Shown piece by piece: positions 1 through 64,000 of a stretch of 64,000 nucleotides of DNA. Numbering within the stretch: the stretch's first letter is position 1; the number at the start of each line of letters is the position of its first letter. Origin of the DNA: Halobacteriovorax marinus SJ. Lineage in GTDB: Bacteria; Bdellovibrionota; Bacteriovoracia; Bacteriovoracales; Bacteriovoracaceae. The notes under the pieces were generated by a model. It was not told the origin of the DNA. It did not search any database and saw nothing but the letters and a program-made list of their open reading frames with translations. Location: positions 1,178,001 through 1,242,000 of the forward strand of contig NC_016620.1 of assembly GCF_000210915.2 (NCBI RefSeq). Direction: 5' to 3'. The translations under genes were made by a program, and so were the position numbers.

Positions 1-2
1 TA

Positions 3-251
3 GTTGAAGAGTATAAAAGAAGAAAGTCCGTCGTTCATACTCAACAGATGAAAGATGCCTATGATTTTTTAAAGTCATTTGATAGAGCGCCAGAAGATAT
101 TGTAGAGCTAGAAGTCTTTGGTAGAACTGGAAAATTTGTAGCTAAGAATAAGAACAATGAGATTTGTTTCGGTGATATTCTAACTGCTTCTATAGAATGC
201 TATAATGCTATAGGGTATAGAACATTCTTCGAAGCAGGTGATAGCGATTAA
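3..251 (+). CDS. Unrecognised protein, C-terminal part only
   Basis: The reading frame is open from the first bases of the window, so the true start lies to the left and only the last 82 codons are visible. An internal ATG at 48 has no convincing ribosome binding site and is probably just a methionine inside the gene. The visible part is soluble, mixed charge, with no membrane segment; it contains the stretch LEVFGRTGKF and ends FFEAGDSD. I do not recognise the family. Its last 14 bases overlap the GTG start of the next gene, which suggests translational coupling and one transcript. Confidence 0.6.
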   Translation, partial: VEEYKRRKSVVHTQQMKDAYDFLKSFDRAPEDIVELEVFGRTGKFVAKNKNNEICFGDILTASIECYNAIGYRTFFEAGDSD

Positions 252-1128
252 TATTAAAGAATGGGCCACCAGCTCATTCTTTCTCTTTAGCAGTCCTTCA
301 AATAGACTCTATTATTTATATCTTATCTCTTTCATTATTCTCGCACTTCTCTTTGCTAAGAATAAGAAAGAGATTTTTACAAAGTCATATTGGTTTAACC
401 CTTCTGCCATCTTTGATTATAAAGTCTATGGGTTTAATTCATTATTAAAAGTTCTTTTAATTACTCCAGTTATCTTTTCAGTTTTTACAGTAACAAAGAG
501 TGTGTTAGGGATTCTCTACTTCTTCTTTCCAAACTTTAGCGCATTCTCATTAAGTGATGGGAGCTTGTTATGGGTTTTTACATTCTACTCTTTTATCATT
601 AACGATTTTTTTAGATTCTTCCTTCATTTTCTTATGCACAAGATCCCTTTTCTTTGGAAGTTTCATAGGACTCACCATACAGCAACAATGTTAACTCCTT
701 TCACTCTTCACAGAAATCACCCTGTGGAAGTACTCTTGGCCCAGTGTAGAAATGTTATTAGTCTTGGAGTTATCTCTGGGAGCTTTATGTTTCTCTTTAA
801 TAAGCAGGTGGGAGGAGTAGATATTTTAGGTGTTAACTTTATTGGGTTTCTTTTTAACTTGCTTGGAAGTAATTTAAGACATTCTCATATCTTCTTAGGG
901 TATGGGCCTATGGAGTATTTATTTCTAAGTCCAGCTCAGCACCAAATTCATCACGCAAAAGATGTAGAACTTTATAATAAAAATTATGGAATTGTTCTTT
1001 CTGTGTGGGATATTCTCTTTAAAAGTTTTAGAATTTCTAGGGATGTAAAAATCAGTGGATTTGGTACAGGTGAGAAGAGCGTTGAGCACACTTTTAAATC
1101 TCAAATTCTAAGCGCTTTTAAGCCTTAG
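238..1128 (+). CDS. Fatty acid hydroxylase/sterol desaturase family membrane protein
   Basis: This is an integral membrane di-iron enzyme of the fatty acid hydroxylase superfamily, which oxidises lipid substrates in the membrane. Histidine clusters that bind the two irons are visible: HFLMH at about residue 130, HRTHH at 143, HRNH at 158, HSH at 215 and HQIHH at 235. Several hydrophobic segments precede and separate them (about residues 12-40, 60-100, 110-130, 170-210). Length, 296 residues, is normal for the family. The start is GTG at 238, inside the end of the preceding gene. The substrate cannot be told from sequence; sterols, carotenoids, ornithine lipids and plain fatty acids are all used by relatives. 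A second family member lies at 34174. Confidence 0.85.
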   Translation: MIAINIKEWATSSFFLFSSPSNRLYYLYLISFIILALLFAKNKKEIFTKSYWFNPSAIFDYKVYGFNSLLKVLLITPVIFSVFTVTKSVLGILYFFFPNFSAFSLSDGSLLWVFTFYSFIINDFFRFFLHFLMHKIPFLWKFHRTHHTATMLTPFTLHRNHPVEVLLAQCRNVISLGVISGSFMFLFNKQVGGVDILGVNFIGFLFNLLGSNLRHSHIFLGYGPMEYLFLSPAQHQIHHAKDVELYNKNYGIVLSVWDILFKSFRISRDVKISGFGTGEKSVEHTFKSQILSAFKP

Positions 1129-1141
1129 ATTTCAGCTATTT

Positions 1142-1155
1142 ATGATAAATATCAT
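1142..1155. promoter_or_regulatory. Small inverted repeat upstream of the secreted-protein gene
   Basis: ATGATA and TATCAT arms separated by AA lie in the 75-base gap before the gene at 1204. The shape is that of a short operator and is loosely similar to half of a Fur-type site, but this is weak and could be chance in AT-rich DNA. Confidence 0.2.
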
Positions 1156-1203
1156 CATCAATTTTTCTTAAGTTTTTCAAAGAGAATTTCCGATAAGTTA
1201 ACT

Positions 1204-4200
1204 ATGAATCCTGGGAAGTTCCTACTAACTTTATTTATTTTTATATTCAGCTGTGAAGTTTTCGCAACGGCTCCTCGTATGCAAAGAGCAAAAGTCTTCG
1301 CAGATAGAAGAAAGTATAGAGTTCAAGGACACGATCAATATAGATTTAAAGGATGTGAGGCCTTTAATGAGGATAGGGATTCCTATTATATCTTTTCTTG
1401 TAATGAGGAAACCTTTGAAGGTCCTCTAGATAATTTAGAGAAGCAGCAATATAGAATTAGCAAGAAAGTCTTCGGAGATAATTTTCTAAGAGGGTTAAGA
1501 GACTATACCTTGTCTTCTCTCAAAGAGAATGAAGATAACTTAACTAAGACCTTAAACTGTATCAATTCTACAGACCCTGAGTGTAAAGAGAAGGTAGAGA
1601 ACCTTCTTCAATACTTTAAGTCAAATCTTCCTAGCTATAGAAAAATAATTTCACTATCTAAGTTACACCATGTGGGTGGAAGAGGCTTTTCATTCTTCAA
1701 TATCGTTAAAGATATTGAGCACGATGACTTAGACTATGAAATTCCTGAAATGAGTGATGAAGAGTATTTGGAAGCAAGGGAATTGAAGGATGAAATTCTC
1801 TACAATATTAAACAAGACTCTCTCTCGCAAATTGATGAGCCTTGTATCAAGTATGATTTTGAGTTTAAGAAGAAGCTATGTCCGCGCAATATCGAAAATA
1901 AAATAAAGAATGAAGTTCAAAAAGGTGTTGAAAGAGTAAAGGAGCAATATATACGCGAGTATAATAGAGTGACTAACTCAGATCCTTTGCTTGCTAGAGT
2001 AAATCTTCGTGGAAATGAAAGTGATGAAGAGATTCTTAAAGAAGTAAGGAAGCAACTGATCGATTCGATTGCTGCCAATAAGAAGTCATTTGAGGATATT
2101 AAAGAATTAGAAGACGATGATGATCTTATAGATCTCGTTAAGAATAAAGCCGCTGTCGATGGATATTTAAGTTCACTTGGACATTCTCGGGCCCTATGTG
2201 ATGTATCACAGGATCTATACGAGGATGTTGAAACTAGTAAACTTATGACTTCACTCTACATAGGTGGTGCTGCCATTGTTGGTGGAGGTGTCTGTTTAGG
2301 TACTTTTGGATTTGGTTGTGCTCTTGGGGTGGCCATAGCCGCTGAATCAGTTGATCTATACTTGCAACAAAGTGAATTAAATGAAAGTCGTCAATCATTT
2401 GCTTCTGGAATTGGTTCTCTCGATAGAGTAGAAAGTGCAAGAAGTGATAGAGATATGGCGCTTGCTTTTGTTGCAATTGGAAGTAGTGGGCATTTACTAA
2501 AGCCTGTTGCAAGAGTAGCGAGAGGGAGTTATAGAGCGTCGAGGCAATCAGTCGATACTGTTTATGAAGACTTTAAGGCCACTAAAGAGCTAGCAGACTT
2601 AAGAAACTACCGCGCAAGTTATCCAGATAGCTTTGATAATATTTCATCACTTAAATCAAAGTACTCTGAATTCTCTCTTACAACTCCTAGAGTTAACTCA
2701 AGATGGATTGGCAACGCGAGAAATTCGAATTCTTCCTTATATTTGGATATTGAAAATGCTGCCTTAAAAAGGCTCAATGATACTCTCGGTGATAAGGAAT
2801 TAGTAACATCACTTACAAATCTTCATAAAGATGTTCTGTATAAGAATATAAATGAATTAGTAAAAAAGTATCCGCAGATTAATTTTGATATTTACTCCGA
2901 TTTTAAATCTCTAAGATTTGCTTTTTCTCCAAAGAATATCCCCAAGGATATAGAAGCAAAGTTTTTAAAGGATTTAGATAAAACTTATAAAGAAGCAAAT
3001 TTTGAATTCGCAAAAATGGTCAAGAACTTAGATGGTCTGGGGGCCGAGAAGCCTGCGATGTGGTTTGAAGCCGGTATTTCAAATACTGCTGATGCTGCTG
3101 GACAAGCAGCGAAGAGAGCGAGAAGAATCACAAGAGATGGGCCACAAATTGTCTCATTTAACTCTGTTCGCTCTATGATGGATGACGATATTATTGCCAT
3201 TAATAAATTCAATGATGGACTCTCTAGTGGGGTTCTTTCTAATACTGATCTCGTTCAAAACCTTCCTAGTGGAAAGAAGATACTTTCTTTAAATGCTATA
3301 GAAACTATTAGAAAATCTATTGGAAAGTATAAACAGGATATGGTTGATGAAATATCAAAGAAATCCAATGGCCTTTCTCATTCGGCGGTAAAGGATTCTC
3401 TGGACGCAAAAGAGGTGCAAGCTCAATTCGCCAAAAAGTTTGGCGTAGAGCTAGATACATCTGAAAGTATTAGGCTTGTTCAGCATGTGAATCAGCTAGA
3501 CGGACTTACACCAGGACTTTGGCAAGAGAGTCGTGTTATTGCGAGTCTTGATCGTGCGACCTTCGGAGGGTTCTCTGGTGATGTCACAGGAATGGGGGCT
3601 AGAAATATTCAACAGGTCGCTGTTGATATAGCAGAGTCCACTAGTCAAAGTGCAGATGATATTCTTGCTGCCACAAGAAGAGGTGAGCAGAGAGTAACTG
3701 AAACATTTAATGAAATTAAAGACAATTTTACAAATACAGTCAAAGAGGCACTAGATAAGAGGTCTATACCATACTCTTCAAAGTGTTCAGGAGATGATTG
3801 TGTTGTTATTCCAAAAGTCGCACTATCTAAGAAAGATGAATTAGAAATTATAGAGGCATTTAGAAAACAGGATAATCCCTCTCAGTATAGACTTAGCTTC
3901 ATTCCTCCAGGAATTGATGAGTCTAAGAGAACTCTGATGGCCACGCATGGAGAGCTTGTTGAAAAAGAATTTAGAAAGGAAGTTGTCGGCGTAGGTGTTG
4001 GAAAAATTAGTCAGCAAAAGCTCTCTAATATTACTCTTGGAACTAGAATGCCGTCATCTTCAGATGGGAATATTGATTTATATGTTGGTCTTGGACGAGA
4101 AGTGAGACTCTCTGAAAGTGAGTTACAGATTTTAAGGGAAGCTCATAAGAAGGCCATCGATAAAGTTAACCGTGAACTCTCTTCAGAGGGAAGGGACGCC

Positions 4201-4239
4201 ATCTCTTATAAAGGTGGCGCCACAGAAATCATTGAGTAA
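1204..4239 (+). CDS. Large secreted or periplasmic protein of unknown family (1011 residues)
   Basis: I do not recognise this protein. It starts with a signal peptide (residues 1-21, lysine then a hydrophobic run, ending VFA|TAP). The N-terminal third is charged and helical with paired cysteines (CEAF...FSC, NCIN..PEC, EPC...KLC). Around residues 348-378 lies a glycine- and alanine-rich hydrophobic segment (IGGAAIVGGGVCLGTFGFGC) that could span or insert into a membrane. The rest is soluble, with a late cysteine pair (KCSGDDC) at about 859-864. No catalytic motif is obvious. The 3' end overlaps the convergent peroxidase gene by 11 bases. Size, signal peptide and cysteine pairs recall the other giant exported proteins of this window (24520 and 36394) without clear homology. 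Confidence 0.8.
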   Translation: MNPGKFLLTLFIFIFSCEVFATAPRMQRAKVFADRRKYRVQGHDQYRFKGCEAFNEDRDSYYIFSCNEETFEGPLDNLEKQQYRISKKVFGDNFLRGLRDYTLSSLKENEDNLTKTLNCINSTDPECKEKVENLLQYFKSNLPSYRKIISLSKLHHVGGRGFSFFNIVKDIEHDDLDYEIPEMSDEEYLEARELKDEILYNIKQDSLSQIDEPCIKYDFEFKKKLCPRNIENKIKNEVQKGVERVKEQYIREYNRVTNSDPLLARVNLRGNESDEEILKEVRKQLIDSIAANKKSFEDIKELEDDDDLIDLVKNKAAVDGYLSSLGHSRALCDVSQDLYEDVETSKLMTSLYIGGAAIVGGGVCLGTFGFGCALGVAIAAESVDLYLQQSELNESRQSFASGIGSLDRVESARSDRDMALAFVAIGSSGHLLKPVARVARGSYRASRQSVDTVYEDFKATKELADLRNYRASYPDSFDNISSLKSKYSEFSLTTPRVNSRWIGNARNSNSSLYLDIENAALKRLNDTLGDKELVTSLTNLHKDVLYKNINELVKKYPQINFDIYSDFKSLRFAFSPKNIPKDIEAKFLKDLDKTYKEANFEFAKMVKNLDGLGAEKPAMWFEAGISNTADAAGQAAKRARRITRDGPQIVSFNSVRSMMDDDIIAINKFNDGLSSGVLSNTDLVQNLPSGKKILSLNAIETIRKSIGKYKQDMVDEISKKSNGLSHSAVKDSLDAKEVQAQFAKKFGVELDTSESIRLVQHVNQLDGLTPGLWQESRVIASLDRATFGGFSGDVTGMGARNIQQVAVDIAESTSQSADDILAATRRGEQRVTETFNEIKDNFTNTVKEALDKRSIPYSSKCSGDDCVVIPKVALSKKDELEIIEAFRKQDNPSQYRLSFIPPGIDESKRTLMATHGELVEKEFRKEVVGVGVGKISQQKLSNITLGTRMPSSSDGNIDLYVGLGREVRLSESELQILREAHKKAIDKVNRELSSEGRDAISYKGGATEIIE

Positions 4240-5596
4240 GCAATTGCGACGCTATATCGTCAGGGATATCTTCTAAGAAAGAGAAATCCTTACTTTGAAA
4301 TCTCTTGTCAGTTAGAGCATTTTCTAGAAAGTCGAGTAGGTTCTCTTTTTCTATCTCAGTGAGATTCAGCCCTTTTCTCAGCTCTCCAATACTCATAAGT
4401 TGAAAGCGAAATTTATTTCTTTTCTCGTCTTTATCAACAATCAATTCGTCCTCGTAGAATATTTGAATTTCATCTTTCATTTTAAAATTATAGAGAGTGT
4501 CTTTTACATTGTCGTAGTGGTCTATTACTTCTCTCAAAGTTTTAAAAACTCCTGAGTGCATATACGGTCCAGTTAAGGCCACATTTCTAAGAGTAGGAGT
4601 TTTAAATTTATAGAGATCTCTTTTCACTCCTGTGACTTCAAAGCGACCCTTGTCATCAATTTGATTACTTCCCGGAACTCCAATTTGTGGTGTTCCCGTA
4701 GTTTTAAATTCAAAGTTAGATAAGTGCTTTCCAGCGTGACAATTGATACATTGTCCTCGTCCAGCAAAGACTTTCAGTCCTTTTTTCTGAGAGAGTGTCA
4801 TCGCATTTAAATCACCCTTTAAATATCTATCATAGGGCGTATCTACAAATGTAAAGTTCCCACTCATAAAGGCACTAAGAGCAGTTCCAACGTGGCCGAT
4901 ATTATATTTTTTTTCATTTGGGTAGGCCGATTTAAAAAGACCTGTATAAAGCTCTTGTCTCTTTCCTGTTAGAAGTCTCTTCATCACTCCTTGCCAAACT
5001 TTTAGGTTCGAATCAAGCTTAACAAGTTCATTATCACTAAGGGAGCTATCCTTTCTTCCTAACATTTCTTCTGGGCTTAGAATTGGAAAAAGAGCTTGAG
5101 CAGAGAGGGCTCCACTTAAGCTCTTTGTGATTTCTTTTGCCTTCGGGTTTTCTCCATTTAGTGCAGGCTCTGGAGTTCTATAGGATTTTGTTTTTGGAAA
5201 GTATTCTACTCTTCCATCTTGGAACATGACTGTAACTTCATCCTTATAACCTAAGTTAAATAGGGCCGGAGAGTTTCTACGAATAATGAGTCCTACGCCT
5301 CGTTGCTCTCTATTTGTTCCGATTCCAACTCCGCCTTCTCCAATTGAAAATGGAAGAGCATCACTTGTTCCAAGTCTTGGATGGTGGCAATGCATACAGG
5401 TCATATTTTTATTTCCACTTAGTAACGGTTCCATGAAGAGTCGTGAGCCAAGTTTAATCAATTCTCTTGAGTGCACCTCAGGTCTTTCAAGAGGCAGTAG
5501 GTTGCCATCTCTAATAATCTTGGCCAATTCTTGATCGATATTTGCCTGTGCAAAATTACACAGGTTGAGTAGGGCGATGAGAAATATTATTTTCAT
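4229..5596 (-). CDS. Di-heme cytochrome c peroxidase/MauG family protein
   Basis: The protein is predicted to be a periplasmic di-heme c enzyme that reduces hydrogen peroxide or oxidises a protein partner. Two heme-attachment motifs are visible, CMHCH at about residue 67 and CINCH at about 283, followed by the family block TPTLRNVALTGPYMHSG. The start chosen is ATG at 5596, which gives a proper signal peptide (MKIIFLIALLNLCNFAQA); an in-frame ATG 17 codons upstream would put a charged extension before it and has no better ribosome binding site. It is divergent from the imelysin/di-heme oxidoreductase operon, 89 bases away, and shares a heme c and iron theme with it. The exact electron donor is unknown. 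Confidence 0.9.
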   Translation of the reverse strand: MKIIFLIALLNLCNFAQANIDQELAKIIRDGNLLPLERPEVHSRELIKLGSRLFMEPLLSGNKNMTCMHCHHPRLGTSDALPFSIGEGGVGIGTNREQRGVGLIIRRNSPALFNLGYKDEVTVMFQDGRVEYFPKTKSYRTPEPALNGENPKAKEITKSLSGALSAQALFPILSPEEMLGRKDSSLSDNELVKLDSNLKVWQGVMKRLLTGKRQELYTGLFKSAYPNEKKYNIGHVGTALSAFMSGNFTFVDTPYDRYLKGDLNAMTLSQKKGLKVFAGRGQCINCHAGKHLSNFEFKTTGTPQIGVPGSNQIDDKGRFEVTGVKRDLYKFKTPTLRNVALTGPYMHSGVFKTLREVIDHYDNVKDTLYNFKMKDEIQIFYEDELIVDKDEKRNKFRFQLMSIGELRKGLNLTEIEKENLLDFLENALTDKRFQSKDFSFLEDIPDDIASQLLTQ

Positions 5597-5685
5597 AAAC
5601 TTAAAATCACTAGTTGCTTTATGGTTGTGGTTTATATATATGTACATTAGTTTTATTAGTCAAACAAAAGTACGCAGGAGGATAC
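5597..5685. promoter_or_regulatory. Shared divergent promoter region of the peroxidase and imelysin genes
   Basis: The 89-base AT-rich gap must hold the promoters of both divergent units. A strong AGGAGG ribosome binding site sits just before the ATG at 5686 and decides that start over an in-frame ATG at 5614. I do not see a clear Fur box here. Confidence 0.45.
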
Positions 5686-6939
5686 ATGCGAAATCTACTA
5701 CTTACGTCTGCCGTTGTCGCTTTTTCACTTCAGGCCCACGCCGTAAAAGCTCCTTATAAGAATAATGAGTCTTTAAATAGAGAGGTTATCTCAAATTATA
5801 GTGATTTAGCTCTACTAAACTATAATGATTCACTTCAAGGTGCAAGAGCACTTAAGAGTGAAATTGCAAAATTCGTTAAGCTTGCTAAGAAAGGTAGCAA
5901 ATTAGCGAGTAAGCAATATGATATCGTTAAAAAGACTTGGTCATTAGAGGCGAGAATGCCTTACGGTCAATCTGAAATTTTTAGATTTTATAATGGTCCA
6001 ATCGACTTTGAACCAATTGATGATGGCGTAACAACTTACCTTGAGTCAATTAACTTTGAAGGTGTTGAAGGACTTATGAATGCATGGCCACTTGATGAGA
6101 TCTATATTGATTATGTTAAAGAAGATTCAACTGCTGGTCTTGTTAATAATAGAAATATTAAATTAACAAAAGACGTTCTTGTTTCAATGAATGAGAGAGA
6201 GGGAGAGAAGAATATCTCTACTGGTTATCACGCGATTGAATTCCTTCTATGGGGACAAGATAGATCAATTGATACTGCTGGACAAAGACCATATACAGAC
6301 TATGTTGATGGTGGAACTGCAAAAAACCAAGATAGAAGAAGAGAGTACCTCTCACTACTAATTGACTTATTAGATGATCACTTATCAACTGTTACTAATC
6401 AGTGGCAAGTTGGTGAGAAGAATTATAGAACAGAATTTTTAAAGAGAGATTCTAATTCAGTTCTTACTGATATTTTCACTTCTATGATTTCAATGGCAGG
6501 TGATGAACTTAAGAGTGAGAGAATTGAAAACGCGTTTCTACTTGAAGATCAAGAAGAAGAGCACTCTTGTTTCTCTGATCAAACGATCAACGATATTTAT
6601 ACAAATGCTTTAGGTGTAAAGAATATTTACTTCGGTGACTATGTAGCTCATAACTCATCAAAGTCAATCAATGGAAAGGGAATCAACGATCTAGTTGCTT
6701 TCGTTAATCCTGAGCTAGACCAAGCGATTACTAAGAAGTTTGATTCACTTTTTAACAATATTAACTTCTTCTATAAGAAGTCTAGAAATGGTCAAGTTCA
6801 AATTGGAAGTATCGAAACTCCATTTGATAGAGCTCTGACTACTAATAAAGTTGAAATTCAAAACATCATTGATGACTTAGGTTCAATCGATGAGCTTCTA
6901 AGAGAAGCTGCGAGTGAGTTAGGTTTAGAGATTGAATAA
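5686..6939 (+). CDS. Imelysin family (peptidase M75-like) iron-regulated protein
   Basis: The imelysin family comprises exported helical proteins of iron-regulated loci (IrpA, ICMP, EfeO relatives); they are thought to bind a metal ion in iron uptake, and peptidase activity is doubtful. The signature GYHAIE (GxHxxE) is at about residues 180-185, followed by FLLWGQD, and the conserved EEHSCFSD block follows at about 285-295. A signal peptide precedes (cleavage after about residue 19, QAHA|VKA). The start is fixed by AGGAGG six bases before the ATG. The stop overlaps the TTG start of the next gene, so the two are coupled. Pairing with a DUF1111 di-heme protein is the common arrangement in other Proteobacteria. 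Confidence 0.9.
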   Translation: MRNLLLTSAVVAFSLQAHAVKAPYKNNESLNREVISNYSDLALLNYNDSLQGARALKSEIAKFVKLAKKGSKLASKQYDIVKKTWSLEARMPYGQSEIFRFYNGPIDFEPIDDGVTTYLESINFEGVEGLMNAWPLDEIYIDYVKEDSTAGLVNNRNIKLTKDVLVSMNEREGEKNISTGYHAIEFLLWGQDRSIDTAGQRPYTDYVDGGTAKNQDRRREYLSLLIDLLDDHLSTVTNQWQVGEKNYRTEFLKRDSNSVLTDIFTSMISMAGDELKSERIENAFLLEDQEEEHSCFSDQTINDIYTNALGVKNIYFGDYVAHNSSKSINGKGINDLVAFVNPELDQAITKKFDSLFNNINFFYKKSRNGQVQIGSIETPFDRALTTNKVEIQNIIDDLGSIDELLREAASELGLEIE

Positions 6940-8251
6940 ATCTTTATACCTTCTCAAAATCTTTCCACTACTTATTGTTTTTCTGATAAGTAGTGGAACT
7001 ACAGCTAGGACCTTGAGCTTTTCTGGTCCTAAAGATTACGCTCGCCTTATTGAGGGCTTAAGTTCTAAAGAGCTTGCTGAATTAAAGGCAGGCTTTTCGC
7101 TTTTTTCAAAACCTTGGGTGGCCGCGCCTTCTTCAACTAGAGTTCGTGATGGACTAGGTCCACACTTCAATGCCACTAGCTGCATGAGTTGTCACGCAAG
7201 GATGGGAAGAGGAAACCCTTATTCAGAAGAAGGTTCTGTTAATCATCCAATTCTCTTTAGAGTTTCTACATCCAATGATTTGTTCTCAGGCCCAGTGCCA
7301 GATCCTAATTATGGTTTACAGCTTCAAATAAATTCGTTGGCAAAGGTTCAGAGAGAATCACAGGTGAGTGCACGCTTTGAGTACTTTACAGGTAGCTTTT
7401 CGGATGGAGAAGTATATGAACTTCGACGAGCGAAGTTTCATTTTACGAAGTTAAACTACGGATCACTAGATAGTAAAACTCATTTCTCTCCTAGGACATC
7501 TCCCCATTTGGCGGGGCTTGGTCTGATTGATCAAATAGATGAAGAAGATATTCTCGCACTAGAAGATCCTGAGGATTTAAATAAAGATGGCATCAGTGGG
7601 AAGGCCAATTTCTCTTGGAGTCCATCACAAAAGAAATTACTCGTAGGACGCTTTGGTCATAAAGCAAATGTTCCAACTTTACTCGATCAAATAGCCGGTG
7701 CTTTCCAAGGAGATATGGGAATTACGAGTACACTCTTTCCAAGCGAAAATTGCTCTGAACTTCAGGCCGACTGTCATGGAATTTTAAATGGTGGTGACCC
7801 TGAAATTAGTGATAGGCACCTAGGTTTCGTACACCTGTTACTTAGCTCTATTGACGCCCCAAAAGTAACTCGCTTAAAGGGCTTTAATAAGGGAAGAGAA
7901 CACTTCTCAAAAATTGGATGCACAAGCTGTCATAGAGCAGAGTTTAAAGTGAAAGATAGAGTGATTAATCCTTACTCTGATTTTCTTCTTCACGACATGG
8001 GAGAAGAGCTGGCCGATAATAGAGAAGACTTTAGTGCTTCAGGTAGAGAGTGGAAGACGCCACCTCTATGGGGGATTGGAAGTCTTAGAAAGGTTAATGG
8101 TCACACTAACTTACTCCACGATGGTAGGGCCCGCTCAGTCGAAGAGGCGATTCTCTGGCATGGGGGAGAGGCCAAGAAATCACGAGAGAGGTACCGCTCT
8201 CTATCTAAAGAAGAGCGCCGCGAACTTCTAAGTTTCATCAATTCGCTCTAG
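6932..8251 (+). CDS. Di-heme oxidoreductase (DUF1111, putative peroxidase/thiol oxidoreductase)
   Basis: The protein carries two heme c motifs, CMSCH at about residue 84 and CTSCH at about 330, in the arrangement of the DHOR family (PF06537). A signal peptide occupies residues 1-26. Conserved family segments such as GRFGHKANVPTL and the C-terminal LLHDGRARSVEEAILWHGGEA are present. Translation is inferred to begin at TTG 6932, overlapping the imelysin stop by eight bases, because no downstream ATG keeps the signal peptide. Function in this family is unproven; the constant partnership with imelysin suggests redox change of iron (or copper) in the periplasm before uptake. Length, 439 residues, is normal. 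Confidence 0.88.
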   Translation: MNKSLYLLKIFPLLIVFLISSGTTARTLSFSGPKDYARLIEGLSSKELAELKAGFSLFSKPWVAAPSSTRVRDGLGPHFNATSCMSCHARMGRGNPYSEEGSVNHPILFRVSTSNDLFSGPVPDPNYGLQLQINSLAKVQRESQVSARFEYFTGSFSDGEVYELRRAKFHFTKLNYGSLDSKTHFSPRTSPHLAGLGLIDQIDEEDILALEDPEDLNKDGISGKANFSWSPSQKKLLVGRFGHKANVPTLLDQIAGAFQGDMGITSTLFPSENCSELQADCHGILNGGDPEISDRHLGFVHLLLSSIDAPKVTRLKGFNKGREHFSKIGCTSCHRAEFKVKDRVINPYSDFLLHDMGEELADNREDFSASGREWKTPPLWGIGSLRKVNGHTNLLHDGRARSVEEAILWHGGEAKKSRERYRSLSKEERRELLSFINSL

Positions 8252-8284
8252 TAATGAAAATTTAAATTTATAAGTGATTCAAAG

Positions 8285-8311
8285 AAGTGCCCACTAGAGT
8301 CGTGAGCACTT
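8285..8311. terminator. Hairpin between convergent genes
   Basis: AAGTGC and GCACTT arms, extended inward by CAC/GTG after one mismatch, lie between the di-heme oxidoreductase and the aldolase gene. There is only a weak T-run on either side, so this is a modest bidirectional terminator candidate. Confidence 0.5.
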
Positions 8312-8319
8312 AATGGTAA

Positions 8320-9345
8320 TTATAAAAGAATTGATTTAGCGTCAGACTTCAGATCTTTACAGGCCTGCTCAATTCTTGCCGTCATACTTTTTTCTCCGGC
8401 CTTCATCCATGCTCTTGGGTCATAGAATTTCTTATTTCCTACTTCTCCCTCAATTTTTAACATGGCATCGTAATTCTTAAACATGTGGTCTACGATTGAT
8501 CTAGAGTAGGCGTATTGAGTATCAGTATCGATATTCATTTTTACAACTCCATATCCAAGAGTTTCGTGAATCTCACTCAGCTCAGAACCTGAACCACCGT
8601 GGAATACTAGCCAATTTGTCGACTCTTCTCCAAGCTCTTTAGCGATGGCCGCTTGACCGTCTCTTAGAACTTCTGGTCTTAGCTTTACGTTTCCTGGCTT
8701 ATAGACACCGTGAACATTTCCAAATGTTGCCGCGTACATAAATTTTCCTATTGGAAGAAGGGCCTTTGTTACTTCAACCATTTCTTCAGGAGTCGTGTAG
8801 AGTTTATCCGCAGGGGCATCTTCATTATTTACTCCGTCTTCTTCTCCACCAACTACACCAGTTTCAATTTCTAAAATGATCTCCGACTTCGCACATCTTT
8901 CGTGTAGCTTCTTACTCATTTCGATATTCTCATTCGTAGGAAGAACTGATCCATCAAACATATGAGAGTTAAAGAGGTTAGGTAGTCCCTGAGCTCTTCT
9001 CTTTTCCGTCTCCTCGATTAGAGGAATGAGAAATGAGTCTACTTTCTCTGGGTGGCAGTGGTCTGTGTGAAGTGCAATACAGACATCATATTTCTGGGCC
9101 ATTAGGTGAACGTGTTGGGCAATTGAGATGGCACCTAAAACTTCGTCACCAACCGATTGACCTGAAGCAAACTTTCCACCACCTGTTGATACTTGGATAA
9201 TTCCATCAGACTTCATCTGGGCAAAAGCGGCTAGGGCCGCATTGGCAGTAGATGTTGAAGTCACATTGATCGCAGGGAAGGCGTAACCCTCTTTCTTTGC
9301 TTTATCTAGCATTGCGCAATATTGTTCGTGGGTTGCGATTGGCAT
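8320..9345 (-). CDS. fbaA: Class II fructose-bisphosphate aldolase
   Basis: The enzyme cleaves fructose 1,6-bisphosphate to dihydroxyacetone phosphate and glyceraldehyde 3-phosphate in glycolysis and runs backward in gluconeogenesis; it is cytosolic and zinc dependent. Visible family features are ALHTDHCHPE (zinc ligand histidines, about residues 107-116), ETGVVGGEEDG, the FGNVHGVYKPGNVKL block, FHGGSGS phosphate loop and NIDTDTQYA near the C-terminus. Length of 341 residues fits class IIA enzymes such as E. coli FbaA (359). A strong ribosome site, AGGAGA, precedes the ATG. It stands alone and is divergent from the fused E1 gene. Confidence 0.95.
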   Translation of the reverse strand: MPIATHEQYCAMLDKAKKEGYAFPAINVTSTSTANAALAAFAQMKSDGIIQVSTGGGKFASGQSVGDEVLGAISIAQHVHLMAQKYDVCIALHTDHCHPEKVDSFLIPLIEETEKRRAQGLPNLFNSHMFDGSVLPTNENIEMSKKLHERCAKSEIILEIETGVVGGEEDGVNNEDAPADKLYTTPEEMVEVTKALLPIGKFMYAATFGNVHGVYKPGNVKLRPEVLRDGQAAIAKELGEESTNWLVFHGGSGSELSEIHETLGYGVVKMNIDTDTQYAYSRSIVDHMFKNYDAMLKIEGEVGNKKFYDPRAWMKAGEKSMTARIEQACKDLKSDAKSILL

Positions 9346-9413
9346 ATATTCTCCTAAGTAAATTCAGTTTTATAAGATTGGTCTAACATTTAACCTTAAA
9401 ATTACTAATCTTT

Positions 9414-9462
9414 CACCATGCAATGTGTATAAAAACCGCCTCTTTGTGCATGGCGCATGGTG
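9414..9462. promoter_or_regulatory. Spaced inverted repeat in the fbaA/E1 divergent region
   Basis: CACCATGC at 9414-9421 and its exact complement GCATGGTG at 9455-9462 flank 33 bases; a further GCATGG copy lies just inside the right arm at 9449-9454. The whole gap from 9346 to 9550 separates two divergent central-metabolism genes, so a shared operator is possible. No textbook -35/-10 pair stands out in it. Confidence 0.35.
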
Positions 9463-9550
9463 GACAAGAGTTTTCAAATCAATGGAAATATGATTAAGTA
9501 GCGAGTTCCAAATACATGTAAATATTTATAAATCCCTAGAGGAAATAGTT

Positions 9551-11599
9551 ATGCTTAAGAAAACTGAACAAACTTATTCATTGAAGAAAACTGACAAGGC
9601 CACTCTCAAGCAGTGGTACACGTTAATGACTGTGGGAAGACTTATTGATCTTCGCGCGCCTAATTACTTAAAGCAGGCCATCGGTTGGTCTTATCACGCT
9701 CCATACGCTGGACACGATGCTATTCAACTGGCAATCGGACAAGTTTTTACTTTAAATGAAGATCATCTCTTTCCTTACTATAGAGATATGCTAACAGCTC
9801 TCTCTGCTGGTTGTACTGCTGAAGAGCTGATTTTAAATGGTATTTCTAAGGCCACTGACCTTGCCTCTGGTGGGCGTCACATGTCTAACCACTTTGCTAA
9901 GCCTGAGTGGAATATTCACAACGTTTCTTCTTGTACAGGAAATCACACTCTACACGCAGTTGGTGTGGCAAGAGCGATGAAAAAGTATGATCACAAAGGT
10001 GTTGCGATCTCTTCTCAAGGTGAGTCTTCGGTTTCAGAAGGTTATTGCTATGAGGCCATTAACGGTGCTTCTAGAGAGAAGCTTCCAGTTGTATTTGTAT
10101 TTCAAGACAATGGTTACGGTATTTCTGTTCCAAAAGAAGTTCAATGTGCCAATGAGTTTGTAGCAGACAACTTCACAGGGCTTAAGAACCTAAGAATTAT
10201 TCACTGTGATGGAAAAGATGTATTTGATTCAATGAATGCGATGAAAGCAGCGAGACAACATGCTCTTGAAAACTCTGAACCAGTTATCGTACACGCTGAG
10301 TGTGTGAGAATGGGATCACACTCTAACTCTGATAAGCACGAGCTTTATAGAGATGAGAAAGAGCGTGAAGAAGCAATCGCTAAAGATCCATATGCAGCAT
10401 TTAGAAAATTACTTATTAAAGAGAAGATCTTCACAGATAAAGAATTAACTGAAATTGATGACGAATCAAAGAAGACAGTTCTTGAAGCTCACTCTGCTGC
10501 TATGAAAGCACCAAATCCAGATCCAGCGAGTATCTATGACTTTGTTCTTCCTCCTGCTCACACATGTGAGAAGTTTCCTGAGGGAACGCATGAGCACAAT
10601 GGAGAGCCGGTTAAGTTTATTGATGCACTAAATGGAACTTTAAAAGAAGAGTTTAGAGCAAACCCAGATACTTTTATTTGGGGACAAGATATGGCCAATA
10701 AAGACAAGGGTGGTATCTTCAACGTATCTAAAGGTATGCAACAAGAATTCGGTGAAGAGAGAGTTTTCAATGCTCCAATCGCTGAAGATTATATTATGGG
10801 AACGGCAAATGGTTTCTCTAGATTCGATAAGAAGATTAGAGTTGTTGTTGAAGGTGCCGAGTTTGCTGATTACTTCTGGCCAGCAATGGAACAATTTGTT
10901 GAGTCAACTCACGACTACTGGAGATCAAATGGTGCCTTCGCTCCAAATGTTCTCGTAAGACTAGCTTCTGGTGGTTACATTGGTGGTGGTCTGTACCACT
11001 CTCAAAACGTTGAAGCTTCTCTCGCTCCACTTCCAGGTGTAAGAATTGTATCTCCATCTTTCGCTGATGATGCTGCAGGTTTAATTAGAACTGCTATGAG
11101 AAGTGAAGGGATGACTCTATTCCTAGAGCCTAAGGCCCTATACAATGCTAAACAAGCAATGACTCCAATTCCAGAGGACTTTGAAGTTCCATTTGGTAAG
11201 TGTCGTGTAAGAAGAGAGGGAAGTGATATCACAATTCTTACTTACGGTAATACAACTCACCACTGTCTTGAAGCAGCCGAGAGAATTGCTAATGAAGAAG
11301 GTAAGAGTGTTGAAGTTGTCGATTTAAGATCTCTAAGTCCTCTGGATGAAGAAGGGATTATTAAGTCAGTTTCTAAAACAAATAGATGTCTCGTTGTTCA
11401 CGAAGATAAAGTTTTCGCAGGGTTTGGTGGAGAGCTTGTAGCTCTTATTAATGAAAAGTGTTTTGAGTCTCTAGATGCTCCTGTTAAAAGGGTAGGATCA
11501 GAGTTTACTCCTGTTGGATTTAACAGAATCCTTGAAAAAGCAGTTCTACCAAATACTGATAAAGTAGTTGCTGCACTTAAAGAAATTTTAGCTTACTAA
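9551..11599 (+). CDS. Fused 2-oxoacid dehydrogenase E1 (alpha plus beta subunits)
   Basis: This thiamine-diphosphate enzyme catalyses the decarboxylating step of a 2-oxoacid dehydrogenase complex. The first ~330 residues match the E1 alpha subunit, with the thiamine-binding region SQGESSVSEG at about 157 and QDNGYGIS about 27 residues on; a linker with a His/Glu-rich patch follows, and residues ~370-682 match E1 beta, including GIFNVSKG, APIAEDYIMGTANG and the C-terminal transketolase domain. Fusion in one chain is known in Bacteroidetes-type branched-chain E1 proteins. The first thiamine motif residue after G is Glu rather than the usual Asp. Neither E2 nor E3 genes lie nearby, so the substrate (branched-chain acid or pyruvate) is open. 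GAGGAAAT precedes the ATG. Confidence 0.88.
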   Translation: MLKKTEQTYSLKKTDKATLKQWYTLMTVGRLIDLRAPNYLKQAIGWSYHAPYAGHDAIQLAIGQVFTLNEDHLFPYYRDMLTALSAGCTAEELILNGISKATDLASGGRHMSNHFAKPEWNIHNVSSCTGNHTLHAVGVARAMKKYDHKGVAISSQGESSVSEGYCYEAINGASREKLPVVFVFQDNGYGISVPKEVQCANEFVADNFTGLKNLRIIHCDGKDVFDSMNAMKAARQHALENSEPVIVHAECVRMGSHSNSDKHELYRDEKEREEAIAKDPYAAFRKLLIKEKIFTDKELTEIDDESKKTVLEAHSAAMKAPNPDPASIYDFVLPPAHTCEKFPEGTHEHNGEPVKFIDALNGTLKEEFRANPDTFIWGQDMANKDKGGIFNVSKGMQQEFGEERVFNAPIAEDYIMGTANGFSRFDKKIRVVVEGAEFADYFWPAMEQFVESTHDYWRSNGAFAPNVLVRLASGGYIGGGLYHSQNVEASLAPLPGVRIVSPSFADDAAGLIRTAMRSEGMTLFLEPKALYNAKQAMTPIPEDFEVPFGKCRVRREGSDITILTYGNTTHHCLEAAERIANEEGKSVEVVDLRSLSPLDEEGIIKSVSKTNRCLVVHEDKVFAGFGGELVALINEKCFESLDAPVKRVGSEFTPVGFNRILEKAVLPNTDKVVAALKEILAY

Positions 11600-11607
11600 A
11601 AAAGAAA

Positions 11608-11633
11608 GAGGGCAGAAGAGAAATTCTGCCCTC
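11608..11633. terminator. Bidirectional terminator between E1 and the chemoreceptor
   Basis: A perfect 10-base stem (GAGGGCAGAA with TTCTGCCCTC) and a six-base loop. On the minus strand it is followed by a T-rich run (CTTTCTTTTTT), so it best ends the chemoreceptor transcript; it lies 8 bases past the E1 stop and may serve both. Confidence 0.85.
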
Positions 11634-11643
11634 TATATTCAAA

Positions 11644-13218
11644 TTATGCGGCTCTCTTGCCGTTTACTAATTCCCTAACTTCTTCCACTACATAAATAAG
11701 ATCATCTGCTTCTTTTTGAAGCTCCTTAGAAGAGGCTTCAGTACTGATGACTACGTCATTATTCTTGTGAGAAACTTGATCTAGTAGCTCCATTGCTCTA
11801 GAGATTTCATCAACACCTTGAGATTGTTCCTTAGAGGCACTTGCAATCTCTGCAACCTTTCTATTGACGTTATCTACGTTATTAATAATTTCATCTAAAA
11901 CAACTTTACACTCTTGTGCTCTTTCTTTGCCTTTAGATACAGCTCTCTTACCGTCTTCAATCATTTTTTCCATCACTGAGGTTGTACTTGAAACGATACC
12001 TTCAACTTTGGCCATACTATTTTCGATAAGCTCTCTAATTTCTTCAGAGGCATTCCCCGACATATTAGCGAGTGCACCAACTTCTTCTGCAACAACTGCG
12101 AATCCTTTTCCTGATTCTCCAGCTCTTGCCGCTTCAACTGAAGCATTGAAAGAGAGAAGCTTCGTTTGAAAAACAATATCATTAATGACTTTAGTCTTAT
12201 CGTTAATATTTTTAATGATATTTAAAATCTCTGTTACTTCGTCATTTGTTTGCTGCATTCTCTTAATAACATTATCATTATTGCTCGCAATCTCATCTAT
12301 TGTCGTAACCATTTCGTCGACTCTATTTTTTCCATTGCTGGCAGATCTTTGAGACTCAAGAGAAGTCGTCTTTGACTCTTCAGCTGAAGTCGCATTTCGA
12401 GAGATCATGGCATTTATTTCTTCTACTGAAGAAACTGTCTCCTGAAGACTCGCTGCTTGTTCTTGACTTGAACTGGCAAGGTGCTCACAATTTCTCAAGC
12501 TATCCTTTGCTCCTTTTGCAACCTCTTCTGATGTTGAGAATAATTTATTGGCAATATTTAAAAGAGGCTCACGAATATTCTTTCTAACGATTAATGTTAC
12601 TGCAATAACCAAAATGACCATCGCAATTGTAACTTTAATTGAGTCTTCAATTAGGATAGAGGTAATTGTTGCCTGAACGTCTTGAATGTAGATACCTGTT
12701 CCAAGAACCCAGTCCCATTCCTTATTGTATTGAACGTAAGATAGTTTAGGGACAAATTTATTCTTATCCTTCTTGTCATTCCAAATATATTGAACGAATC
12801 CTGAGCCGTTTGCTTTTGCAATATCACTAAATTGAACAAAGATATGAGACCCTGCTTTATCTTTGAACTCTGCCATATTCTTTCCAACCAGTGCAGCACT
12901 AGGGTGAGAGACCATGACAGGAGTAGTATCATTTATCCAAAGATAGTCATCTCCGTCTTGTCCGTAGCGAATTTTTGAAATAGATTTTGCTGCAAGCTCT
13001 TTTGCTCTTGCTTCAGTAAGTTCTCCACTTTTAACTTTCTCTTGGTACTCTTTAATAACATCCATTGCCGTTTGAGTAACAAATTGAATTGATAATCTCT
13101 TTTCGCGCATTAAATTTTTAGATGTATTTTCATAAGAAGAGTAGATCGAAAAACCAGCAAAGAGAATAAACGGTACTACTACGATGAGTAGAATTTTTTG
13201 TCCTATATTTAATTTCAT
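11644..13218 (-). CDS. Methyl-accepting chemotaxis protein with one Cache domain
   Basis: This is a transmembrane chemoreceptor. A first membrane helix (about residues 8-26) is followed by a periplasmic single Cache (sCache_2) domain at about 35-185, marked by [17 protein letters not shown] and [12 protein letters not shown] second membrane helix is at about 193-212, then the cytoplasmic signalling domain to residue 524. The hairpin tip that contacts CheA/CheW is visible as [20 protein letters not shown] canonical HAMP domain is not obvious between helix two and the signalling helices. It is a single gene, with no che genes beside it; related Cache domains bind small organic acids, but the ligand here is unknown. 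Confidence 0.92.
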
Positions 13219-13303
13219 GAAGAACCTCCATGAATCTTTTCGGAAATGATTTATCTCATGTAACTCAATTTAATCTAAAGATATTAATAAAAGATTAATG
13301 AAA

Positions 13304-13326
13304 GGCACTATTTGGGTCATAGTGCC
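13304..13326 (-). terminator. Terminator of the FecR/CHASE2 operon
   Basis: GGCACTAT and ATAGTGCC form an exact 8-base stem with a 7-base loop, 10 bases past the cyclase stop. On the minus strand it is followed by TTTCATTAATCTTTTATT. Confidence 0.7.
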
Positions 13327-13335
13327 TAGAATTCA

Positions 13336-15567
13336 TTATTTTGATGTTAGTGTGAAGACTCCATCCCAATTCGGAGGAGGTGGAAGTTCCTTAAATTGTT
13401 CACATCTTTCAATATAAATCTTGGAAGGATTTGTTTTTTCTTTTAAGAGAGGAAAGCGCTCAAGTTCTAGCTCAAGTGACTCCTTAAAGCAGGCGAGGGC
13501 CTGATCCCACTCCTGCGCCTTGTAGTGAGAGATACCTTTACTAAAGATTTCTTGAAGTTTAATCAAGAGATCACTCGCGTCTTCTTTGATCTCTAGTATT
13601 TCGTAAGTTGTAACTGGCTCTGACTTCCCAACAACTCTAATCGTATCAAGTTCTCTATAGAGAAATTGCTCGCTTTGACAATCTTCCATTGTAAACTTTG
13701 ATGTCTGTGTGAAGATACCATATTGCTTGGCTGCCTCTTCAAGTCTAGCGGCCAGGTTCACAGAGTCTCCCATCATTGTGTAATTCATTCTAGATGCTGA
13801 ACCCATATTACCCGTAACGATTTCACCGGTATTAATACCGATTCTCATTCTCATTTCATGCACGATCTGTGGCCACTTATCTCCCTCTGAAACCCACTTT
13901 TCTCTAAGAACTAGAAGAGCTCTCTGCATTTTAACAGCAACTCTCAGGGCCCTTGTAGAGTGGTCCTCTAGAGGCATTGGTGCACCAAAGAAGGCTATGA
14001 TGGCATCTCCCTCATACTTGTCGAGCGTTCCTTTCTCTTCAAGGAGAATGTCAGTCATCGCAGTAAGATATTCATTGAGAAGTTCAACGAGTTGTGTGGC
14101 GCTAAGCTTTTCTGAGAAAGTAGAGAAACTTTGGATATCAGTAAAGAAGGCCGTTCTTGTTCCACTATCTCCACCAAGAGAAGGGTGCTGTCCTGTAGAG
14201 TACATTTCGTCGATGAGTTCAGGTGAGATATAGGAACCAAATGCATTCTTTAAGAACGCCTTATCTTTATTTGCGAGGTAGAAGTGGAGGAAAGTATTCC
14301 ACGAGTAACTACAAATAATAGAGAAGAAACAGAAGAAGAGTTTTACTTCATATCCCTGTGGTATGAGATGGTAAGTATCGTAATAATAAATTCCTCCAAT
14401 AATGAAAATAGTTGAGAGTAAATCAAGTATTGGATTACCAAAGAATTGAATAATGAGAATGATTAGTGATCCACCTATGAGGATCGCCCATGAAAGAAAG
14501 GTTGAGTTTTGCTGAGGTTTATAGAAATGACCATTTAACAGCATGTGAGTCATATTCATGTGAAAGTAAACCCCTGGTAACATCGGATCAACAGGAGTGT
14601 GTCTAAGGTCGTAAGCACCATAGGCACTGGCCCCTACAAAGACGATCGTATTATTGAAGATCTCTTTCATATTCTCATCTTCGGGATAGGCCTTCACAAT
14701 ATCAGCAATACTAACTCTTGGAAATTGTCTCTCATTTCCAAACCAGCGAACATTTGCTTCACCTTTGTAATTGAGTTCAATATTTCCTGAAGCCAATTTA
14801 AATTTATAATCTCCTATATTGAGCATTTCTAGAACAGGACTATCTCCCGTATAATCGATATAGGCCTGGAGCCCATAAGATGGCATATATAGAGTGTCTA
14901 TATTTCCAACTAATTGGTAGTGCCTCATGATCCCATCACTATCGGCCTCTACTTGAATATGTCCTAGACTAACGTCTGTGTTTAGAAGTGTTTCTATTGG
15001 CCATACGGCTTTTGATACCTTCTTAGGCTTAAGTTCTATTCCTTCACTATTCTTTGTATCTAAGACAAAGTTATAAAGCTGATCGGGCATCTCTTCAAAG
15101 TGATCAGCTCCCTGAGTATCTAGGGAGTAGGGAAGAATAACTTTATTACCTGGAATCGATTGAAAGTTAACAATCGATTGGGCCATGATGTCATCAACAG
15201 AAGTTTCTCCACAGCTCATACTATTTTCAGCAAAGAAAACGTCGAAGGCTATAACTTTTGCTCCATAGATTCTTAGCTTATCAATGACGTTGGCCCAAGT
15301 TTGTCTTCCTACTGGCCATTGTCCAAGTTCTTTCAGTGAGTAATCATCAATATCTGCCATGACAAGTTTCTTATCAAACTTCTTAGGATCTAGGGTCTGT
15401 CTCATTCTGAAGTCGAAGAAACGATTCTCAAAGAAAGTAGTATAAGAAATTTTCTCTTTTATTCTAGGGTCTTCAATATCTCTCTCTGTAAGTGAGAAGA
15501 AAACACTTAGCGCAGAGAAAGATATAATAATAATGAAGCCTAGGTATTTTATGATTTTTGACAGCAT
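13336..15567 (-). CDS. CHASE2-domain adenylate/guanylate cyclase
   Basis: This membrane receptor is predicted to make a cyclic nucleotide in response to an extracytoplasmic signal. After an N-terminal membrane helix (about 8-26) comes a periplasmic CHASE2 domain to about residue 350, with the typical KLVMADIDDYSLKELGQWP and IVFVGASAYGAYDLR segments. Three closely spaced membrane helices follow (about 360-440), then a class III cyclase catalytic domain: metal-binding Asp in FFTDIQSFS (about 477) and DKYEGDAIIAFFG about 44 residues later. The last ~90 residues look like a short TPR-type helical tail. It is the third gene of the FecR operon, 18 bases after the TPR/barrel gene. ATP versus GTP preference is not settled by eye. 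Confidence 0.92.
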   Translation of the reverse strand: MLSKIIKYLGFIIIISFSALSVFFSLTERDIEDPRIKEKISYTTFFENRFFDFRMRQTLDPKKFDKKLVMADIDDYSLKELGQWPVGRQTWANVIDKLRIYGAKVIAFDVFFAENSMSCGETSVDDIMAQSIVNFQSIPGNKVILPYSLDTQGADHFEEMPDQLYNFVLDTKNSEGIELKPKKVSKAVWPIETLLNTDVSLGHIQVEADSDGIMRHYQLVGNIDTLYMPSYGLQAYIDYTGDSPVLEMLNIGDYKFKLASGNIELNYKGEANVRWFGNERQFPRVSIADIVKAYPEDENMKEIFNNTIVFVGASAYGAYDLRHTPVDPMLPGVYFHMNMTHMLLNGHFYKPQQNSTFLSWAILIGGSLIILIIQFFGNPILDLLSTIFIIGGIYYYDTYHLIPQGYEVKLFFCFFSIICSYSWNTFLHFYLANKDKAFLKNAFGSYISPELIDEMYSTGQHPSLGGDSGTRTAFFTDIQSFSTFSEKLSATQLVELLNEYLTAMTDILLEEKGTLDKYEGDAIIAFFGAPMPLEDHSTRALRVAVKMQRALLVLREKWVSEGDKWPQIVHEMRMRIGINTGEIVTGNMGSASRMNYTMMGDSVNLAARLEEAAKQYGIFTQTSKFTMEDCQSEQFLYRELDTIRVVGKSEPVTTYEILEIKEDASDLLIKLQEIFSKGISHYKAQEWDQALACFKESLELELERFPLLKEKTNPSKIYIERCEQFKELPPPPNWDGVFTLTSK

Positions 15568-15585
15568 AAAAAACCTTTCACCTAT

Positions 15586-17169
15586 TTAGAAGGTGTATTT
15601 AAGTGATGAAGATGTTACGTGCTTTGTATAGTCGTAATCAGCTTTTAGTGAAGTGTTCTTTGTATAATTATAACCAACAGAGAATTTCAATTTATCATTG
15701 ATTTTCTTAGTGAGTTTTATACTTGGAGTTATTGTTTTCTCTGTTCCTCTTACTGAACTTTCATTTGCATCAGTATAGCTAACAAAAGTTACAGATGCTC
15801 CCACATGGAGAGTGATTTTTGGAAGAATATTTGGCTTGATATAATCAACTCTAAGCAGTGTCGAGTTGGTTGCGTTCTTCGGGTTATTATAAGTATCTAA
15901 TGAGTCATAAGAGAGGAGAAACATATAAATTGATGAACTCGAAGTTAAATAGAGTTGATCAACTGAAAAAGACTTCGTCTTACTAAAGAGTGTACTTGTA
16001 TGAGAGCTTAAATCTTTATATTTAAATTTTAGCGATGTATCACCCTTAGAGAAGAACTTAAACTTCTCACCAATTGTATAAGTCGTAGAACGTGAGTAGA
16101 AGGCCTTCCTCTGCATCGCCGTATTATACTTACTATTGTAGTTGTAATCGATATTAAAGAATAACGATGCTGGCTTATTAAATGCCTTGTGCTCAAAAGA
16201 AGTATTTAGCGATGGTGAGATATCATAATTATCTTCCGACTTTACAGTCTCAGCATCTCTATTGGTATGGCTCTTAAGACTCATATTGAGCTCAGGGTTT
16301 ATAATAAACCTCTTATTTACTATAAAGTCATAACCTGCACGCATTTTAGTTTTAAAAACAAAAGACTCCTCTCTAGACGCTGCTGAAGAGGGGAGATCAT
16401 TTGTAAGAGAAATATTACTATCGTGATTTAAGTCCTGAGTGAAAGAAAGGTTCCATCTCTTTGATGAAATTCTCTTACCGTTATATAGAATATTTGGATC
16501 TAGCCCAAATTCTCTTTCGATTTCTTTCTTTCTAGATTTAATCTCTCTAGCAAGAGAAGAAGTCGTATCGACTTCATAGGCCTTATCCATCTGAGGAAGA
16601 ACGAATTGCTTTACGAGCCTCTGCGTATCTTCATTCTCTCTGGCCATTCCCAGTAAGACTTCACCAATTTGAAAACGTGCAACTTGCTTAAGTGCAGTAT
16701 CGGCCGTGTCTGAGTTTAGTATTTGAGTATAATAGGCCTTAGCTGTTTTATTCTCTTCTAGGATTTGTGATACGTGAGCGACATAGTAAATAGAAGAGTC
16801 TTTCTTATAGTTAAGATCTGCTGATTTTTTAAAAGCGATTCTTGCTTTGGTTAAATCATTATTGGCATAGAGTGCTTGTCCGTACTCATAGTAAATATCT
16901 TCGGCTACACTTTTGGCCTTGATGGCCTCAATAAAGTAGGGGATTGCCTTATCATAATTTTGTAATCGATTGTGGGAAAGTGCCATAAGATAATTTCTCG
17001 TGGCACGATTGGATTTTGTTTCTTTTAAAGTTGAAAGGCCCTCTAAGACTTGAGCGTAGGAGCCCTTTTGAAATAATTCTAATGATGATTTTATAACTCT
17101 ACTTTCTTTTGCAGAAATATTAGAAGTTAAAATAAAAGTAGATAATATAAGTGCACAGCTCTTTTTCAT
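15586..17169 (-). CDS. Exported TPR plus outer-membrane beta-barrel protein
   Basis: A signal peptide (to about residue 20, ISA|KES) leads into TPR-like helical repeats at about 25-190 (for example NRLQNYDKAIPYFIEAIKA and YYEYGQALYANNDLTKARIA). From about residue 230 to the end the sequence alternates polar and hydrophobic residues in many short strands with aromatic girdles and ends in Phe (SLKYTF), the sign of an outer-membrane barrel. A TPR domain before a barrel resembles the Slam/DUF560 architecture, but I cannot show homology. It sits between a FecR-domain protein and a CHASE2 cyclase, so it may form the outer-membrane part of a sensing device. Role unknown. Confidence 0.75.
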   Translation of the reverse strand: MKKSCALILSTFILTSNISAKESRVIKSSLELFQKGSYAQVLEGLSTLKETKSNRATRNYLMALSHNRLQNYDKAIPYFIEAIKAKSVAEDIYYEYGQALYANNDLTKARIAFKKSADLNYKKDSSIYYVAHVSQILEENKTAKAYYTQILNSDTADTALKQVARFQIGEVLLGMARENEDTQRLVKQFVLPQMDKAYEVDTTSSLAREIKSRKKEIEREFGLDPNILYNGKRISSKRWNLSFTQDLNHDSNISLTNDLPSSAASREESFVFKTKMRAGYDFIVNKRFIINPELNMSLKSHTNRDAETVKSEDNYDISPSLNTSFEHKAFNKPASLFFNIDYNYNSKYNTAMQRKAFYSRSTTYTIGEKFKFFSKGDTSLKFKYKDLSSHTSTLFSKTKSFSVDQLYLTSSSSIYMFLLSYDSLDTYNNPKNATNSTLLRVDYIKPNILPKITLHVGASVTFVSYTDANESSVRGTEKTITPSIKLTKKINDKLKFSVGYNYTKNTSLKADYDYTKHVTSSSLKYTF

Positions 17170-17232
17170 TGGGCCAAATCCATTTAACCTAAATTATTAA
17201 TATTAGTGACTTATATTATAACTAAATTTCCT

Positions 17233-18699
17233 CTAATTAGAATTATTAATATTAAATCTTACCCGAGTACTATTGTTGAGTACTTCGTTTCTTTCATCTT
17301 CTGCATCTTCAATTGTCTCTTCAATTGTATCTTGCGCATCTTCAACGATCTCATCTAATTCTGACTGATCTACACCTGCAAAGTCTGCAGGGGAGTCAGA
17401 AGGTGCATCACTACCGCCAAAGTCGTCACCTCCACCAATATCATCAGCAATCTCTGGTTCAATTGGCTTATCAAGTGGCGCTAGTTCTGGGGGAGCATTT
17501 CCTCCTCCATCTACACCACCTTCAGATGGTGCAGGTCCTGATCCATCAACACTTGCAGGTGCTCTGTCTGGACTTTCTGTAGGAACAAATTTCCCATCAT
17601 CAGTCAGAGTGTAATTTGTATTTTCATAGGCACCAGTGTCTGGATTGAATCCTCCAAAATCCGCTGGTGGAATATAAGTCTCTGTTGCGGCATCAAATAC
17701 TGATCCTGCTGGAGGAGCAATATATTGTGCTGTTGCAACGTCAATATATCCACCTGCTGGAGGAGCAATTTCACCCGTTGAAGCATTTACCGAACCTTCA
17801 GGTGGAGGAGCATTCTCAGCACTAGCAGCTTTTTCTTTTTCTACTTTATCTACAACAGCAATTGTTGCACTTTTTCCTAGTACCTTTTCAACTTGCTCTG
17901 CAACTTTTGCTTTATTTGAGAAACCTTTTGCATCTACCCCTGGAGGGATAACACTTCTAAATTTCTTCTTCGGTGCTTTCGTTGCAGCAGCTTGGTCTGG
18001 AGCTTCTTTAGAACCATCGTTTGACTTCATTGACTCTAATTGACCAGGGTTGATCTTTACAGGAGTCGTTGCTCTTGATGTTTTCCCTGGAGATACACCT
18101 GAGAATTGACCCTTTGTCACAATAACGGCTTTATCACTTGAAACAACTTTTTCAAGAGCTGCCTGTGAAACTTGGATATTTCTAATATTCTCTGTGATCT
18201 GTGCCATAGCAACTGCACCAGAGAATGTTACAAGAGCAGTATTTTCGTTTACCGGGTTAAAGGTAACCATAAAGTCTGTCCCTCTAACACCCATGGCAGC
18301 TGTTTTCGTTTTAATGAATAGCTTTGATTTATCTTTATTTTTATTGTCGAGGTAGTTCTTAGTCACCTTAGATCTAAGAGAACCTTTCATAAGAGTAATA
18401 ATACCTGCGTCTTTCTTTGGGAATTTACTAATGGCCATTTCTGATTTTGGACCTAAGTTCATTTGTGATTTATCTATAAAGAGAAATTTTACAAAAGACT
18501 TTGGCTCAGTCTTAACTACAAAACCTTCTTGTACCCAAGAGCCTTTCTTTAGCTTTGTTTCTTCTTTTGTCTTTGGGTTAACGGCAGTAACACTTCCTTT
18601 TAGAATGATTGCCTTAGCGACACCGTCACTTGCATGTGCCGGAATGCTCATGGAGATTACAATAGCTGTTGTTAGTAGAAGTTTTCTCAAAAAGTTCAT
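17233..18699 (-). CDS. FecR-domain protein with proline-rich repeat tail
   Basis: A signal peptide (residues 1-23, PAHA|SDG) precedes a FecR domain at about 30-160, recognisable from KLKKGSWVQEGFVVKT, KSEMAISKF and KTKTAAMGVRGTDFMV. FecR domains of this free type are periplasmic and often partner CHASE2 cyclases and TPR proteins. From about residue 290 a degenerate repeat of about 16 residues appears (cores IAPPAGGYIDVATAQY and IAPPAGSVFDAATETY, then a weaker copy), followed by an acidic tail rich in Asp, Gly, Pro and Glu. It is the first gene of the three-gene operon and 488 residues long. The tail may be a flexible stalk in the periplasm. Confidence 0.85.
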   Translation of the reverse strand: MNFLRKLLLTTAIVISMSIPAHASDGVAKAIILKGSVTAVNPKTKEETKLKKGSWVQEGFVVKTEPKSFVKFLFIDKSQMNLGPKSEMAISKFPKKDAGIITLMKGSLRSKVTKNYLDNKNKDKSKLFIKTKTAAMGVRGTDFMVTFNPVNENTALVTFSGAVAMAQITENIRNIQVSQAALEKVVSSDKAVIVTKGQFSGVSPGKTSRATTPVKINPGQLESMKSNDGSKEAPDQAAATKAPKKKFRSVIPPGVDAKGFSNKAKVAEQVEKVLGKSATIAVVDKVEKEKAASAENAPPPEGSVNASTGEIAPPAGGYIDVATAQYIAPPAGSVFDAATETYIPPADFGGFNPDTGAYENTNYTLTDDGKFVPTESPDRAPASVDGSGPAPSEGGVDGGGNAPPELAPLDKPIEPEIADDIGGGDDFGGSDAPSDSPADFAGVDQSELDEIVEDAQDTIEETIEDAEDERNEVLNNSTRVRFNINNSN

Positions 18700-18754
18700 T
18701 TTAAATTCCTAAGTCCTAAATAAGTTAAGCTGATGGCCCTCTTACTATTCGTCT

Positions 18755-18760
18755 ATTATA
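18755..18760 (-). promoter_or_regulatory. Candidate -10 box of the FecR operon
   Basis: TATAAT on the minus strand, 56 bases upstream of the fecR-like start. No good -35 hexamer lies at the right distance, so this is only a candidate. Confidence 0.3.
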
Positions 18761-18823
18761 TCGTTAAACTTGAGAGAGTTTATTTAGATGGGAAAAGTGA
18801 ATTTAACTTCTTGAAAATACTTA

Positions 18824-18856
18824 GGCACAAAAAAAGCATTGCGAATTTTTTGTGCC
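18824..18856 (-). terminator. Terminator after the ArsC/YfgD-like gene
   Basis: GGCACAAAAAA and TTTTTTGTGCC form an exact 11-base stem with an 11-base loop. Its distance from the reductase stop (14 bases) and the built-in A/T runs make it usable from either strand. Confidence 0.7.
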
Positions 18857-18869
18857 ATATGATTGGTAA

Positions 18870-19217
18870 TTAGATGATTTTATTGAGGTCTTCTGGTGGT
18901 CTGCCGATGATGGCCTTCTTCTTATTTACAAGAATCGGTCTCTCTAAGAGAGCAGGATTTTCAGAAATAATTTTGGCCCAATCTTTTTTAGATTTTTCAT
19001 CAGTTTTAGAAAGACCTAATTCTTTGAAAAGACTATCTTTTATTCTGATTAGACCTTGAAGTGGCTCAACACTTAATTTTTCCATAAGATCTAGAATCTC
19101 TTTTTGAGTAAGCCCTTCTTTTAAGTATTCTTTAATAGTTGGTTCAATGCCTTGTTCGTTTAATAATTGTAGCCCTTGTCGTGATTTACTACATCTTGGG
19201 TTGTGGTAATAAAGCAT
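18870..19217 (-). CDS. ArsC/YfgD-like thioredoxin-fold reductase
   Basis: This small cytosolic protein belongs to the ArsC family of glutaredoxin-like arsenate reductases. The N-terminal motif YYHNPRCSKSR carries the single active-site Cys (about residue 9); downstream blocks LLERPILV and GRPPEDL near the end are typical. Length 115 matches the YfgD branch (about 119) better than classical ArsC (about 141), and no ars operon is present, so true arsenate reduction is uncertain. The ribosome site AAGGAGAAA precedes the ATG. It is followed on the same strand by a strong hairpin and preceded by the barrel gene 11 bases upstream, so the three minus-strand genes 18870-20600 may be one transcript. 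Confidence 0.88.
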   Translation of the reverse strand: MLYYHNPRCSKSRQGLQLLNEQGIEPTIKEYLKEGLTQKEILDLMEKLSVEPLQGLIRIKDSLFKELGLSKTDEKSKKDWAKIISENPALLERPILVNKKKAIIGRPPEDLNKII

Positions 19218-19228
19218 AGATTTTCTCC

Positions 19229-19939
19229 TTAAAATAAAACTATTCCCATACTAAAGATAAGTGCTTCAGAGGCCACATCTTTCTTGGCCTCGGCTGTACT
19301 GAGAATATTTGTCTTTGTACTATCTGTAGTATCTACTAGGTAAGATTTAACTGAGTAGAGTCGCACATAGGTAATATCAAAGTAAACAGGATGCATATCT
19401 TTTGTCGGAAGATGTTCTTCGATACCAATTCCAACTCCGAAACCTACCGTATCATAAGTGAGTTTAAACTTTTTTCCGGCATAAGGAGTGCTGGAAGTGA
19501 AGTCTTTTAAGCGTATTGTTTGCTGGGACCAAATAGGCCCAAGTCCAACGGCAAATCTCCAACTCTTTAAAGGCGACCATGGTATGAAGTATCTAACGTT
19601 GGGGCTTACCATTAAGTTTTGATAGTTACCACTTCCAAGAAAATCATTTTGGTTAACGACGAAAGCAAGTTTTTCAACTTTTCCAAATGATATGGAAGAG
19701 CTTGCTGTGAGCTCAAATCTTTTCCAGCGATAGCCAAAGTGCGTATTAAACCCAAAGCCTCCAAAGTAGTTATGGCCTTGAATTTCTTTTTCATCATCGT
19801 CATCATCATCGTCTTTTTCAAAAACTCCAATGCGATTAATTGAAAGGTTAAGTCCTGACTTTAAAAAGAATTCATTTTCAAAAGCAAATGTGCCCCTGAG
19901 GGAAGAGATGAATACGAGGATTGCTATTAATACTCTCAT
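19229..19939 (-). CDS. Outer-membrane beta-barrel protein, unknown family
   Basis: The protein has a signal peptide (to about residue 19, TFA|FEN), then strand-like alternating sequence through to a C-terminal Phe (SMGIVLF), as in outer-membrane barrels of about eight to ten strands. A run of seven aspartates followed by EKE at about residue 43 lies where a first external loop would be. Its start codon lies immediately after the stop of the DUF3943-like gene, so the two are co-transcribed. I cannot name a family or ligand; the acidic loop could bind a cation. Confidence 0.7.
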   Translation of the reverse strand: MRVLIAILVFISSLRGTFAFENEFFLKSGLNLSINRIGVFEKDDDDDDDEKEIQGHNYFGGFGFNTHFGYRWKRFELTASSSISFGKVEKLAFVVNQNDFLGSGNYQNLMVSPNVRYFIPWSPLKSWRFAVGLGPIWSQQTIRLKDFTSSTPYAGKKFKLTYDTVGFGVGIGIEEHLPTKDMHPVYFDITYVRLYSVKSYLVDTTDSTKTNILSTAEAKKDVASEALIFSMGIVLF

Positions 19940-19940
19940 C

Positions 19941-20600
19941 TTAAAAATCCATAGAGAAGTGTAGGCCTACTCTATCTCTTCCATTATAAGTAGGCATAAG
20001 TTGAATTTTTCCTTCATAGAACCAAAATAGAGTTGAAGGGTTGATGAGGTGACCAAGAACTTTTCCAAAAATATTTCCAGTATTAAGTAAGTAGAGAGAC
20101 AGGTTCTCAATACCGACACCCATAACGGATCCTAAAATAGGTGTTTGATAGAGATCCTGTATACTGGCAGGCTCGGTGTAGATTTCAACTGTAAACTCAA
20201 AGAGCGTACTAGATATAAAGGCCATCGTAAGTGAGTCTATTCGGCTGTAGCCATTAGCGCGATAATAGAGAAAGAGTTGTGAACCAGAGAGAGGGTGTAC
20301 GATCCAATTCCAAAAAGGCTCATCTTGATCAAAGACCAATCGTCCAAAATTTCTCTTATACTTTCTAAAACTACCATCGTTAAAAAATGTATCTGGCTGA
20401 GTTAGGGGATAGACAAGCCACGTAATTCCATAGACTACAGAGAGATGCATAAGGTTTTCACTCTGGGTATGATCTCTATCAATATATGTATATTGATATT
20501 TCTTTTGTCTGCTAAGTGAGTAGTCTGTGTTATCAACAGAGGGAGCTTCACTGGCGTAGAGTGACTGTATTAAAAATATAGTAATGAGTATGAACTTCAT
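19941..20600 (-). CDS. DUF3943-like exported membrane-associated protein
   Basis: A signal peptide (MKFILITIFLIQSLYA) starts at ATG 20600; a TTG codon directly before it could also serve. The body has the pattern of DUF3943: WNWIVHPLSGSQLFLYYRANGYS at about 98-120, then SSTLFEFTVEIYTEPASIQDLYQTPILGS, with conserved HP, Arg and the E-x-x-E-P-S-x-x-D series. The last residues (GLHFSMDF) end in Phe, which suggests an outer-membrane location. DUF3943 proteins have no assigned function. It overlaps nothing and is followed after one base by the barrel gene, which suggests that both act together at the outer membrane. Confidence 0.72.
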   Translation of the reverse strand: MKFILITIFLIQSLYASEAPSVDNTDYSLSRQKKYQYTYIDRDHTQSENLMHLSVVYGITWLVYPLTQPDTFFNDGSFRKYKRNFGRLVFDQDEPFWNWIVHPLSGSQLFLYYRANGYSRIDSLTMAFISSTLFEFTVEIYTEPASIQDLYQTPILGSVMGVGIENLSLYLLNTGNIFGKVLGHLINPSTLFWFYEGKIQLMPTYNGRDRVGLHFSMDF

Positions 20601-20677
20601 CAATTTGCTACTTTATTTGGTTTGTTGCTTTTGATACCATGTGAAGCCCATTTTAAAAACATATTAAGGTAAATTTT

Positions 20678-21571
20678 ATGCTTGAAAATCTTAAACAAAA
20701 CTTTGTGGACCATGTGCGTCACTTGCAGAATCTAATAACTGAGGAAATTAAGAAAATTGATCCTTCAATTGAGATTATAGAGGACAATTGGAAGAGAAAA
20801 GACTTCAACGATAACGATGGTGGGGGCGGTATTACAAGGGCCTTTCAAGGTGAAGTCATAGAGAATGCCGGTGTTAATACTTCTGTTGTATACGGTGCAA
20901 TCGCTCCAGACTTTGCAAAGAAGATTGGCAGTACAAATGAGACTATGTGGGCAACGGGAATCTCACTTATTATTCATCCTAGAAATCCTAAGGTTCCTAC
21001 TACGCATGCCAATTTTAGAATGATTCAAGCTGGCGATAAATTCTGGTTCGGTGGTGGTGCTGACTTAACTCCTTACTATCCTCATACTGAGGACTTTAAG
21101 TACTTTCACCAAGTTTGGGCCGATGCTTGTAAACCTTATGGGAATTATGAAGAGTTTAAAGTTAAGTGTGATAATTACTTTGTAAATAAACATAGAGAAA
21201 ATGAAATGAGAGGAGTGGGAGGAATTTTCTTTGACCACTTCAACACTGGAGATACGGAGAGTGATTTGGCGATGGTTAAAGATCTTTCAAATTACTTTAT
21301 AAAGTCTTTCTTTCCAATTGTTGAAAAGAGAGTAAACGAAGACTTCACTGCTGAGGACGAAGACTTTCAACTTCATAGACGTGGTCGTTATGTTGAGTTC
21401 AACCTTCTTCACGATAGAGGAACAATGTTCGGTCTCCAAAGTAATGGTAGAACTGACTCTATTCTTATTTCGCTTCCAGGGCGTGTGAAGTACAGCTATA
21501 AGTATGCGCCAAAAGATGGATCTCCCCATGCGGAAATGATGAAGTATTACTACCCAATGAACTGGGTTTAA
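20678..21571 (+). CDS. hemF: Oxygen-dependent coproporphyrinogen III oxidase
   Basis: HemF decarboxylates coproporphyrinogen III to protoporphyrinogen IX with molecular oxygen in heme synthesis; it is a cytosolic dimer. Conserved family blocks are clear: HANFRMIQ, WFGGGADLTPYYPH (about 127-140), GVGGIFFDHF (about 180-189) and RRGRYVEFNLLHDRGTMFGLQSNGR (split here by eye into the RGRYVEFNLL and DRGTMFGL cores). Length 297 matches E. coli HemF (299). The ribosome site TAAGGTAA precedes the ATG. It stands as a single gene with its own terminator and shows that the organism makes heme aerobically, which fits the many c-type cytochromes here. Confidence 0.96.
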   Translation: MLENLKQNFVDHVRHLQNLITEEIKKIDPSIEIIEDNWKRKDFNDNDGGGGITRAFQGEVIENAGVNTSVVYGAIAPDFAKKIGSTNETMWATGISLIIHPRNPKVPTTHANFRMIQAGDKFWFGGGADLTPYYPHTEDFKYFHQVWADACKPYGNYEEFKVKCDNYFVNKHRENEMRGVGGIFFDHFNTGDTESDLAMVKDLSNYFIKSFFPIVEKRVNEDFTAEDEDFQLHRRGRYVEFNLLHDRGTMFGLQSNGRTDSILISLPGRVKYSYKYAPKDGSPHAEMMKYYYPMNWV

Positions 21572-21587
21572 TCTCTCTTAAAGAATC

Positions 21588-21617
21588 AGGGTGTTCTTGT
21601 CTTAGAGCACTCTTTTT
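21588..21617 (+). terminator. hemF terminator
   Basis: A 10-base stem (AGGGTGTTCT with AGAGCACTCT, two G-U pairs) and a six-base loop, followed by TTTT, starting 17 bases after the hemF stop. Confidence 0.8.
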
Positions 21618-21636
21618 AACCTTTCCAGTGAATCGC

Positions 21637-21659
21637 TGCCAGAGTGTCGTCTTCTGGCA
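21637..21659. other. Second hairpin after hemF
   Basis: TGCCAGA and TCTGGCA form a perfect 7-base stem around a 9-base loop. No T-run follows on the plus strand, so it is not a normal terminator; it could be a processing or back-up element. The rest of the gap to 21826 is AT-rich with no gene that I can support. Confidence 0.45.
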
Positions 21660-21825
21660 TATATTATAAAACCTCCTAAAATTATTTACTAAATACGCCA
21701 ATAAATTGTGGGTATATATTTATACTTTTTTTATGTAATTTTGATATCTTAGAAATATTCTTATGAATACCCTATAGTTTTGCTTAGAATTGCCGATATA
21801 TAAATGTAATTAAATAAGGTGAACT

Positions 21826-23022
21826 GTGAGAAATTTACTAGCATTATTTTTAACTCTTTTTCTTTTCTCAGCTTCGGGACAAGAGAACTTCGGTATCAAG
21901 GGAAAAGTCGATAGACTTGTGAGTAGAAAGATAACAGAGATTTACTCTAAAGAAGTTATCAATAGAGTTGAGAGCTATAATAAACTAAGACATACACCTG
22001 CAAAGTATTTTGAACAAATCGGAATGGGACCTGCTGCCGTAGAGTCCTTTCTTAAGGCCTTTCCAGAATCTAAAACAAGAAGTTTACCTGAGTTGATCAT
22101 TAGAGAGTCGGGAATTCTTATTTTAAGAGATAGAGGAAATGTTGTGAAGTTCTCTTTTAAGAGTTTGTCCAAGAGAGAGGTCTATATCAATGGTGTAAAA
22201 GTAAATACACCTAAAATGGTCAACTCTGACTTAGATCAATTCTTTAAAGAATTTAATCAAAATATGTACGAAGCCTTTCACAAGAAAGTAAGTTTTATAG
22301 ATGTATTATCTAATATCTTTATTCAAAGCGTTTATGCTCAAGAGTCAGATTACTTACAACTTCCTGATGGAAAGGAAGTTCCTCACTACCGCAGAAAAGG
22401 CTATGATAAAACTAAAAAACCTCTTCTAAGTCTCTATAAAAATGACAATTTAGATTATAATGTCAATCAAACAAATCAAGTTCTACTAGCTTCTATTATG
22501 GCAATCTCTGCTGACTTAGAACTAAATGATATGGCCAATTATAGAAATAAGAAGGTGAACCTACCTGCTAACTTAAAGAAGCTTTATAAGAAAATTGAGA
22601 GTCTCGCAAATACATGTCACTCTGAAAGCGTTTCTACAAAAGGTAAGTTTGTAGAGGGTAGTGAAGCGACAAAAATGCTTACTGCTCTTGATAGAGTAAA
22701 TGAAAGAATTAATCGCTTAGAAAATATGTCAACTCTTTGGTGGCAAGAACTCGATGAGCTGGTTTGGAATAGAACATCATTCCACTTTGATCCAGATTCC
22801 AAATCGTATGAGATTTGTAAAGTTGAGAGGATTAAAGAGATTCATTACGATAGAAATCTTTGCGAAAATATGGATAAGATTACAGATTGTCTTGTGGCCT
22901 TTAGAAGTAGTGGACGTGTAAACGAGAAAACGCTTACAGACGATCAAATGGACTTATTGCTAGAGAACCCTGCCGGTCGTGACTATGGTCAAGACGATGT
23001 CCTAAGATGGATTCAAAAATAA
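21826..23022 (+). CDS. Secreted protein, first copy of a tandem paralogous pair
   Basis: I do not recognise the family. Translation starts at GTG (AAGGTGA before it) and gives a signal peptide (SASGQ|ENFG). The mature protein is 380 residues, helical and charged. The C-terminal half shares long identical stretches with the next gene: DYNVNQT, NDMANYRNKK, LDRVNERINRLENMSTLWW, FDPDSKSY and TLTDDQMDLLLEN. It has cysteines at about 261, 327, 345 and 354, positions shared with the paralogue, which suggests disulfides in an exported fold. A short extra region around residues 160-172 ends AYAQ, similar to a second cleavage-like site. Function unknown; the pair may form a complex or be alternates. 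Confidence 0.8.
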   Translation: MRNLLALFLTLFLFSASGQENFGIKGKVDRLVSRKITEIYSKEVINRVESYNKLRHTPAKYFEQIGMGPAAVESFLKAFPESKTRSLPELIIRESGILILRDRGNVVKFSFKSLSKREVYINGVKVNTPKMVNSDLDQFFKEFNQNMYEAFHKKVSFIDVLSNIFIQSVYAQESDYLQLPDGKEVPHYRRKGYDKTKKPLLSLYKNDNLDYNVNQTNQVLLASIMAISADLELNDMANYRNKKVNLPANLKKLYKKIESLANTCHSESVSTKGKFVEGSEATKMLTALDRVNERINRLENMSTLWWQELDELVWNRTSFHFDPDSKSYEICKVERIKEIHYDRNLCENMDKITDCLVAFRSSGRVNEKTLTDDQMDLLLENPAGRDYGQDDVLRWIQK

Positions 23023-23058
23023 TAAAGAAAAATTAATTAATGTATATTTTAGTTCTTT

Positions 23059-23081
23059 CGATAAGTTAGGTAAACTTATCG
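23059..23081 (+). other. Hairpin next to the ribosome site of the second paralogue
   Basis: CGATAAGTT and AACTTATCG form an exact 9-base stem with a 5-base loop AGGTA. Its right arm ends on the first base of the ribosome site GGGAGAG. No T-run follows, so it is better read as an mRNA structure than as a terminator. Confidence 0.6.
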
Positions 23082-23091
23082 GGAGAGTTCA

Positions 23092-24312
23092 ATGAAGTTT
23101 CTAATAACTCTTTTTCTTCTAGTGTCACAAGTCAATGCACAAGAAAACTTTGGAATAGAAGAGAAAGTAAATTCAGTGGCCAAGAGAGGGGTTCGAAGAA
23201 TCCTTGTTCAAGATTTTATCGCTAAGCTTGAGAAGTTTAGAAGCCATGAAAATAAACCAAAAGAATACTATGAGTCTCTTGGTTTAAATAAAAGAGAACT
23301 CGGTTTACTTCTTGGGTCTACTCCTAGTGTACTCAAGAATAGTTTGCCGAAAATGTCTTTAACAAAAAGTGGAATTATCACGTTTACATATAAGAATAAG
23401 ACAGCTTCTTTTTCTATTGATGATTTAAATAAACATCAAATTCGTATAGAGGGGAGAGTTGTCGCTCTTCCAAGTTATGAGATAAAAGAATTTGATAAGT
23501 ATATTCTTGCTTTTCATAAGAATATTGCAAAGGCTTTTCCTAAGAAAGTTTCGCTCTTGAATCTCTTTAATGAATTATTTTTGATTCAATCTGCTAGTGC
23601 CCAATATTATTCAGCTGAAGAAATGTCGGGAGAGGAATATTTAAATCTTCCCGATGGAAAAGAAGTTCCACATTTCCCAAGAAAAGGTTGGGAGAAGGAT
23701 AAGCCAGAGATAAGATCATTGTATGAGAATAGTAATTTAGATTACAATGTAAATCAAACACTTCAAGTCCTTACCGTTGCGATAATGGCCATTTCTGTTG
23801 ATTTAGGACTAAACGATATGGCAAATTATAGAAATAAGAAGAAAAACTTACCGGAAAATCTTAAAAAATTTTATAAGAGAATTGATGAGATGGCGACGAC
23901 TTGTGATAAGGAGAAGCTAGAGACTAATGGGAAATTTAGAGAGGGAAGTGATGCGACCAATATGCTTATTGCTCTTGATCGAGTAAATGAGCGAATTAAT
24001 CGCTTAGAGAATATGTCAACTCTTTGGTGGAATGAACTCAATCCACTTTTGTGGAATCATACTTCATTTAGATTTGATCCTGATTCAAAATCTTATAATA
24101 TTTGTCTTGTGAAGAGAATTAAAGAAATTTATCACGATCCAAAACTATGTGATAATTTAGATAAGATTACTAAGTGCCTGATCGCCTTTAGAAGTAGTGG
24201 AAGAGTGATAGATAAAACTCTCACAGACGATCAAATGGATCTCTTACTTGAAAATTACGGTGGGAGAGACTATGGTGAGAAAGATATTCTTAGATGGATG
24301 AATGAAAAATAA
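23092..24312 (+). CDS. Secreted protein, second copy of the tandem pair
   Basis: This is the paralogue of the gene just upstream. A signal peptide (to about residue 17, VNAQ|ENFG) again precedes the sequence ENFGI. The N-terminal half is diverged from the first copy but can be aligned through its whole length (for example PKEYYESLGL against PAKYFEQIGM). The C-terminal half is strongly conserved, including RNKKKNLP, RLENMSTLWW, DPDSKSY and SSGRV. Four cysteines match those of copy one. A QSASAQYY segment at about residue 165 parallels the QSVYAQ segment of copy one. The gene is followed by a strong terminator, so the pair forms a two-gene unit. No known function. Confidence 0.8.
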   Translation: MKFLITLFLLVSQVNAQENFGIEEKVNSVAKRGVRRILVQDFIAKLEKFRSHENKPKEYYESLGLNKRELGLLLGSTPSVLKNSLPKMSLTKSGIITFTYKNKTASFSIDDLNKHQIRIEGRVVALPSYEIKEFDKYILAFHKNIAKAFPKKVSLLNLFNELFLIQSASAQYYSAEEMSGEEYLNLPDGKEVPHFPRKGWEKDKPEIRSLYENSNLDYNVNQTLQVLTVAIMAISVDLGLNDMANYRNKKKNLPENLKKFYKRIDEMATTCDKEKLETNGKFREGSDATNMLIALDRVNERINRLENMSTLWWNELNPLLWNHTSFRFDPDSKSYNICLVKRIKEIYHDPKLCDNLDKITKCLIAFRSSGRVIDKTLTDDQMDLLLENYGGRDYGEKDILRWMNEK

Positions 24313-24324
24313 CTTTAAATTCTA

Positions 24325-24350
24325 GGCCAGATTTCTTCTGGCCTTTTTTT
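24325..24350 (+). terminator. Terminator of the tandem pair
   Basis: GGCCAGA and TCTGGCC stem with a 5-base loop, followed by seven T. It begins 13 bases after the second paralogue's stop. Confidence 0.9.
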
Positions 24351-24519
24351 GCCTCAAATTTGTGGCTATAAACTGATCTCTATATAATCACAATTTTAAT
24401 TACTTATCTAATGCTTTAAGAATTAGTTTAGAGTCAGCTCCAGTGTCATCTAATATATACTAAAGAGATATACTCAAGTATCCGAGAAGCATAGAAAGTA
24501 TTTTTAAAATAGGTAATGA

Positions 24520-27087
24520 ATGAAAATAATTATGAAAAACACGCTGCTCTTTCTTGCTTTTATTCTTAGCTTAGATTCAACTCTAGCGCTGCCATATTCT
24601 ACAGAACGTGGAATACAACTCTACACTGAAGTTCCAGAAAATTTCTATAGCTCTAACGCTAAGAGATGTCTTGAAGAGGCCAATAAGAAAGGCACAATGA
24701 GTGAATTAGATCAAAAACTAGGATGCTCTAATCACGAAACTGCGGAGAAGATTTGTTCATGTGTTGATATGCTCTTTGACGAGGATCAGGTTAAGCAGTA
24801 CCTAGAGAGTCCAGGCGTTGCAAATCTATCAAATATGATTGAAGGGAGTAAGAGCTTTGAATTAGAAAGGCTGACGCCGCATAGTTTAATGGTTAGTGAC
24901 GTGAATGATATAAATATGATCTATGAAGAGATGGGTGTTGGAGCATGCTCTTTTGGATCAAATGATCCTTTCTTTGAAAAAGTAGGAAATAAGTTCATTG
25001 GTCATAGAGACAGCCTCAAGAAGCAAGCTCTCGCTAGAGAAGATTTAAATAGACAGCATCAAATTTTCAATAGGGAGCTAAAAAGACTTGGAAAGAGTAA
25101 TCCTTCAAGAGATGAAATCTTTGAACTCTCTAAGATTGTAAGCGCGGAAAGTGGAAAAGACTTCTTCTTAGAGAGAAGAATTAATGAGCTTAGAAGTTTT
25201 GATGTTCACGATGAAGATACAACTGCTAAGAATGATATTAGACTTCAAATTATTAATGAGTATATCTCTTTTCACCAACATGAAATAACGAGAGGAGTTG
25301 ACTCTGATGAATTTCAAATTGATAAAGTGTCTAGAAATGTAACTAAGGAGAGTGGACGAGAAGGTTGTAGAAATCTTCTATCCTATGTTTCGGTTAAAAA
25401 AGAAGAAGATCAAGAAAAGAAGATCTTAGAGTTTTTCTCAAACTTTTTTCCAGATAGCTACTTAGATAAGGCCGTAGATGAACAAGATAGAGCGGAGAGG
25501 CTTAATGATATTCAAACGCGAAATAATGGATTAGATGCAATTCTATCTATGCGCCAGACTCCAGAGTTTAAAAAAGATATTCTTTATTGCAGTAAGTATA
25601 ATCAATTTAAAGAGAAAATGAGAGAGATCTCAGAGAATGAAGAATTAAAGAAAGCGCTAGTTGAACTTGAATCTTTAAAAGATAACACTCTACTTAATAT
25701 TCTCTCCAGAGCTTCTTCATCTGAAGATCAAGAAATTAAAGATGTACTTGAGAAAATTGAAAATCTAGAAAATGAAATCATGGCAAAATTTAATATGCCA
25801 AATAAAGAAGAGCTTCAAAAAGCACTTATGGCCTTTAAGTTTTGGAAAGTTGATAAAGGTGTAAAAACTGTTGTCTCTGAAGATGGTACACTCGCTCTAG
25901 AGACTAGCTCTAGACCAAATGGGGGGCGCCGCTCATTATCTGATAGAATGAATGATCGTACACGTACCATTAGAAACTCTAAAAGAGTTGCGAGATATGT
26001 TGCAAATCCATCATCTTTATCGGTAGCTGGTTCAAATAATAATAGCAGTAATACAGCAGTCGGTAGCCGTAAAAGCCCTAGACCAAGTTCTAGTAGAGGA
26101 AATAATGTAAGAGGGGCAACGGCTCAGGTCAATAGTGATATGAGAAATTCTACAAGAAGTGATAACTATTTTAATAGAGGGCAGAATACTTCTCAGGGCC
26201 GATCGATGCAAAACTCTCTATCTCGTAGCGAGGAGAGAAGTGGAAGAAGCTTTTCAAATGGTGAGAGCGAAGATCAGTCATATGAAGATTTTCTTGCCAA
26301 TAGAATTGAGAAGCTTAAAAGAGATAAACTTTCAACAGAGAAAGAACTCAGTGATGAGCTAGCAAGTACAAAAGAGAGTCTTGAATTAGCAAAGCTTAGA
26401 GAAGAGTTAAGAAAACAAAGTGAAGAGATTGCTAAATTAACTAAGAAAAAAGAAGAGGTTTCTAATTCTATTGTAGAAGCTCCTTCTACGATTTCTAGAC
26501 CTGACCCATCTTCATTTAAGTCACCTCTAGCGTCAGCACTTGATAAAGCCTATGGGGCAAAATCGAATCCTGAAGATATTGTCGCTAGAGGAGGAGATAG
26601 TGCAGCCTCAAGAGCAACAGCTGCTAATGCAAGCTATTCAGCGCCTGTAGAGGGAGCATCTCAAGGAAGCTCTTCTAGTAGTTCTTCTTCTAACTCTAGT
26701 TCTGCTTCACAGTCCGATGATGGTTCCTCAGTTTCTGGAATCAGTCTTTCTTCTCTTAGAAGTATTGGTGAGGATGTACAGGTAATCGATAATACAAGTC
26801 TTGGTGAGATTAGACCTATTATGGTCGATGCTTCTTTTGCTGAATTATCAGAGGAAGAGAAGAGATTAAAAATTGAAGAACTTCTAGAAACTACACCTGA
26901 AGATGAAGTTTATATAGAATTTCCAGATGGGAAAGTTTTAAAGTTTTCGAAAAAAGATGAAGAGAATAGAGCAAAGAAAGTAGATAAGAAAAATGAAGCT
27001 ATTGCTAAAGAATTACTTAGAAATCAAAGAAGAGAGAAGTTCTCTTACGATAGATTAAAAGAAATTATTGACGGAAGTAAGGAATAA
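24520..27087 (+). CDS. Large exported protein with serine-rich and coiled-coil regions (855 residues)
   Basis: I do not recognise it. A signal peptide (residues 1-24, STLA|LPY) opens the protein; ATG at 24520 has AGGTAATGA close before it, and an in-frame ATG at codon 5 is an alternative. Residues ~25-450 are helical and charged with several cysteines near the start (KRC, LGC, KICSC). Residues ~460-590 are disordered, rich in Ser, Arg and Asn. A coiled coil of Lys/Glu/Leu follows (~590-650), then a poly-Ser tract at about 710-735, and finally a charged tail. Such a layout suggests a surface or periplasmic linker. It is a single gene with its own terminator and lies beside the tandem paralogues and a lipoprotein gene. 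Confidence 0.75.
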   Translation: MKIIMKNTLLFLAFILSLDSTLALPYSTERGIQLYTEVPENFYSSNAKRCLEEANKKGTMSELDQKLGCSNHETAEKICSCVDMLFDEDQVKQYLESPGVANLSNMIEGSKSFELERLTPHSLMVSDVNDINMIYEEMGVGACSFGSNDPFFEKVGNKFIGHRDSLKKQALAREDLNRQHQIFNRELKRLGKSNPSRDEIFELSKIVSAESGKDFFLERRINELRSFDVHDEDTTAKNDIRLQIINEYISFHQHEITRGVDSDEFQIDKVSRNVTKESGREGCRNLLSYVSVKKEEDQEKKILEFFSNFFPDSYLDKAVDEQDRAERLNDIQTRNNGLDAILSMRQTPEFKKDILYCSKYNQFKEKMREISENEELKKALVELESLKDNTLLNILSRASSSEDQEIKDVLEKIENLENEIMAKFNMPNKEELQKALMAFKFWKVDKGVKTVVSEDGTLALETSSRPNGGRRSLSDRMNDRTRTIRNSKRVARYVANPSSLSVAGSNNNSSNTAVGSRKSPRPSSSRGNNVRGATAQVNSDMRNSTRSDNYFNRGQNTSQGRSMQNSLSRSEERSGRSFSNGESEDQSYEDFLANRIEKLKRDKLSTEKELSDELASTKESLELAKLREELRKQSEEIAKLTKKKEEVSNSIVEAPSTISRPDPSSFKSPLASALDKAYGAKSNPEDIVARGGDSAASRATAANASYSAPVEGASQGSSSSSSSSNSSSASQSDDGSSVSGISLSSLRSIGEDVQVIDNTSLGEIRPIMVDASFAELSEEEKRLKIEELLETTPEDEVYIEFPDGKVLKFSKKDEENRAKKVDKKNEAIAKELLRNQRREKFSYDRLKEIIDGSKE

Positions 27088-27095
27088 ATAAAAAA

Positions 27096-27115
27096 GCCCT
27101 CATGAAAATGAGGGC
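27096..27115. terminator. Bidirectional terminator between the 855-residue protein and the lipoprotein
   Basis: GCCCTCAT and ATGAGGGC, exact 8-base stem with loop GAAA. T-rich sequence follows on the minus strand (TTTTTATTTATT), and CCTTT on the plus strand. Confidence 0.85.
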
Positions 27116-27138
27116 CCTTTGAGATTATAAAATATTTA

Positions 27139-27777
27139 TTAATATCTTTCTGCTCTTTTCATTAGCTTCTTCTTCATTTTACCTTTCATATTTAAAAGTA
27201 AAAGAATACCACCATGCTCACCGTTGCTATCATTTCCAACAACCGAAACATTTCCAGCTTTCTTTTCATTCATATAGTAACTAAATGTTGCAATTGCTCC
27301 ATCAATTCCTAAATCAGCTGGTACGAAAATTCCAAATACTTCTGGTCCAACATAGAGGCTCATATTGTGAAACTTTTCAATAGAGAATGCTACCGCTGGT
27401 AATTGTCCACCTGCAACACCTGGAAGAGCTCTACCACCTGGAAGTCTTTGTGGATCTAAATTTCCAAGTCTATCATCGAATACATCGTCAAGAGACACTG
27501 AAACAGAGAGAAGTGTACCTGAACTTTGTAAGTCCGGAGAAATCTCAATATATGAGTTTGGATACTTAGGAATGTTATATCTAAGTCCACCGTCAAGAAC
27601 AACATTTTCAAGAACCATAGAAATCATTAGGTTGTCTTGTAAAAGTTGTACGTGTGGTCCATCAACACCTTCTATTTCAATATTAGAAGTGTCAGATTTA
27701 CATGATGTAAAAGAAAGTAGCCCCAAAAGTGTTAGAAATAGAAACGAGTGTTTCTTTGCTCGAATTAATGCGTTCAT
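27139..27777 (-). CDS. Putative lipoprotein of unknown family
   Basis: The N-terminus (MNALIRAKKH, then a hydrophobic run ending LSFTSCKSD) looks like a lipoprotein signal with Cys at about residue 26, although T and S at -2 and -1 are only a fair lipobox. The mature part, about 185 residues, has alternating strand-like sequence (for example VLDGGLRYNIPKYPNSYIEISP and GTLLSVSVSLDDVFDD cores) and ends KKLMKRAERY. A strong ribosome site, GGAGGA, precedes the ATG. No family is recognised. It shares a terminator with the convergent 855-residue gene but has its own promoter region of about 120 bases. Confidence 0.7.
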   Translation of the reverse strand: MNALIRAKKHSFLFLTLLGLLSFTSCKSDTSNIEIEGVDGPHVQLLQDNLMISMVLENVVLDGGLRYNIPKYPNSYIEISPDLQSSGTLLSVSVSLDDVFDDRLGNLDPQRLPGGRALPGVAGGQLPAVAFSIEKFHNMSLYVGPEVFGIFVPADLGIDGAIATFSYYMNEKKAGNVSVVGNDSNGEHGGILLLLNMKGKMKKKLMKRAERY

Positions 27778-27900
27778 TTGTCCTCCAATGAATTTAAATT
27801 GCCGTGCTTAAAATCATTGTCGGAAAAAAATTCCTAGCACTTAAAAAAAAGAAAGCAATTTATGTTTATGTCGGGGACAAATACTCGGGTAAAGAAAAGA

Positions 27901-27924
27901 GTGGAGGCACTTTCATGCCTCCAC
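27901..27924 (-). terminator. Terminator of the small 50-residue gene
   Basis: GTGGAGGCA and TGCCTCCAC form an exact 9-base stem with a 6-base loop. On the minus strand it is followed by TCTTTTCTTT. It lies 38 bases past the stop of the small gene. Confidence 0.85.
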
Positions 27925-27961
27925 CCAAAACTGATAAGAAAGGAAAGAGTGGTTATATTTG

Positions 27962-28114
27962 CTATAACGCTCTTTGTTTGGAAATGAATTGAAGAAGTAA
28001 CTCTTCGCAATCTACCTCAACACCAAGTTGCTCTAAGAGTTCTTGCTTTTCCTGTACTTTAGTCTCTAATTCGGCCAGTTCAGAAAGAAGTTCAAAGCAG
28101 TTGCGAATAATCAT
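27962..28114 (-). CDS. Small 50-residue coiled-coil-like protein
   Basis: This short gene is easy to miss but has a complete set of signals: ATG preceded by GAGGTGA, a near-consensus promoter at 28151-28178, and a strong terminator. The product begins MIIRNCFELLSELAELE and is rich in Leu, Glu and Gln in a heptad-like pattern, ending FISKQRAL; it has two cysteines (about residues 6 and 36). It has no signal peptide or membrane helix and is probably cytosolic and helical. I cannot name a family. It lies alone between the lipoprotein gene and the SUF operon. A short regulator or adaptor is possible but not shown. Confidence 0.7.
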   Translation of the reverse strand: MIIRNCFELLSELAELETKVQEKQELLEQLGVEVDCEELLLQFISKQRAL

Positions 28115-28150
28115 AGTCACCTCGAATCAATAAGTTTGATAGGTAAAACT

Positions 28151-28178
28151 ATTGTATCCTTTATTAAACTAAAGTCAA
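28151..28178 (-). promoter_or_regulatory. Sigma70-type promoter of the small gene
   Basis: TTGACT (-35, 28173-28178) and TACAAT (-10, 28151-28156) on the minus strand are separated by 16 bases. The -10 box ends 36 bases before the ATG at 28114. This is the best promoter match seen in the window. Confidence 0.8.
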
Positions 28179-28191
28179 GGCTATAAAAAAA

Positions 28192-28209
28192 GCACTTCAT
28201 AAAAAGTGC
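28192..28209 (-). terminator. SUF operon terminator
   Basis: GCACTT and AAGTGC arms (extended by the flanking A/T runs) and a T-run of seven on the minus strand. It is 31 bases past the nfu stop and directly precedes the small gene's promoter. Confidence 0.85.
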
Positions 28210-28240
28210 CTTTTTTAAGTAAAATCAATGTGTTATCTAT

Positions 28241-28795
28241 TTAGTAGCTGGGAGCAATGTAGACATCTATATCAGGATTATACTCGTCTCTGAGTATGGC
28301 CTTGATGGCCTCAAGCGTTCCCGTTGTTGAAGATGGGCACGTACCACAGGCCCCTTGGTATTGAACGAGTAGAATATTGTCTTCAAATGAGATTGTTTGG
28401 ATGTCTCCTCCATCTCCTTGAAGTCCTGGTCTGATTGTCTTATCTAAGATGGCCTCAATCTCTTTTAGCTCAGGGGAGAGGTTAGCTCTTCTCTCTGCTT
28501 CTGGATCAGGATCAAAGTAATTAGGATCATGCTTTGGATATTCTGAATTTATGTAGTCCATGATTGTTGGTTCCATACTTTCCCAATCTTCATAGCCAAA
28601 CTTGGTGATCGTAATGACATTATCGTAGAAGTGAAGTTGATCAACACCACGAACAGTGAAAAGAGTTAAGGCAAGATTATTATCTCCACAGTCCATTGGT
28701 GATTTATAACTTGAATTCCCTTCATTCTTTACTGGCTTATCTAGTATAAACTTAAGCGCGTTTGGGTTTGGTGTTGGTTGGATTTGAATGTCCAT
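28241..28795 (-). CDS. nfuA: Nfu-type iron-sulfur cluster carrier
   Basis: The protein holds a transient Fe-S cluster and hands it to target apoproteins. Residues 1-85 form an Nfu N-terminal domain (starting IQIQPTPNPNALKF), as in eukaryotic and alphaproteobacterial Nfu; residues ~105-184 form the NifU C-terminal domain with the cluster-binding CGTCPSS at about 158 (CxxC). It is the last gene of the SUF operon, 17 bases after sufS, and precedes the terminator. The symbol is used loosely because this protein has the Nfu1-type rather than the E. coli-type N-terminal domain. Confidence 0.9.
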   Translation of the reverse strand: MDIQIQPTPNPNALKFILDKPVKNEGNSSYKSPMDCGDNNLALTLFTVRGVDQLHFYDNVITITKFGYEDWESMEPTIMDYINSEYPKHDPNYFDPDPEAERRANLSPELKEIEAILDKTIRPGLQGDGGDIQTISFEDNILLVQYQGACGTCPSSTTGTLEAIKAILRDEYNPDIDVYIAPSY

Positions 28796-28812
28796 TTTTT
28801 TCCTCTTTTATT

Positions 28813-30036
28813 TTATAAGAATTCTTTTGTTTTTATAATAGCAGCGACAAGAGCATCTACTTCTTCTTTCGTGTTGTAGACAGAGAATGAGGCCCTAGTT
28901 GTTGCAGGTATATTAAATCTCTTCATTAGTGGTTGAGTGCAGTGGTGACCAGTACGAACGGCGATACCTTGTCTATCTAGGAGAGTCCCTATGTCGTGAG
29001 GGTGTGCTCCTTCCATTGTGAAAGAGATAACAGATGTTTTTTCTTTTGATGTTCCAATAATCTTGAGGCCATCTATCTTAGAGAGTTGCTCTGTTGCATA
29101 CTCTAAGAGCTCATGCTCCCATGCCTTTATTGTATCTAGACCTATCTCATTTATATAATCAATGGCCGCTTTAAGAGCAATAACTCCAGCAATATGCGGA
29201 GTACCTGCTTCAAATTTATGTGGAAGAGTATTGTAAGTGGTCTTTTCAAAACTAACCACGTCAATCATATCTCCTCCACCCTGGTAAGGAGGCATCTCAT
29301 TTAATAAATCCTCTTTTCCGTAGAGGACTCCAACACCTGTAGGTCCAAACATTTTATGAGAGCTAAAGGCGAGGAAATCACAGTCTAAGTTCTGAACATC
29401 AATTTTCTCATGTGAGATAGACTGTGCTGCATCTACAACATAGATTGCTCCAACATCGTGAGCAAGCTTTATCATCTCAGCAATAGGATTTATCGTTCCT
29501 AGAGAATTAGAAATATGATTTGTCGCTACAATCGCCACCTTCTCGTTAAGAAGAATTTTATATGCAGTAAGATCTATTTCACCCAAGTCATTAACTGGAA
29601 TCTCTATGACTTCTGCGCCGACTTCTTCAGCAATCATTTGCCATGGAACAATATTAGAGTGGTGCTCAAGTGTTGAAAGTAGGATTTGATCACCCTTTTT
29701 TAAGAACTTCCTTCCATAGCTTGAGGCAACTAAGTTAAGTGATTCAGTTGTACCCTTAGTAAAAATGACTTCGTAATCATTTCTAGCATTAATGAGATGT
29801 TGAATACTCTTTCTCGTCTCTTCGTATTTTATCGTTCCCATCTCACTAAGGTAGTGAACACCTCTGTGAATATTCGCCGCTTCATTTGAGTAGTGGGCGT
29901 TGAGTGCGTCTATTACAGGCCTACACTTCAATGTACTAGCGGCATTATCTAAGTAAATTAATGGTCTATCGTGAACAGTTCTAGAAAGTTCAGGAAAGTC
30001 ATTTCGAATTTTTAAAACATCAAAGTTCTCTAGCAT
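28813..30036 (-). CDS. sufS: SufS cysteine desulfurase
   Basis: SufS is a pyridoxal phosphate enzyme that takes sulfur from cysteine to give alanine and a persulfide for Fe-S cluster assembly. The cofactor lysine lies in FSSHKMFGPTGVG (about residue 229), with the aspartate block VVDAAQSISH before it. The active-site Cys is in RTGHHCTQPLM (about 367), a class II SufS signature. Length 407 is normal. Its ATG at 30036 overlaps the last base of sufD, so translation is coupled. No sufE gene is visible in the operon. Confidence 0.96.
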   Translation of the reverse strand: MLENFDVLKIRNDFPELSRTVHDRPLIYLDNAASTLKCRPVIDALNAHYSNEAANIHRGVHYLSEMGTIKYEETRKSIQHLINARNDYEVIFTKGTTESLNLVASSYGRKFLKKGDQILLSTLEHHSNIVPWQMIAEEVGAEVIEIPVNDLGEIDLTAYKILLNEKVAIVATNHISNSLGTINPIAEMIKLAHDVGAIYVVDAAQSISHEKIDVQNLDCDFLAFSSHKMFGPTGVGVLYGKEDLLNEMPPYQGGGDMIDVVSFEKTTYNTLPHKFEAGTPHIAGVIALKAAIDYINEIGLDTIKAWEHELLEYATEQLSKIDGLKIIGTSKEKTSVISFTMEGAHPHDIGTLLDRQGIAVRTGHHCTQPLMKRFNIPATTRASFSVYNTKEEVDALVAAIIKTKEFL

Positions 30037-31289
30037 TATTGTCCTTGCTCTAAATGTTCAAAAACATTTTTCTCAAATGATTCAAAGAGAATATTTGAAA
30101 GATAATTCTCAATCTGAGTATCTTCTATTTTTAAAATGGCATCCGCACAGAATGCATGAATAAGTAATTTCTGAGCACGCTCCTTACTTAATCCTCTAGA
30201 CTGTAAATAGAAGGCCTCTTCATCACTCATTTGCCCTACAGTAGCACCGTGGGCACATTTTACGTCGTCAGCATAGACTTCAAGTTGAGGTCTTGTGTCA
30301 ACGTGTGCCTTCTTCGTTAAGAGAAGGTTTTTATTTAATTGTTCTGAGTTAACTTTCTGTGCATCTCTATCAACGAGTACTTTTCCTGTGAATACTCCAC
30401 GAGCACTTTCATCTAAAACACCTTTGAAGAGCTGAGAGCTATCAGTGTGTTCAGCATCGTGGTGGATGAGTGAGAAGTTGTCACAGTGCTGTTTACCTGC
30501 AAGTGTATAGAGACCATCAACAGAGGCTTCGGCCCCTGGCTCTAGGAGTTTTACTTGAAGATTATGTCTCGCCTTAATTGCACCAGTATTAAAAGTGAAG
30601 CTCTTAAAATTTGCATCTCTTTTTAGCGTTGCATTTACACTTCCAGCATGGAAAGCAAGATTGCCCTCTGTCTGAACTTTAATATGTTTAGCTATGGCAC
30701 CATCTTTTAAAGTAAAGTTTGTGACACTCACCTGGTTATAATTTAAATCATCTGCACCTTGGAAAATTTCTACAAAATTACACTGTGAATGAATATCCAT
30801 TTCTATATGAATACGCGGCGTAGAGTAGCTATTGGCTTCTGTTGCTTGATGAATAATTGTAATTGGAGCTTCTTGCACAAAGTTCTTAGGAACTTTGATT
30901 TTTAGAATACTAGAATTTACTGAGGCATTAAGCATTCCAAAGATATCTTTAGTATCATCTAAGTAGTCTGCAATAGAGAGATCATTTGTAGAAATAGTCT
31001 CCAATTGAATCTCGCTTGGAAGCTTAGACATTTGTGCTTGGTAAGCACCATTGATGAAATAGAGTGAGTACTCACCGAGAGGAGACTCTATTTCCTTTGC
31101 ACTATCAGTCTTTGCTAGTTTAAAGCTCTCTGGAACGACATCAGTCACTTTCGTATAGAGCCAGTCTTCCATCTTAGTGTGAGGAAGACCTCTTTCTTTA
31201 AAAAAGTTTAATGCCGACTTTTGCACATCGCTCTTTGCAATTAGCTCAAGTTCTTTAATATAATTATCTGTAACTTCATTAATTTTCAT
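30036..31289 (-). CDS. sufD: SufD, SUF scaffold subunit
   Basis: SufD is the partner of SufB in the SufBCD scaffold, which assembles Fe-S clusters. The C-terminal beta-helix family features are visible: VYADDVKCAHGATVGQ at about residue 335-350 and YLQSRGLSKERAQKLL at about 358-373, both shared with SufB. Length 417 is typical. It lies between sufC (8 bases upstream) and sufS (1-base overlap). The N-terminal region is less conserved, as usual in this family. Confidence 0.94.
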   Translation of the reverse strand: MKINEVTDNYIKELELIAKSDVQKSALNFFKERGLPHTKMEDWLYTKVTDVVPESFKLAKTDSAKEIESPLGEYSLYFINGAYQAQMSKLPSEIQLETISTNDLSIADYLDDTKDIFGMLNASVNSSILKIKVPKNFVQEAPITIIHQATEANSYSTPRIHIEMDIHSQCNFVEIFQGADDLNYNQVSVTNFTLKDGAIAKHIKVQTEGNLAFHAGSVNATLKRDANFKSFTFNTGAIKARHNLQVKLLEPGAEASVDGLYTLAGKQHCDNFSLIHHDAEHTDSSQLFKGVLDESARGVFTGKVLVDRDAQKVNSEQLNKNLLLTKKAHVDTRPQLEVYADDVKCAHGATVGQMSDEEAFYLQSRGLSKERAQKLLIHAFCADAILKIEDTQIENYLSNILFESFEKNVFEHLEQGQ

Positions 31290-31297
31290 ATTTAACC

Positions 31298-32050
31298 TTA
31301 CTTAATTAGCCAGTCGTAACCTTTCTCTTCAAGTTCTAACGCAAGCTCTTTTCCTCCAGACTTAATAATCTTCCCTTGGTAGAGAACGTGAACATAGTCT
31401 GGGACAATATAGTCAAGTAGACGTTGGTAATGTGTTACGAGAACGACAGAGTTGAATCTACTCTTAAGGGCATTTACACCTTTTGCCACAATCTTTAGAG
31501 CATCGATATCAAGTCCTGAATCTGTTTCATCTAGTAGAGCAAGTCTTGGATTTAGAACGGCCATCTGTAGAATTTCGTTCTTCTTCTTCTCTCCACCTGA
31601 GAAACCAGTGTTCACTGGTCTATTTAAAAATTCTTCTCTCATTTCAAGTAGTTTAAGTTTAGGCATAAGAATTTCTTTAAATGCAGCTTCATCCATTTCA
31701 CCAGCACCGTTCGCCTTTGAAACTTCGTTGAATGACTCGTGAAGGAAGTTGAAGTTTGTTACACCTGGAATCTCAATAGGGTATTGAAAACCTAGGAAGA
31801 TACCATTCTTTGCTCTCTCGTCTGCTTCGAGTTCAAGTAGATCAGAGTTCTTTCCATTGATATTATATTCAATTGACCCTTGCGTTACTTCAAACGCTGG
31901 GTGACCGGCGATGACCTTTGAAAGAGTACTCTTTCCCGATCCGTTTGGTCCCATAATTGCGTGAACCTCTCCGGCCTTAATCGTTAGGTCAATACCCCTT
32001 AAAATATCGTTATCTTCAACTTTTGCGTGTAAGTTCTTTATTTCAATCAT
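31298..32050 (-). CDS. sufC: SufC ATPase
   Basis: SufC is the soluble ABC-type ATPase of the SufBCD complex. Walker A GPNGSGKST is at about residue 35, the ABC signature FSGGEKKKNE at about 150, and Walker B with the family's RLALLDETDSGLD about 20 residues later; the SufC-typical DALKIVAKGVN follows. Length 250 is normal. It is 11 bases downstream of sufB and 8 bases upstream of sufD. Confidence 0.97.
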   Translation of the reverse strand: MIEIKNLHAKVEDNDILRGIDLTIKAGEVHAIMGPNGSGKSTLSKVIAGHPAFEVTQGSIEYNINGKNSDLLELEADERAKNGIFLGFQYPIEIPGVTNFNFLHESFNEVSKANGAGEMDEAAFKEILMPKLKLLEMREEFLNRPVNTGFSGGEKKKNEILQMAVLNPRLALLDETDSGLDIDALKIVAKGVNALKSRFNSVVLVTHYQRLLDYIVPDYVHVLYQGKIIKSGGKELALELEEKGYDWLIK

Positions 32051-32061
32051 TGTTATATTCC

Positions 32062-33489
32062 TTATCCAATCGAATTTTCTAATTTCATTTCTATTAACTT
32101 CACAGCTTCAACTGAGAACTCTAGTGGTAGCTCTTTGAAAACATCTGAGCAAAATCCATTTACGATCATAGAGATACATTTCTCCATATCCATTCCTCTT
32201 TGTTGTAAGTAAAAGAGTTGGTCTTCACTGATCTTTGATGTCGAGGCTTCGTGCTCTACAGTCGCTGTATTATTCTTTACATCTATATATGGGAATGTAT
32301 TCGCAGCACACTTATCACCAACTAACATAGAGTCACATTGAGAGTAATTTCTTGCTCCTGTCGCCGACGGCATAACTTTTACAAGCCCACGGTAGTTATT
32401 TTCAGACTGCTCTGCAGAGATACCTTTAGAGATAATTGTACTCTTAGTATTTTTACCGATGTGAACCATCTTTGTTCCAGTATCGGCCTGCATTTTATTA
32501 TTTGTTAAAGCAACAGAGTAGAAAGCACCTTGTGAGTTATCTCCAATGAGATTACAACTAGGGTATTTCCATGTGATTGCTGAACCGGCCTCTACTTGTG
32601 TCCAAGAGATTTTTGAATTTCGTCCAAGACAATTTCCTCTCTTAGTAACAAAGTTATAAATACCACCAATACCTTCTTTATTTCCTGCGTACCAATTTTG
32701 AACAGTAGAGTACTTAACTTCAGCATCATCTAAAGCAACAATTTCTACGATGGCAGCATGAAGTTGGTTCTCATCTCTTTGAGGAGCTGTACAACCTTCT
32801 AGGTAATTTACGAAGCTTCCTTTTTCGGCAACGATAAGAGTTCTCTCAAATTGCCCCGTCTCTTTAGCGTTGATTCTAAAGTATGTAGACAGATCCATTG
32901 GGCAAGTGACGCCTTCAGGAATATAGACAAATGAACCATCAGAAAAAACTGCAGAGTTTAGTGCTGCGTAGAAGTTATCTGCAGGTGGAACAACTGTACC
33001 AAGGTATTTCTTTACAAGTTCAGGGTAGTCTTTGACTGCTTCTGAAATAGAGCAAAAGATAACTCCTACTTTTTCCAAGTCTTCTTTATATGTTGTTGCA
33101 ACAGAGACACTATCAAAGACCGCATCTACAGCAACGCCAGAAATTCTCTTTTGTTCAGAGAGAGGAATTCCTAACTTTTCAAAAGTTGCTAAAAGCTCTG
33201 GATCTACTTCATCTAAACTTGAAAGAGCTTCTTTCTTCTTAGGAGCAGCGTAGTAGTAGAGGTCTTCAAAGTCTATCGCAGGAATATCGAGTTTTGCCCA
33301 GTTGGGCTCTTTCATTGTCTTCCAAAGCTTAAAGGCCTTGAGTCTATACTCGAGAAGCCACTGCGGCTCTTCTTTCTTTTTAGAAATAAGTCTTACGATT
33401 TCCTCATTCAGACCTTTAGGAAACTCTTCAGTTTCGATATCTGTATAGAATCCGTACTTATACTCTTCTTGTAGAATTTCTTCGCTCAT
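32062..33489 (-). CDS. sufB: SufB, SUF scaffold subunit
   Basis: SufB carries the nascent Fe-S cluster in the SufBCD complex. The protein, 475 residues, has the family blocks [15 protein letters not shown] (about 190), [20 protein letters not shown] (cores LEGCTAP and QLHAAIVE), [12 protein letters not shown] and the C-terminal [21 protein letters not shown]. The Cys in [15 protein letters not shown] is the conserved cluster ligand region. Its ATG overlaps the end of the Rrf2 regulator gene by four bases, so it is the first structural gene of the operon. Confidence 0.97.
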
Positions 33490-33965
33490 ACTTGTGTTCC
33501 ATTTGAATCTAATTCTTTAACAATGTCTTTAATTGGACATAGTTTGTTCTTATCACTGAACTCTTCTCCAAAAAGTAATTCTTGAATAGAGAGAGAGTTT
33601 AAAAATTGGTTTAATTTCTCACTGAGTGTGCTCATTGGATTAACGATATTGCAATCACAGTGAAGTTCGCATAGGCCTTTATTCGTTTGGCAGATTGATT
33701 TAACTTCTTTTGCCTCTATAATGCGTGCAAGTTTAAGATAGCTAATTGTTGAGAGGTCTACATTTATTGTATAACCACCTTTAATTCCTTTTACAGAAGA
33801 TAGGATGTCGTGTGAGTTCATCACTTGCATGACTTTAGCTGTAGTGTCGAAAGGTGTTTTGAAGTGGTCACATATTTCACGCGCACTAGTTAGTTCGCCG
33901 CCTTTTTCGACCATGAATTTTAACGCCATTAGGGCGTATTCTACTTTTTTATTAACCTTCAGCAT
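33486..33965 (-). CDS. Rrf2/IscR-family Fe-S regulator of the SUF operon
   Basis: This is a winged-helix transcription factor of the Rrf2 family, which senses Fe-S cluster state. The N-terminal helix-turn-helix region (residues ~1-70, with [16 protein letters not shown] and KGIKGGYT cores) is followed by a cysteine group [14 protein letters not shown] at about 91-104 (C-x6-C-x3-C-x-C), the likely cluster ligands. It is the leading gene of the operon and overlaps sufB by four bases, so it probably regulates its own operon. IscR and SufR relatives act this way. The ATG has AGGA before it. Confidence 0.92.
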
Positions 33966-34173
33966 TAAATATCCTAAGTTACTAAAATCAATATATTTTC
34001 AGATAATTTCACACATATACCTTTAAATAAGTTAAAAAGAAACCTATTTCAGTCATTATAGAGGAAAAAATACGGTAAATTTTGGCTTATTTTGTTTGAT
34101 GGCCCAAATTAATTTATATCAATTGTTATTTCAGTATCTTATAATTTAATTCTTAAGTGAGTGAGGAGGGGTT
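33966..34173. promoter_or_regulatory. Divergent SUF/hydroxylase regulatory region
   Basis: This 208-base AT-rich gap must hold the SUF operon promoter (leftward) and that of the hydroxylase-type gene (rightward). Rrf2 sites are degenerate and I cannot mark one with confidence. The ribosome site for the rightward gene, GAGGAGGGG, is clear. Confidence 0.45.
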
Positions 34174-34947
34174 TTGCAGACGCGCTTTATTGTCTTTATC
34201 TCAATTTTAGCAACTTTTTCATTGCTTGAGTGTTTACTGAAGCGCCGTAGGGATCCCAATTTATATCCTTCAAATATCTATAGGCGACTTTCGAATATTG
34301 CTTTGCTGATGTTTGGAAGTTTACTTCTATTTCTTTGGAATCATTTTCTTCCACTGGTGAGTGCTTATAGGGCAACTGACTTCGGAGTGGGCCTTATTCC
34401 CTGGCTTGGTTTATCGTTTGAGGCAAGTGTGATTTTGGGTTTTATTCTTATGGACCTGCTCATTTACTTTCAACATCTCTTATTTCATAAAATTAAAATA
34501 CTTTGGAAAGTTCACCGGGTACATCATTTAGATAATTTATTAGATGTCACAACGGCCCTGCGCTTTCATCCGCTAGAGTTGATCTTATCTCAGTTAATAA
34601 AGATCACTGGAGTTATAGCTTTTGGTGTTGGCCTAGAGAGTTTATTGCTTTTTGAAATTACTCTTAGTTCTTTTGCTATTTTTAATCATGCCAATATTCA
34701 ATTGCCTAAGAAGTTGGATAAGTTCTTAGCTAGTCTTTTTGTAACACCTAATTTTCACGTCATTCATCACCATCCAAAACTTCATTTACATAATTCCAAT
34801 TATGGATTTTGCTTATCTATTTGGGATAGAATTTTTAAAACTTATGAGAGTGCTAAGGTAGAGGACTATAGTGAATTTGATTGTGGTCTTGATAGTGAGT
34901 ATAGAGACTCTTTTAAGGGAATGCTGAGCACTCCCTTTAGGAGATAA
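34174..34947 (+). CDS. Fatty acid hydroxylase/sterol desaturase family membrane protein (second)
   Basis: This is a second membrane di-iron hydroxylase-type protein, shorter (257 residues) than the one at 238. Histidine groups are visible: FQHLLFHK (about 103), VHRVHHLD (about 117), LRFHPLE (about 132), FNHAN and FHVIHHHPKLHLHNSNYG (about 199-215). Hydrophobic segments lie before and between them. The start is TTG at 34174, four bases past a very strong GAGGAGGGG site; no ATG nearby fits. It has a different histidine spacing from the first and is not a recent duplicate. The substrate is unknown. Confidence 0.85.
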   Translation: MQTRFIVFISILATFSLLECLLKRRRDPNLYPSNIYRRLSNIALLMFGSLLLFLWNHFLPLVSAYRATDFGVGLIPWLGLSFEASVILGFILMDLLIYFQHLLFHKIKILWKVHRVHHLDNLLDVTTALRFHPLELILSQLIKITGVIAFGVGLESLLLFEITLSSFAIFNHANIQLPKKLDKFLASLFVTPNFHVIHHHPKLHLHNSNYGFCLSIWDRIFKTYESAKVEDYSEFDCGLDSEYRDSFKGMLSTPFRR

Positions 34948-34950
34948 TTC

Positions 34951-35199
34951 TTAGGCCGCTGTTCTCTCAATAGAGTGAGTAAGCTTTGAGTCCATATATT
35001 CATAGAGTAGGTAATCAAGAGTTTTATCTTCATAAAGTTTTACAAAGCTTTCGATAACACATATCTCAACGAGGTCTTGTCTAAGCTCAGGAGCTTGCTC
35101 TTTTTGAAGAGCTAAGAGAAAGTCAAAATCAAGTTGAATAGACTTTGATTCAGTATGTTTTTCAATTCGTGATAATATTTGTGATTTAATTTGTGACAT
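34951..35199 (-). CDS. Small helical cytosolic protein (82 residues)
   Basis: I do not recognise it. The start at 35199 (MSQIKSQILSRIE) is chosen because AGAGGAGA lies just before it; an ATG seven codons earlier would place this ribosome site inside the gene. The product is charged and helical, without signal peptide: FDFLLALQKEQ, then LVEICVIESFVKLYEDK, ending SIERTAA. It is convergent with the hydroxylase-type gene three bases away and divergent from the rhomboid gene. Confidence 0.6.
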   Translation of the reverse strand: MSQIKSQILSRIEKHTESKSIQLDFDFLLALQKEQAPELRQDLVEICVIESFVKLYEDKTLDYLLYEYMDSKLTHSIERTAA

Positions 35200-35231
35200 T
35201 ATTATTTTCTCCTCTAGCATAATGCATTTAT

Positions 35232-35246
35232 CTAGTCTGAGACTAG
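35232..35246. promoter_or_regulatory. Palindrome CTAGTC-TGA-GACTAG in a divergent gap
   Basis: An exact 6-base inverted repeat with a 3-base centre lies 33 bases upstream of the small gene's start, in the 200-base gap shared with the rhomboid gene. It may be an operator. The remaining gap is AT-rich with no clear gene. Confidence 0.35.
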
Positions 35247-35400
35247 TTGCGTACTTACTGTACTTATCGGAAAAATATTGATGTTGATTAAGCTTTGGGC
35301 ATGGCTGAATAATATTTTTCTATGGTATTATAAAACAATTTTAAATTTTATCACTCTTAATTTATAAATAGTTTAAATTAAATAATTAGATAGGTAAGTA

Positions 35401-36294
35401 ATGATCCCATTTGCAAGTTTGGCAGATAAGAGAATGGCCGAGAAGATCGCTCAAGAAGGACGTTCTCAAAATATTTATATTGAAATAAAGAATGTGAATA
35501 ATGAATATATTCTCGAAGTAGATAAAGAAGAAAATATAGAAATTGCTACTGATATCTATCGAGTGATGATGGGATTACCTAAGCAGTTTACTCCATCAAA
35601 AGAGTGGAGTGAGATTGCAGCAGTTCCAATGGGTTTTGCTACTAAAGCTATTATAGTATTTTGTATTGCTGTCTACGCTCTCGATGCCTTAAAGATTATG
35701 CCAGAGTTATATTCAGTGATGAAGTTCTCATCTGATCCAAAACTTGGTCTTAATGAAATTGTCCAAGGTCAATTTTGGAGAGCGATTACTCCAATTTTTC
35801 TTCACTTTGGTTTAATGCATATCCTCTTTAATATGCTTTGGATGAAAGACTTGGGAAAATTAGTTGAAGTGGAGAGATCATCTAACTTTCTATTATTATT
35901 TATCTTAGTGGTGGGCTCTATCTCTAACTTCAGTCAGTACCTTATCTCAGGTCCAAATTTTGGAGGGATGAGTGGAGTCGTCTATGGTCTCCTTGGCTAC
36001 CTATGGATGTATAAGCGCTTTAATAAAGAATCAAAATATTCTCTTCCAAAGAGTGATGTTATCCTTATGGTTGGCTGGTTCTTCTTATGCTTAATGGGTG
36101 TCTTTGTTTTCTCTATCGCCAATATGGCCCACGCTCTGGGGTTGAGTTTAGGAATGTTTGCTGGAATATTCTATGGACAATACGACACGGGAAGGACCGA
36201 TATGAAAAACTCTCTTCTTTTTACATCTTTGGCAATTCTCTTTAGTGGACTAACACTTGGAGTAGAACTTTTTAAATTATCACAAATTCAGTAG
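35401..36294 (+). CDS. GlpG-like rhomboid intramembrane serine protease
   Basis: Rhomboids cleave membrane proteins within or near the bilayer. The first ~65 residues form a soluble domain like the N-terminal domain of E. coli GlpG (MIPFASLADKRMAEKIAQEG). Six membrane helices follow. HFGLMHILFNMLWM at about 138-151 holds the conserved His/Asn block; the nucleophile Ser191 lies in GGMSGVVYG and the catalytic His244 in NMAHALGL, spaced 53 apart as Ser201 and His254 are in E. coli GlpG. Length 297 is near that of GlpG (276). Substrate unknown. The gene has no clear partner: its neighbours are a small protein and a giant secreted protein. Confidence 0.93.
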   Translation: MIPFASLADKRMAEKIAQEGRSQNIYIEIKNVNNEYILEVDKEENIEIATDIYRVMMGLPKQFTPSKEWSEIAAVPMGFATKAIIVFCIAVYALDALKIMPELYSVMKFSSDPKLGLNEIVQGQFWRAITPIFLHFGLMHILFNMLWMKDLGKLVEVERSSNFLLLFILVVGSISNFSQYLISGPNFGGMSGVVYGLLGYLWMYKRFNKESKYSLPKSDVILMVGWFFLCLMGVFVFSIANMAHALGLSLGMFAGIFYGQYDTGRTDMKNSLLFTSLAILFSGLTLGVELFKLSQIQ

Positions 36295-36393
36295 TTTACT
36301 AGTCGCTAAGTTACTAAAGTAAAATACTCGGAATACCGAAAAGTTCTCTGAGAGTACCCTTGTTTAATAGGGTCATATTGAGAGAACTACACT

Positions 36394-39300
36394 TTGAAAA
36401 AGAATCTATTCTTTATTCTATTGATTTTTATTTGCGGGCAATTGGCAATTGCTCACGAATTAATTTATGAATCAAAGAGTTCTGACAATCAACATGCGAC
36501 AGCTGTTTATCACGATAAAGAAAGTGGTAAGATCGTTGTTCAAAAATTCGATTTCTCTAATTCATCAGTGAATGGAGAAAGTTTTAAATTCCCAGAGAGT
36601 GTAAACTCATTTGCAAGTGTATTCTATCCCCTTGAGCAATTAAGACCTAATATTAGACAAGAAATGGAAAGCATTGATCTCAATCAATCTAGTCCAGACA
36701 TTCAAGTAGAGCTAGAGAAGATAACTGGGGCGAGTAGAGAAAATGCAAGAGAAGTGATGCTGGCCCTGAATCAAAAGATCTATAATCAAAGATCGAATGT
36801 CGTCTTAAGTACAGGTGAAGGTCTTAAGAAAAGTCTCGCAGTAGTCTCTAGTTCTAATGGTAGACTAACTTTGGCCAAGGGAAGAAACCGTAAAATGACT
36901 GTCCCTGAAAATATCTCTTTCCCAAGAGATATCGTGAATAGATTATCTTCTAGGAAGTCGAGAGATCTTGATATTAGTTCACCTGGAAAGCTCTCCAGAG
37001 TTCTATCCTCTTTTAATTCTCTTATGCGAGAGTATGAATTTGATAGAAGTGTAAGAGATGATCTTCTTGAGAGATTATCAGCTCATAAGAGAGTTCTAGA
37101 TTCTAAAATAGCAAAGATGAGTCTTGTAAAATCTATCAATAAAGACGGTGAGAAGTATGATCTCTTTATGAATTTAGAAGATGGCTCTTTCTATCTTCGT
37201 CGAACAAAGGGTGATCGAATTGTTGAAGATGATTTCTATCCATTAAATGATGACAAAAACTTAGAAGACTTAAAATCAAAGTTAGAAAGATATGGTCTTT
37301 ATAATAAGAATGAGTTCGATAATACTTTTAAAGATTTCTACGTACAAAGTTGTGAACAGCTAGAAGGGCTCTATGGAATCCTTCCAGAGTTAGATGAAAA
37401 TATAAGTAGTATCATGAAGGTTACTGATAGATTGTGGGGAAGCTATCTTGAAAGTGCCGTCTCAAATAAGCCGATTGTCCTCGCCGATGGAAGTATGGTT
37501 CTTTCTATTTCCGCGCTGAATGAATCGCATAATGTGAAGGTAAACTATAATAGTGATGGAAGTATAAGTGATCTAAGTTTTGTTAATGAAGCTAAGGCTC
37601 AGAGAGGAAACCTAGAGATTGTAGAAGTTATAGAAAACGGAAAGAAGATTTTCAAAATTAAATTAAAGTCAGATGAAGGGGATATAGATCAATTTATATT
37701 TGATACTGAAACTGATAGCAGTGGAAAAAGTAAGCTCTCTGTTTATGTGAGAGGTGCTTCTACTGGTGATACTTTATATGATAAGAATGATTATCCTCTT
37801 GTGTTGAGTTCAAATAAGGTAATTTCTGTAGGAAATCGAGTACAACTTTCTAAGACACGTGTTAATCCATATCCTTCTAGTATATCTAAAGTAGATGGTG
37901 GTGGTGTTAAGTCATTTATCTTTAATAACTTCTTTAGCTTAGAGGATAAGAGAGAAAAATTAGCAGATGAAGTTAGGACTGCTGTTGGTTCACAGATTGA
38001 TTCAATCAATAAAGATGGTAATGAATATCTAAATCCTAATGAGATAAATAGTATCGTGTTAGATATAGTTCGCGATGTTGAAAAAGATATTCCGGAGTTA
38101 GAAGCAGATATTTCTAGGTTAACAGCTAAGACCTATGAACATGCCTATAAGAATTTTGTAAATAATATTGTTCCAAAGATGATTAAGGATTTAGTACCTG
38201 GAGAGAGTGATGAGTTCTATTCAGAGATTGCTCAATCTTCTATGGTTGATTTTCATAAATGCTTAGAAGCCGCATCTAGCAGGTCTAATGAAAAAGCTGC
38301 TGAAGCATGTATGAATGCCTATATGAAAGAGGCTCCTGTGAAGATAGGAGAGTCTATCTTAATAGATCAAATCAAAAGTAATAATCAAAGTGTTATTTTA
38401 GATACGGTTGTAAGTGAATACAATAAATGTATAAAAGAAAATTATGACAACACTTTAGATATGGGTTCTATTAAAGGCTGTATTTATAAGGCGATTTTTA
38501 CATCGGTGGATAAGGATATTGAAAAGGTTGTTTCTTTCTCACTCAGTGAAATGGAGAGAGACTATAAGAATCAAGGCAAAGATATTACACTTAGAGTAGA
38601 TTCATCAACTCTTGCCAAGGCGAAAGAAAATCTTAGAAAGTGTTATCAAGATAGTGACTTTATTAGTCCACGTTTCTTCAATGATAATTATAATCAACAG
38701 AAATTAAATACTCTTGAAGTAGATGAATTTAAAAATTCTCTATTTAAATGTACCTCAAGAATTGAACAAGTCGTTGGGCGTGAAGTTTCGGGAATTGTTC
38801 TCGATAATGAACTCTCTTCAATGGGAATTGAAGGGACTGAAAGAGAGAGTATTAAAGAGAGAACGATTTCAAATGGATACGATAATTGTATTTCCATACA
38901 AAGTGCACAGGCCAACCTTAGGGAAGAACGTGGAGAGTTCTATAAAGTTGAGGCAGCAAAATGTACACAGTTAGTTACTCTCACTGCTACTAATGAAGTA
39001 ATAACAAAGACATTAAAAGAAAAGCTAGGAACTGAGTTATGGGATGATCTGGCAACGAGAGATCAAGCTCCACATTTAAAGTGTTTTGAAGATCTAAAGT
39101 CGAAGGCCAGGGACCAACTTATCGAAAGTAATGACTCTATTGATTTTGAGACATCTTCAGCAGATTGCTTAAAAGAGAGTGTCATTTGGGCGTCTTTCTA
39201 TTTAGGTAAGACAGAGCTAGCTAAAATATTTGAAAGTGATCCCCTCTATAGAAAAGTACAATTGAATGAAGAGAGGAAGAGTTATTATGCATCTTTGATT

Positions 39301-41907
39301 CAATCTTGTTTTAAGGAAAAACTTAAGGAGTACTCAGAGATTAATAAGATTTCATCTTCTTTAGATAAGATCCAAGATCAGTGTAGTGTTGAGTTGATAA
39401 TGAGTGAGAGTGCAAAAGATGATATTCTCTCTCCAATCGTTACGGGAATGCTCGAAGATAGTGGAGTTGACGCTAAAATTATCGCTGATACTAAAGATAC
39501 AATTGTTAGTAAAATGAGCGCTAATGTTGCCAATGCCCTGAAAGGGAAGAGCTTATCTTTAGAAGAAGTGATAACTGAGTTTAAGAAAATTCAAGGTGAA
39601 GCAACTTATCTTGTTGCTGATAGAACTGTTGATCAATATGTAAGAGATATGATCGATCCTGAGCGAGCTGATGCCGTTTCTGCGTCTCTACGAGAAAAAG
39701 TCTTTAATGGAGAATATGACTTTAGAAGTAAAATACTTTCAGCAAATGGAAGTGATGAATTAAATAGAACTGTCGATGAGATGACTGAAATCGTTGCAAT
39801 TAACTTAACCGAAGAGGCATCTCGCTCAGAGGGAATGAAGCTCTTAGAGAAGGGAATTCTTAAAAATGAAAACGATGTAGAAAAACTAGCGCGCGGTGGT
39901 CGTAGTTCTATGGAGCAGTGTCTGAGAGAGAGACCTGCTAATGCAGTACTTAAAGAATATTTAGATAGCTGTGTATTAAAAGTAAAAACGGAAGTAACGT
40001 ACGATGTTTTTGATGATCAGCTTAAGTCTATCCTCTTTGAAGGTGATTTTGCTGGCTCATTTAGCGCCAGTGAAAAGCAAGAGCTATATAGTAAGTTCAT
40101 CAATGAGGACTTAAAGTCAGATATATCTAAGGCCTATGCTGACGATGGGCTAAATGAATTTCAAAATAAATTCACACTAAGAGCGACTTCAGCTATTGGT
40201 GAAAGAGTTATTAAAAAGTCTGTTCTAGATATCTATATGGGGAAATTAACTCCCAATGATGCCAATTATCAAGCAACACTCTCACAAGGAGAAGTTGTTG
40301 CTAGCGTGGCCAATACTGAACTTCAAAATTGTCTTTCAAGTCAAGATGGCAAAGAAATTATAGATACTGATAGCTGCATTGATAGGGCAAGACTTAAAGC
40401 AACAGAGTTAGTTTTTAAAGATAAGATAACACCATTTGTTTCACTACTGAGTAGTAACAAGAATGTTCAAAATCAATTTGTAGACTCTCAGATATCTACA
40501 TTTAAAAAATGTACGCAAGATTCCAAGTCTGCAGCTAAAGAATATACTGATGCTGTTAATAGCTGCTTATTAGAAAGTATTTTCAATATGGTCCAGGATC
40601 TTGTCGTGGATGCTAGTAAATCTACGGATTTCTTAGCAGACCTCTCTGAAAGAGACTTAGGGGCCCTAAAGGGTTGTATTGAAGATAGCAAGAGAGAGTT
40701 GGTAAAGTCTAATCGGGACTTCCAAGGAAAAGAAGCTCTTAGAAGTGAGCTTTATTCCAAAATTGAGAAAGGTGAAGAGTTCTGGCTACACTACTTTAAT
40801 GAGTCTCCAAGTGAGGACTCTCAAAAGAAAGTTGATTGGGCGATTGCTCTAGTTCAAGAGTGCGGTATTAGTTCAGCTGTTCCAAGCGTACTTCGAAGCT
40901 TAAGAATGTCTTCTCGAATTAAAGAGAATTTAGATATGAATCGCTCGCAAGAGCTCTATACTATCAATGCAATTTCTTCCCTAGAAAATTTTGCAAAAGA
41001 GAGCTTTGAAGATGGTAATTGGCTAACTTTAGAAAGCGTCGAAGAAAGCGGTGAAGGTCGTGGTGAAGATAGCTCAAGTGGAGAATTAGAGCTAAAGACG
41101 ATTGACGAATATATGCGCGAGTATATGCCAATGGTTGGCGAGTACTTAAAGAAATTGCATGACTATGACTCTGCTGGATCTAAGGAACTGCTAGATAAGT
41201 TCTTACAAGAAGTTAGATCTGAGATAAAAAATAAGAAGAAACTTTCTTTGGAAGATTTGAAAGCTCTACTCATGAAGTCTGATCTCATGGATTTAATTAT
41301 TGAATCTGAAGTCGCTAATTTTGTTATGAAAGAAGCGAGAGCTCCTCTTGCAGAACAAGGTGTAGGTGAGCAAACAATACTTCAACTTGGATCAAAGGAA
41401 GTTATAGGTAAGCTCTTTGATTCGACAAGAGGAAGGAAAATCATTTCGCAGATTAAGTCTGATTTTATTTCTCCTATGTTACAAGGTGAAGGTGGAAAGG
41501 AAATTCCTGAGAGCATTGTCACTGATGTCAAAAAGCTTCTCGTGAGTGATACTAAGAATGGTGGGTTTGTAGAAACATTGGCCGGGGCCATTGTACAAAA
41601 TAAACTAGAAGAGAAGAGGCCTAAGAATTTCGCCACTTCTGGTATTGCATCTGTCCTAGGTTACGACTCCGCAGATTTTAAGTGGAGTAATCTAAGATCG
41701 CGAAGGGCCTCTGGAGTTAGCGATTCAGAGCAACCTGTTCAACAGGCAATGGAATACTTTGGAGATCAAATTTTACTACCGATGTTAATGAAGGAAGATC
41801 TAGGCTCTAGAGTTGAAAAAGGAATCTTTAGCAATACTAAGATTGATATAATGCAAGAGAGACAAGATAAATTCTCTGAAATGGTTGAAGAGATAATGGA
41901 TTTGTAA
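36394..41907 (+). CDS. Giant exported protein with ten cysteine-pair modules (1837 residues)
   Basis: I do not recognise the family. A signal peptide (residues 1-20, QLAIA|HEL) follows a TTG start. Residues ~25-600 are mixed, with one isolated Cys near 322. From about 620 to 1490 the protein shows a loose tandem pattern of helical modules, each with two cysteines: 623/639, 679/696, 750/786, 832/857, 897/925, 972/997, 1176/1193, 1313/1328, 1373/1391 and 1428/1490. The first Cys is often followed by Leu, Ile, Tyr or Thr and preceded by Lys (KCLEAA, KCIKEN, KCYQDS, KCTQDS), the second by a helical Leu/Ile/Lys stretch. These are probably disulfide-stapled helical hairpins in the periplasm or outside. 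The last 350 residues have no cysteines and end in a charged helix. Single gene with its own terminator. Confidence 0.8.
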   Translation: MKKNLFFILLIFICGQLAIAHELIYESKSSDNQHATAVYHDKESGKIVVQKFDFSNSSVNGESFKFPESVNSFASVFYPLEQLRPNIRQEMESIDLNQSSPDIQVELEKITGASRENAREVMLALNQKIYNQRSNVVLSTGEGLKKSLAVVSSSNGRLTLAKGRNRKMTVPENISFPRDIVNRLSSRKSRDLDISSPGKLSRVLSSFNSLMREYEFDRSVRDDLLERLSAHKRVLDSKIAKMSLVKSINKDGEKYDLFMNLEDGSFYLRRTKGDRIVEDDFYPLNDDKNLEDLKSKLERYGLYNKNEFDNTFKDFYVQSCEQLEGLYGILPELDENISSIMKVTDRLWGSYLESAVSNKPIVLADGSMVLSISALNESHNVKVNYNSDGSISDLSFVNEAKAQRGNLEIVEVIENGKKIFKIKLKSDEGDIDQFIFDTETDSSGKSKLSVYVRGASTGDTLYDKNDYPLVLSSNKVISVGNRVQLSKTRVNPYPSSISKVDGGGVKSFIFNNFFSLEDKREKLADEVRTAVGSQIDSINKDGNEYLNPNEINSIVLDIVRDVEKDIPELEADISRLTAKTYEHAYKNFVNNIVPKMIKDLVPGESDEFYSEIAQSSMVDFHKCLEAASSRSNEKAAEACMNAYMKEAPVKIGESILIDQIKSNNQSVILDTVVSEYNKCIKENYDNTLDMGSIKGCIYKAIFTSVDKDIEKVVSFSLSEMERDYKNQGKDITLRVDSSTLAKAKENLRKCYQDSDFISPRFFNDNYNQQKLNTLEVDEFKNSLFKCTSRIEQVVGREVSGIVLDNELSSMGIEGTERESIKERTISNGYDNCISIQSAQANLREERGEFYKVEAAKCTQLVTLTATNEVITKTLKEKLGTELWDDLATRDQAPHLKCFEDLKSKARDQLIESNDSIDFETSSADCLKESVIWASFYLGKTELAKIFESDPLYRKVQLNEERKSYYASLIQSCFKEKLKEYSEINKISSSLDKIQDQCSVELIMSESAKDDILSPIVTGMLEDSGVDAKIIADTKDTIVSKMSANVANALKGKSLSLEEVITEFKKIQGEATYLVADRTVDQYVRDMIDPERADAVSASLREKVFNGEYDFRSKILSANGSDELNRTVDEMTEIVAINLTEEASRSEGMKLLEKGILKNENDVEKLARGGRSSMEQCLRERPANAVLKEYLDSCVLKVKTEVTYDVFDDQLKSILFEGDFAGSFSASEKQELYSKFINEDLKSDISKAYADDGLNEFQNKFTLRATSAIGERVIKKSVLDIYMGKLTPNDANYQATLSQGEVVASVANTELQNCLSSQDGKEIIDTDSCIDRARLKATELVFKDKITPFVSLLSSNKNVQNQFVDSQISTFKKCTQDSKSAAKEYTDAVNSCLLESIFNMVQDLVVDASKSTDFLADLSERDLGALKGCIEDSKRELVKSNRDFQGKEALRSELYSKIEKGEEFWLHYFNESPSEDSQKKVDWAIALVQECGISSAVPSVLRSLRMSSRIKENLDMNRSQELYTINAISSLENFAKESFEDGNWLTLESVEESGEGRGEDSSSGELELKTIDEYMREYMPMVGEYLKKLHDYDSAGSKELLDKFLQEVRSEIKNKKKLSLEDLKALLMKSDLMDLIIESEVANFVMKEARAPLAEQGVGEQTILQLGSKEVIGKLFDSTRGRKIISQIKSDFISPMLQGEGGKEIPESIVTDVKKLLVSDTKNGGFVETLAGAIVQNKLEEKRPKNFATSGIASVLGYDSADFKWSNLRSRRASGVSDSEQPVQQAMEYFGDQILLPMLMKEDLGSRVEKGIFSNTKIDIMQERQDKFSEMVEEIMDL

Positions 41908-41930
41908 AGGCCCTCAAATGATGGGCCTTT
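41906..41930. terminator. Bidirectional terminator between the giant protein and argS
   Basis: AAAGGCCC and GGGCCTTT, exact 8-base stem with a 9-base loop, starting inside the stop codon of the giant protein and ending two bases before the argS stop. Confidence 0.8.
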
Positions 41931-41932
41931 CG

Positions 41933-43690
41933 TTACATTCTCTCCGGAGCTTCAATACCGAGAAGAGATAGACCTTGCTTCATAACAAGACTTACTGACT
42001 TAGAAAGCTTAAGTCTTGCGTTCTTAAGAGTCTCAGTTTCTGCCTTCGCAATAGGGCACTCAGCATAGAACGTATTATAGAGCTTACCTAATTCGAAGAG
42101 GTATGAGCATAGTGCCGTGGCAGAGTTCTTCTCATGGCACTGAATAACAATATCATTAAAAGCTGAAATCTTAATCAGAAGTGCTAGCTCACTATCTTTT
42201 TCTAATTTTGAGAAATCTGCTTCTAGGTCACTAGAGTATCCAAGCTTCGTACAAAGTGAGTTTATTCGGGCATAGACGTATTGAAGATAAGGTCCAGTTT
42301 CACCATCTAGCTTTAACCATTCCTTCATATCAAAAACAATTTTTCTATTATTATCAAAACGAGTCATTCCGTAATTGATCGCCCCTCTGGCTATGATAGA
42401 AGATGTTTTTGCAATTTCTTCTTTATCCCATTCATCTTGATACTTACTCAAGTATTCATTGGCGATATGAGATTCCATTTGGTTAATTAAATCTTTTAGA
42501 GGGACAATATTACCCTTACGAGAACTCATGGCCCCATCTGGTAATTCAACAAAGTTGTACTGTAGGTGATGGCAATTCTTTGCTTGTTCAAAACCTATAT
42601 GTTCGAGGACTTTAAAAACTTGTTTAAAGTGAAAGGCCTGACGAGTGTCTACAATGTAAATATTATTTTCAACACCAAATTCTTCAAACTTCTTAACTGC
42701 AAGAGCAACGTCTTTAGTAGCATAGAGGCCAGTCCCATCAGACTTAATAAGAATACAAAAACCTAATTTGTCTTCTTCTAAATTCATACCAATGGCGCCG
42801 TCATCTTTGACTAATTTTCCTTCTTCATAAAGCTTTTTCGCTAACTCTAGAGATGGGCTATCTACTTCTGACTCAAAGAACCAGCGATCGAATTCAACGT
42901 CGGCCCACTTATAAGCCTCTTTCATCATCTCAAGTGACCAACCACGTGTCTCCTTCCAAAGATCGAAGTATTCTCCACTTTCATTTTCAAGCTCTTTTAA
43001 AATGGCCGTCAATTGCTCACGGTTCTTGGCCTCTTTCTCTGTACCCAGCTCATCTTCAAGAAGAAGATTTGCCTTAGTATAAATACTTCCTAGCCAAGGA
43101 CCTTTATCTGTTTCAGGGATAGATTCTTTATTGTGATACTTTAGATACCAAAGGCATTTGGCAACATGTGTCCCACTATCTCCCGGATAAGTTACTGCTA
43201 CAACTTCTTGATCTGCATACTTCTTAATTCTCACGAGAGCATTACCGAGACACAAGTTTCTCATATGCCCGACGTGTAATTCTTTGTGGGTATTTGGCTG
43301 TGAGTATTCAATCATTGTCTTTGGGCGTTCACTGACTAATTCCTTAGTAAAGAATTCCCCAGATAGAACTTCGTTAGTCAACTCACTACCTGTCTGAGCA
43401 GGGTTAATGAAGAAGTTTAGGTAAGGTCCAACATTCTTGGCCTCTTGGATAATACCTTGTGATTGAATAGATTTTGCTAATGTTTCAGCTATGAGATTAG
43501 GAGCCGATTTGGTTGCCTTTGCCAGTGGAAAACATGGAAAAGCAAAGTGACCCATTTTCATATTAGGTGCTATTGAGATCAGTGAGTTTATTTGCTCACT
43601 TGAGATTTCGGCACCTTGATAATTGGCACCAATAGATTGTTCAATAGCTTCAGTTAATTGTTTTAGGATCTTATTGTGTAAAATGGTCAT
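41933..43690 (-). CDS. argS: Arginyl-tRNA synthetase
   Basis: ArgS charges tRNA-Arg with arginine in the cytosol. The class I signature HIGH appears as HVGH within KELHVGHMRN (about residue 137), and the second loop as AMSSRKGNIV (about 380), a usual variant of KMSK in this enzyme. The N-terminal Add-1 domain (about 1-110), Rossmann core and C-terminal anticodon-binding (DALR) domain ending LLGIEAPERM are all present. Length 585 is normal. It stands alone, divergent from a small secreted-protein gene. Confidence 0.96.
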   Translation of the reverse strand: MTILHNKILKQLTEAIEQSIGANYQGAEISSEQINSLISIAPNMKMGHFAFPCFPLAKATKSAPNLIAETLAKSIQSQGIIQEAKNVGPYLNFFINPAQTGSELTNEVLSGEFFTKELVSERPKTMIEYSQPNTHKELHVGHMRNLCLGNALVRIKKYADQEVVAVTYPGDSGTHVAKCLWYLKYHNKESIPETDKGPWLGSIYTKANLLLEDELGTEKEAKNREQLTAILKELENESGEYFDLWKETRGWSLEMMKEAYKWADVEFDRWFFESEVDSPSLELAKKLYEEGKLVKDDGAIGMNLEEDKLGFCILIKSDGTGLYATKDVALAVKKFEEFGVENNIYIVDTRQAFHFKQVFKVLEHIGFEQAKNCHHLQYNFVELPDGAMSSRKGNIVPLKDLINQMESHIANEYLSKYQDEWDKEEIAKTSSIIARGAINYGMTRFDNNRKIVFDMKEWLKLDGETGPYLQYVYARINSLCTKLGYSSDLEADFSKLEKDSELALLIKISAFNDIVIQCHEKNSATALCSYLFELGKLYNTFYAECPIAKAETETLKNARLKLSKSVSLVMKQGLSLLGIEAPERM

Positions 43691-43724
43691 AATCGGCTCT
43701 AGTCTTTTATTTAATTACTTATGT

Positions 43725-43730
43725 TATACT
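43725..43730 (+). promoter_or_regulatory. Candidate -10 box (TATACT) of the small secreted-protein gene
   Basis: TATACT, 32 bases before the ATG at 43763. It implies transcription from about 43737, which excludes the in-frame ATG at 43721. No clear -35 hexamer. Confidence 0.45.
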
Positions 43731-43762
43731 TAATGAAATTCTTTAAAAATGCAAAGGTTATA

Positions 43763-44146
43763 ATGAAGAATATCGTAGGCTTTTTACTCATATTTTTAAT
43801 TTCATTTAGCTCTCATTCTCAGACGGCACAAAAGGCTCAGGAGATGCTAAATAAAGAGGAGAGAGATGCGACTTTAAGAAGGAGATTAGAGCCAAGAATA
43901 AGTGATAAGTACTATCTTGGACGTTTTCTCATTTACGACTGTGAAGGTCGACACTTTGCCTGTGTGAATTATCCAAGTTTCTTTAACTGCCAAGAGAGAA
44001 GAGAAAACGATAAGGAAAATAAGGAAGTTTACTTCTCATGCGCACCTTTAAAGCAATATGAGACGCTGAAAGATTGTACGCAAGCCTACTTGAACTACAT
44101 CTACCGCAGAACCAATAAATCCTTTTGTATTAATAAAATCTTTTAA
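43763..44146 (+). CDS. Small secreted cysteine-containing protein (127 residues)
   Basis: I do not recognise it. The start at 43763 (MKNIVGFLLIFLISF, AAAGG before it) gives a signal peptide cleaved near SHSQ|TAQ; upstream in-frame ATGs at 43721 and 43733 lie at or before the promoter. The mature part is basic and has six cysteines (in IYDCEG, FACVN, FFNCQE, FSCAP, KDCTQ and SFCIN), an even number that suggests three disulfides. The C-terminus overlaps the convergent acetyltransferase gene by four bases. It could be a secreted or periplasmic effector. Confidence 0.65.
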   Translation: MKNIVGFLLIFLISFSSHSQTAQKAQEMLNKEERDATLRRRLEPRISDKYYLGRFLIYDCEGRHFACVNYPSFFNCQERRENDKENKEVYFSCAPLKQYETLKDCTQAYLNYIYRRTNKSFCINKIF

Positions 44147-44580
44147 GAAATTGTCTTAAACATGAGAAAGTGAGGTCCAATAGATGGAACGTCAAACTCT
44201 TCTCCCACTTTCTCAAAGCCGACTTTCTGATAGAAGCCTTGTGCACTTGAGCGAGCGTTACACCAGAGCAATTGGCAGAAGTTTTGTTTAATAATTGGAA
44301 ATGCTGTTTTTAAGAGGGAAGAACTCAGGCCTTGTCCTCTATGGTCTGGAAGTGTGGCCATTCCTCTAAGTCTATACTGATATTCTTCTTCAAGTTTTGG
44401 ATTTTTTTCAAAGTAAAATGATGCAACACTGACAAGTTGAGAGTCAATAAAGGCTCCCAAGTGGAATGTTTGCTCATCTTCGTCATGCTCAAAGTAGCAA
44501 TCTTCGATTGGTCTACCAGGTCTTAGAACCAAGTTTCTAATGTGGTATGTATCGGCTGCATTTATTCTTAGTACTTTCAT
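44143..44580 (-). CDS. GNAT family N-acetyltransferase
   Basis: The protein belongs to the GNAT superfamily, which moves an acetyl group from acetyl-CoA to an amine. Acetyl-CoA binding motif A is visible as LPDHRGQGLSSSLLKTAFP at about 77-95 (R/Q-x-x-G-x-G/A pattern), followed by LLWCNARSSAQGFYQKVGFEKVGEEF, the usual motif B. Length 145 is normal. The substrate cannot be predicted. The 5' leader (from 44581) is CA-rich and lacks a clear ribosome site. Confidence 0.88.
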   Translation of the reverse strand: MKVLRINAADTYHIRNLVLRPGRPIEDCYFEHDEDEQTFHLGAFIDSQLVSVASFYFEKNPKLEEEYQYRLRGMATLPDHRGQGLSSSLLKTAFPIIKQNFCQLLWCNARSSAQGFYQKVGFEKVGEEFDVPSIGPHFLMFKTIS

Positions 44581-44585
44581 ATATT

Positions 44586-44620
44586 GTGTGTGTTGTGGGT
44601 AAGTGTGTTTATGTGTGTGG
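44586..44620. repeat. GT/CA-rich low-complexity tract
   Basis: About 35 bases of mostly G and T (GTGTGTGTTGTGGGT, then TGTGTTTATGTGTGTGG) on the plus strand; in the acetyltransferase leader it reads ACACACA-rich. It directly abuts the gene's start with no Shine-Dalgarno sequence. Confidence 0.55.
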
Positions 44621-44669
44621 TCTTTATAGGTAGATTAGCCCCCATTGTCACGTAAATAATAGGTTTCAC

Positions 44670-45302
44670 TTAGTAAGTACTTGAAATTCTAAAAAGGTTC
44701 TCCATAGCAAGCTGTGAAAGTGCCTTGGAGAAGAAGGAAAATAGGGTATTTGGTATACCAGTGTGGTTGCCTTGCCAATGGGCGGTTGTGTAGAAGAGGC
44801 ATCTCTTCTTGTAATCAACGGCAGTGATTTTACCTTTTAAATTGATGAGAAAGCCCTTATCAAAAATAAAATCATAGCTTCCCGCTTTCTTTATTCGAGG
44901 AATTTTAAAATCTAGAATCATATTAAAGGGCATGAGCGCTGAGGAGAGTTTAAAGTGAACTCTCTCATTTTCTTCGTTGTAAGAACTAGATTTAATATAG
45001 CCTATATGGTCTTTGTATGACTCATAGTGTGAGAGTTTTTTTAGTGCAAAGCGACAGCTTTTCTTATGAAGTCCTGCAATATAGAAGTCGAGAATTTGTT
45101 TTTTTTGACCCTTGTCTCCACTGCTTCTGACTTCGGACTTTGTGTGAATCTCACCAGATAATATTTTTTTCCAGACTGATTCACCAACCGATTTTTCGAT
45201 AGTTAAACTATCAATGACGCTTGCTGACGGGGGGATTGACTTGGCGTGGGTCACTGAAATAAGGGCTAATATAGTGAAAATATATTGTTTTATGTAACGC
45301 AT
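44670..45302 (-). CDS. Exported protein, possibly START/SRPBCC-like
   Basis: A signal peptide (to about residue 20, VTHA|KSI) and AAAAGG before the ATG. The mature part has alternating strands and a C-terminal helix (SFFSKALSQLAMENLFRISSTY), with KAGSYDFIFDKGFLINLKGKITAVD in the middle, a layout like polyketide-cyclase/START (SRPBCC) ligand-binding folds. I cannot confirm the family by eye. Two cysteines (about 78 and 167). It is divergent from the topoisomerase operon and 89 bases upstream of the acetyltransferase on the same strand. Confidence 0.6.
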   Translation of the reverse strand: MRYIKQYIFTILALISVTHAKSIPPSASVIDSLTIEKSVGESVWKKILSGEIHTKSEVRSSGDKGQKKQILDFYIAGLHKKSCRFALKKLSHYESYKDHIGYIKSSSYNEENERVHFKLSSALMPFNMILDFKIPRIKKAGSYDFIFDKGFLINLKGKITAVDYKKRCLFYTTAHWQGNHTGIPNTLFSFFSKALSQLAMENLFRISSTY

Positions 45303-45385
45303 TGTACCTTTTCTTGAATAATATGGCCTATTACTCTCAATATTATATCAAAATAAAAAAACCTAAATAATAGGGAAAATGACGC

Positions 45386-47533
45386 ATGAGTAAGAGCATT
45401 GAAGCTGTAAAAAGAAAGGGTAAGGCCAAGGAAGCGACGATCGAAAGCAAGGATCAGAGATGGCACTGTCGAAATAGAATTACCTTAGTTTTTGGTTCAA
45501 ATGATGTAGAAGAGCTAGAAACTTACACATATGAAGATGGAAAGTTGAACTTTAAAACGGTGGACTTCCATCAGGCCAAAAGTAAGGCCATAGAAGAGAT
45601 TCTCGATAATTGTATTGATGAATATTACCGTGGTCACGTTACAGAGATTCACTGCGAACTCTCTGAGGACGGAAAGAGCGTAATGGTTGAGGATAATGGT
45701 ATTGGTTTTCCAATAGAGAAAGTTCCTCAAGTTTATAGTGAATTTAGAACAGGTTCTAAATTTAAAGACGAGGAAACGGACGAAAAAGGTTTCCTCCACA
45801 GAACTCTTGGACAAAACGGTCTTGGTGCTGCGGCCACATGTCTTACTAGTGATGAGTTTAAAGTAAGAGTAAGGCACTATAACTCTAAAAAAGAACAAAC
45901 TTATACATTTATTGATGGGGCCCTTAAGGTTAAGAAGACGAAACCAAAGCCATTTAAAGGTCACTCTGGGGTAAGAGTTGAACTTAAGCTGTCTAAAGAA
46001 GTTTATAAGAACGATGTTGTTGATGAAGAGTTACTTAGAAAGAGAATTATTGACCTCGCCTATAATAATCCAGGCCTGACATTCTATTTTAATAAGGAAA
46101 AGTATCACTATAAGAAAGGGCTATTAGAGCTTGCACAAAGAGTTGATCCCGATACTGCACAGGAGTTTGGTGCATCCGCATATATTTATGAAGCGAAGAA
46201 TACCAAAGGGAAAAAAGTAAAAGGGAAGATTGATCTCTCTGTTGCTTTAAATCTTTCAAAAAAGTCTGAAGAAAGAGAGAAGTTTATCTCATTTGTAAAC
46301 TCTACTCCAACATTCGATGGTGGTTTTCACCACGATAGAGTGAGAAGACTTTTTGTGAATTCAATTAAAGACAAGCTCGCTAGAAATGCTAAGAAAGAAA
46401 AGTTAACACTTGTTGATAATGATATTCTTACTGGGATTACATTCACTATTGGTGTGACAATGCCAAACCCTAGATTTGAATCTCAGACTAAGAGAAAACT
46501 CGTTCGCGATACGCATCTTGAAAAAGGTATCGAAGAGTTGATGAATAAGAATATCGATAAATTTCTTAGAAAAAATAAAGAATACTTAGAAGTAGTGATG
46601 GAGAGAGCTAAGTCTAGAAATAGATTCCAAGAGCTCAAAGATGCTTCTAAGAAGGCGAGAAAGCAGAAGAAGCAAAGAGTTGAAAAACTCCTTGATGCCA
46701 ACGAGAGAAAAAAGCGTGAGTTATGTACGCTATTTATCTGTGAGGGTGACTCGGCAATCGGTGGTCTGCGTTCAGCACGAGATAAGCTATATCAAGGCGG
46801 GATCGCTCTAAAAGGTAAGCCAATGAATGTGGCCCAAGCAGCGATTTCTGATATTCTAAATAATCAAGAATTCTCAGACATTATGGCCTCAATTGGTCTT
46901 ATTATTGGAGTTGAGGCGGATGTTTCAAAACTTCGTTATTCAAAAGTAGTTTTCCTAGCGGACTCGGATGTTGACGGTGGTCACATCAATACTTTACTCA
47001 CAAATTTCTTCTACCAATTTTGGCCAGAGCTCTTTGATCAGGAAGCAATCTGTATCGCTAAGGCACCACTATTTGAGGTGATCACTGACAAAGGGACTAA
47101 GTATATTGAAACTCCTGATGAGCTAGAAACATTTAGAGAGACTACAAAGCTTAAGATAAAAGAGATTCAACGAAATAAAGGGCTAGGGGAAATGTCTCCA
47201 GAAGCTTGGAAGCATGTACTTTCTAGAGAGTCATTTACTATTATCTCTGCTTCAGATGTGAGTAGAGCAAAGGAAATGCTAAATGTTTGCTTTGGTAAAG
47301 ATACGTCTCTTAGAAAAGAGTTATTAATGGATGAGGACTCATCGTCTTCGACAAGTGTATCTGTTTCAAGCACAACAACATCTTCGGCGAAAAAGAAGGC
47401 GAGTAAGGCCCCAGCTAAGAAGGCCAAGGCCGCGACTAAGAAGAAAGCCAAAGTGACTAAGAAGAAGGCCACTACGACTGGTAAAAAGAAAGCAAAAAAG
47501 AAAACAACAACTTCTTCTAAAAAGAAGAAATAA
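45386..47533 (+). CDS. Type IIA topoisomerase ATPase/TOPRIM subunit (GyrB/ParE-like, Top2-like features)
   Basis: This subunit holds the ATP gate and part of the DNA-cleaving site. The GHKL ATPase domain is marked by EEILDNCIDEYY (about 70) and DNGIGFP, the transducer lysine loop by FESQTKRKL (about 365), and the TOPRIM domain by FICEGDSAIGG (Glu453) and LADSDVDGGHINTLLTNFF (Asp526, Asp528, Asp530). The TOPRIM stretch KPMNVAQAA...NNQEFSDIMASIGL with LRYSKVVFLADSDVDG reads more like eukaryotic Top2 and T4-type enzymes than like gyrase or ParE. A Ser/Thr then Lys/Ala tail fills residues ~650-715. The companion subunit starts 14 bases later. Calling it parE would be a guess at orthology. Confidence 0.9.
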   Translation: MSKSIEAVKRKGKAKEATIESKDQRWHCRNRITLVFGSNDVEELETYTYEDGKLNFKTVDFHQAKSKAIEEILDNCIDEYYRGHVTEIHCELSEDGKSVMVEDNGIGFPIEKVPQVYSEFRTGSKFKDEETDEKGFLHRTLGQNGLGAAATCLTSDEFKVRVRHYNSKKEQTYTFIDGALKVKKTKPKPFKGHSGVRVELKLSKEVYKNDVVDEELLRKRIIDLAYNNPGLTFYFNKEKYHYKKGLLELAQRVDPDTAQEFGASAYIYEAKNTKGKKVKGKIDLSVALNLSKKSEEREKFISFVNSTPTFDGGFHHDRVRRLFVNSIKDKLARNAKKEKLTLVDNDILTGITFTIGVTMPNPRFESQTKRKLVRDTHLEKGIEELMNKNIDKFLRKNKEYLEVVMERAKSRNRFQELKDASKKARKQKKQRVEKLLDANERKKRELCTLFICEGDSAIGGLRSARDKLYQGGIALKGKPMNVAQAAISDILNNQEFSDIMASIGLIIGVEADVSKLRYSKVVFLADSDVDGGHINTLLTNFFYQFWPELFDQEAICIAKAPLFEVITDKGTKYIETPDELETFRETTKLKIKEIQRNKGLGEMSPEAWKHVLSRESFTIISASDVSRAKEMLNVCFGKDTSLRKELLMDEDSSSSTSVSVSSTTTSSAKKKASKAPAKKAKAATKKKAKVTKKKATTTGKKKAKKKTTTSSKKKK

Positions 47534-47547
47534 GGAATTTTTAAAAC

Positions 47548-48990
47548 ATGGAAGAAACATATCTACATTCAATGGAGAGTATTCCCCTAGAGGATATCGT
47601 TAGAGAGGAGTATAGGACATATCAGATTTATACTCTGATGGATCGTGCAATCCCATATCTAAAGGATGGACTTAAGCCAGGGCAAAGAAGAATTCTCTTC
47701 ACTCTGTGGAAGAATCAATCTAAGGGACTTATGAAAGTCTCTTCTGCAACTGGATTAGTGTTAACTCTTCACCCACATGGTCCGGCTTCTGTAGAGTCTG
47801 CAATTGTTAATATGGCCCAGGACTATACTTTCTCAAATAACTATCCGCTAATTGATAAGAAGGGATACTTTGGTGAAAGGATGGAAACATCTCCTGCCGC
47901 TTCTAGGTATATCGAATGTAAGTTAGGGAAAATCTCTCAAATTCTACTCTTCGATGATATGGACCAAGTTGAAATGGTGCCTAACTACGATGAAAAAGTT
48001 ATGGAGCCAGTAAATCTCTTACCTAAGTTACCACTGATGCTCTTAAATGGAGCAGAAGGTATTGGGACAGGTTTCTCATCTGTTATTCCAAGTTTTAGTC
48101 ATAAGGAAGTGATTAACTCTATGATTAGTTTCCTAGAGTCTGGGAAGGCCAAGAAGTTAAAACCGTTTAGTAATGGCTTTAATCTTCCAATTGAAAGAGA
48201 TCAGCGTGGGCGCTTAATCTTCAATATGGGCTTTGAAGAAGTTGATGGGAAAATTTATATCAATGAATTGCCTCGTGGCTATGATGCTCAAAAAATCTAT
48301 AAGTATCTAACTAAGTATATTGAAGCAGACTTTATTAAAGACTTTGTTGATTCAACTGTTGATAATGATGTTCGCATTGAATTAATTTTCAAAAGAGGTG
48401 CTGAAAAGTCCTTGGAAGAAGTCGAAAAGGAAATGGGAACTGCATCGACACAAGTACCAAACTATACTTTAATCTCTGAGCGCGGTGTTCGAATTTTTGA
48501 TAAGCCTGAAGAGATTATTGAAATTTTCTCTGGTCAGCGATTAGCTGTTGTTAAGAGAAGATATGAACTACGTTGTCAGGGACTTAAAGATAAGATTCAG
48601 CAAAATAATGAAATTATAAAGTTCATTAAAAAGAAAGAATACGAAGTCGCAACTAAGTCTAAGAATAGAAAGTCATTCGTAGAATATCTAACTAAGAAGA
48701 AGTTTGTTTATAGTGACTACCTCGCAGATATGCCTATTTATAGGATGACAAAAGAGGAAGTGGCCAAGCGTGCTTTAATGGTTAAGGATGATACTAAACT
48801 CTTGGCCGAGTATACTAAAATTGCTAAATCAGATAAGCTCATTAAAAAGAAATTAATTGAAGAGCTCAAAGATGTTGGTGATCAATTGACTGCTTGGCTT
48901 AAGGGAAAAGATAAAGAAAGAGCAGAGTTAAGAAAGAAAATTGAAAAGAAAACTGCTAAGAAAAAAGCTGTAAAAAAGAAGAAGAAATAA
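47548..48990 (+). CDS. Type IIA topoisomerase DNA-cleaving subunit, short form (ParC/GyrA-like, Top2-like features)
   Basis: This subunit cuts and rejoins DNA. The active-site Tyr121 lies in AASRYIECKL, at almost the same position as in ParC (120) and GyrA (122). Features closer to eukaryotic Top2 than to gyrase are LKDGLKPGQRRILF at about 37-50 (gyrase has PVHRR), MAQDYTFSNNYPLI, GYFGER, and LLNGAEGIGTGFSSVIP at about 170 (gyrase has NGSSGIAVGMAT). It has only 480 residues: the beta-pinwheel C-terminal domain of ParC/GyrA is missing and is replaced by a Lys-rich tail (KKTAKKKAVKKKKK). Size and layout recall T4 gp52. It forms an operon with the ATPase subunit. Confidence 0.9.
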   Translation: MEETYLHSMESIPLEDIVREEYRTYQIYTLMDRAIPYLKDGLKPGQRRILFTLWKNQSKGLMKVSSATGLVLTLHPHGPASVESAIVNMAQDYTFSNNYPLIDKKGYFGERMETSPAASRYIECKLGKISQILLFDDMDQVEMVPNYDEKVMEPVNLLPKLPLMLLNGAEGIGTGFSSVIPSFSHKEVINSMISFLESGKAKKLKPFSNGFNLPIERDQRGRLIFNMGFEEVDGKIYINELPRGYDAQKIYKYLTKYIEADFIKDFVDSTVDNDVRIELIFKRGAEKSLEEVEKEMGTASTQVPNYTLISERGVRIFDKPEEIIEIFSGQRLAVVKRRYELRCQGLKDKIQQNNEIIKFIKKKEYEVATKSKNRKSFVEYLTKKKFVYSDYLADMPIYRMTKEEVAKRALMVKDDTKLLAEYTKIAKSDKLIKKKLIEELKDVGDQLTAWLKGKDKERAELRKKIEKKTAKKKAVKKKKK

Positions 48991-49017
48991 AAAAAGGAGC
49001 TCTAGGGCTCCTTTTTT
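48991..49017. terminator. Topoisomerase operon terminator
   Basis: GGAGC and GCTCC stem extended by A- and T-runs on both sides, followed by TTTTTTATTTTTG. It starts directly after the stop codon; its T-run overlaps the stop codon of the convergent TetR gene. Confidence 0.85.
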
Positions 49018-49522
49018 ATTTTTGTTTACTCACGAACTCTTGGAATACTTTCTCAGCTTCCTCATCGCTCATATTAGTTGCAATGGCACCGAGCTCTAGT
49101 AAGTAGAGTTTTCGAACTTCATCTTTACTGAGTTCTGGAAAATCTCTATCCAGAATAAATAATAAGTGGTCTTCGGCTTTTTGAATAATGTCTGAGAGTT
49201 CTCCGCCATCTCTTTTTCTTAGAAAGAAGAGAACGAAAATATAGGGCATTTCTCTAACTCTCTCTAACACAAATTTCATTCTATTGACGATACCAAGTCT
49301 TTGGCTTTGATCAGTATTGAACATTACTTCGGAAACATATTTAAAAGCTTCCTCTAGAATTGTTTCTTTCTCTTTACCAAAGTAATAGTAGATTAGGGAT
49401 CTCGTCACATCAGCTTCTCTTGAAATATCAGAGAGAGACCATTTGAGATTTCCTTTGGCAACCTCTAGATGGAGAACGGCATGGCAGATTTTGTGATACA
49501 CTTCTTCTTTTGAACTCGTCAT
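49016..49522 (-). CDS. TetR-family transcriptional regulator
   Basis: A TetR-type regulator: the helix-turn-helix is at about residues 24-46 (WSLSDISREADVTRSLIYYYFG), followed by a helical ligand-binding domain. The start is taken at 49522 (MTSSKEEV), which gives the usual short N-terminal arm; an in-frame ATG at 49573 would add 17 residues of hydrophobic and basic sequence untypical of the family. Neither ATG has a good ribosome site. No obvious target gene lies next to it; a palindrome at 49549-49571 is a candidate self-operator. The ligand is unknown. Confidence 0.85.
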   Translation of the reverse strand: MTSSKEEVYHKICHAVLHLEVAKGNLKWSLSDISREADVTRSLIYYYFGKEKETILEEAFKYVSEVMFNTDQSQRLGIVNRMKFVLERVREMPYIFVLFFLRKRDGGELSDIIQKAEDHLLFILDRDFPELSKDEVRKLYLLELGAIATNMSDEEAEKVFQEFVSKQK

Positions 49523-49548
49523 GAGAGAAATTCTAGCACGGCCAAATA

Positions 49549-49571
49549 GGGGAAATGGCAAAAAATTCCCC
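49549..49571. promoter_or_regulatory. Candidate TetR operator (GGGGAA-N11-TTCCCC)
   Basis: An exact 6-base inverted repeat with an 11-base centre, 27 bases upstream of the preferred TetR start. TetR proteins often bind such sites near their own start. Confidence 0.4.
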
Positions 49572-49717
49572 ATCTATTTTGTCGAGAATAGCTCTATCAC
49601 TAAATAAAATAAAAAATGCGTATCTAGTTAATATTTTTATAGTAATCATTTCAGTTCTTTGTTAACCTATTAATATATATGGATTTTGAGTATTAGACTT
49701 TAATTCACGGAGGAAGT

Positions 49718-50131
49718 ATGAGTCTTACTAAAGCCGACATTGTTGAGCGTGTTTACAAAGAAGCCGGATTTTCCAAGAAGGAAGCTGCCGATTTAGTTGA
49801 TCTTGTTTTTAAGGTCATTAAAGATACGTTAGCGAGAGGCGAAAAAGTTAAGATTTCTGGATTCGGAAATTTTTCAATTAGAGACAAGGCGACGAGAGTA
49901 GGTCGTAACCCTCAGACGGGAAGTGCCATGGAGATCTCTGCAAGACGTGTTCTAACTTTTAAGCCTTCACAGGTATTAAAAGAAGACGTTACTGCTAGAT
50001 TCGCGCACAGACTTGATGATAAAGGTAACGAGGATACATCTCTTCCTGCAAAGGAAGGTTCATCAAGAGCTCTCAGTTCGTTCATGAATAATACTGAGGA
50101 AGTCGGTGCTGACGACCTCGATTTTGATTAG
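49718..50131 (+). CDS. ihfA: Integration host factor alpha-type DNA-binding protein with acidic tail
   Basis: The first ~95 residues are a full HU/IHF fold: LTKADIVERVYKEAGFSKKEA, GEKVKISGFGNFSIRDK, then the DNA-bending arm GRNPQTGSAMEISARRVLTFKPSQVLK. The ISARRV and FKPSQ residues fit IhfA better than HU. Residues ~100-137 are an extra acidic tail (EVGADDLDFD at the end) not found in E. coli IhfA (99 residues). A strong GGAGGAAG site precedes the ATG. The next gene is a MerR-type regulator, as in many Proteobacteria. No pheT gene lies upstream. Confidence 0.9.
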   Translation: MSLTKADIVERVYKEAGFSKKEAADLVDLVFKVIKDTLARGEKVKISGFGNFSIRDKATRVGRNPQTGSAMEISARRVLTFKPSQVLKEDVTARFAHRLDDKGNEDTSLPAKEGSSRALSSFMNNTEEVGADDLDFD

Positions 50132-50158
50132 ACTCTAGCTCGTAACGGAGCTTGAGTC
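50131..50158 (+). promoter_or_regulatory. Intercistronic hairpin between ihfA and merR
   Basis: GACTC-T-AGCTC pairs with GAGCT-T-GAGTC around a 6-base loop; the stem begins on the last base of the ihfA stop codon. No T-run follows. A small CCC/GGG pair after it (50158-50168) includes the merR ribosome site AAGGGGA. Confidence 0.6.
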
Positions 50159-50174
50159 CCTTTAAGGGGAGACT

Positions 50175-50606
50175 ATGAGCAACCAGATCGAAATACCAAA
50201 TAAATCACACTTTAAATTAAATGAAGTGTGTTCTTTAACAGGTGTTAAGCCTTACGTTTTAAGATTTTGGGAAAGCGAATTTGACCATATCTCTCCAATT
50301 CTATCTTCTTCTGGTCAGAAGTTATTTGAACACAAAGATATTGAGGCAATTGCCCTTATTAAGAAATTACTCTTTGAAGATAAAATGAATATTGAGCAGG
50401 CAAGGGCCGAGCTTGATCTTAGATTATTATCTTCTGATAGTGAGATTATTGTAGCGGATGAGACTGAAGAGACTTCTAAAGTAATGGAGAAGTTTACAAG
50501 AAGTCTTTCTGATTCAGATATTCAGAAATTAGTAATGGCGAAGGCAAAACTAAACTCTTTGATTTCATCTGTTGATTCTATTAAGCAGAGAAATAACTGG
50601 CACTAG
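50175..50606 (+). CDS. MerR-family transcriptional regulator
   Basis: A MerR-type DNA-binding domain spans about residues 10-80: FKLNEVCSLTGVKPYVLRFWESEF, then GQKLFEHKDIEAIALIKKLL. The rest is a short helical dimerisation region without a cysteine metal site, so it is not a metal sensor. The gene after ihfA in many Proteobacteria codes for this same kind of MerR protein; its target is poorly known. Length 143. Its last 42 bases overlap the convergent polyprenyl synthase gene. Confidence 0.88.
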   Translation: MSNQIEIPNKSHFKLNEVCSLTGVKPYVLRFWESEFDHISPILSSSGQKLFEHKDIEAIALIKKLLFEDKMNIEQARAELDLRLLSSDSEIIVADETEETSKVMEKFTRSLSDSDIQKLVMAKAKLNSLISSVDSIKQRNNWH

Positions 50607-51500
50607 ATCTATCTCTGAGTGTTTAGTAATATTTGTCTTACCTTCAACTAGTAGACCTTCAATCTTTTTAAAATAGTTAGCGAGAACTTTCTTAGTTGAA
50701 GCTAATTCTTCACTCGTGATTATATTTTCTATTTTCTCTAGATCAGAAATGATTTCTTTGAAACATAGATCTTTATTTGCAGTAAGCCATGGGTTAACAG
50801 CAAGCTCATGCTGACTCAATTGTTCATCTACTAGTTCTGTTAAGTCATCAAGTAATTGAAAGACAACACCTACTGAGTGGCCTAGTCTAAATAATTGTTT
50901 AGAAGTTCTATAGTCTGTTGTTGCGCTACTTGACCAGTATCCCAGTAGGATTGAAGTTTGAATAAGCCTTGCTGTTTTATATTGATGAGTGAGAATCAAC
51001 TCGTCAATTCCCTTAGTCATCTCTTCACTTAAGTCTAAGTATTGTCCTTGAATAAGTCCTTTAGGTCCTAGCGCCCATGAGAAGAATTTTAATATTAGCC
51101 CTAGGTTCTTATGCCCATACTTAGCGAGAAGGGCAAAGGAAGCCGTCTGAAGACCATCTCCAGCAAGTAGCGCCTTCCATTCGTTAAACTTAATATGTGT
51201 TGCAGGTTTTCCTCTTCTAGTATCGTCATCATCCATAGAAGGAAGATCATCGTGAAGTAATGTGTATGCGTGGTGAACTTCTACGGCAGAGGCCAAGTAG
51301 TTCACTGGCGTTTTAGGATCTTCTAGAAATTTATGATCACTTTCATTGCAATAGTCTGCGTAGATAGCACTCACAAGCTGTGGCCTAAAGGCCTTACCTG
51401 GAGGAAGTACGCCGTAGCGATAGACTTCACTAAAGTTATGTTTTGGAATAACTAATTCTAGGTGAGTCTCAATATTTCTTATGATTTGCGCTACGTTCAT
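50565..51500 (-). CDS. ispA: Polyprenyl synthetase (farnesyl/geranylgeranyl diphosphate synthase-like)
   Basis: This enzyme extends allylic diphosphates with isopentenyl diphosphate to make farnesyl or geranylgeranyl diphosphate. The first Asp-rich motif is clear, LLHDDLPSMDDDDTRRG at about 80-96, with the two-residue insertion of bacterial short-chain synthases. The second motif appears as FQLLDDLTELVD (about 203), where the usual last Asp of DDxxD is Glu. Other blocks, GKAFRPQLVSA at the N-terminus and GLIQGQYLDL, fit. Length 311 is near E. coli IspA (299). Chain length is not settled. It is downstream of the gspN gene on the same strand, 54 bases apart. Confidence 0.88.
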   Translation of the reverse strand: MNVAQIIRNIETHLELVIPKHNFSEVYRYGVLPPGKAFRPQLVSAIYADYCNESDHKFLEDPKTPVNYLASAVEVHHAYTLLHDDLPSMDDDDTRRGKPATHIKFNEWKALLAGDGLQTASFALLAKYGHKNLGLILKFFSWALGPKGLIQGQYLDLSEEMTKGIDELILTHQYKTARLIQTSILLGYWSSSATTDYRTSKQLFRLGHSVGVVFQLLDDLTELVDEQLSQHELAVNPWLTANKDLCFKEIISDLEKIENIITSEELASTKKVLANYFKKIEGLLVEGKTNITKHSEIDLVPVISLLNRINR

Positions 51501-51501
51501 G

Positions 51502-51519
51502 GCCCTTCCTTTGAAGGGC
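51502..51519 (-). promoter_or_regulatory. Hairpin covering the ispA ribosome site
   Basis: GCCCTTC and GAAGGGC form an exact 7-base stem with a 4-base loop, ending two bases before the ATG of ispA. The only Shine-Dalgarno candidate, GGAAGG, lies in the loop and right arm. No T-run follows it. Confidence 0.6.
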
Positions 51520-51554
51520 TAAATTATCAGAAAGAGAGGTTTTTGAAAAGTTTC

Positions 51555-52487
51555 TTAATTGAATGAAGGCATTGGTGCTGCGAACTTTCCACCAACTTTA
51601 AATTTATAGAAGCCTTTATTAGTAGACTCTTTGCCACTTAGCATCATGTTAATAATGGCAAAGTTCTCAAGAAAACTTGGTGAGAATTTAACTTCTCCGG
51701 CGATATCTAATGAGGAATTAGACATATTGTGTGTATTTAACTTAATCACACCATTGGCCTCTGCCATGACAGGTGAGGTTGGGCTACCTAATTGAAAGTC
51801 TTGTATTTCAAGTAGGTCTTTGGAGTTTAAGCTTCCTTTGAGTTGTAGGGCCCCTATTGGAAGGTTTGGAAGATCGAATCCTCCAATATTTTGTCCTGGT
51901 ATTGATAGATTTGATGAAGTGATTAAAAAGTCTGACTGACTTAATTTACTTCCATCAATTTTGACGAGAGATTCTATTTCAATATCCCCAGTGAAATTTA
52001 AAGACTTTGTCCCTAGAAATTCTTTCAATGTCTTATGAGAAAGAGAGGATTTCTCAACCTTTATGACTGTGCCACCAATACCAACTGTTGGATAAATATT
52101 TATTACAGATAATTTATGCTTAACTTTAGAGTGTAGCTTTATACCAAGAGGCCAAAAGCTAGGAGATTGAAAACTAATAACGAGGTCTGATAATTTTAAA
52201 GATGAAGACGGATTGCTATAACATCTTCCACTAACGACTGGTTTGGTAAGAACGACTTTTGGAAGAAACCATTCAAATCTCATCTCGTCGTATGTAATAG
52301 GGCATGTTGGATTGGATCTAATTGCATTCTCTATTTGAGACTTAAGAATAGTTCCTATAGGAAAATTCATAAGAAAGGCCAAGAATATAAGCATACCGGA
52401 GGCCATAGCAACTTTTGCAAAATAAGTTTTCTTTTGAATGTAGATTTCATCAGGTAACTCATTTGGATGAGTTTTTAGCTTAACCAT
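51555..52487 (-). CDS. gspN: Type II secretion protein N
   Basis: GspN is an accessory bitopic inner-membrane protein of type II secretion, found in some systems. A membrane helix lies at about residues 28-45, with a large periplasmic domain of repetitive strands (for example VVLTKPVVSGRCYS, LNFTGDIEIESLV, LPIGALQLKGSL). The start ATG at 52487 overlaps the last base of the gspM stop. Length 310 is somewhat longer than usual (about 250). It is the last of the gsp genes and is followed 54 bases later by ispA. Confidence 0.82.
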   Translation of the reverse strand: MVKLKTHPNELPDEIYIQKKTYFAKVAMASGMLIFLAFLMNFPIGTILKSQIENAIRSNPTCPITYDEMRFEWFLPKVVLTKPVVSGRCYSNPSSSLKLSDLVISFQSPSFWPLGIKLHSKVKHKLSVINIYPTVGIGGTVIKVEKSSLSHKTLKEFLGTKSLNFTGDIEIESLVKIDGSKLSQSDFLITSSNLSIPGQNIGGFDLPNLPIGALQLKGSLNSKDLLEIQDFQLGSPTSPVMAEANGVIKLNTHNMSNSSLDIAGEVKFSPSFLENFAIINMMLSGKESTNKGFYKFKVGGKFAAPMPSFN

Positions 52488-53104
52488 TACTTCGATACCT
52501 TAGCGTAGTGAGTGAATTTAATATTTCCCTCGATTAAACTTAGTTTATTATCTCTTTTAAGACTCATTTCAAAAATTTTAAATTTCTCTGAGTCCAACAT
52601 TCTTTGCAAGAGATTGGAAAGATTTTTCGAAGTGAGTTTTGATACATTTATAGAGGCTTCTGACTTTTCAATAGCACCAGATTTTTCAAGACTCTCAAAG
52701 CTGATAACTTTAATTGAGTCAGATGAGATTCCTCGCTGTGAAGCAATTCGTTGGAGTCTCTTATCTAGATCCGCGGTATTCTTTATCGTATGAGGAGAGA
52801 TGATTTGTCTTCCGACGCTCTCAACTTCAGATTTCTTTGAGTTGAAGTATTCAATTTCAGTTAATATTTCTTTTTTCATTTCAATATTAGACTTTAAGAA
52901 TGAATTGGAAATAAAGATAGAGACCAAGACAATAAATGGAATAAAGATAAGTGCAAATGACCCTGCTTGGCTGAAGATTTTATGCTGCTGCTCTGTTAAA
53001 GAGTTTAGAGTGTCATTTATTTTAGTCTTCGCCTCACTCTCTTTAAAGAGGTCGATTTGCTTGAAGATAAAATCATCTATATGTTTCGATATAATTTTCT
53101 TCAT
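52487..53104 (-). CDS. gspM: Type II secretion protein M
   Basis: GspM is a small inner-membrane protein that pairs with GspL. It has one membrane helix (about residues 48-68) preceded by a cytoplasmic helix (QIDLFKESEAKTKINDTL) and followed by a ferredoxin-like periplasmic domain (RQIISPHTI, ISFESLEKSG). Sequence conservation in this family is low, so position carries most of the weight: it lies directly between gspL and gspN, with a one-base gap and a one-base overlap. Length 205, slightly longer than E. coli-type GspM. Confidence 0.8.
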   Translation of the reverse strand: MKKIISKHIDDFIFKQIDLFKESEAKTKINDTLNSLTEQQHKIFSQAGSFALIFIPFIVLVSIFISNSFLKSNIEMKKEILTEIEYFNSKKSEVESVGRQIISPHTIKNTADLDKRLQRIASQRGISSDSIKVISFESLEKSGAIEKSEASINVSKLTSKNLSNLLQRMLDSEKFKIFEMSLKRDNKLSLIEGNIKFTHYAKVSK

Positions 53105-54679
53105 CTAGTTATCCAGAAAGTTAATAGTTAAGCTATTCTCATTTTTATCGTCACCGAACTCAAGCTTTTCAAATGGACCAAGTTTCAAATGAGATTTTAA
53201 TACTTCAAGTTCTTTTGGCTCTTTAGAGCTAAACTTAACTCTTACAGAACCATTTTTATTTTCATAGAAATCCATATTCACAAGTTCATTTCGAGAGATA
53301 TACTCACTCAATTGAACTAGGGCATTAGTAGCATTAACCTCTGTCGCGGATTGAATTGTTTTCACTTCCTGCTTTACCATGGAGTTCTTTCTCTTCATTA
53401 ATTTGAGGATACTCTCTGGGTCGCGTCGATACTTTCTTTGATCTCTTCTAGAAATTTCTAAATTATCAGCTTTGATAATCTTGGTAATTCTTCTGTCTAG
53501 TTCATCATTTTTAGAATTAAGAAAGAAAACTCTATCAATCATCATGAGGGCAGAGAGGACGACCATCAACATTAGAGCTCTCGATAAAATAAACGAGAGC
53601 GAGTGAAGAGAGATTGAGTCTGAGAATCCACTTGTGTACTTGCCAGTTAAGAAATTTGGCATAAGAGTAGATGAGCGCTGTGCTGCAGACATCATATAGG
53701 AGAGAAGAAATTGTGGTTTCTCCATCTCAGTTAATCCATCCATCTTAGGAGGATCAAATTTTTGAACTTTAATATTTAACTCTGAAGTGAGAAAGTTTTC
53801 TATATTATTTATATTCGAACTACCACCTGTAATATAAATATTATCAATAGGGTTTCCAAACTTTACCCTATAACCAAGCTCCCATCTTTTGAGATCGAGT
53901 ACAAGAGGCATAATCGCTTGTTGCATTAATTTTGCGAACTCTCTTTGTTCTCCAGTAACATCATCAAGTTGATCTTCTGTTAGAAAGAAGCAGTTCTCAT
54001 GCTTATAAATAATCGCTTCATCAATAGAAATTTGATAGGTCTGCGCTATGATTTCATCAAGTACTTTTCCACCTAAATTTGTAAGGTGGGAGGAGATGAC
54101 TTCTCTATTGTGGATGAAGTAGGCCTTAGTTGTTTCATGTCCAATATCTACAACGCAGAATGAACCTGAATATGCCTTTTGGTCAATGAAGCTTTGAATG
54201 ACTCCCATTTCTGTTGTTAGTATTGCTGGAAGAGTTCCACTAGACTCTAAGTAATTATAGTAATTATCAAAGTAGTCCAATTGAGCAATGCTAATTAATG
54301 CTGAGAAGTTCTCGCCATTTTTAATTAATGTAGAAGTAAAGTGAATATCTTTCAATGAATAGGGGATATCTTCCTCTAATTGAAAAGGAATCATTTGTTC
54401 CGCTTTCTTTCTACTATTCACTGGAAGCTCTAGGTATCTTGAACTCGTGAATTGTTCTTGAATTTGGTAAATGATTTTACCTTCGAATTGGCTTTGTTTT
54501 AGATAACTCTTAACGATTTCATTGTGAATTTCATTAGTGGTCGTCTCTGGAGCAAATTGAGAGCGAATCTTAGCGATAATAACTTCTCTATGGCCCAAAT
54601 ATTTGAGTTGTTTTCTTTCCAGTCGACATTCATAGAATTTAACTGAGTAACTACCTAAATCAATTGCAAGTATATTCAT
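53105..54679 (-). CDS. gspL: Type II secretion protein L (PilM-like)
   Basis: GspL links the cytoplasmic ATPase GspE to the inner-membrane platform. The first ~330 residues form an actin-like PilM-type domain (NILAIDLGSYSVKFYE at the start, SFCVVDIGHETTKAYF at about 171, NIYITGGSSN at about 283). A membrane helix follows (about 364-382), then a periplasmic domain (about 400-524). At 524 residues it is longer than typical GspL (about 400). The gene is 84 bases after gspK, the largest gap in the operon, so an internal promoter is possible. Confidence 0.85.
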   Translation of the reverse strand: MNILAIDLGSYSVKFYECRLERKQLKYLGHREVIIAKIRSQFAPETTTNEIHNEIVKSYLKQSQFEGKIIYQIQEQFTSSRYLELPVNSRKKAEQMIPFQLEEDIPYSLKDIHFTSTLIKNGENFSALISIAQLDYFDNYYNYLESSGTLPAILTTEMGVIQSFIDQKAYSGSFCVVDIGHETTKAYFIHNREVISSHLTNLGGKVLDEIIAQTYQISIDEAIIYKHENCFFLTEDQLDDVTGEQREFAKLMQQAIMPLVLDLKRWELGYRVKFGNPIDNIYITGGSSNINNIENFLTSELNIKVQKFDPPKMDGLTEMEKPQFLLSYMMSAAQRSSTLMPNFLTGKYTSGFSDSISLHSLSFILSRALMLMVVLSALMMIDRVFFLNSKNDELDRRITKIIKADNLEISRRDQRKYRRDPESILKLMKRKNSMVKQEVKTIQSATEVNATNALVQLSEYISRNELVNMDFYENKNGSVRVKFSSKEPKELEVLKSHLKLGPFEKLEFGDDKNENSLTINFLDN

Positions 54680-54763
54680 ACGTATATATTACCAGAGTCA
54701 TTATAAAAATGTTTCTAAAAATATTAGGAAAATAGTGTCTAGATAGTGGAGGTTAATACTCGG

Positions 54764-56116
54764 TTACTGCAGTCTTATTTCAATGACTCTAGGTGAGAGT
54801 AGCTCCATAGGGACTTCCTCTTTCTTTTCTTCATCTTCTTTTTCATCAAGAGGAGGATCAATGAACTCCTCATCTTCTACATCACCTTCTTTCTTTACTG
54901 GAGGCGCTTCTTTCTTCTCTTCTTCCTTCTTCTTTTCTGGAACTGGCTTAATAGGTAAGTCGACAAAGGCCGTAATACTATACTCTGCTCTTCCATAGAA
55001 ACCTTTAGAGACTACTTTGTAGAGTTTACCAGCTACAGCTATCTTTAAACCGGCCTGCTCGAGCTCTTTTTTGCGTTTTTCATAATTAGAGCTGTCAACG
55101 ATGGCCAGTTTATTGACAACAACTTCTTTGAAGTCTTTCTCAGATTTAAATTCTTGAGGCTCAATTTGAAGTTCTTGATCACCATCTCTATGCTTGAAAA
55201 ATTGCTCTAGTTGGAAATCTGTAATATCTGGAAATAAAATCTTTAGCTGATCCGAAGTTAATTCATTAACAGCAATGATACTAACTTCGTGAACTGTGAG
55301 TTTATCTTTGATCAATTCGATCAACTTATCATTCCATCCTAAGAGTAGGTAGAGTTCGTCGATGGATGTTAGTGGGGCATGCTTAGGCGTAATATTTGCG
55401 GCCAAGTAATTTGCTTCAATTTCTGCTCTTTCCATATCATTGAAGTTTTTCAAATCATTGACATAGAATTTTAGCTCTTTAACGAGAAGTTCAGGGTTCA
55501 CATTTCCATAGATAAGATCAAAGTCTGGGTTATTCTCTTTCTCATCTTCTAGTGCTTGGGTCAGAGTCTCTACTAATTTCTTTTCAATAAAGACATCTGG
55601 CTTAACGTCCTTCTCATCTTCCTCGTCTTCATCAAAATTTCTTCTCTCTTCATCTTGATTATTAGTTTTAGTTATACGCAGAATATTTGGATTAAGAAAA
55701 CCTGAAACGGAATTTATAGTTACACCCATTCTCCCTTTTATAAGATTATTCTTTTCAAATTCTTCGAGGGCCGATCGCTGTTGAATATCTGACTTCGCAG
55801 GAATCGGAATAGGATAGATAAATTCCATCGTTACGACAGACTCAATGACTGAAGGTTGAATGAGTTCTTTTAATTGTTTATTCTTTTCAATTAAATTTCG
55901 TCCCTCTTGATAGAGCTTTAGCTTTGCAAGTGCAAAATTAAGCCCTGCCTCTGCATTTAGTCTTGCCTGTAGTTTATCTTGCTGATTATAAACTTTTAAC
56001 TTATTTACCTTAGACTCAAAAGTGAAGTCAGCAAGTAAGAAGGCCATAATAGCAATAACTGACATAACCATCATAATCGCCATTCCAGATTCATTGCGAA
56101 GGATATTCTTTTTCAT
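54764..56116 (-). CDS. gspK: Type II secretion minor pseudopilin K
   Basis: GspK caps the pseudopilus tip. The prepilin signal ESG|MAIMMVMSVIAIMA is at about residues 9-24; as usual for GspK, the Glu at position five of the mature protein is missing. A large globular domain with a Pro-rich acidic tail (about residues 398-440, alternating KKEEE, PPVKKEG and DEEFIDPP) follows and is likely disordered. Length 450 exceeds E. coli GspK (about 327), mainly because of this tail and an acidic insert around residue 155-165 (DEDEEDEKD). The start overlaps gspJ by four bases. Confidence 0.88.
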   Translation of the reverse strand: MKKNILRNESGMAIMMVMSVIAIMAFLLADFTFESKVNKLKVYNQQDKLQARLNAEAGLNFALAKLKLYQEGRNLIEKNKQLKELIQPSVIESVVTMEFIYPIPIPAKSDIQQRSALEEFEKNNLIKGRMGVTINSVSGFLNPNILRITKTNNQDEERRNFDEDEEDEKDVKPDVFIEKKLVETLTQALEDEKENNPDFDLIYGNVNPELLVKELKFYVNDLKNFNDMERAEIEANYLAANITPKHAPLTSIDELYLLLGWNDKLIELIKDKLTVHEVSIIAVNELTSDQLKILFPDITDFQLEQFFKHRDGDQELQIEPQEFKSEKDFKEVVVNKLAIVDSSNYEKRKKELEQAGLKIAVAGKLYKVVSKGFYGRAEYSITAFVDLPIKPVPEKKKEEEKKEAPPVKKEGDVEDEEFIDPPLDEKEDEEKKEEVPMELLSPRVIEIRLQ

Positions 56117-57036
56117 AGATCCTCCTCCTGACTTTCTACTGGTGCTCCTGGAGTATTAGGTGAGCCAGGCTTTTGATCGCCCTTTCTTGCATTTTCTTTT
56201 TCTTTCTCATCTTTTTCTGTATCAAAATAAGGGTAGAGTGGCCTATAGGTTCTATCAATCTCAACTTCATTATTGTCTGAATTTATCCAAACAAGTTTAA
56301 TTCTAATAAGTCTAGGTGTATCTTTGTCAGTAGTTAACTGATCTAATTTATCTACGAACTTCTCTGTCTTTGGGTTCCAAAATAGAAATTGAAAAGACTT
56401 GATATCCTTTAAGAGGGGATACTCCTTAACGTTCTTCCAATCAAATTCTTTATTGTAAATATTCTCAGTTTCTATTGCTCTCGTGAGTTCATATTCTGCA
56501 CCTTCTCTTCTCTCATCAGCATCTTCACTAGAGCTTCTTAAGGCATACTTCACCCACGCATAACGAGATTGTTTTGAATCTTCCAAAACTCTTCTATTTG
56601 ATGTTGTCATAAAGATAAGATCAGTCTTAGTTTCATTTTGAATAATTGGAATAACATCTGCTGATGTGCTTATGGCCGGAAATCTTTCTGAAGCCTCATA
56701 TGAGTCAAGAGGATTGGCCGCTTTCTCTTGCTCATCACTTCCTAAGCTTCTAGGGGCAAAGCCATTATCATTCTTCTTTTGGTACTTAGCGCTGTAGTAA
56801 AGAGGAGAGTAGAGTTGTGAGAAGTCTTGCTCCATCCTATCTAGCGCAGTAACAAGCTGGAGTGCATCTCTATCTTCAGAAATTATTTTATCTTTTGATT
56901 CCGTACTATTGTTAACAATGGTGTACATCGTTGCCATAAGAATGGAGAGGATAGTAATAGCTATCAGAACTTCTATAAGGGTGAAGCCACTCTGGTCTTT
57001 ATAAATGTGAGTACTATTAATTCTTTTCTTTTTCAC
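56113..57036 (-). CDS. gspJ: Type II secretion minor pseudopilin J
   Basis: The prepilin signal DQSG|FTLIEVLIAITILSILMA is at about residues 14-36, with the processing Gly and Glu5. The rest is a large pseudopilin head with QLVTALDRMEQDFSQLY, a stretch typical of GspJ. The C-terminus is Pro/Gly/Asp-rich (about 285-307). Length 307 is longer than E. coli GspJ (about 200). Start and stop overlap the neighbouring genes by four bases, so translation is coupled. Confidence 0.88.
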   Translation of the reverse strand: MKKKRINSTHIYKDQSGFTLIEVLIAITILSILMATMYTIVNNSTESKDKIISEDRDALQLVTALDRMEQDFSQLYSPLYYSAKYQKKNDNGFAPRSLGSDEQEKAANPLDSYEASERFPAISTSADVIPIIQNETKTDLIFMTTSNRRVLEDSKQSRYAWVKYALRSSSEDADERREGAEYELTRAIETENIYNKEFDWKNVKEYPLLKDIKSFQFLFWNPKTEKFVDKLDQLTTDKDTPRLIRIKLVWINSDNNEVEIDRTYRPLYPYFDTEKDEKEKENARKGDQKPGSPNTPGAPVESQEEDL

Positions 57037-57539
57037 ATTTGCTCAAACATTACTTGGGCCTGATGATTGTAGAGCCAAGTACTTACAGAGTAAGACCTTT
57101 CACTTGTCTCATTCTTTACTGTTACTTCAACTTGCCAAATAATTTTCTCTAAATTCTTTTTAACATTCTCAAATATTTTCGATTCATTTGGATCTTGTGC
57201 TTCTTCATCTGCACCAGTTATCTTATTTAAATCTGGAATTAAAAATTTCTTATATTCAATAGAGTAGGTGAAGTTATCATTCTCTTCAAACTTTCCTGTC
57301 TCTTTTGTTAGAGTAATTGATTCTTTTAGTTCTGGAGGGGTAACGATAAGCTCATTAACCTTTAGTTCAGCATATCTCTTTAGCTCAAGCTCCTCTCTCA
57401 TAACAGTACTGTCACTAATATTAAAGCCCTGGGCGGTAAGGTAGGCCGATGCGAAAACCGCAAAAATTGCTAGGGAAATCATTACTTCAACTAGAGTAAA
57501 TCCATCATTTGTTAATTTATACTTTAGTTTTTCTGCCAT
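57033..57539 (-). CDS. gspI: Type II secretion minor pseudopilin I
   Basis: Prepilin signal NDG|FTLVEVMISLAIFAVFA at about residues 11-30, followed by a short head domain containing AELKVNELIVTPPELKES, a typical GspI pattern. Length 168 is a little longer than usual. The start lies 16 bases inside the end of gspH, with GAGAG in the overlap as ribosome site; it overlaps gspJ by four bases. Confidence 0.86.
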   Translation of the reverse strand: MAEKLKYKLTNDGFTLVEVMISLAIFAVFASAYLTAQGFNISDSTVMREELELKRYAELKVNELIVTPPELKESITLTKETGKFEENDNFTYSIEYKKFLIPDLNKITGADEEAQDPNESKIFENVKKNLEKIIWQVEVTVKNETSERSYSVSTWLYNHQAQVMFEQM

Positions 57540-58198
57540 TCTTGAAAAATTCTCTCGGCCAATTCAATTTGGGCCTCAGTAATATCAGTGGAGTCTGAAG
57601 TCTCTACGCTGAAATATTCTCTTTCAATATCCATCGTAAATGGAGAGATTTTTAAAGCAGCTAATTCATCGTCCGAAGCTATTATTATTATAGCAGAATC
57701 TTTTTCTCCAGTGGGATAAATATAGAGGGAGTTGTCCCCGTCTAAGAGCATGGCCTGAGTTAGATTAGTAGCAAGACCAATCACTCTAATACCAAGTGGA
57801 AATTCTCTATCTCCATCTTGAAACTCTCTAACTCTAGAGAACTTTTTATTGAGTTGATCTTGAGTCTTCTTCTCGGCTTCTTCTTCCGACTTACTTTGTG
57901 AAACACTCTTTGAGACTGGAGGTAAAACGAAGTTACCACTTGGACCAAACTCAACCGACCAAGTTTGAGGGTCTTCATCAAATTTGAAGCGAACTCTTAA
58001 CATGGAGTTTTTAAGAGCGGCCTCGTCTACTGAGAATCGAACAGCTCTTTCTACATCATTGAGGGCTTCGTCTAAATTTCTTCTGGTTGAAAAACTAGTG
58101 CCGGAGACGACAGTGAGGACGATTGTCACAAGTAATAGGGCGACTAGCATCTCAATGAGAGTAAAGCCTTTATTATTACCTGTGACAATATCTTTCAT
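57524..58198 (-). CDS. gspH: Type II secretion minor pseudopilin H
   Basis: Prepilin signal NNKG|FTLIEMLVALLLVTIVL at about residues 9-28 with Glu5. The head domain shows the usual GspH start (RRNLDEALNDVERAVRFSVDEAALKNS) and strands afterwards. Length 224 is longer than E. coli GspH (about 170), partly through a Lys/Glu/Gln-rich insert (SKSEEEAEKKTQDQ) at about 100-115. It follows gspG by 10 bases and overlaps gspI by 16. Confidence 0.84.
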   Translation of the reverse strand: MKDIVTGNNKGFTLIEMLVALLLVTIVLTVVSGTSFSTRRNLDEALNDVERAVRFSVDEAALKNSMLRVRFKFDEDPQTWSVEFGPSGNFVLPPVSKSVSQSKSEEEAEKKTQDQLNKKFSRVREFQDGDREFPLGIRVIGLATNLTQAMLLDGDNSLYIYPTGEKDSAIIIIASDDELAALKISPFTMDIEREYFSVETSDSTDITEAQIELAERIFQEWQKN

Positions 58199-58208
58199 CT
58201 ATTAAAGA

Positions 58209-58661
58209 TTATTTCTTTTTATTAAGGTAAATATCGGCGTCAGTACCTTCTCCACCTTCAAGTCTATCTGGTCCATAACTCCAAATATTGAAGTCTCTTC
58301 CATCAGACTCATAGAAGTATTCTTCATCCCAAGGATCTCTAGGGATCTCGTCAGCGTCCATAAATCCTTCTGGTGGATAATTTCTACACTCTTTACCACC
58401 TGATGGTTTATTTAATAGTGCATCAAGACCTTGGTCAGTTAGTGGGTAAGTTCCACACTTTCTTCTATAGTCTTGAAGAATTGACTTAAAACTCTTCATT
58501 TGAATATTGGCAGCTTTAATTTGTCCCTCTGTTAGTTGAGAGAAGATTTGACCAGCAACAAAAGTACCAGCAATACCAAGTAAAGTTAGTGCGATTAAGA
58601 TTTCGATTAGTGAAAAACCTGCAGATTGTCTAAGCAGTTTCATCATGCTCTTTCTTTTCAT
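58209..58661 (-). CDS. gspG: Type II secretion major pseudopilin G
   Basis: GspG is the main subunit of the pseudopilus. The prepilin signal is AG|FSLIEILIALTLLGIAGTF at about residues 14-34. The family blocks DYRRKCGTYPLTDQGLDALL and GRDFNIWSYGPD (calcium-site region) are present, and length 150 is normal. AAGGAGAT lies four bases before ATG 58661, which fixes the start although two further ATGs follow at codons 6 and 7. A calcium-coordinating C-terminal Asp is in EGTDADIYL. Confidence 0.95.
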   Translation of the reverse strand: MKRKSMMKLLRQSAGFSLIEILIALTLLGIAGTFVAGQIFSQLTEGQIKAANIQMKSFKSILQDYRRKCGTYPLTDQGLDALLNKPSGGKECRNYPPEGFMDADEIPRDPWDEEYFYESDGRDFNIWSYGPDRLEGGEGTDADIYLNKKK

Positions 58662-58684
58662 TATATCTCCTTATGATTTTTTAT

Positions 58685-59899
58685 TTAATGGAGCGAATTC
58701 AGTTGCATCATTGGCACTACTACTGAGAAAATAATAAATGCCACGGCAATACCCATCCCAACCAACATTATAGGCTCTAAGACAGAGGTTAGTCCATTAA
58801 GTTTTGATTCTACTTGGTCTTCGTAATTTTCTGATATGATCTTTAGCATATCTTCTAATTCACCAGATTTTTCCCCTAGTGTCATCATATGGGTAACCAT
58901 AGTTGGAAAAAGTCCAGATCTAGCGAGTGGCGCTGCTAGAGAAGCACCTTCTGATACATTGATCTTCGCCTCTTCAACAGCTTGTTGCATATGAACATTT
59001 TCGATTAGATTTTTAACAATTTTAAGTGAAGCAATAATTGGTACGCCTGAGTTGAGTAGGGTCGCAAGAGTTGAACAAAAACGACTCACGTTAATCATTG
59101 TAACAAGCTCACCTATGATAGGCATACGAAGTAGTAGACTATCCCACTTGGCCTTTCCTTTTTTGGTGGCGATATACTTTTTAAAAGAAGTAAAGCCAAA
59201 GAAGAGCGCCAATAGAACGGCCCACCAGTAACTTTTTAAGAAGGCAGAAATCCAAATACAAATTTCTGTTTGTAGTGGAAGTTCTTTTTTCATTGTGTCA
59301 AAGATTCTTGTAATTTTTGGAATAACAAAGATGAAGATAATCCCCATCATTCCCGCACCTACGAAGGCCATAATCATAGGGTAAGTCATGGCCCCTTTTA
59401 TTTTATTTTTTAACTTTACTTGTGCTTCCGTAAAGTCAGCAAGCCTTAGGAGAACAACTTGTAATGTACCAGAGGTTTCTCCCGCATCAACCATATTTAC
59501 ATAAACATTGTCGAAGACTTTGGGATAATCACTAAGAGCATTCGCAAGCGAAGAACCTTCATTAATTTTCTGCTTGATCTCTGCGAGAATAGATTTGAAT
59601 TTTTGGTTATCTGTTTGATCAACTAGGGCATTGAAAGCTTCAACAATTTGAATTTTTGCTTTAATGAGGGTAGCGAGCTGCCTTGTCATTAATGAGAGCT
59701 CTTGAATGGAGACAGTTGGACCAAAGTTAAAACTACTAGAGCCTGAAGATTTATTCTGGGCCTTTTGCTCAGAGATTTCAATGAGCATAATTCCCATAGA
59801 TCTAACTTTGGCCTTAGCCGAATTTAGACTATCAGAATCAATTGTCTTTTTAATTTCCTTGCCTGTCTTATCAAGACCTTTATAGCTATATATCGCCAT
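58685..59899 (-). CDS. gspF: Type II secretion inner-membrane platform protein F
   Basis: GspF is the polytopic core of the inner-membrane platform. Two GspF domains are visible, at about residues 65-190 (SLMTRQLATLIKAKIQIVEA at the start) and about 268-395 (RFCSTLATLLNSGVPIIASL), each with the GxP pattern of the family, and three membrane helices (about 171-192, 223-243 and 373-396). The N-terminal AIYSYKGLDKTGKEIKKTI is typical. Length 404 is normal. It lies 11 bases after gspE. Confidence 0.95.
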   Translation of the reverse strand: MAIYSYKGLDKTGKEIKKTIDSDSLNSAKAKVRSMGIMLIEISEQKAQNKSSGSSSFNFGPTVSIQELSLMTRQLATLIKAKIQIVEAFNALVDQTDNQKFKSILAEIKQKINEGSSLANALSDYPKVFDNVYVNMVDAGETSGTLQVVLLRLADFTEAQVKLKNKIKGAMTYPMIMAFVGAGMMGIIFIFVIPKITRIFDTMKKELPLQTEICIWISAFLKSYWWAVLLALFFGFTSFKKYIATKKGKAKWDSLLLRMPIIGELVTMINVSRFCSTLATLLNSGVPIIASLKIVKNLIENVHMQQAVEEAKINVSEGASLAAPLARSGLFPTMVTHMMTLGEKSGELEDMLKIISENYEDQVESKLNGLTSVLEPIMLVGMGIAVAFIIFSVVVPMMQLNSLH

Positions 59900-59910
59900 T
59901 TAAAAATACC

Positions 59911-61653
59911 TTATTCATCTTCTTGTTGTTGATGATCTTCTTCATTAATTGCTCTAACCATTTCATCAACTGATGTTACACCAGAGAAAACTTTAGAAAG
60001 AGCATCTCCTCTAAGAGTGACCATCCCACTTTTTACAGCAGCTTTCTTTATTGTTCCTGAGTCAGCTTTCTTTAGAACAAGGGGACGAATAATATCGTCT
60101 ATAAGTAATAACTCTGAAACGACAGTCATTCCACTGAAACCATCGTAGTTACATTTTGGACAACCTTTATGTGTGAAGATGGTCGCATCATTTGGAACAG
60201 ATGATACTCGCATCATCTCCATATCAAATGGTGTCACTTGATGAGGAACCTTACAGTGGTTACATAATTTTCTAATAAGCCTTTGTGCCAATACCCCAGC
60301 AAGGGAAGAGGCGATAAGGAAGGGTTGTACTCCCATATCAATTAATCGACCGGGAGCTGAGAAAGAGTCATTGGTGTGAATTGTTGAAAGAACAAAGTGA
60401 CCAGTTAGTGACGCTTGAATCGCCATCTCAGCAGTTTCCTTATCCCTTGTTTCACCAACCATAATGACGTCAGGGTTTTGTCTTAGAATAGATCTAAGAG
60501 CAATAGCAAATGAAAGGTCAATCTTACTATTAACTTGGATTTGCGAAATTCCAGGAACTTCGTATTCCACTGGATCTTCAACAGTAATAATCATTTTATC
60601 TGGAGTATTAATCTCATCAAGCATTGCAAAGAGAGTAGTCGTCTTACCATGTCCAGTAGGTCCGGAGACGTATACAACACCGTGCTTTCTTGATCCAAGC
60701 TCTTTTAAGTCACTAAGTACTTTTCCGTGAAAACCAAGATTCTCTAATTTTAGAATCGTATTATTCTTTTCTAGAATCCTCATAACAATTCTCTCTCCGT
60801 TTTGGATAGGAACTGTTGAGAGACGTATATCGATATCTTTTCCGGCCATTTTAATAGGAATACGACCGTCTTGTGGAAGTCTTTTTTCTGCAATATCTAG
60901 CTTTGCCATAACTTTAATACGAGAACTTACTGCAGAGTGAGTTTTAATAGGCTGCCTAAGAATTTCTTTCATCACTCGATTTATTCTAAAGCGATAGACA
61001 GTCTCTTTCTCATAAGGCTCGATGTGAATATCCGATGCCCCTTCTTTCACGGCACGGAAGATAATAGAGTTTACAAACCTAATAACTGGAGCTTCATCTG
61101 CTCCTGCATCTAGAATATCAATAGGTCCATCTAGGTCTAGTGCTTCCTCAAACTCATCTTCTAGAGAGTCGACAATATTACGATTTGCTTTTTCATAAAC
61201 TCTATTTATCGCCTCAGATACTTTCATCGGGTGAGCGACAATGAGTTTGATTTCTTTTTTGAACAACTCTCTAAGATCGTTGATCGCATTGAAGTTAAAT
61301 GGATCAGTTAAAACAACTGATACGGTAAAGTCTGTTTCTAATATAGGTAGAATCTCATGCGACTTAGCGTAGTTAATAGGGATATTCAGCGTTAGGTTAG
61401 GGTCTATTTCATCTACATTTATATCAGTAATAAATGGTATATTCACTTGATGACAGATAACTTTTATAATGTCATGTGGATGGATATAATTCTTCTTAAG
61501 GAGTATCTCTCCAATAAGCATTCCAGATTCTTCTTGAATACTTAGTGCTTCACCTAATTGTTCTTCCGTTAGTGAAGTATGTTGCAAAAGGAGTTGACCA
61601 ATCATCTCCTTCTGCCCTTCAACTTTTTCTAACATGTGTTCTGAAATTTTCAA
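59911..61653 (-). CDS. gspE: Type II secretion ATPase E
   Basis: GspE is the hexameric ATPase that powers pseudopilus assembly. An N-terminal GspE-N domain (about 20-150) precedes the catalytic core: GPTGHGKTTT as Walker A (about 335), the Asp box EDPVEYEVPGISQIQVN, Walker B VIMVGETRDKETAE with the conserved Glu, and the His box TGHFVLSTIHTNDS. A zinc tetracysteine unit follows (CNHCKVPHQ and CPKCNYDG). The usual Ser in Walker A GPTGSGKT is His here. Length 580. It is 9 bases after gspD. Confidence 0.95.
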   Translation of the reverse strand: MKISEHMLEKVEGQKEMIGQLLLQHTSLTEEQLGEALSIQEESGMLIGEILLKKNYIHPHDIIKVICHQVNIPFITDINVDEIDPNLTLNIPINYAKSHEILPILETDFTVSVVLTDPFNFNAINDLRELFKKEIKLIVAHPMKVSEAINRVYEKANRNIVDSLEDEFEEALDLDGPIDILDAGADEAPVIRFVNSIIFRAVKEGASDIHIEPYEKETVYRFRINRVMKEILRQPIKTHSAVSSRIKVMAKLDIAEKRLPQDGRIPIKMAGKDIDIRLSTVPIQNGERIVMRILEKNNTILKLENLGFHGKVLSDLKELGSRKHGVVYVSGPTGHGKTTTLFAMLDEINTPDKMIITVEDPVEYEVPGISQIQVNSKIDLSFAIALRSILRQNPDVIMVGETRDKETAEMAIQASLTGHFVLSTIHTNDSFSAPGRLIDMGVQPFLIASSLAGVLAQRLIRKLCNHCKVPHQVTPFDMEMMRVSSVPNDATIFTHKGCPKCNYDGFSGMTVVSELLLIDDIIRPLVLKKADSGTIKKAAVKSGMVTLRGDALSKVFSGVTSVDEMVRAINEEDHQQQEDE

Positions 61654-61662
61654 AACAACCCC

Positions 61663-64000
61663 TTATTTCTTTGTCGCCGAAGCTTTAGACTTAACTTTCT
61701 GAATAATTACATTATAGTTTGGAATATTTTCTCCAAGTAGAGGGTCTTCCTCTTTCTTGTTTCCAATTCCTTGTTCTTCATTTTCTCTCTTGTACTCATC
61801 AGCTTCTTCTTGATCGTAAAGAGGACCTTGCTCTTGCTTCTTTGCCTTCTCGTAAAGACCTTTTGCTGTCGTCGCAAATGGATCTTTCTCTCCAAGAGCA
61901 TTCTTTAAGTGAGTACTTCTTCTATTGAGTTGATCTTGTACATTAACGGCATTAGCTGTCTTGTAAACATCGATAATTTTTGGAGTAAGGAAAAAGAGTA
62001 GGTTGAGTTTTTCAACACTCTTTCTCGTATTCTTAAATAACCAACCGAGAACTGGAATATCTCCTAAGAGAGGAACTTTTGAAGTTACATCTGTTTCCTT
62101 ATCTCTCATTAAACCACCCATTGCAATTGTGTCTCTATCTCTAACTACAACTGAAGTTACGGCACTTCTCGTAGTTGTTGCGACACCATCACTTTGCACA
62201 CCTGATGGTAGTGATCTACTTGAAAAGTCATCTATCTTTTGATCAATTTTCAATTTGATAAATCTTGTAACTTTATTTACTTGTGGAGTAATTTTTAGTG
62301 TCATAGCAACTTTTTGTTGCTTAATTGAAACCGAAGAAGAACCATTGGCAGCATTTGTTCTCTCTGGAGTAGGAATACTTTCACCAACTTCAAATACAGC
62401 TTCTTCATTATCAAGGGCCATAATTTGAGGAGTGGCGAGAACGTTTGTTCCAGCATTGGAAGCAATCGCAGTGATGAGACCTGATACAGACTTAATCTTC
62501 ACTTCTTGACCACTTACTGTTTGAGTTACTGAGCTACCAGTACCACCACCAACAAATAAGCCACCAAGAGCAGTAATATTATTAGACATTACATTGAAGA
62601 GGTCAGTTCCATTTCCAACAAAACCGGCCTTATCTGTAGCACCAGAACCATAAGCACCAATAATATTGATACCGAATCCTTTATCTTTTGTTACTGATGT
62701 CTCCATGATCATACCTTCAACAAAGACTTGATCTCTTGGTCTATCTAGCTTCTTAATAACTTCCTTAATTGTAAGGTAATCAGTAGGTGAAGCTGTAACA
62801 ACAATTGCGTTATTTTCTTTGTCGGCTGTGATCTTTACTTCTGCGTTGAAAAGAGAAGTAGAGTCATCATTAGATGCAACTCTTGATAGTCTTGATCTTG
62901 TTGATGTCTTTGGCTGAGCAGACGTTACAAGAGAAGAAAGTGTTTTAGCTAGAGTTTCACTTGTTCCATGATTTAAATAATAGACATGAATTTGACCCGA
63001 GCTTGAATTTACAAGCTTCACATCAAGTTTCTTAATAAGAGCGTTAAGTTGTTTTGCTCCCTCTGCATTTGTCATGGCAATGATAGAGTTTGTTCTAGGC
63101 TCTGCAATTAACTTAATTTCAGAAATTAAACTTGTATTAGCTGTAGTCGATCTTACTTTAGTAGACTTAGTTCCCTTAAAAATCTTATCTAATAATTTAG
63201 CAATCTCTTGAGCGGAAGAGTTCTTAACTGGAATAATCTGTAGTGACTCTTCGTGACCTGGAACATCTAGAAACTTAATAAGACGAGCAAGTCTATTAAT
63301 ATTAGAACCCGTATCCTGAACGATAATAGTATTCGTTTGTTTGATTTCAATAATTCTACCGTATCTAGACATATAAGGTCTAAATGATCTTGTTACCTCT
63401 GTAGAGTTAATATTCTTAAGAGGTAAGATTCTCATTACGTAATTATCAGTATTAGGAGTAAAGTTACCAGTATAGATTTTTGTTGGCGTATATCTGATAT
63501 CTCTTGCGTTGACGATTTTGTAAAATGATCCACTTTTAACGAGAGTGTAACCATTAATATTTAAAGCTGTAAGATAGGCTCTCCACGCATCTCCAACTGT
63601 AATGGCCGTTGGGGCCATGATAGAAACTTTACCTTTTAGATCTTTGTCGAGAATGAGGTTAATTCCCGTAAGCTTTTGCATATGCTTAGTAAGGTCGGTG
63701 AGGGATGTATTTGGAAAATCAAAACTAGTGATAACCTCTGGTCCAAAAGCAGTTTCAGGATTTAAGTTAACATACTTCTTATCCTTACTTGCATCAATAG
63801 CAGATGTATCAGCATTTCTTCCAAAGAAGTCAGCTGAATTGCTATTATTATTCTTTATTAAACTTGCAGCAGATTTCTCTGTGGCCTTGTACTTTGTTTT
63901 AGCACGATACTTTGAATCGTTAAACTGCGCAGTTGCATCACTAAAAAGTAGGGGAGCCATTAAGGCCACTAGTGATGAATTAATAATTAATTTCTTGTTT
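61663..64000 (-). CDS. gspD: Type II secretion secretin D (start beyond the window)
   Basis: GspD forms the outer-membrane channel. Reading back past the internal GTG at 63969 the frame stays open to the right edge and adds KKLIINSSL, which completes a signal peptide (KKLIINSSLVALMAPLLF, then SDATA|QFN), so the true start lies outside. N0-N3 domains are visible (ITSFDFPNTSLTDLTKHMQ; IVQDTGSNINRLARLIKFLD; KLDVKLV). The secretin core contains VFEVGESIPTPER, KITPQVN, RSAVTSVVVRDRDTIAMGGLMRD and PLLGDIPVLGWLFKN. A Lys/Glu-rich C-terminal tail follows. It heads the operon seen here; gspC, if present, is to the right. Confidence 0.93.
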   Translation of the reverse strand, partial: NKKLIINSSLVALMAPLLFSDATAQFNDSKYRAKTKYKATEKSAASLIKNNNSNSADFFGRNADTSAIDASKDKKYVNLNPETAFGPEVITSFDFPNTSLTDLTKHMQKLTGINLILDKDLKGKVSIMAPTAITVGDAWRAYLTALNINGYTLVKSGSFYKIVNARDIRYTPTKIYTGNFTPNTDNYVMRILPLKNINSTEVTRSFRPYMSRYGRIIEIKQTNTIIVQDTGSNINRLARLIKFLDVPGHEESLQIIPVKNSSAQEIAKLLDKIFKGTKSTKVRSTTANTSLISEIKLIAEPRTNSIIAMTNAEGAKQLNALIKKLDVKLVNSSSGQIHVYYLNHGTSETLAKTLSSLVTSAQPKTSTRSRLSRVASNDDSTSLFNAEVKITADKENNAIVVTASPTDYLTIKEVIKKLDRPRDQVFVEGMIMETSVTKDKGFGINIIGAYGSGATDKAGFVGNGTDLFNVMSNNITALGGLFVGGGTGSSVTQTVSGQEVKIKSVSGLITAIASNAGTNVLATPQIMALDNEEAVFEVGESIPTPERTNAANGSSSVSIKQQKVAMTLKITPQVNKVTRFIKLKIDQKIDDFSSRSLPSGVQSDGVATTTRSAVTSVVVRDRDTIAMGGLMRDKETDVTSKVPLLGDIPVLGWLFKNTRKSVEKLNLLFFLTPKIIDVYKTANAVNVQDQLNRRSTHLKNALGEKDPFATTAKGLYEKAKKQEQGPLYDQEEADEYKRENEEQGIGNKKEEDPLLGENIPNYNVIIQKVKSKASATKK

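Follow-up and report, generated by a model that had tools for sequence, protein, structure and literature searches.

On balance, three co-oriented genes in the 64,000-nucleotide stretch analysed here (the window) of the genome of Halobacteriovorax marinus SJ, a marine predator, may well code for a single receptor cyclase that spans the envelope, a split version of the NsrA-CyaK receptor of the root-nodule bacterium Sinorhizobium meliloti. A sequence-only reading of this DNA had described genes for a FecR-domain protein, a TPR protein ending in a barrel and a CHASE2 cyclase, co-oriented and closely spaced. This layout was borne out: all three open reading frames (ORFs) lie on the minus strand, with gaps of 63 bp between the FecR and barrel genes and 18 bp between the barrel and cyclase genes.

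17233–18699, minus strand: FecR-domain protein gene, first of three (488 aa)
15586–17169, minus strand: gene for a protein with TPRs and a predicted outer-membrane barrel, second of three (527 aa; AlphaFold2 model and fold matches)
13336–15567, minus strand: CHASE2 class III cyclase gene, third of three (743 aa)
13290–13330, minus strand: terminator-like hairpin 3' of the cyclase gene (-13.1 kcal/mol, z -4.8)
18806–18862, minus strand: hairpin 3' of the upstream arsC-like gene, setting that gene apart from the putative operon (-13.8 kcal/mol, z -2.75; equalled by 2 of 200 shuffled sequences)

Neither hairpin was among the calls of a simple terminator scan, and the accompanying promoter scan gave 12 sites, fewer than the 19.3 in shuffled sequence. 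The four operon neighbours scanned with Pfam encode an MCP, an ArsC-like protein, a 236-aa protein without a family and a DUF3943 protein; neither a cAMP phosphodiesterase nor a sigma factor family was found among these four.

The FecR and CHASE2 cyclase assignments of the sequence-only reading were confirmed by Pfam, each above cut-off.

18211–18516, minus strand: FecR domain, residues 62–163 of the FecR protein (PF04773, E 7.9e-11)
14464–15438, minus strand: CHASE2 domain, residues 44–368 of the cyclase (PF05226, E 5e-46)
13600–14154, minus strand: cyclase catalytic domain, residues 472–656 (Guanylate_cyc, PF00211, E 2.8e-23)

The cyclase, which also has a weak TPR-like stretch at its C-terminus, is the sole PF00211 match in the genome. 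Residues D477, K517, D521, T597, N604 and R608 are invariant in all 20 sequences of alignment A3; we take D477/D521 to be the metal-binding Asp pair, K517/T597 the base-recognising pair and N604/R608 the transition-state pair. An alignment with the solved cyclase PaCyaB (E 7.9e-32) takes in the catalytic domain, active-site residues included; the domain thus carries the metal Asp, Lys/Thr and Asn/Arg pairs of class III adenylyl cyclases. From these residues the product is predicted to be, most likely, cAMP. Eight cNMP-binding matches were found in the genome, six of them with a GE...R phosphate-binding pattern by eye. The cyclase profile matched 54 solved sequences, none of them covering the CHASE2 part in the best-matching stretch, and a plasmid search for relatives of the cyclase returned 491 records, every one below 60% identity. 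The sensing target of CHASE2 has been described as unknown (PMC5192318).

In the second protein, the TPRs are above the Pfam cut-off (TPR_16, E 3.8e-8), and the barrel gave only a sub-threshold match (OMP_b-brl, 6e-4); no TonB-receptor family was present among its matches to E 0.1. An AlphaFold2 model built from six sequences (mean pLDDT 82.9, pTM 0.53) resolved two parts.

16510–17058, minus strand: TPR solenoid, residues 38–220 (AlphaFold2 model; YrrB Z 18.1, 184 residues aligned)
15592–16455, minus strand: predicted 14-strand barrel, residues 239–526 (AlphaFold2 model; CymA and OmpG fold matches)

The barrel part was aligned by structure to CymA (Z 19.7, 280 residues, 4.7 A) and OmpG (Z 18.8, 261 residues, 4.3 A), both of which we take to be 14-strand porins. 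A Foldseek search with the whole model gave BcsC (E 7e-10) and PelB (E 1e-8) as best matches, with TM-scores below 0.4. The protein is thus predicted to carry an outer-membrane barrel behind its TPRs, in line with the earlier suggestion that it ends in one.

The FecR protein is predicted to be periplasmic, with a Sec-type signal peptide recognised by eye; the FecR domain was its only Pfam match above cut-off, and no cytoplasmic anti-sigma part was found. An AlphaFold2 model of it from six sequences had a pLDDT of 43, and nothing was drawn from it. Its tail had been read as proline-rich and flexible. A variable stretch is indeed present, but the tail is not simply flexible, containing repeats, a short motif and a conserved C-terminal strand.

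17614–17811, minus strand: block of PPxG...FDxxTxxY units of about 16 residues, near residues 297–362 (alignment A2)
17551–17565, minus strand: RxPAS motif, R379–S383, in the otherwise variable tail (motif count)
17245–17268, minus strand: C-terminal strand-like motif TRVRFNIN (strand pattern count)

The repeat block is conserved in alignment A2 (24 FecR proteins), least so at loci L055, L057, L065 and L083, and can be made out by eye in both FecR-barrel fusions described below. A strict R.PAS was found in 20 of 25 cyclase-linked FecR proteins vs 2 of 16 unlinked ones. The strand pattern falls within the last 14 residues of 41 of 45 FecR proteins adjoining a TPR-barrel gene (near relatives kept in, identical sequences dropped, fusion L107 left out) and in none of the 45 in either of the two preceding 14-residue stretches. 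Since the same permissive pattern occurs at 30% of 1563 other ORF ends, it is weak by itself; these counts, together with sequence likeness in A2, argue against a chance end. Scoring as barrel-like any neighbouring ORF longer than 500 aa that ends in F, Y or W, the strand was present in 55 of 59 FecR proteins with such a neighbour and 1 of 12 without (p 6e-9, the species not being independent), after hand correction in which fusion L108 was removed, L148 reassigned to no barrel, L165 reassigned to barrel and L159 left out. The strand is also kept where the FecR-barrel pair is remote from a cyclase, which makes it more likely that it docks on the barrel.

The order FecR, barrel, cyclase, in identical orientation, was found at 23 of 39 loci of the cyclase family, the window included, with gaps of 18–135 bp between FecR and barrel genes and 3–26 bp between barrel and cyclase genes; because it recurs with such short spacing, it is more than chance. 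At L066 the trio is adjacent but rearranged, the pair being convergent with the cyclase, and at 13 of the 39 loci the cyclase has no FecR-barrel pair beside it. Also within the family, FecR-barrel fusions adjoin a divergent CHASE2 cyclase at L107 and L108. In another family, L087 has an adjacent trio ordered cyclase-FecR-barrel, and in a third, L096 has the pair convergent with an 881-aa cyclase. Among the 20 other-family loci L087–L106, FecR lay near the cyclase only at L087, L096 and L097, as judged by a family-specific profile that distant FecR proteins may escape. Trio-like adjacency with an unrelated barrel-like gene was seen at 12 of 25 Fidelibacterota and 1 of 2 Balneolota loci. In Fidelibacterota, proteins of 856–995 aa stand between FecR and cyclase; Pfam gave nothing for two of three and OMP_b-brl at 0.016 for the third, and amphipathic-strand counts of eight had z-scores of 1.0 to 3.8, with a long presumed non-barrel protein reaching 3.3. 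We therefore call them barrel-like only.

Pairwise identities of the CHASE2, FecR, TPR and barrel parts over 25 loci intercorrelate at 0.79–0.85, whereas those of the catalytic domain correlate with these parts at 0.31–0.39. The catalytic domain falls into two far-apart types across these loci, which may reflect a single exchange: the starred branches force one change, with the long rows unsurely placed. Across 129 genomes, 102 have both cyclase and barrel, 8 the cyclase only, 9 the barrel only and 10 neither (p 9e-6; hand-counted, with paralogues included and relatedness ignored). The ten without either include four from one genus and some small genomes.

The closest known parallel is found on pSymB of S. 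meliloti, where the single CHASE2 match is CyaK. A 1219-aa ORF (NsrA) precedes the CyaK gene, its last base being the first base of the cyclase gene. We found a FecR domain in NsrA at residues 85–179 (E 2.3e-15) and several TPR families above cut-off; a barrel at 600–1200 has been reported, both NsrA and CyaK are required for perception of signal 1, and uL2 is a candidate ligand (PMC7529298). The window cyclase aligns with CyaK across CHASE2 and catalytic domains (hhalign E 4.2e-65) and the FecR domains align at E 5.5e-6; barrel homology between NsrA and the window protein was undetected, the only alignment being a 57-column TPR stretch of 1% probability. In both systems FecR, TPRs and an outer-membrane barrel (predicted in the window) stand immediately before a CHASE2 class III cyclase, and the domain order in NsrA is the gene order in the window. 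In S. meliloti the first three parts form one protein, whereas here FecR and TPR-barrel are on two ORFs, so we describe the operon as a split variant working like NsrA rather than as NsrA itself. By this analogy it looks like an NsrA-type receptor in pieces.

In the mechanism we propose, the barrel of the TPR-barrel protein would anchor it in the outer membrane, leaving the TPRs on the periplasmic side, and the secreted FecR protein would be tied to it by the conserved C-terminal strand. The FecR domain, carried on the repeat block and variable linker, would extend towards the CHASE2 domain, likewise periplasmic. Ligand binding, occupancy, an envelope change or some other event at the barrel could then move the FecR domain and alter cyclase activity, and cAMP, the predicted product, may be read by several of the cNMP-binding proteins present in the genome.

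Of the alternatives, the one that survives best, though we consider it unlikely, is that the FecR and TPR-barrel proteins constitute a unit of their own for export or display at the outer membrane, resembling Slam or BcsC/PelB, and that the part of the cyclase is limited to controlling this unit or being expressed alongside it. Slam proteins consist of periplasmic TPRs and a 14-strand outer-membrane barrel, the layout modelled here; TPR_Slam matches, sub-threshold, were found in two homologues (L059, E 0.073; L087, E 0.067), and BcsC and PelB were the top Foldseek matches. SlipAM had no match in the genome, where its control was also silent, and was absent among the Pfam matches of the barrel protein to E 0.1. 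All 13 genomes with a lone cyclase hold a TPR-barrel homologue elsewhere (interrupted in G239, cut by a contig end in G257). The idea that these are the true partners was rejected on the basis of a tree showing mostly paralogues: of the 18 unlinked barrels, 15 belong to a paralogue group that is largely separate but also includes the linked L066 and L087 (L196 and L215, pieces shorter than 450 aa, were left out). Flanking lipobox ORFs with a length of 250 aa or more were found at 10 of 20 unlinked vs 1 of 27 linked pairs, against a background of 5% of 949 ORFs, under a rule widened after the sequences had been viewed (9 of 20 and 1 of 27 under the first rule); the 20 loci include L208 and L213, cut by contig ends, and the degenerate L215. 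Because such ORFs flank half of the unlinked pairs, the FecR-barrel pair also has a life without the cyclase.

A separate S. meliloti FecR gene, smc02177, which by tag number adjoins CyaD1 (SMc02176), is a cAMP/Clr target dispensable for perception of the plant signal tested, a point that suits an export or display role; mutation of this gene makes the strain hyperinfecting, however, and a role in perceiving further signals was left open by the authors (PMC5498481). Against export or display, the window operon has no lipobox ORF on either flank, hence no candidate gene for a Slam-type substrate lipoprotein, whereas half of the unlinked paralogues have such an ORF alongside, and no polysaccharide synthase was seen by eye among its neighbours. 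Perception depends on NsrA, which has the same set of domains (PMC7529298), and CHASE2 identities track those of FecR and barrel. The sequence-only reading of an envelope-spanning sensor thus stands in part: the barrel model, the NsrA-CyaK parallel and the FecR-barrel fusions beside CHASE2 cyclases favour it, and the lone cyclases, the paralogues beside lipoproteins and the dispensable smc02177 weigh against it. The 13 of 39 cyclases without the pair, and FecR-barrel paralogues often lying beside large lipoproteins, speak against an obligate three-part machine.

The lone cyclases, and the scarcity of FecR near other-family cyclases as judged by the family-specific profile, could also mean that CHASE2 alone senses a periplasmic or membrane cue, with FecR and barrel as ancillary proteins joined by chance and co-regulation. 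We regard this as quite improbable, given trio adjacency in three families, the recurrent association with unrelated barrel-like genes in Fidelibacterota and Balneolota, the fusions adjoining a cyclase and the genetics of NsrA (PMC7529298). A feedback arrangement, with the operon switched on by cAMP and the FecR and barrel proteins serving at the surface as outputs or dampers and not as receivers, would suit smc02177 and the TPR gene smb20495 of S. meliloti, both Clr-activated and dispensable for perceiving the one plant signal tested (PMC5498481), but is very improbable given that NsrA is needed for perception (PMC7529298).

Extending the receptor-cyclase reading, we suggest tentatively, as a possible if doubtful generalisation, that the FecR-barrel pair is a reusable outer-membrane reporter. 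The C-terminal strand would latch the FecR protein on the barrel, and the free FecR domain would report the barrel's state to a CHASE2 cyclase or, in paralogues, act in concert with a large surface lipoprotein; in other phyla, an arrangement of this kind would have arisen with unrelated barrel-like proteins. If so, such pairs would constitute a general class of outer-to-inner-membrane signalling beside FecA-FecR-FecI, one in which the catalytic output can be exchanged. Should FecR-barrel units be where the signal is received, CHASE2 sensing could be tested with just three genes, in a genome that has a single PF00211 cyclase, and the operon would hint at how a predatory bacterium could convert an outer-membrane event into cAMP.

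Parts of this arrangement are found in several known systems. BcsC and PelB, by fold match, likewise have periplasmic TPRs fused to an outer-membrane barrel; they and Slam differ in being exporters, and we know of no FecR or CHASE2 partner for any of them. In FecA-FecR-FecI, a FecR domain lies between an outer-membrane barrel and the inner membrane, as predicted here; in the window, however, neither a TonB-dependent receptor nor a sigma factor or cytoplasmic anti-sigma part was found with these genes, and the output is a cyclase. In the Burkholderia BiofilmReg operon a FecR protein gene adjoins a CHASE2 receptor gene, but the FecR protein is of the LysM-FecR type and the output is a histidine kinase (PMC5192318). 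The mtxA locus of magnetotactic bacteria has a gene for a TPR-containing protein followed by a CHASE2 adenylate cyclase gene, with an Ig-like domain in MtxA in place of the barrel (PMC4439547); the word FecR is absent from that paper's text. Clusters of a CHASE2 adenylate cyclase with a FecR protein and a TPR protein have already been published for Campylobacterota, most of them including a cAMP phosphodiesterase (PMC9239204), unlike the four scanned neighbours here; the section describing these clusters mentions no barrel on the TPR protein. If the receptor reading is true, NsrA-CyaK, the Campylobacterota cluster and the cyclase family of the window would be joined in one scheme.

The three genes lie in an operon-like run on contig C1 of Halobacteriovorax marinus SJ (genome G000; 3,437,906 bases, two contigs; the window is G000:C1:1178001-1242000). 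The sequence-only reading had described FecR, TPR-barrel and CHASE2-cyclase genes as co-oriented neighbours with short gaps, and this was borne out, all three being on the minus strand:

18699-17233, minus strand: FecR gene, first of the operon-like run
17169-15586, minus strand: TPR-barrel gene, 63 bp after the FecR gene
15567-13336, minus strand: CHASE2-cyclase gene, 18 bp after the TPR-barrel gene

A hairpin is found at each boundary of the run, and a TATAAT identified by eye (18760-18755; absent from the promoter scan's list) is positioned 56 bases 5' of the FecR start. Past a terminator-like hairpin 3' of the cyclase is a Cache-domain chemoreceptor gene (11644-13218, minus strand).

For the middle protein, Pfam recognised TPRs and gave weak barrel matches. 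An AlphaFold2 model using six homologues placed TPR helices at 38-220 and 14 strands at 239-526 (mean pLDDT 82.9, pTM 0.53). In fold comparisons, the modelled TPR part aligned with YrrB and MamA and the barrel part with CymA and OmpG, so that the earlier proposal of a TPR protein ending in a barrel is supported at the level of the model. A whole-chain Foldseek search gave the TPR-barrel exporters BcsC and PelB as best matches (TM-scores 0.27-0.36).

The cyclase is the sole Guanylate_cyc match in G000 at E 0.001. We predict an adenylyl cyclase, since the active-site residues D477, K517, D521, T597, N604 and R608 show no variation across 20 relatives, and the catalytic domain aligns with PaCyaB. 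Its named relatives include Halobacteriovorax sp. (L116, 63%) and Bacteriovoracaceae, with L121 (90% identity) closest among those listed, which may omit very near records. Eight cNMP-binding matches were found in G000, six retaining a GE...R pattern by eye, including one channel-like protein. The protein at L014 (G000:C1:1694910-1695158), channel-like by eye and with a cNMP-binding domain, is a possible cAMP effector alongside soluble ones. In the related Bdellovibrio, a c-di-GMP phosphodiesterase is reported to be activated by cAMP and cGMP (PMC6717892). The second CHASE2 protein of G000 (L109:5280-7172) reads by eye as a histidine kinase, and its gene is followed by that of an NtrC-like response regulator; the 14 kb around it gave no FecR match. 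G000:C1 also encodes a 1002-aa FecR protein that matches SusE and, less strongly, Ig-like families (L114:5650-8658) and a 613-aa protein in which FecR is the only domain recognised (L110:5234-7075).

Gene order was compared at 39 family loci with a primary cyclase (the window and L049-L086), hand-picked for spread from a phylum-wide search in which 246 of 290 genomes matched at E 1e-20, many matches not being orthologues. FecR, barrel and cyclase genes stand in line at 23 loci; two have barrel and cyclase without FecR (L054, L064), and at one the FecR-barrel pair is convergent (L066). Outside the family, the order is cyclase, FecR, barrel at L087, and at L096 the pair is convergent with an 881-aa cyclase. 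At the second copies L107 and L108, FecR and barrel are fused in single ORFs (716 and 728 aa, respectively) divergent from the cyclase, followed at L107 by another TPR protein. In an 80-locus set, FecR, an 856-995-aa barrel-like ORF and cyclase are in line at 12/25 Fidelibacterota and 1/2 Balneolota loci, and cyclase then FecR occurs at 3/6 Verrucomicrobiota loci. A Nitrospinota locus (L148:2559-5025) has in line a FecR gene, a 565-aa ORF resembling a two-partner-secretion exoprotein by eye, and a CHASE2 cyclase.

The remaining 13 family loci have a cyclase without the pair alongside, and all 13 genomes carry a barrel homologue elsewhere, mostly in a paralogue group. Homologues (63-68% identity) of a 297-aa gene near the window's operon (20678-21571) are directly divergent from the lone cyclase at L078, L079, L080, L082, L084, L085 and L086, which suggests that these loci share the chromosomal site of the window's operon and that FecR and barrel were either lost from it or relocated. 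Large lipobox ORFs, predicted to encode lipoproteins, flank 10 of the 20 pairs away from a cyclase, across nine genera (L197, L198, L199, L200, L202, L203, L206, L207, L211, L214; 297-781 aa), versus 1 of the 27 linked pairs; a stricter first rule gave 9/20 and 1/27. The five scanned (L198, L202, L203, L207, L214) had no Pfam match over cut-off. The lone cyclases and the lipobox ORFs beside unlinked pairs weigh against the receptor reading given below: FecR and barrel may together serve in export or display, and in some lineages have become coupled to a cyclase. Also weighing against it, the stand-alone FecR gene of S. meliloti is reported as a cAMP target dispensable for perceiving the signal tested (PMC5498481).

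Our preferred reading is a split receptor resembling NsrA-CyaK. Pairwise identities of FecR, TPR, barrel and CHASE2 follow one another, and the catalytic domain falls into two types (identity to the window's 0.76-0.93 or 0.39-0.43), separated in quick trees by a very long branch (SH-aLRT 100). In the 20-sequence cyclase alignment A3, L069-L077 and L083 carry a catalytic domain far from the window's under the same CHASE2/FecR/barrel set. The sensor trees require two or three changes of catalytic type, of which the starred branches force only one; the simplest reading would be that the output was exchanged once beneath a stable sensor.

Across 24 FecR homologues, three elements of the tail are conserved, namely the block of PPxG repeats, the RxPAS motif and a strand at the C-terminus, set among linkers of differing length, with some rows deviating. 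The strand pattern occurs in 41/45 FecR proteins adjoining a TPR-barrel gene (27/28 with a cyclase near, 14/17 without), and in FecR-barrel fusions the barrel stands where the strand would be. Given its persistence without a cyclase and its replacement in the fusions, the strand more probably docks on the barrel protein than on CHASE2. Strict R.PAS was found in 20/25 linked versus 2/16 unlinked FecR proteins, making RxPAS a lead, confounded by ancestry, for the CHASE2 side.

Related clusters are in print: CHASE2 cyclase, FecR, TPR protein and phosphodiesterase in Campylobacterota (PMC9239204), FecR alongside a CHASE2 histidine kinase in Burkholderia (PMC5192318), and a TPR protein alongside a CHASE2 cyclase in magnetotactic bacteria (PMC4439547). 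The three-gene form in Bdellovibrionota appears new, since no report of it was found in the CHASE2/FecR/barrel/adenylate cyclase literature covered, which takes in few subscription journals. PMC9239204 was the one paper found to mention both FecR and NsrA, the latter once, in its reference list.

In S. meliloti, CyaD1, CyaD2 and CyaK (SMb20776) are described as receptor-like cyclases (PMC5498481); perception of signal 1 is reported to require both CyaK and the outer-membrane receptor NsrA, whose barrel spans residues 600-1200 (PMC7529298). The single CHASE2 match on pSymB falls within a 649-aa cyclase ORF, whose first base is the last base of a 1219-aa ORF with FecR at 85-179 and TPRs at about 397-606. 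By place, size and published barrel region, the sequence record being unannotated, we take this ORF to be NsrA. Homology between the NsrA barrel and that of the window's operon was not detected. As the 1219-aa ORF (FecR, TPRs and published barrel) directly precedes the CHASE2 cyclase, the gene order of the window's operon is the domain order of NsrA-CyaK.

Follow-up and report, generated by a model that had tools for sequence, protein, structure and literature searches.

The open reading frame considered here lies in a 64,000-nucleotide stretch (the window) of the marine predatory bacterium Halobacteriovorax marinus SJ, whose genome consists of 3.44 Mb and a second contig of 1973 bases; the window lies in the former. 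It encodes a protein of 1837 amino acids (the giant protein; Table 1). The predicted signal peptide has no lipobox, and the cysteine within it (C14) is not conserved in orthologs. No strongly hydrophobic or transmembrane stretch was found beyond the signal peptide in the whole protein. Within the gene, DNA-level repeats were limited to short, chance-like matches. A search of the literature for expression or localisation data on the gene found none.

The genomic context was compared across 17 ortholog loci. As far as the contigs reach, and with minor gains and losses, the gene order is common to them: suf genes, rrf2, (a fatty acid hydroxylase), rhomboid, giant, argS, a small exported protein, GNAT, an exported 210-aa protein, parE and parC. 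The neighbours are mainly housekeeping genes and provide no functional clue. The rhomboid protease gene is co-directional with, and directly upstream of, the giant gene at 14 of the 17 loci, usually at a distance of 66-116 nt, and two of the other loci are cut by contig ends. A functional link between the two genes is possible. A rhombosortase-type link was considered and dropped, because the giant protein has no C-terminal hydrophobic segment.

Table 1. Features of the giant gene and its surroundings. Positions are those of the window unless a related locus (L) is named; numbers in the last column that follow 'res.' are residues of the giant protein.
Feature	Position	Strand	Remarks
Rhomboid protease gene	35401-36294	+	PF01694, E 1.8e-25
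Giant protein ORF	36394-41907	+	TTG start, 1837 aa, Halobacteriovorax
Signal peptide	36394-36453	+	res. 1-20 (MKKNLFFILLIFICGQLAIA/H), predicted Sec/SPase I, from sequence
N-terminal beta-rich region	36454-37833	+	res. 21-480, AlphaFold2 model A2
Lone invariant Cys320	37351-37353	+	low-confidence loop, pLDDT < 50 at A2 300-310
All-helical, solenoid-like region	37903-40998	+	res. 504-1535, ten Cys pairs; AlphaFold2 models A2 and A3
Cys pair 1 (623/639)	38260-38310	+	hairpin; invariant; level across turn
Cys pair 2 (679/696)	38428-38481	+	spacing 17-39; invariant; level across turn
Cys pair 3 (750/786)	38641-38751	+	loop with predicted small beta hairpin; invariant; level
Cys pair 4 (832/857)	38887-38964	+	spacing 16-50; invariant; level
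Cys pair 5 (897/925)	39082-39168	+	spacing 28-65; invariant; level
Cys pair 6 (972/997)	39307-39384	+	spacing 25 in all; invariant; level
Duplicated unit, copy 1	39715-40008	+	res. 1108-1205; pair 7 (1176/1193) at 39919-39972
Duplicated unit, copy 2	40105-40413	+	res. 1238-1340; pair 8 (1313/1328) at 40330-40377
Cys pair 9 (1373/1391)	40510-40566	+	invariant; level across turn
Cys pair 10 (1428/1490)	40675-40863	+	invariant; two short helices between
C-terminal helical domain	41083-41904	+	res. 1564-1837, motif around DTKNGGFVETLAGAIVQ; profile matches
Small exported 141-aa protein	43721-44146		about 6 Cys in relatives; without Pfam family; kept in neighbourhood
Exported 210-aa protein	44670-45302		without Pfam family; kept in neighbourhood
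Regular relatives	L104:6658-10332; L117:6669-10172

The giant protein contains 22 cysteines: C14, C320 and 20 that fall between residues 623 and 1490 (window 38260-40863). An earlier reading made from the sequence only had described ten consecutive cysteine pairs in this region and near absence of cysteine elsewhere; positions and pairs agree exactly, and C14 and C320 are the only cysteines outside it. The same reading put the two cysteines of a pair mostly 15-28 residues apart, which is so for eight of the ten, pair 3 (36) and pair 10 (62) being wider. That short and long gaps alternate in this way is unlikely to be due to chance (p = 0.0009, permutation), and the KC and CL/CI neighbours that had been pointed out are indeed enriched: lysine precedes cysteine at 7 of 20 positions (binomial p 0.001), leucine or isoleucine follows it at 10 of 20 (p 0.0004), and one or the other context is present at 15.

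Searches found orthologs of the giant protein solely in the same taxonomic family. The ortholog alignment comprised 20 sequences with 20-57% identity to the window protein, most of them at about 20%, and outside the cysteines the protein evolves fast. Nevertheless, all 20 paired cysteines are invariant wherever a contig covers them (19-20 sequences per position), and C320 is kept in 18 of 18 covering orthologs. No further mature cysteine is common to the 20 aligned sequences. C320 makes the mature total odd (21). The spacings between pairs are near-constant among the orthologs (40, 49-54, 45-56, 38-42, 47-48, 45 and 34-37), and two longer spacers likewise vary little. Within pairs, some spacings are fixed (16, 36 and 25) and others range widely (17-39, 16-50, 28-65, 11-35 and 26-72). 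Near-constant spacing between pairs combined with variable spacing within them is what would be expected if a staple closed the foot of each hairpin and left its loop free to vary.

The structure was predicted with AlphaFold2 from ortholog alignments as two overlapping models, A2 (residues 20-1110; pLDDT 83.7, pTM 0.65) and A3 (residues 990-1837; pLDDT 82.7, pTM 0.60). As the pTM values are just 0.60-0.65, the overall shape of the protein is uncertain. In A2, residues 21-480 form approximately four-stranded sheets with helices inserted, and at least the first three of these N-terminal modules are repeat-like (W22-71 resembles W136-181 with P 90.5, and W142-164 resembles W250-272 with P 81). 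From residue 504 the predicted fold is helix-only. There, the cysteines of pairs 1-9 are placed on consecutive long helices, level with each other across one turn and at a similar distance from it. Nine of the ten pairs are level in this sense, against a null mean of 2.6; none of 20,000 random placements reached nine, and sliding the cysteine pattern along the model left six or fewer pairs level. In pair 10, two short helices lie between the cysteines, and a simple hairpin is not formed. A shifted pairing (639-679, 696-750 and so on) was rejected, as it fits the helix ends less well and leaves cysteines unpaired after the losses observed in relatives.

Structure prediction was one of the checks proposed with the sequence-only reading, and its outcome favours the idea of stapled helical hairpins: for pairs 1-9, disulfide-stapled hairpins are strongly supported as a prediction, while pair 10 departs from it. 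The cysteine pairs very probably staple the helical hairpins of a long scaffold. This scaffold may take the form of a solenoid or rod.

The other proposed check, profile self-alignment (hhalign), likewise came out in favour of the reading, within limits. Residues 1108-1205 match residues 1238-1340 with P 97.2 and E 3e-11 (P 95.5 with the cysteines masked), with pairs 7 and 8 in register. Weaker self-matches link pairs 4/8, 7/9 and 1/8. A repeat profile built from relatives with regular cysteine arrays (L104, L117, L118, L119 and L103) recognised pairs 1, 4, 7 and 8 with P 88-95 and pairs 3 and 9 with P 69, controls remaining below 11. When its cysteines were masked, just pair 1 (35) and pair 3 (23) exceeded 20. 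Much of the single-hairpin repeat signal thus comes from the cysteines themselves, because masking them removes most matches; the internal duplication stands, and the weaker repeats fade. When the window protein was aligned off register to the regular relatives, cysteine fell on cysteine in 12 of 12 and 14 of 14 cases, the first of a pair on the first and the second on the second.

Profile comparison placed the giant protein in a wider, apparently unnamed superfamily, for which membership was defined by profile homology in the helical region and the C-terminal domain; both were found in the giant protein. Its helical region matches five other subfamilies (E 1e-13 to 1e-39) and, with the cysteines masked, still matches two (E 2e-20 and 1e-21). 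The C-terminal domain matches four groups (E 1e-9 to 3e-28), including a 17-Cys group (3e-28), an SH3 type (1e-21) and the regular type (6e-18), and is common to most of the superfamily. The N-terminal part differs among groups, and an SH3_3 domain is present in one of them; in one subfamily member (L036:10248-14804), a bacterial SH3 domain (PF08239, E 2.3e-9) immediately precedes the C-terminal domain. The regular relatives have 9-12 cysteine pairs that recur about every 62 residues, and the type occurs throughout genus g14 and in three other families of the phylum. With the first profile, members were found in 46 of 129 genomes of the family.

The host itself encodes a paralog of 1325 aa with 17 cysteines (L096:8185-12159). 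This protein and the regular relatives share with the giant protein, by profile, the helical cysteine-pair region and the C-terminal domain, but are shorter, have another N-terminal part, and have regular arrays or fewer pairs. No names were found for them either. The paralog is flanked by exported proteins of 564 aa (6364-8055) and 1589 aa (13318-18084) without Pfam families, and similar clusters are present in relatives (L097, L041 and L102). Most of the 17-Cys paralogs likewise have one unpaired cysteine.

Cysteine loss in the superfamily has mostly affected both members of a pair: the 17-Cys subfamily is without pair 1, L039 without pair 3 and L108 without pair 9, and pair 8 has gone, again as a pair, from several groups. 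As the groups are clades, these losses represent few independent events. Only one clear singleton loss was seen (C750 in L122), and the few other mismatches seem to stem from shifted alignment of short loops. The pairwise losses speak against the cysteines being ligands of a metal or cofactor, or redox-active, rather than structural disulfides. Cysteines are often ligands, and the invariant C320 is unpaired; however, the giant protein has no CxxC, CxxCH or four-ligand clusters (metal binding was rejected on this ground), and its pairs, with 15-62 residues from one cysteine to the other, are predicted to sit on adjacent helices; the protein is exported, and its host encodes a DsbB adjoining a DsbA-like protein, plus further DsbA-like proteins. 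A ligand function is accordingly very improbable.

Searches of Pfam, NCBIfam, PHROGs and PDB sequences with the giant protein produced no match, so the layout corresponds to no named family in these libraries, as had been claimed. The principle of the stapled helical hairpin, however, is already known, with precedents in the Hcp/Sel1-like proteins and the CagY repeats. The Hcp proteins are far shorter than the giant protein. HcpB and HcpC of Helicobacter (Sel1-like) are extracytoplasmic and consist of tandem, disulfide-bridged alpha/alpha repeats (PMC2581425), a plan that the predicted helices and level cysteine pairs of the giant protein fit. The Sel1 repeat is about 36 residues long, in contrast to the period of about 62 in the regular relatives; hmmscan of the giant protein against Pfam-A at E 0.1 found no family, and hence no Sel1 repeat, and no Sel1-type family was found in seven relatives at E 1. 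The same principle has been discussed for CagY of Helicobacter pylori, which, like the giant protein, is exported and very large and has helical modules in tandem, with cysteines at regular places that can form disulfides; the cysteines tested there favoured multimers (PMC2581425). The CagY motifs are 38-39 residues long and belong to a type IV secretion component, and neither Pfam nor NCBIfam gave any match of the giant protein to a CagY-type family.

Structural comparison raised the possibility of a membrane-coat-like protein, in which an alpha-solenoid comes after an N-terminal beta-propeller; nucleoporins, clathrin and the PVC proteins have this plan, which in the present case would be exported and stapled. 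In the model of residues 20-1110, a beta-rich region precedes the helical repeats, and nuclear pore chains head its Foldseek list against the PDB (E 7.7e-6, 3.4e-4 and 8.7e-4), but with TM-scores of only 0.09-0.13. Using VIA-align, single N-terminal sheets aligned to individual blades of clathrin and nuclear-pore propellers (Z 4.1-4.5); no whole propeller was matched, the best Z (5.5) being to a PUR repeat, and residues 339-465 of A2 are similar to the single-layer sheet of OspA (Z 4.9). The PVC proteins are large and have a beta-rich N-terminal part and then a helical repeat domain; one of them, Gemmata gp4978, was found between the membranes (PMC2799638). They belong to another phylum, and closure of the beta-rich sheets predicted here into a propeller is hypothetical; a cysteine-pair pattern is not described for the PVC proteins in the parts of the paper covered (PMC2799638), and the likeness is one of architecture. 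A membrane-coat-like protein is an improbable reading. Its fuller form, in which an exported propeller and stapled alpha-solenoid would constitute a periplasmic or surface coat outside the PVC group, its copies linked via Cys320 as a lineage-specific envelope part of Bacteriovoracaceae predators, is a long shot. For residues 990-1837, the best Foldseek E was 0.75, and an absent match of this kind is no proof of a new fold. The top VIA-align scores of the C-terminal model (Z 7.1) were to repeat and designed proteins and do not discriminate among helical repeats.

The explanation that we favour, with a probability of roughly 0.6, is that the giant protein is an exported, disulfide-stapled helical scaffold with an envelope role: a periplasmic or surface alpha-solenoid flanked by a beta-rich region at the N-terminus and a conserved helical domain at the C-terminus. 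The signal peptide suggests export by the Sec route, after which the cysteines would be oxidised in the periplasm by the DsbA/DsbB-like system for which the host has the genes. Residues ~504-1535 would fold into a long antiparallel run of helices, and in pairs 1-9 a disulfide placed just beneath the turn would tie the end of one helix to the beginning of the one that follows. Such staples could tolerate loop insertions and would give a stiff, protease-resistant helical solenoid, with the beta-rich region and the C-terminal domain as likely binding or anchoring ends. C320, in its flexible loop, would probably link the protein by an intermolecular disulfide to another copy of itself or to a partner. 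The most likely role is that of a core, vertically inherited structural part of the cell envelope, in the periplasm or at the outer surface, of Bacteriovoracaceae-like bacteria.

The disulfides could also be real in a protein that is not a scaffold of the cell's own envelope: one that acts on prey as an adhesin or effector, or one that forms a compact set of several bundles. The protein is exported, very large, fast-evolving outside its cysteines and found in a predatory genus, and helical adhesin and vinculin-like bundles (Z 5, non-discriminating) are among the VIA-align rows of the C-terminal model. Against this, the giant gene is syntenic and vertically inherited at 17 of 17 ortholog loci, the superfamily extends to MAGs of unknown lifestyle, and searches of the giant protein revealed neither a secretion nor an adhesin domain. 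Such a role is rather unlikely, and the envelope scaffold is preferred.

Predatory bacteria encode many lineage-specific exported proteins without an assigned role. The results sketch a superfamily of large exported proteins, seemingly without a name, from Bacteriovoracaceae-like bacteria. Over hundreds of residues these proteins keep their cysteine pairs, whereas the rest of the sequence has mostly drifted. Should the bonds be real, the proteins would contain a long natural array with one disulfide per helical hairpin repeat, would provide a design of use for stiff rods outside the cytoplasm, and would be a testable candidate for a component of envelope architecture in predatory bacteria.
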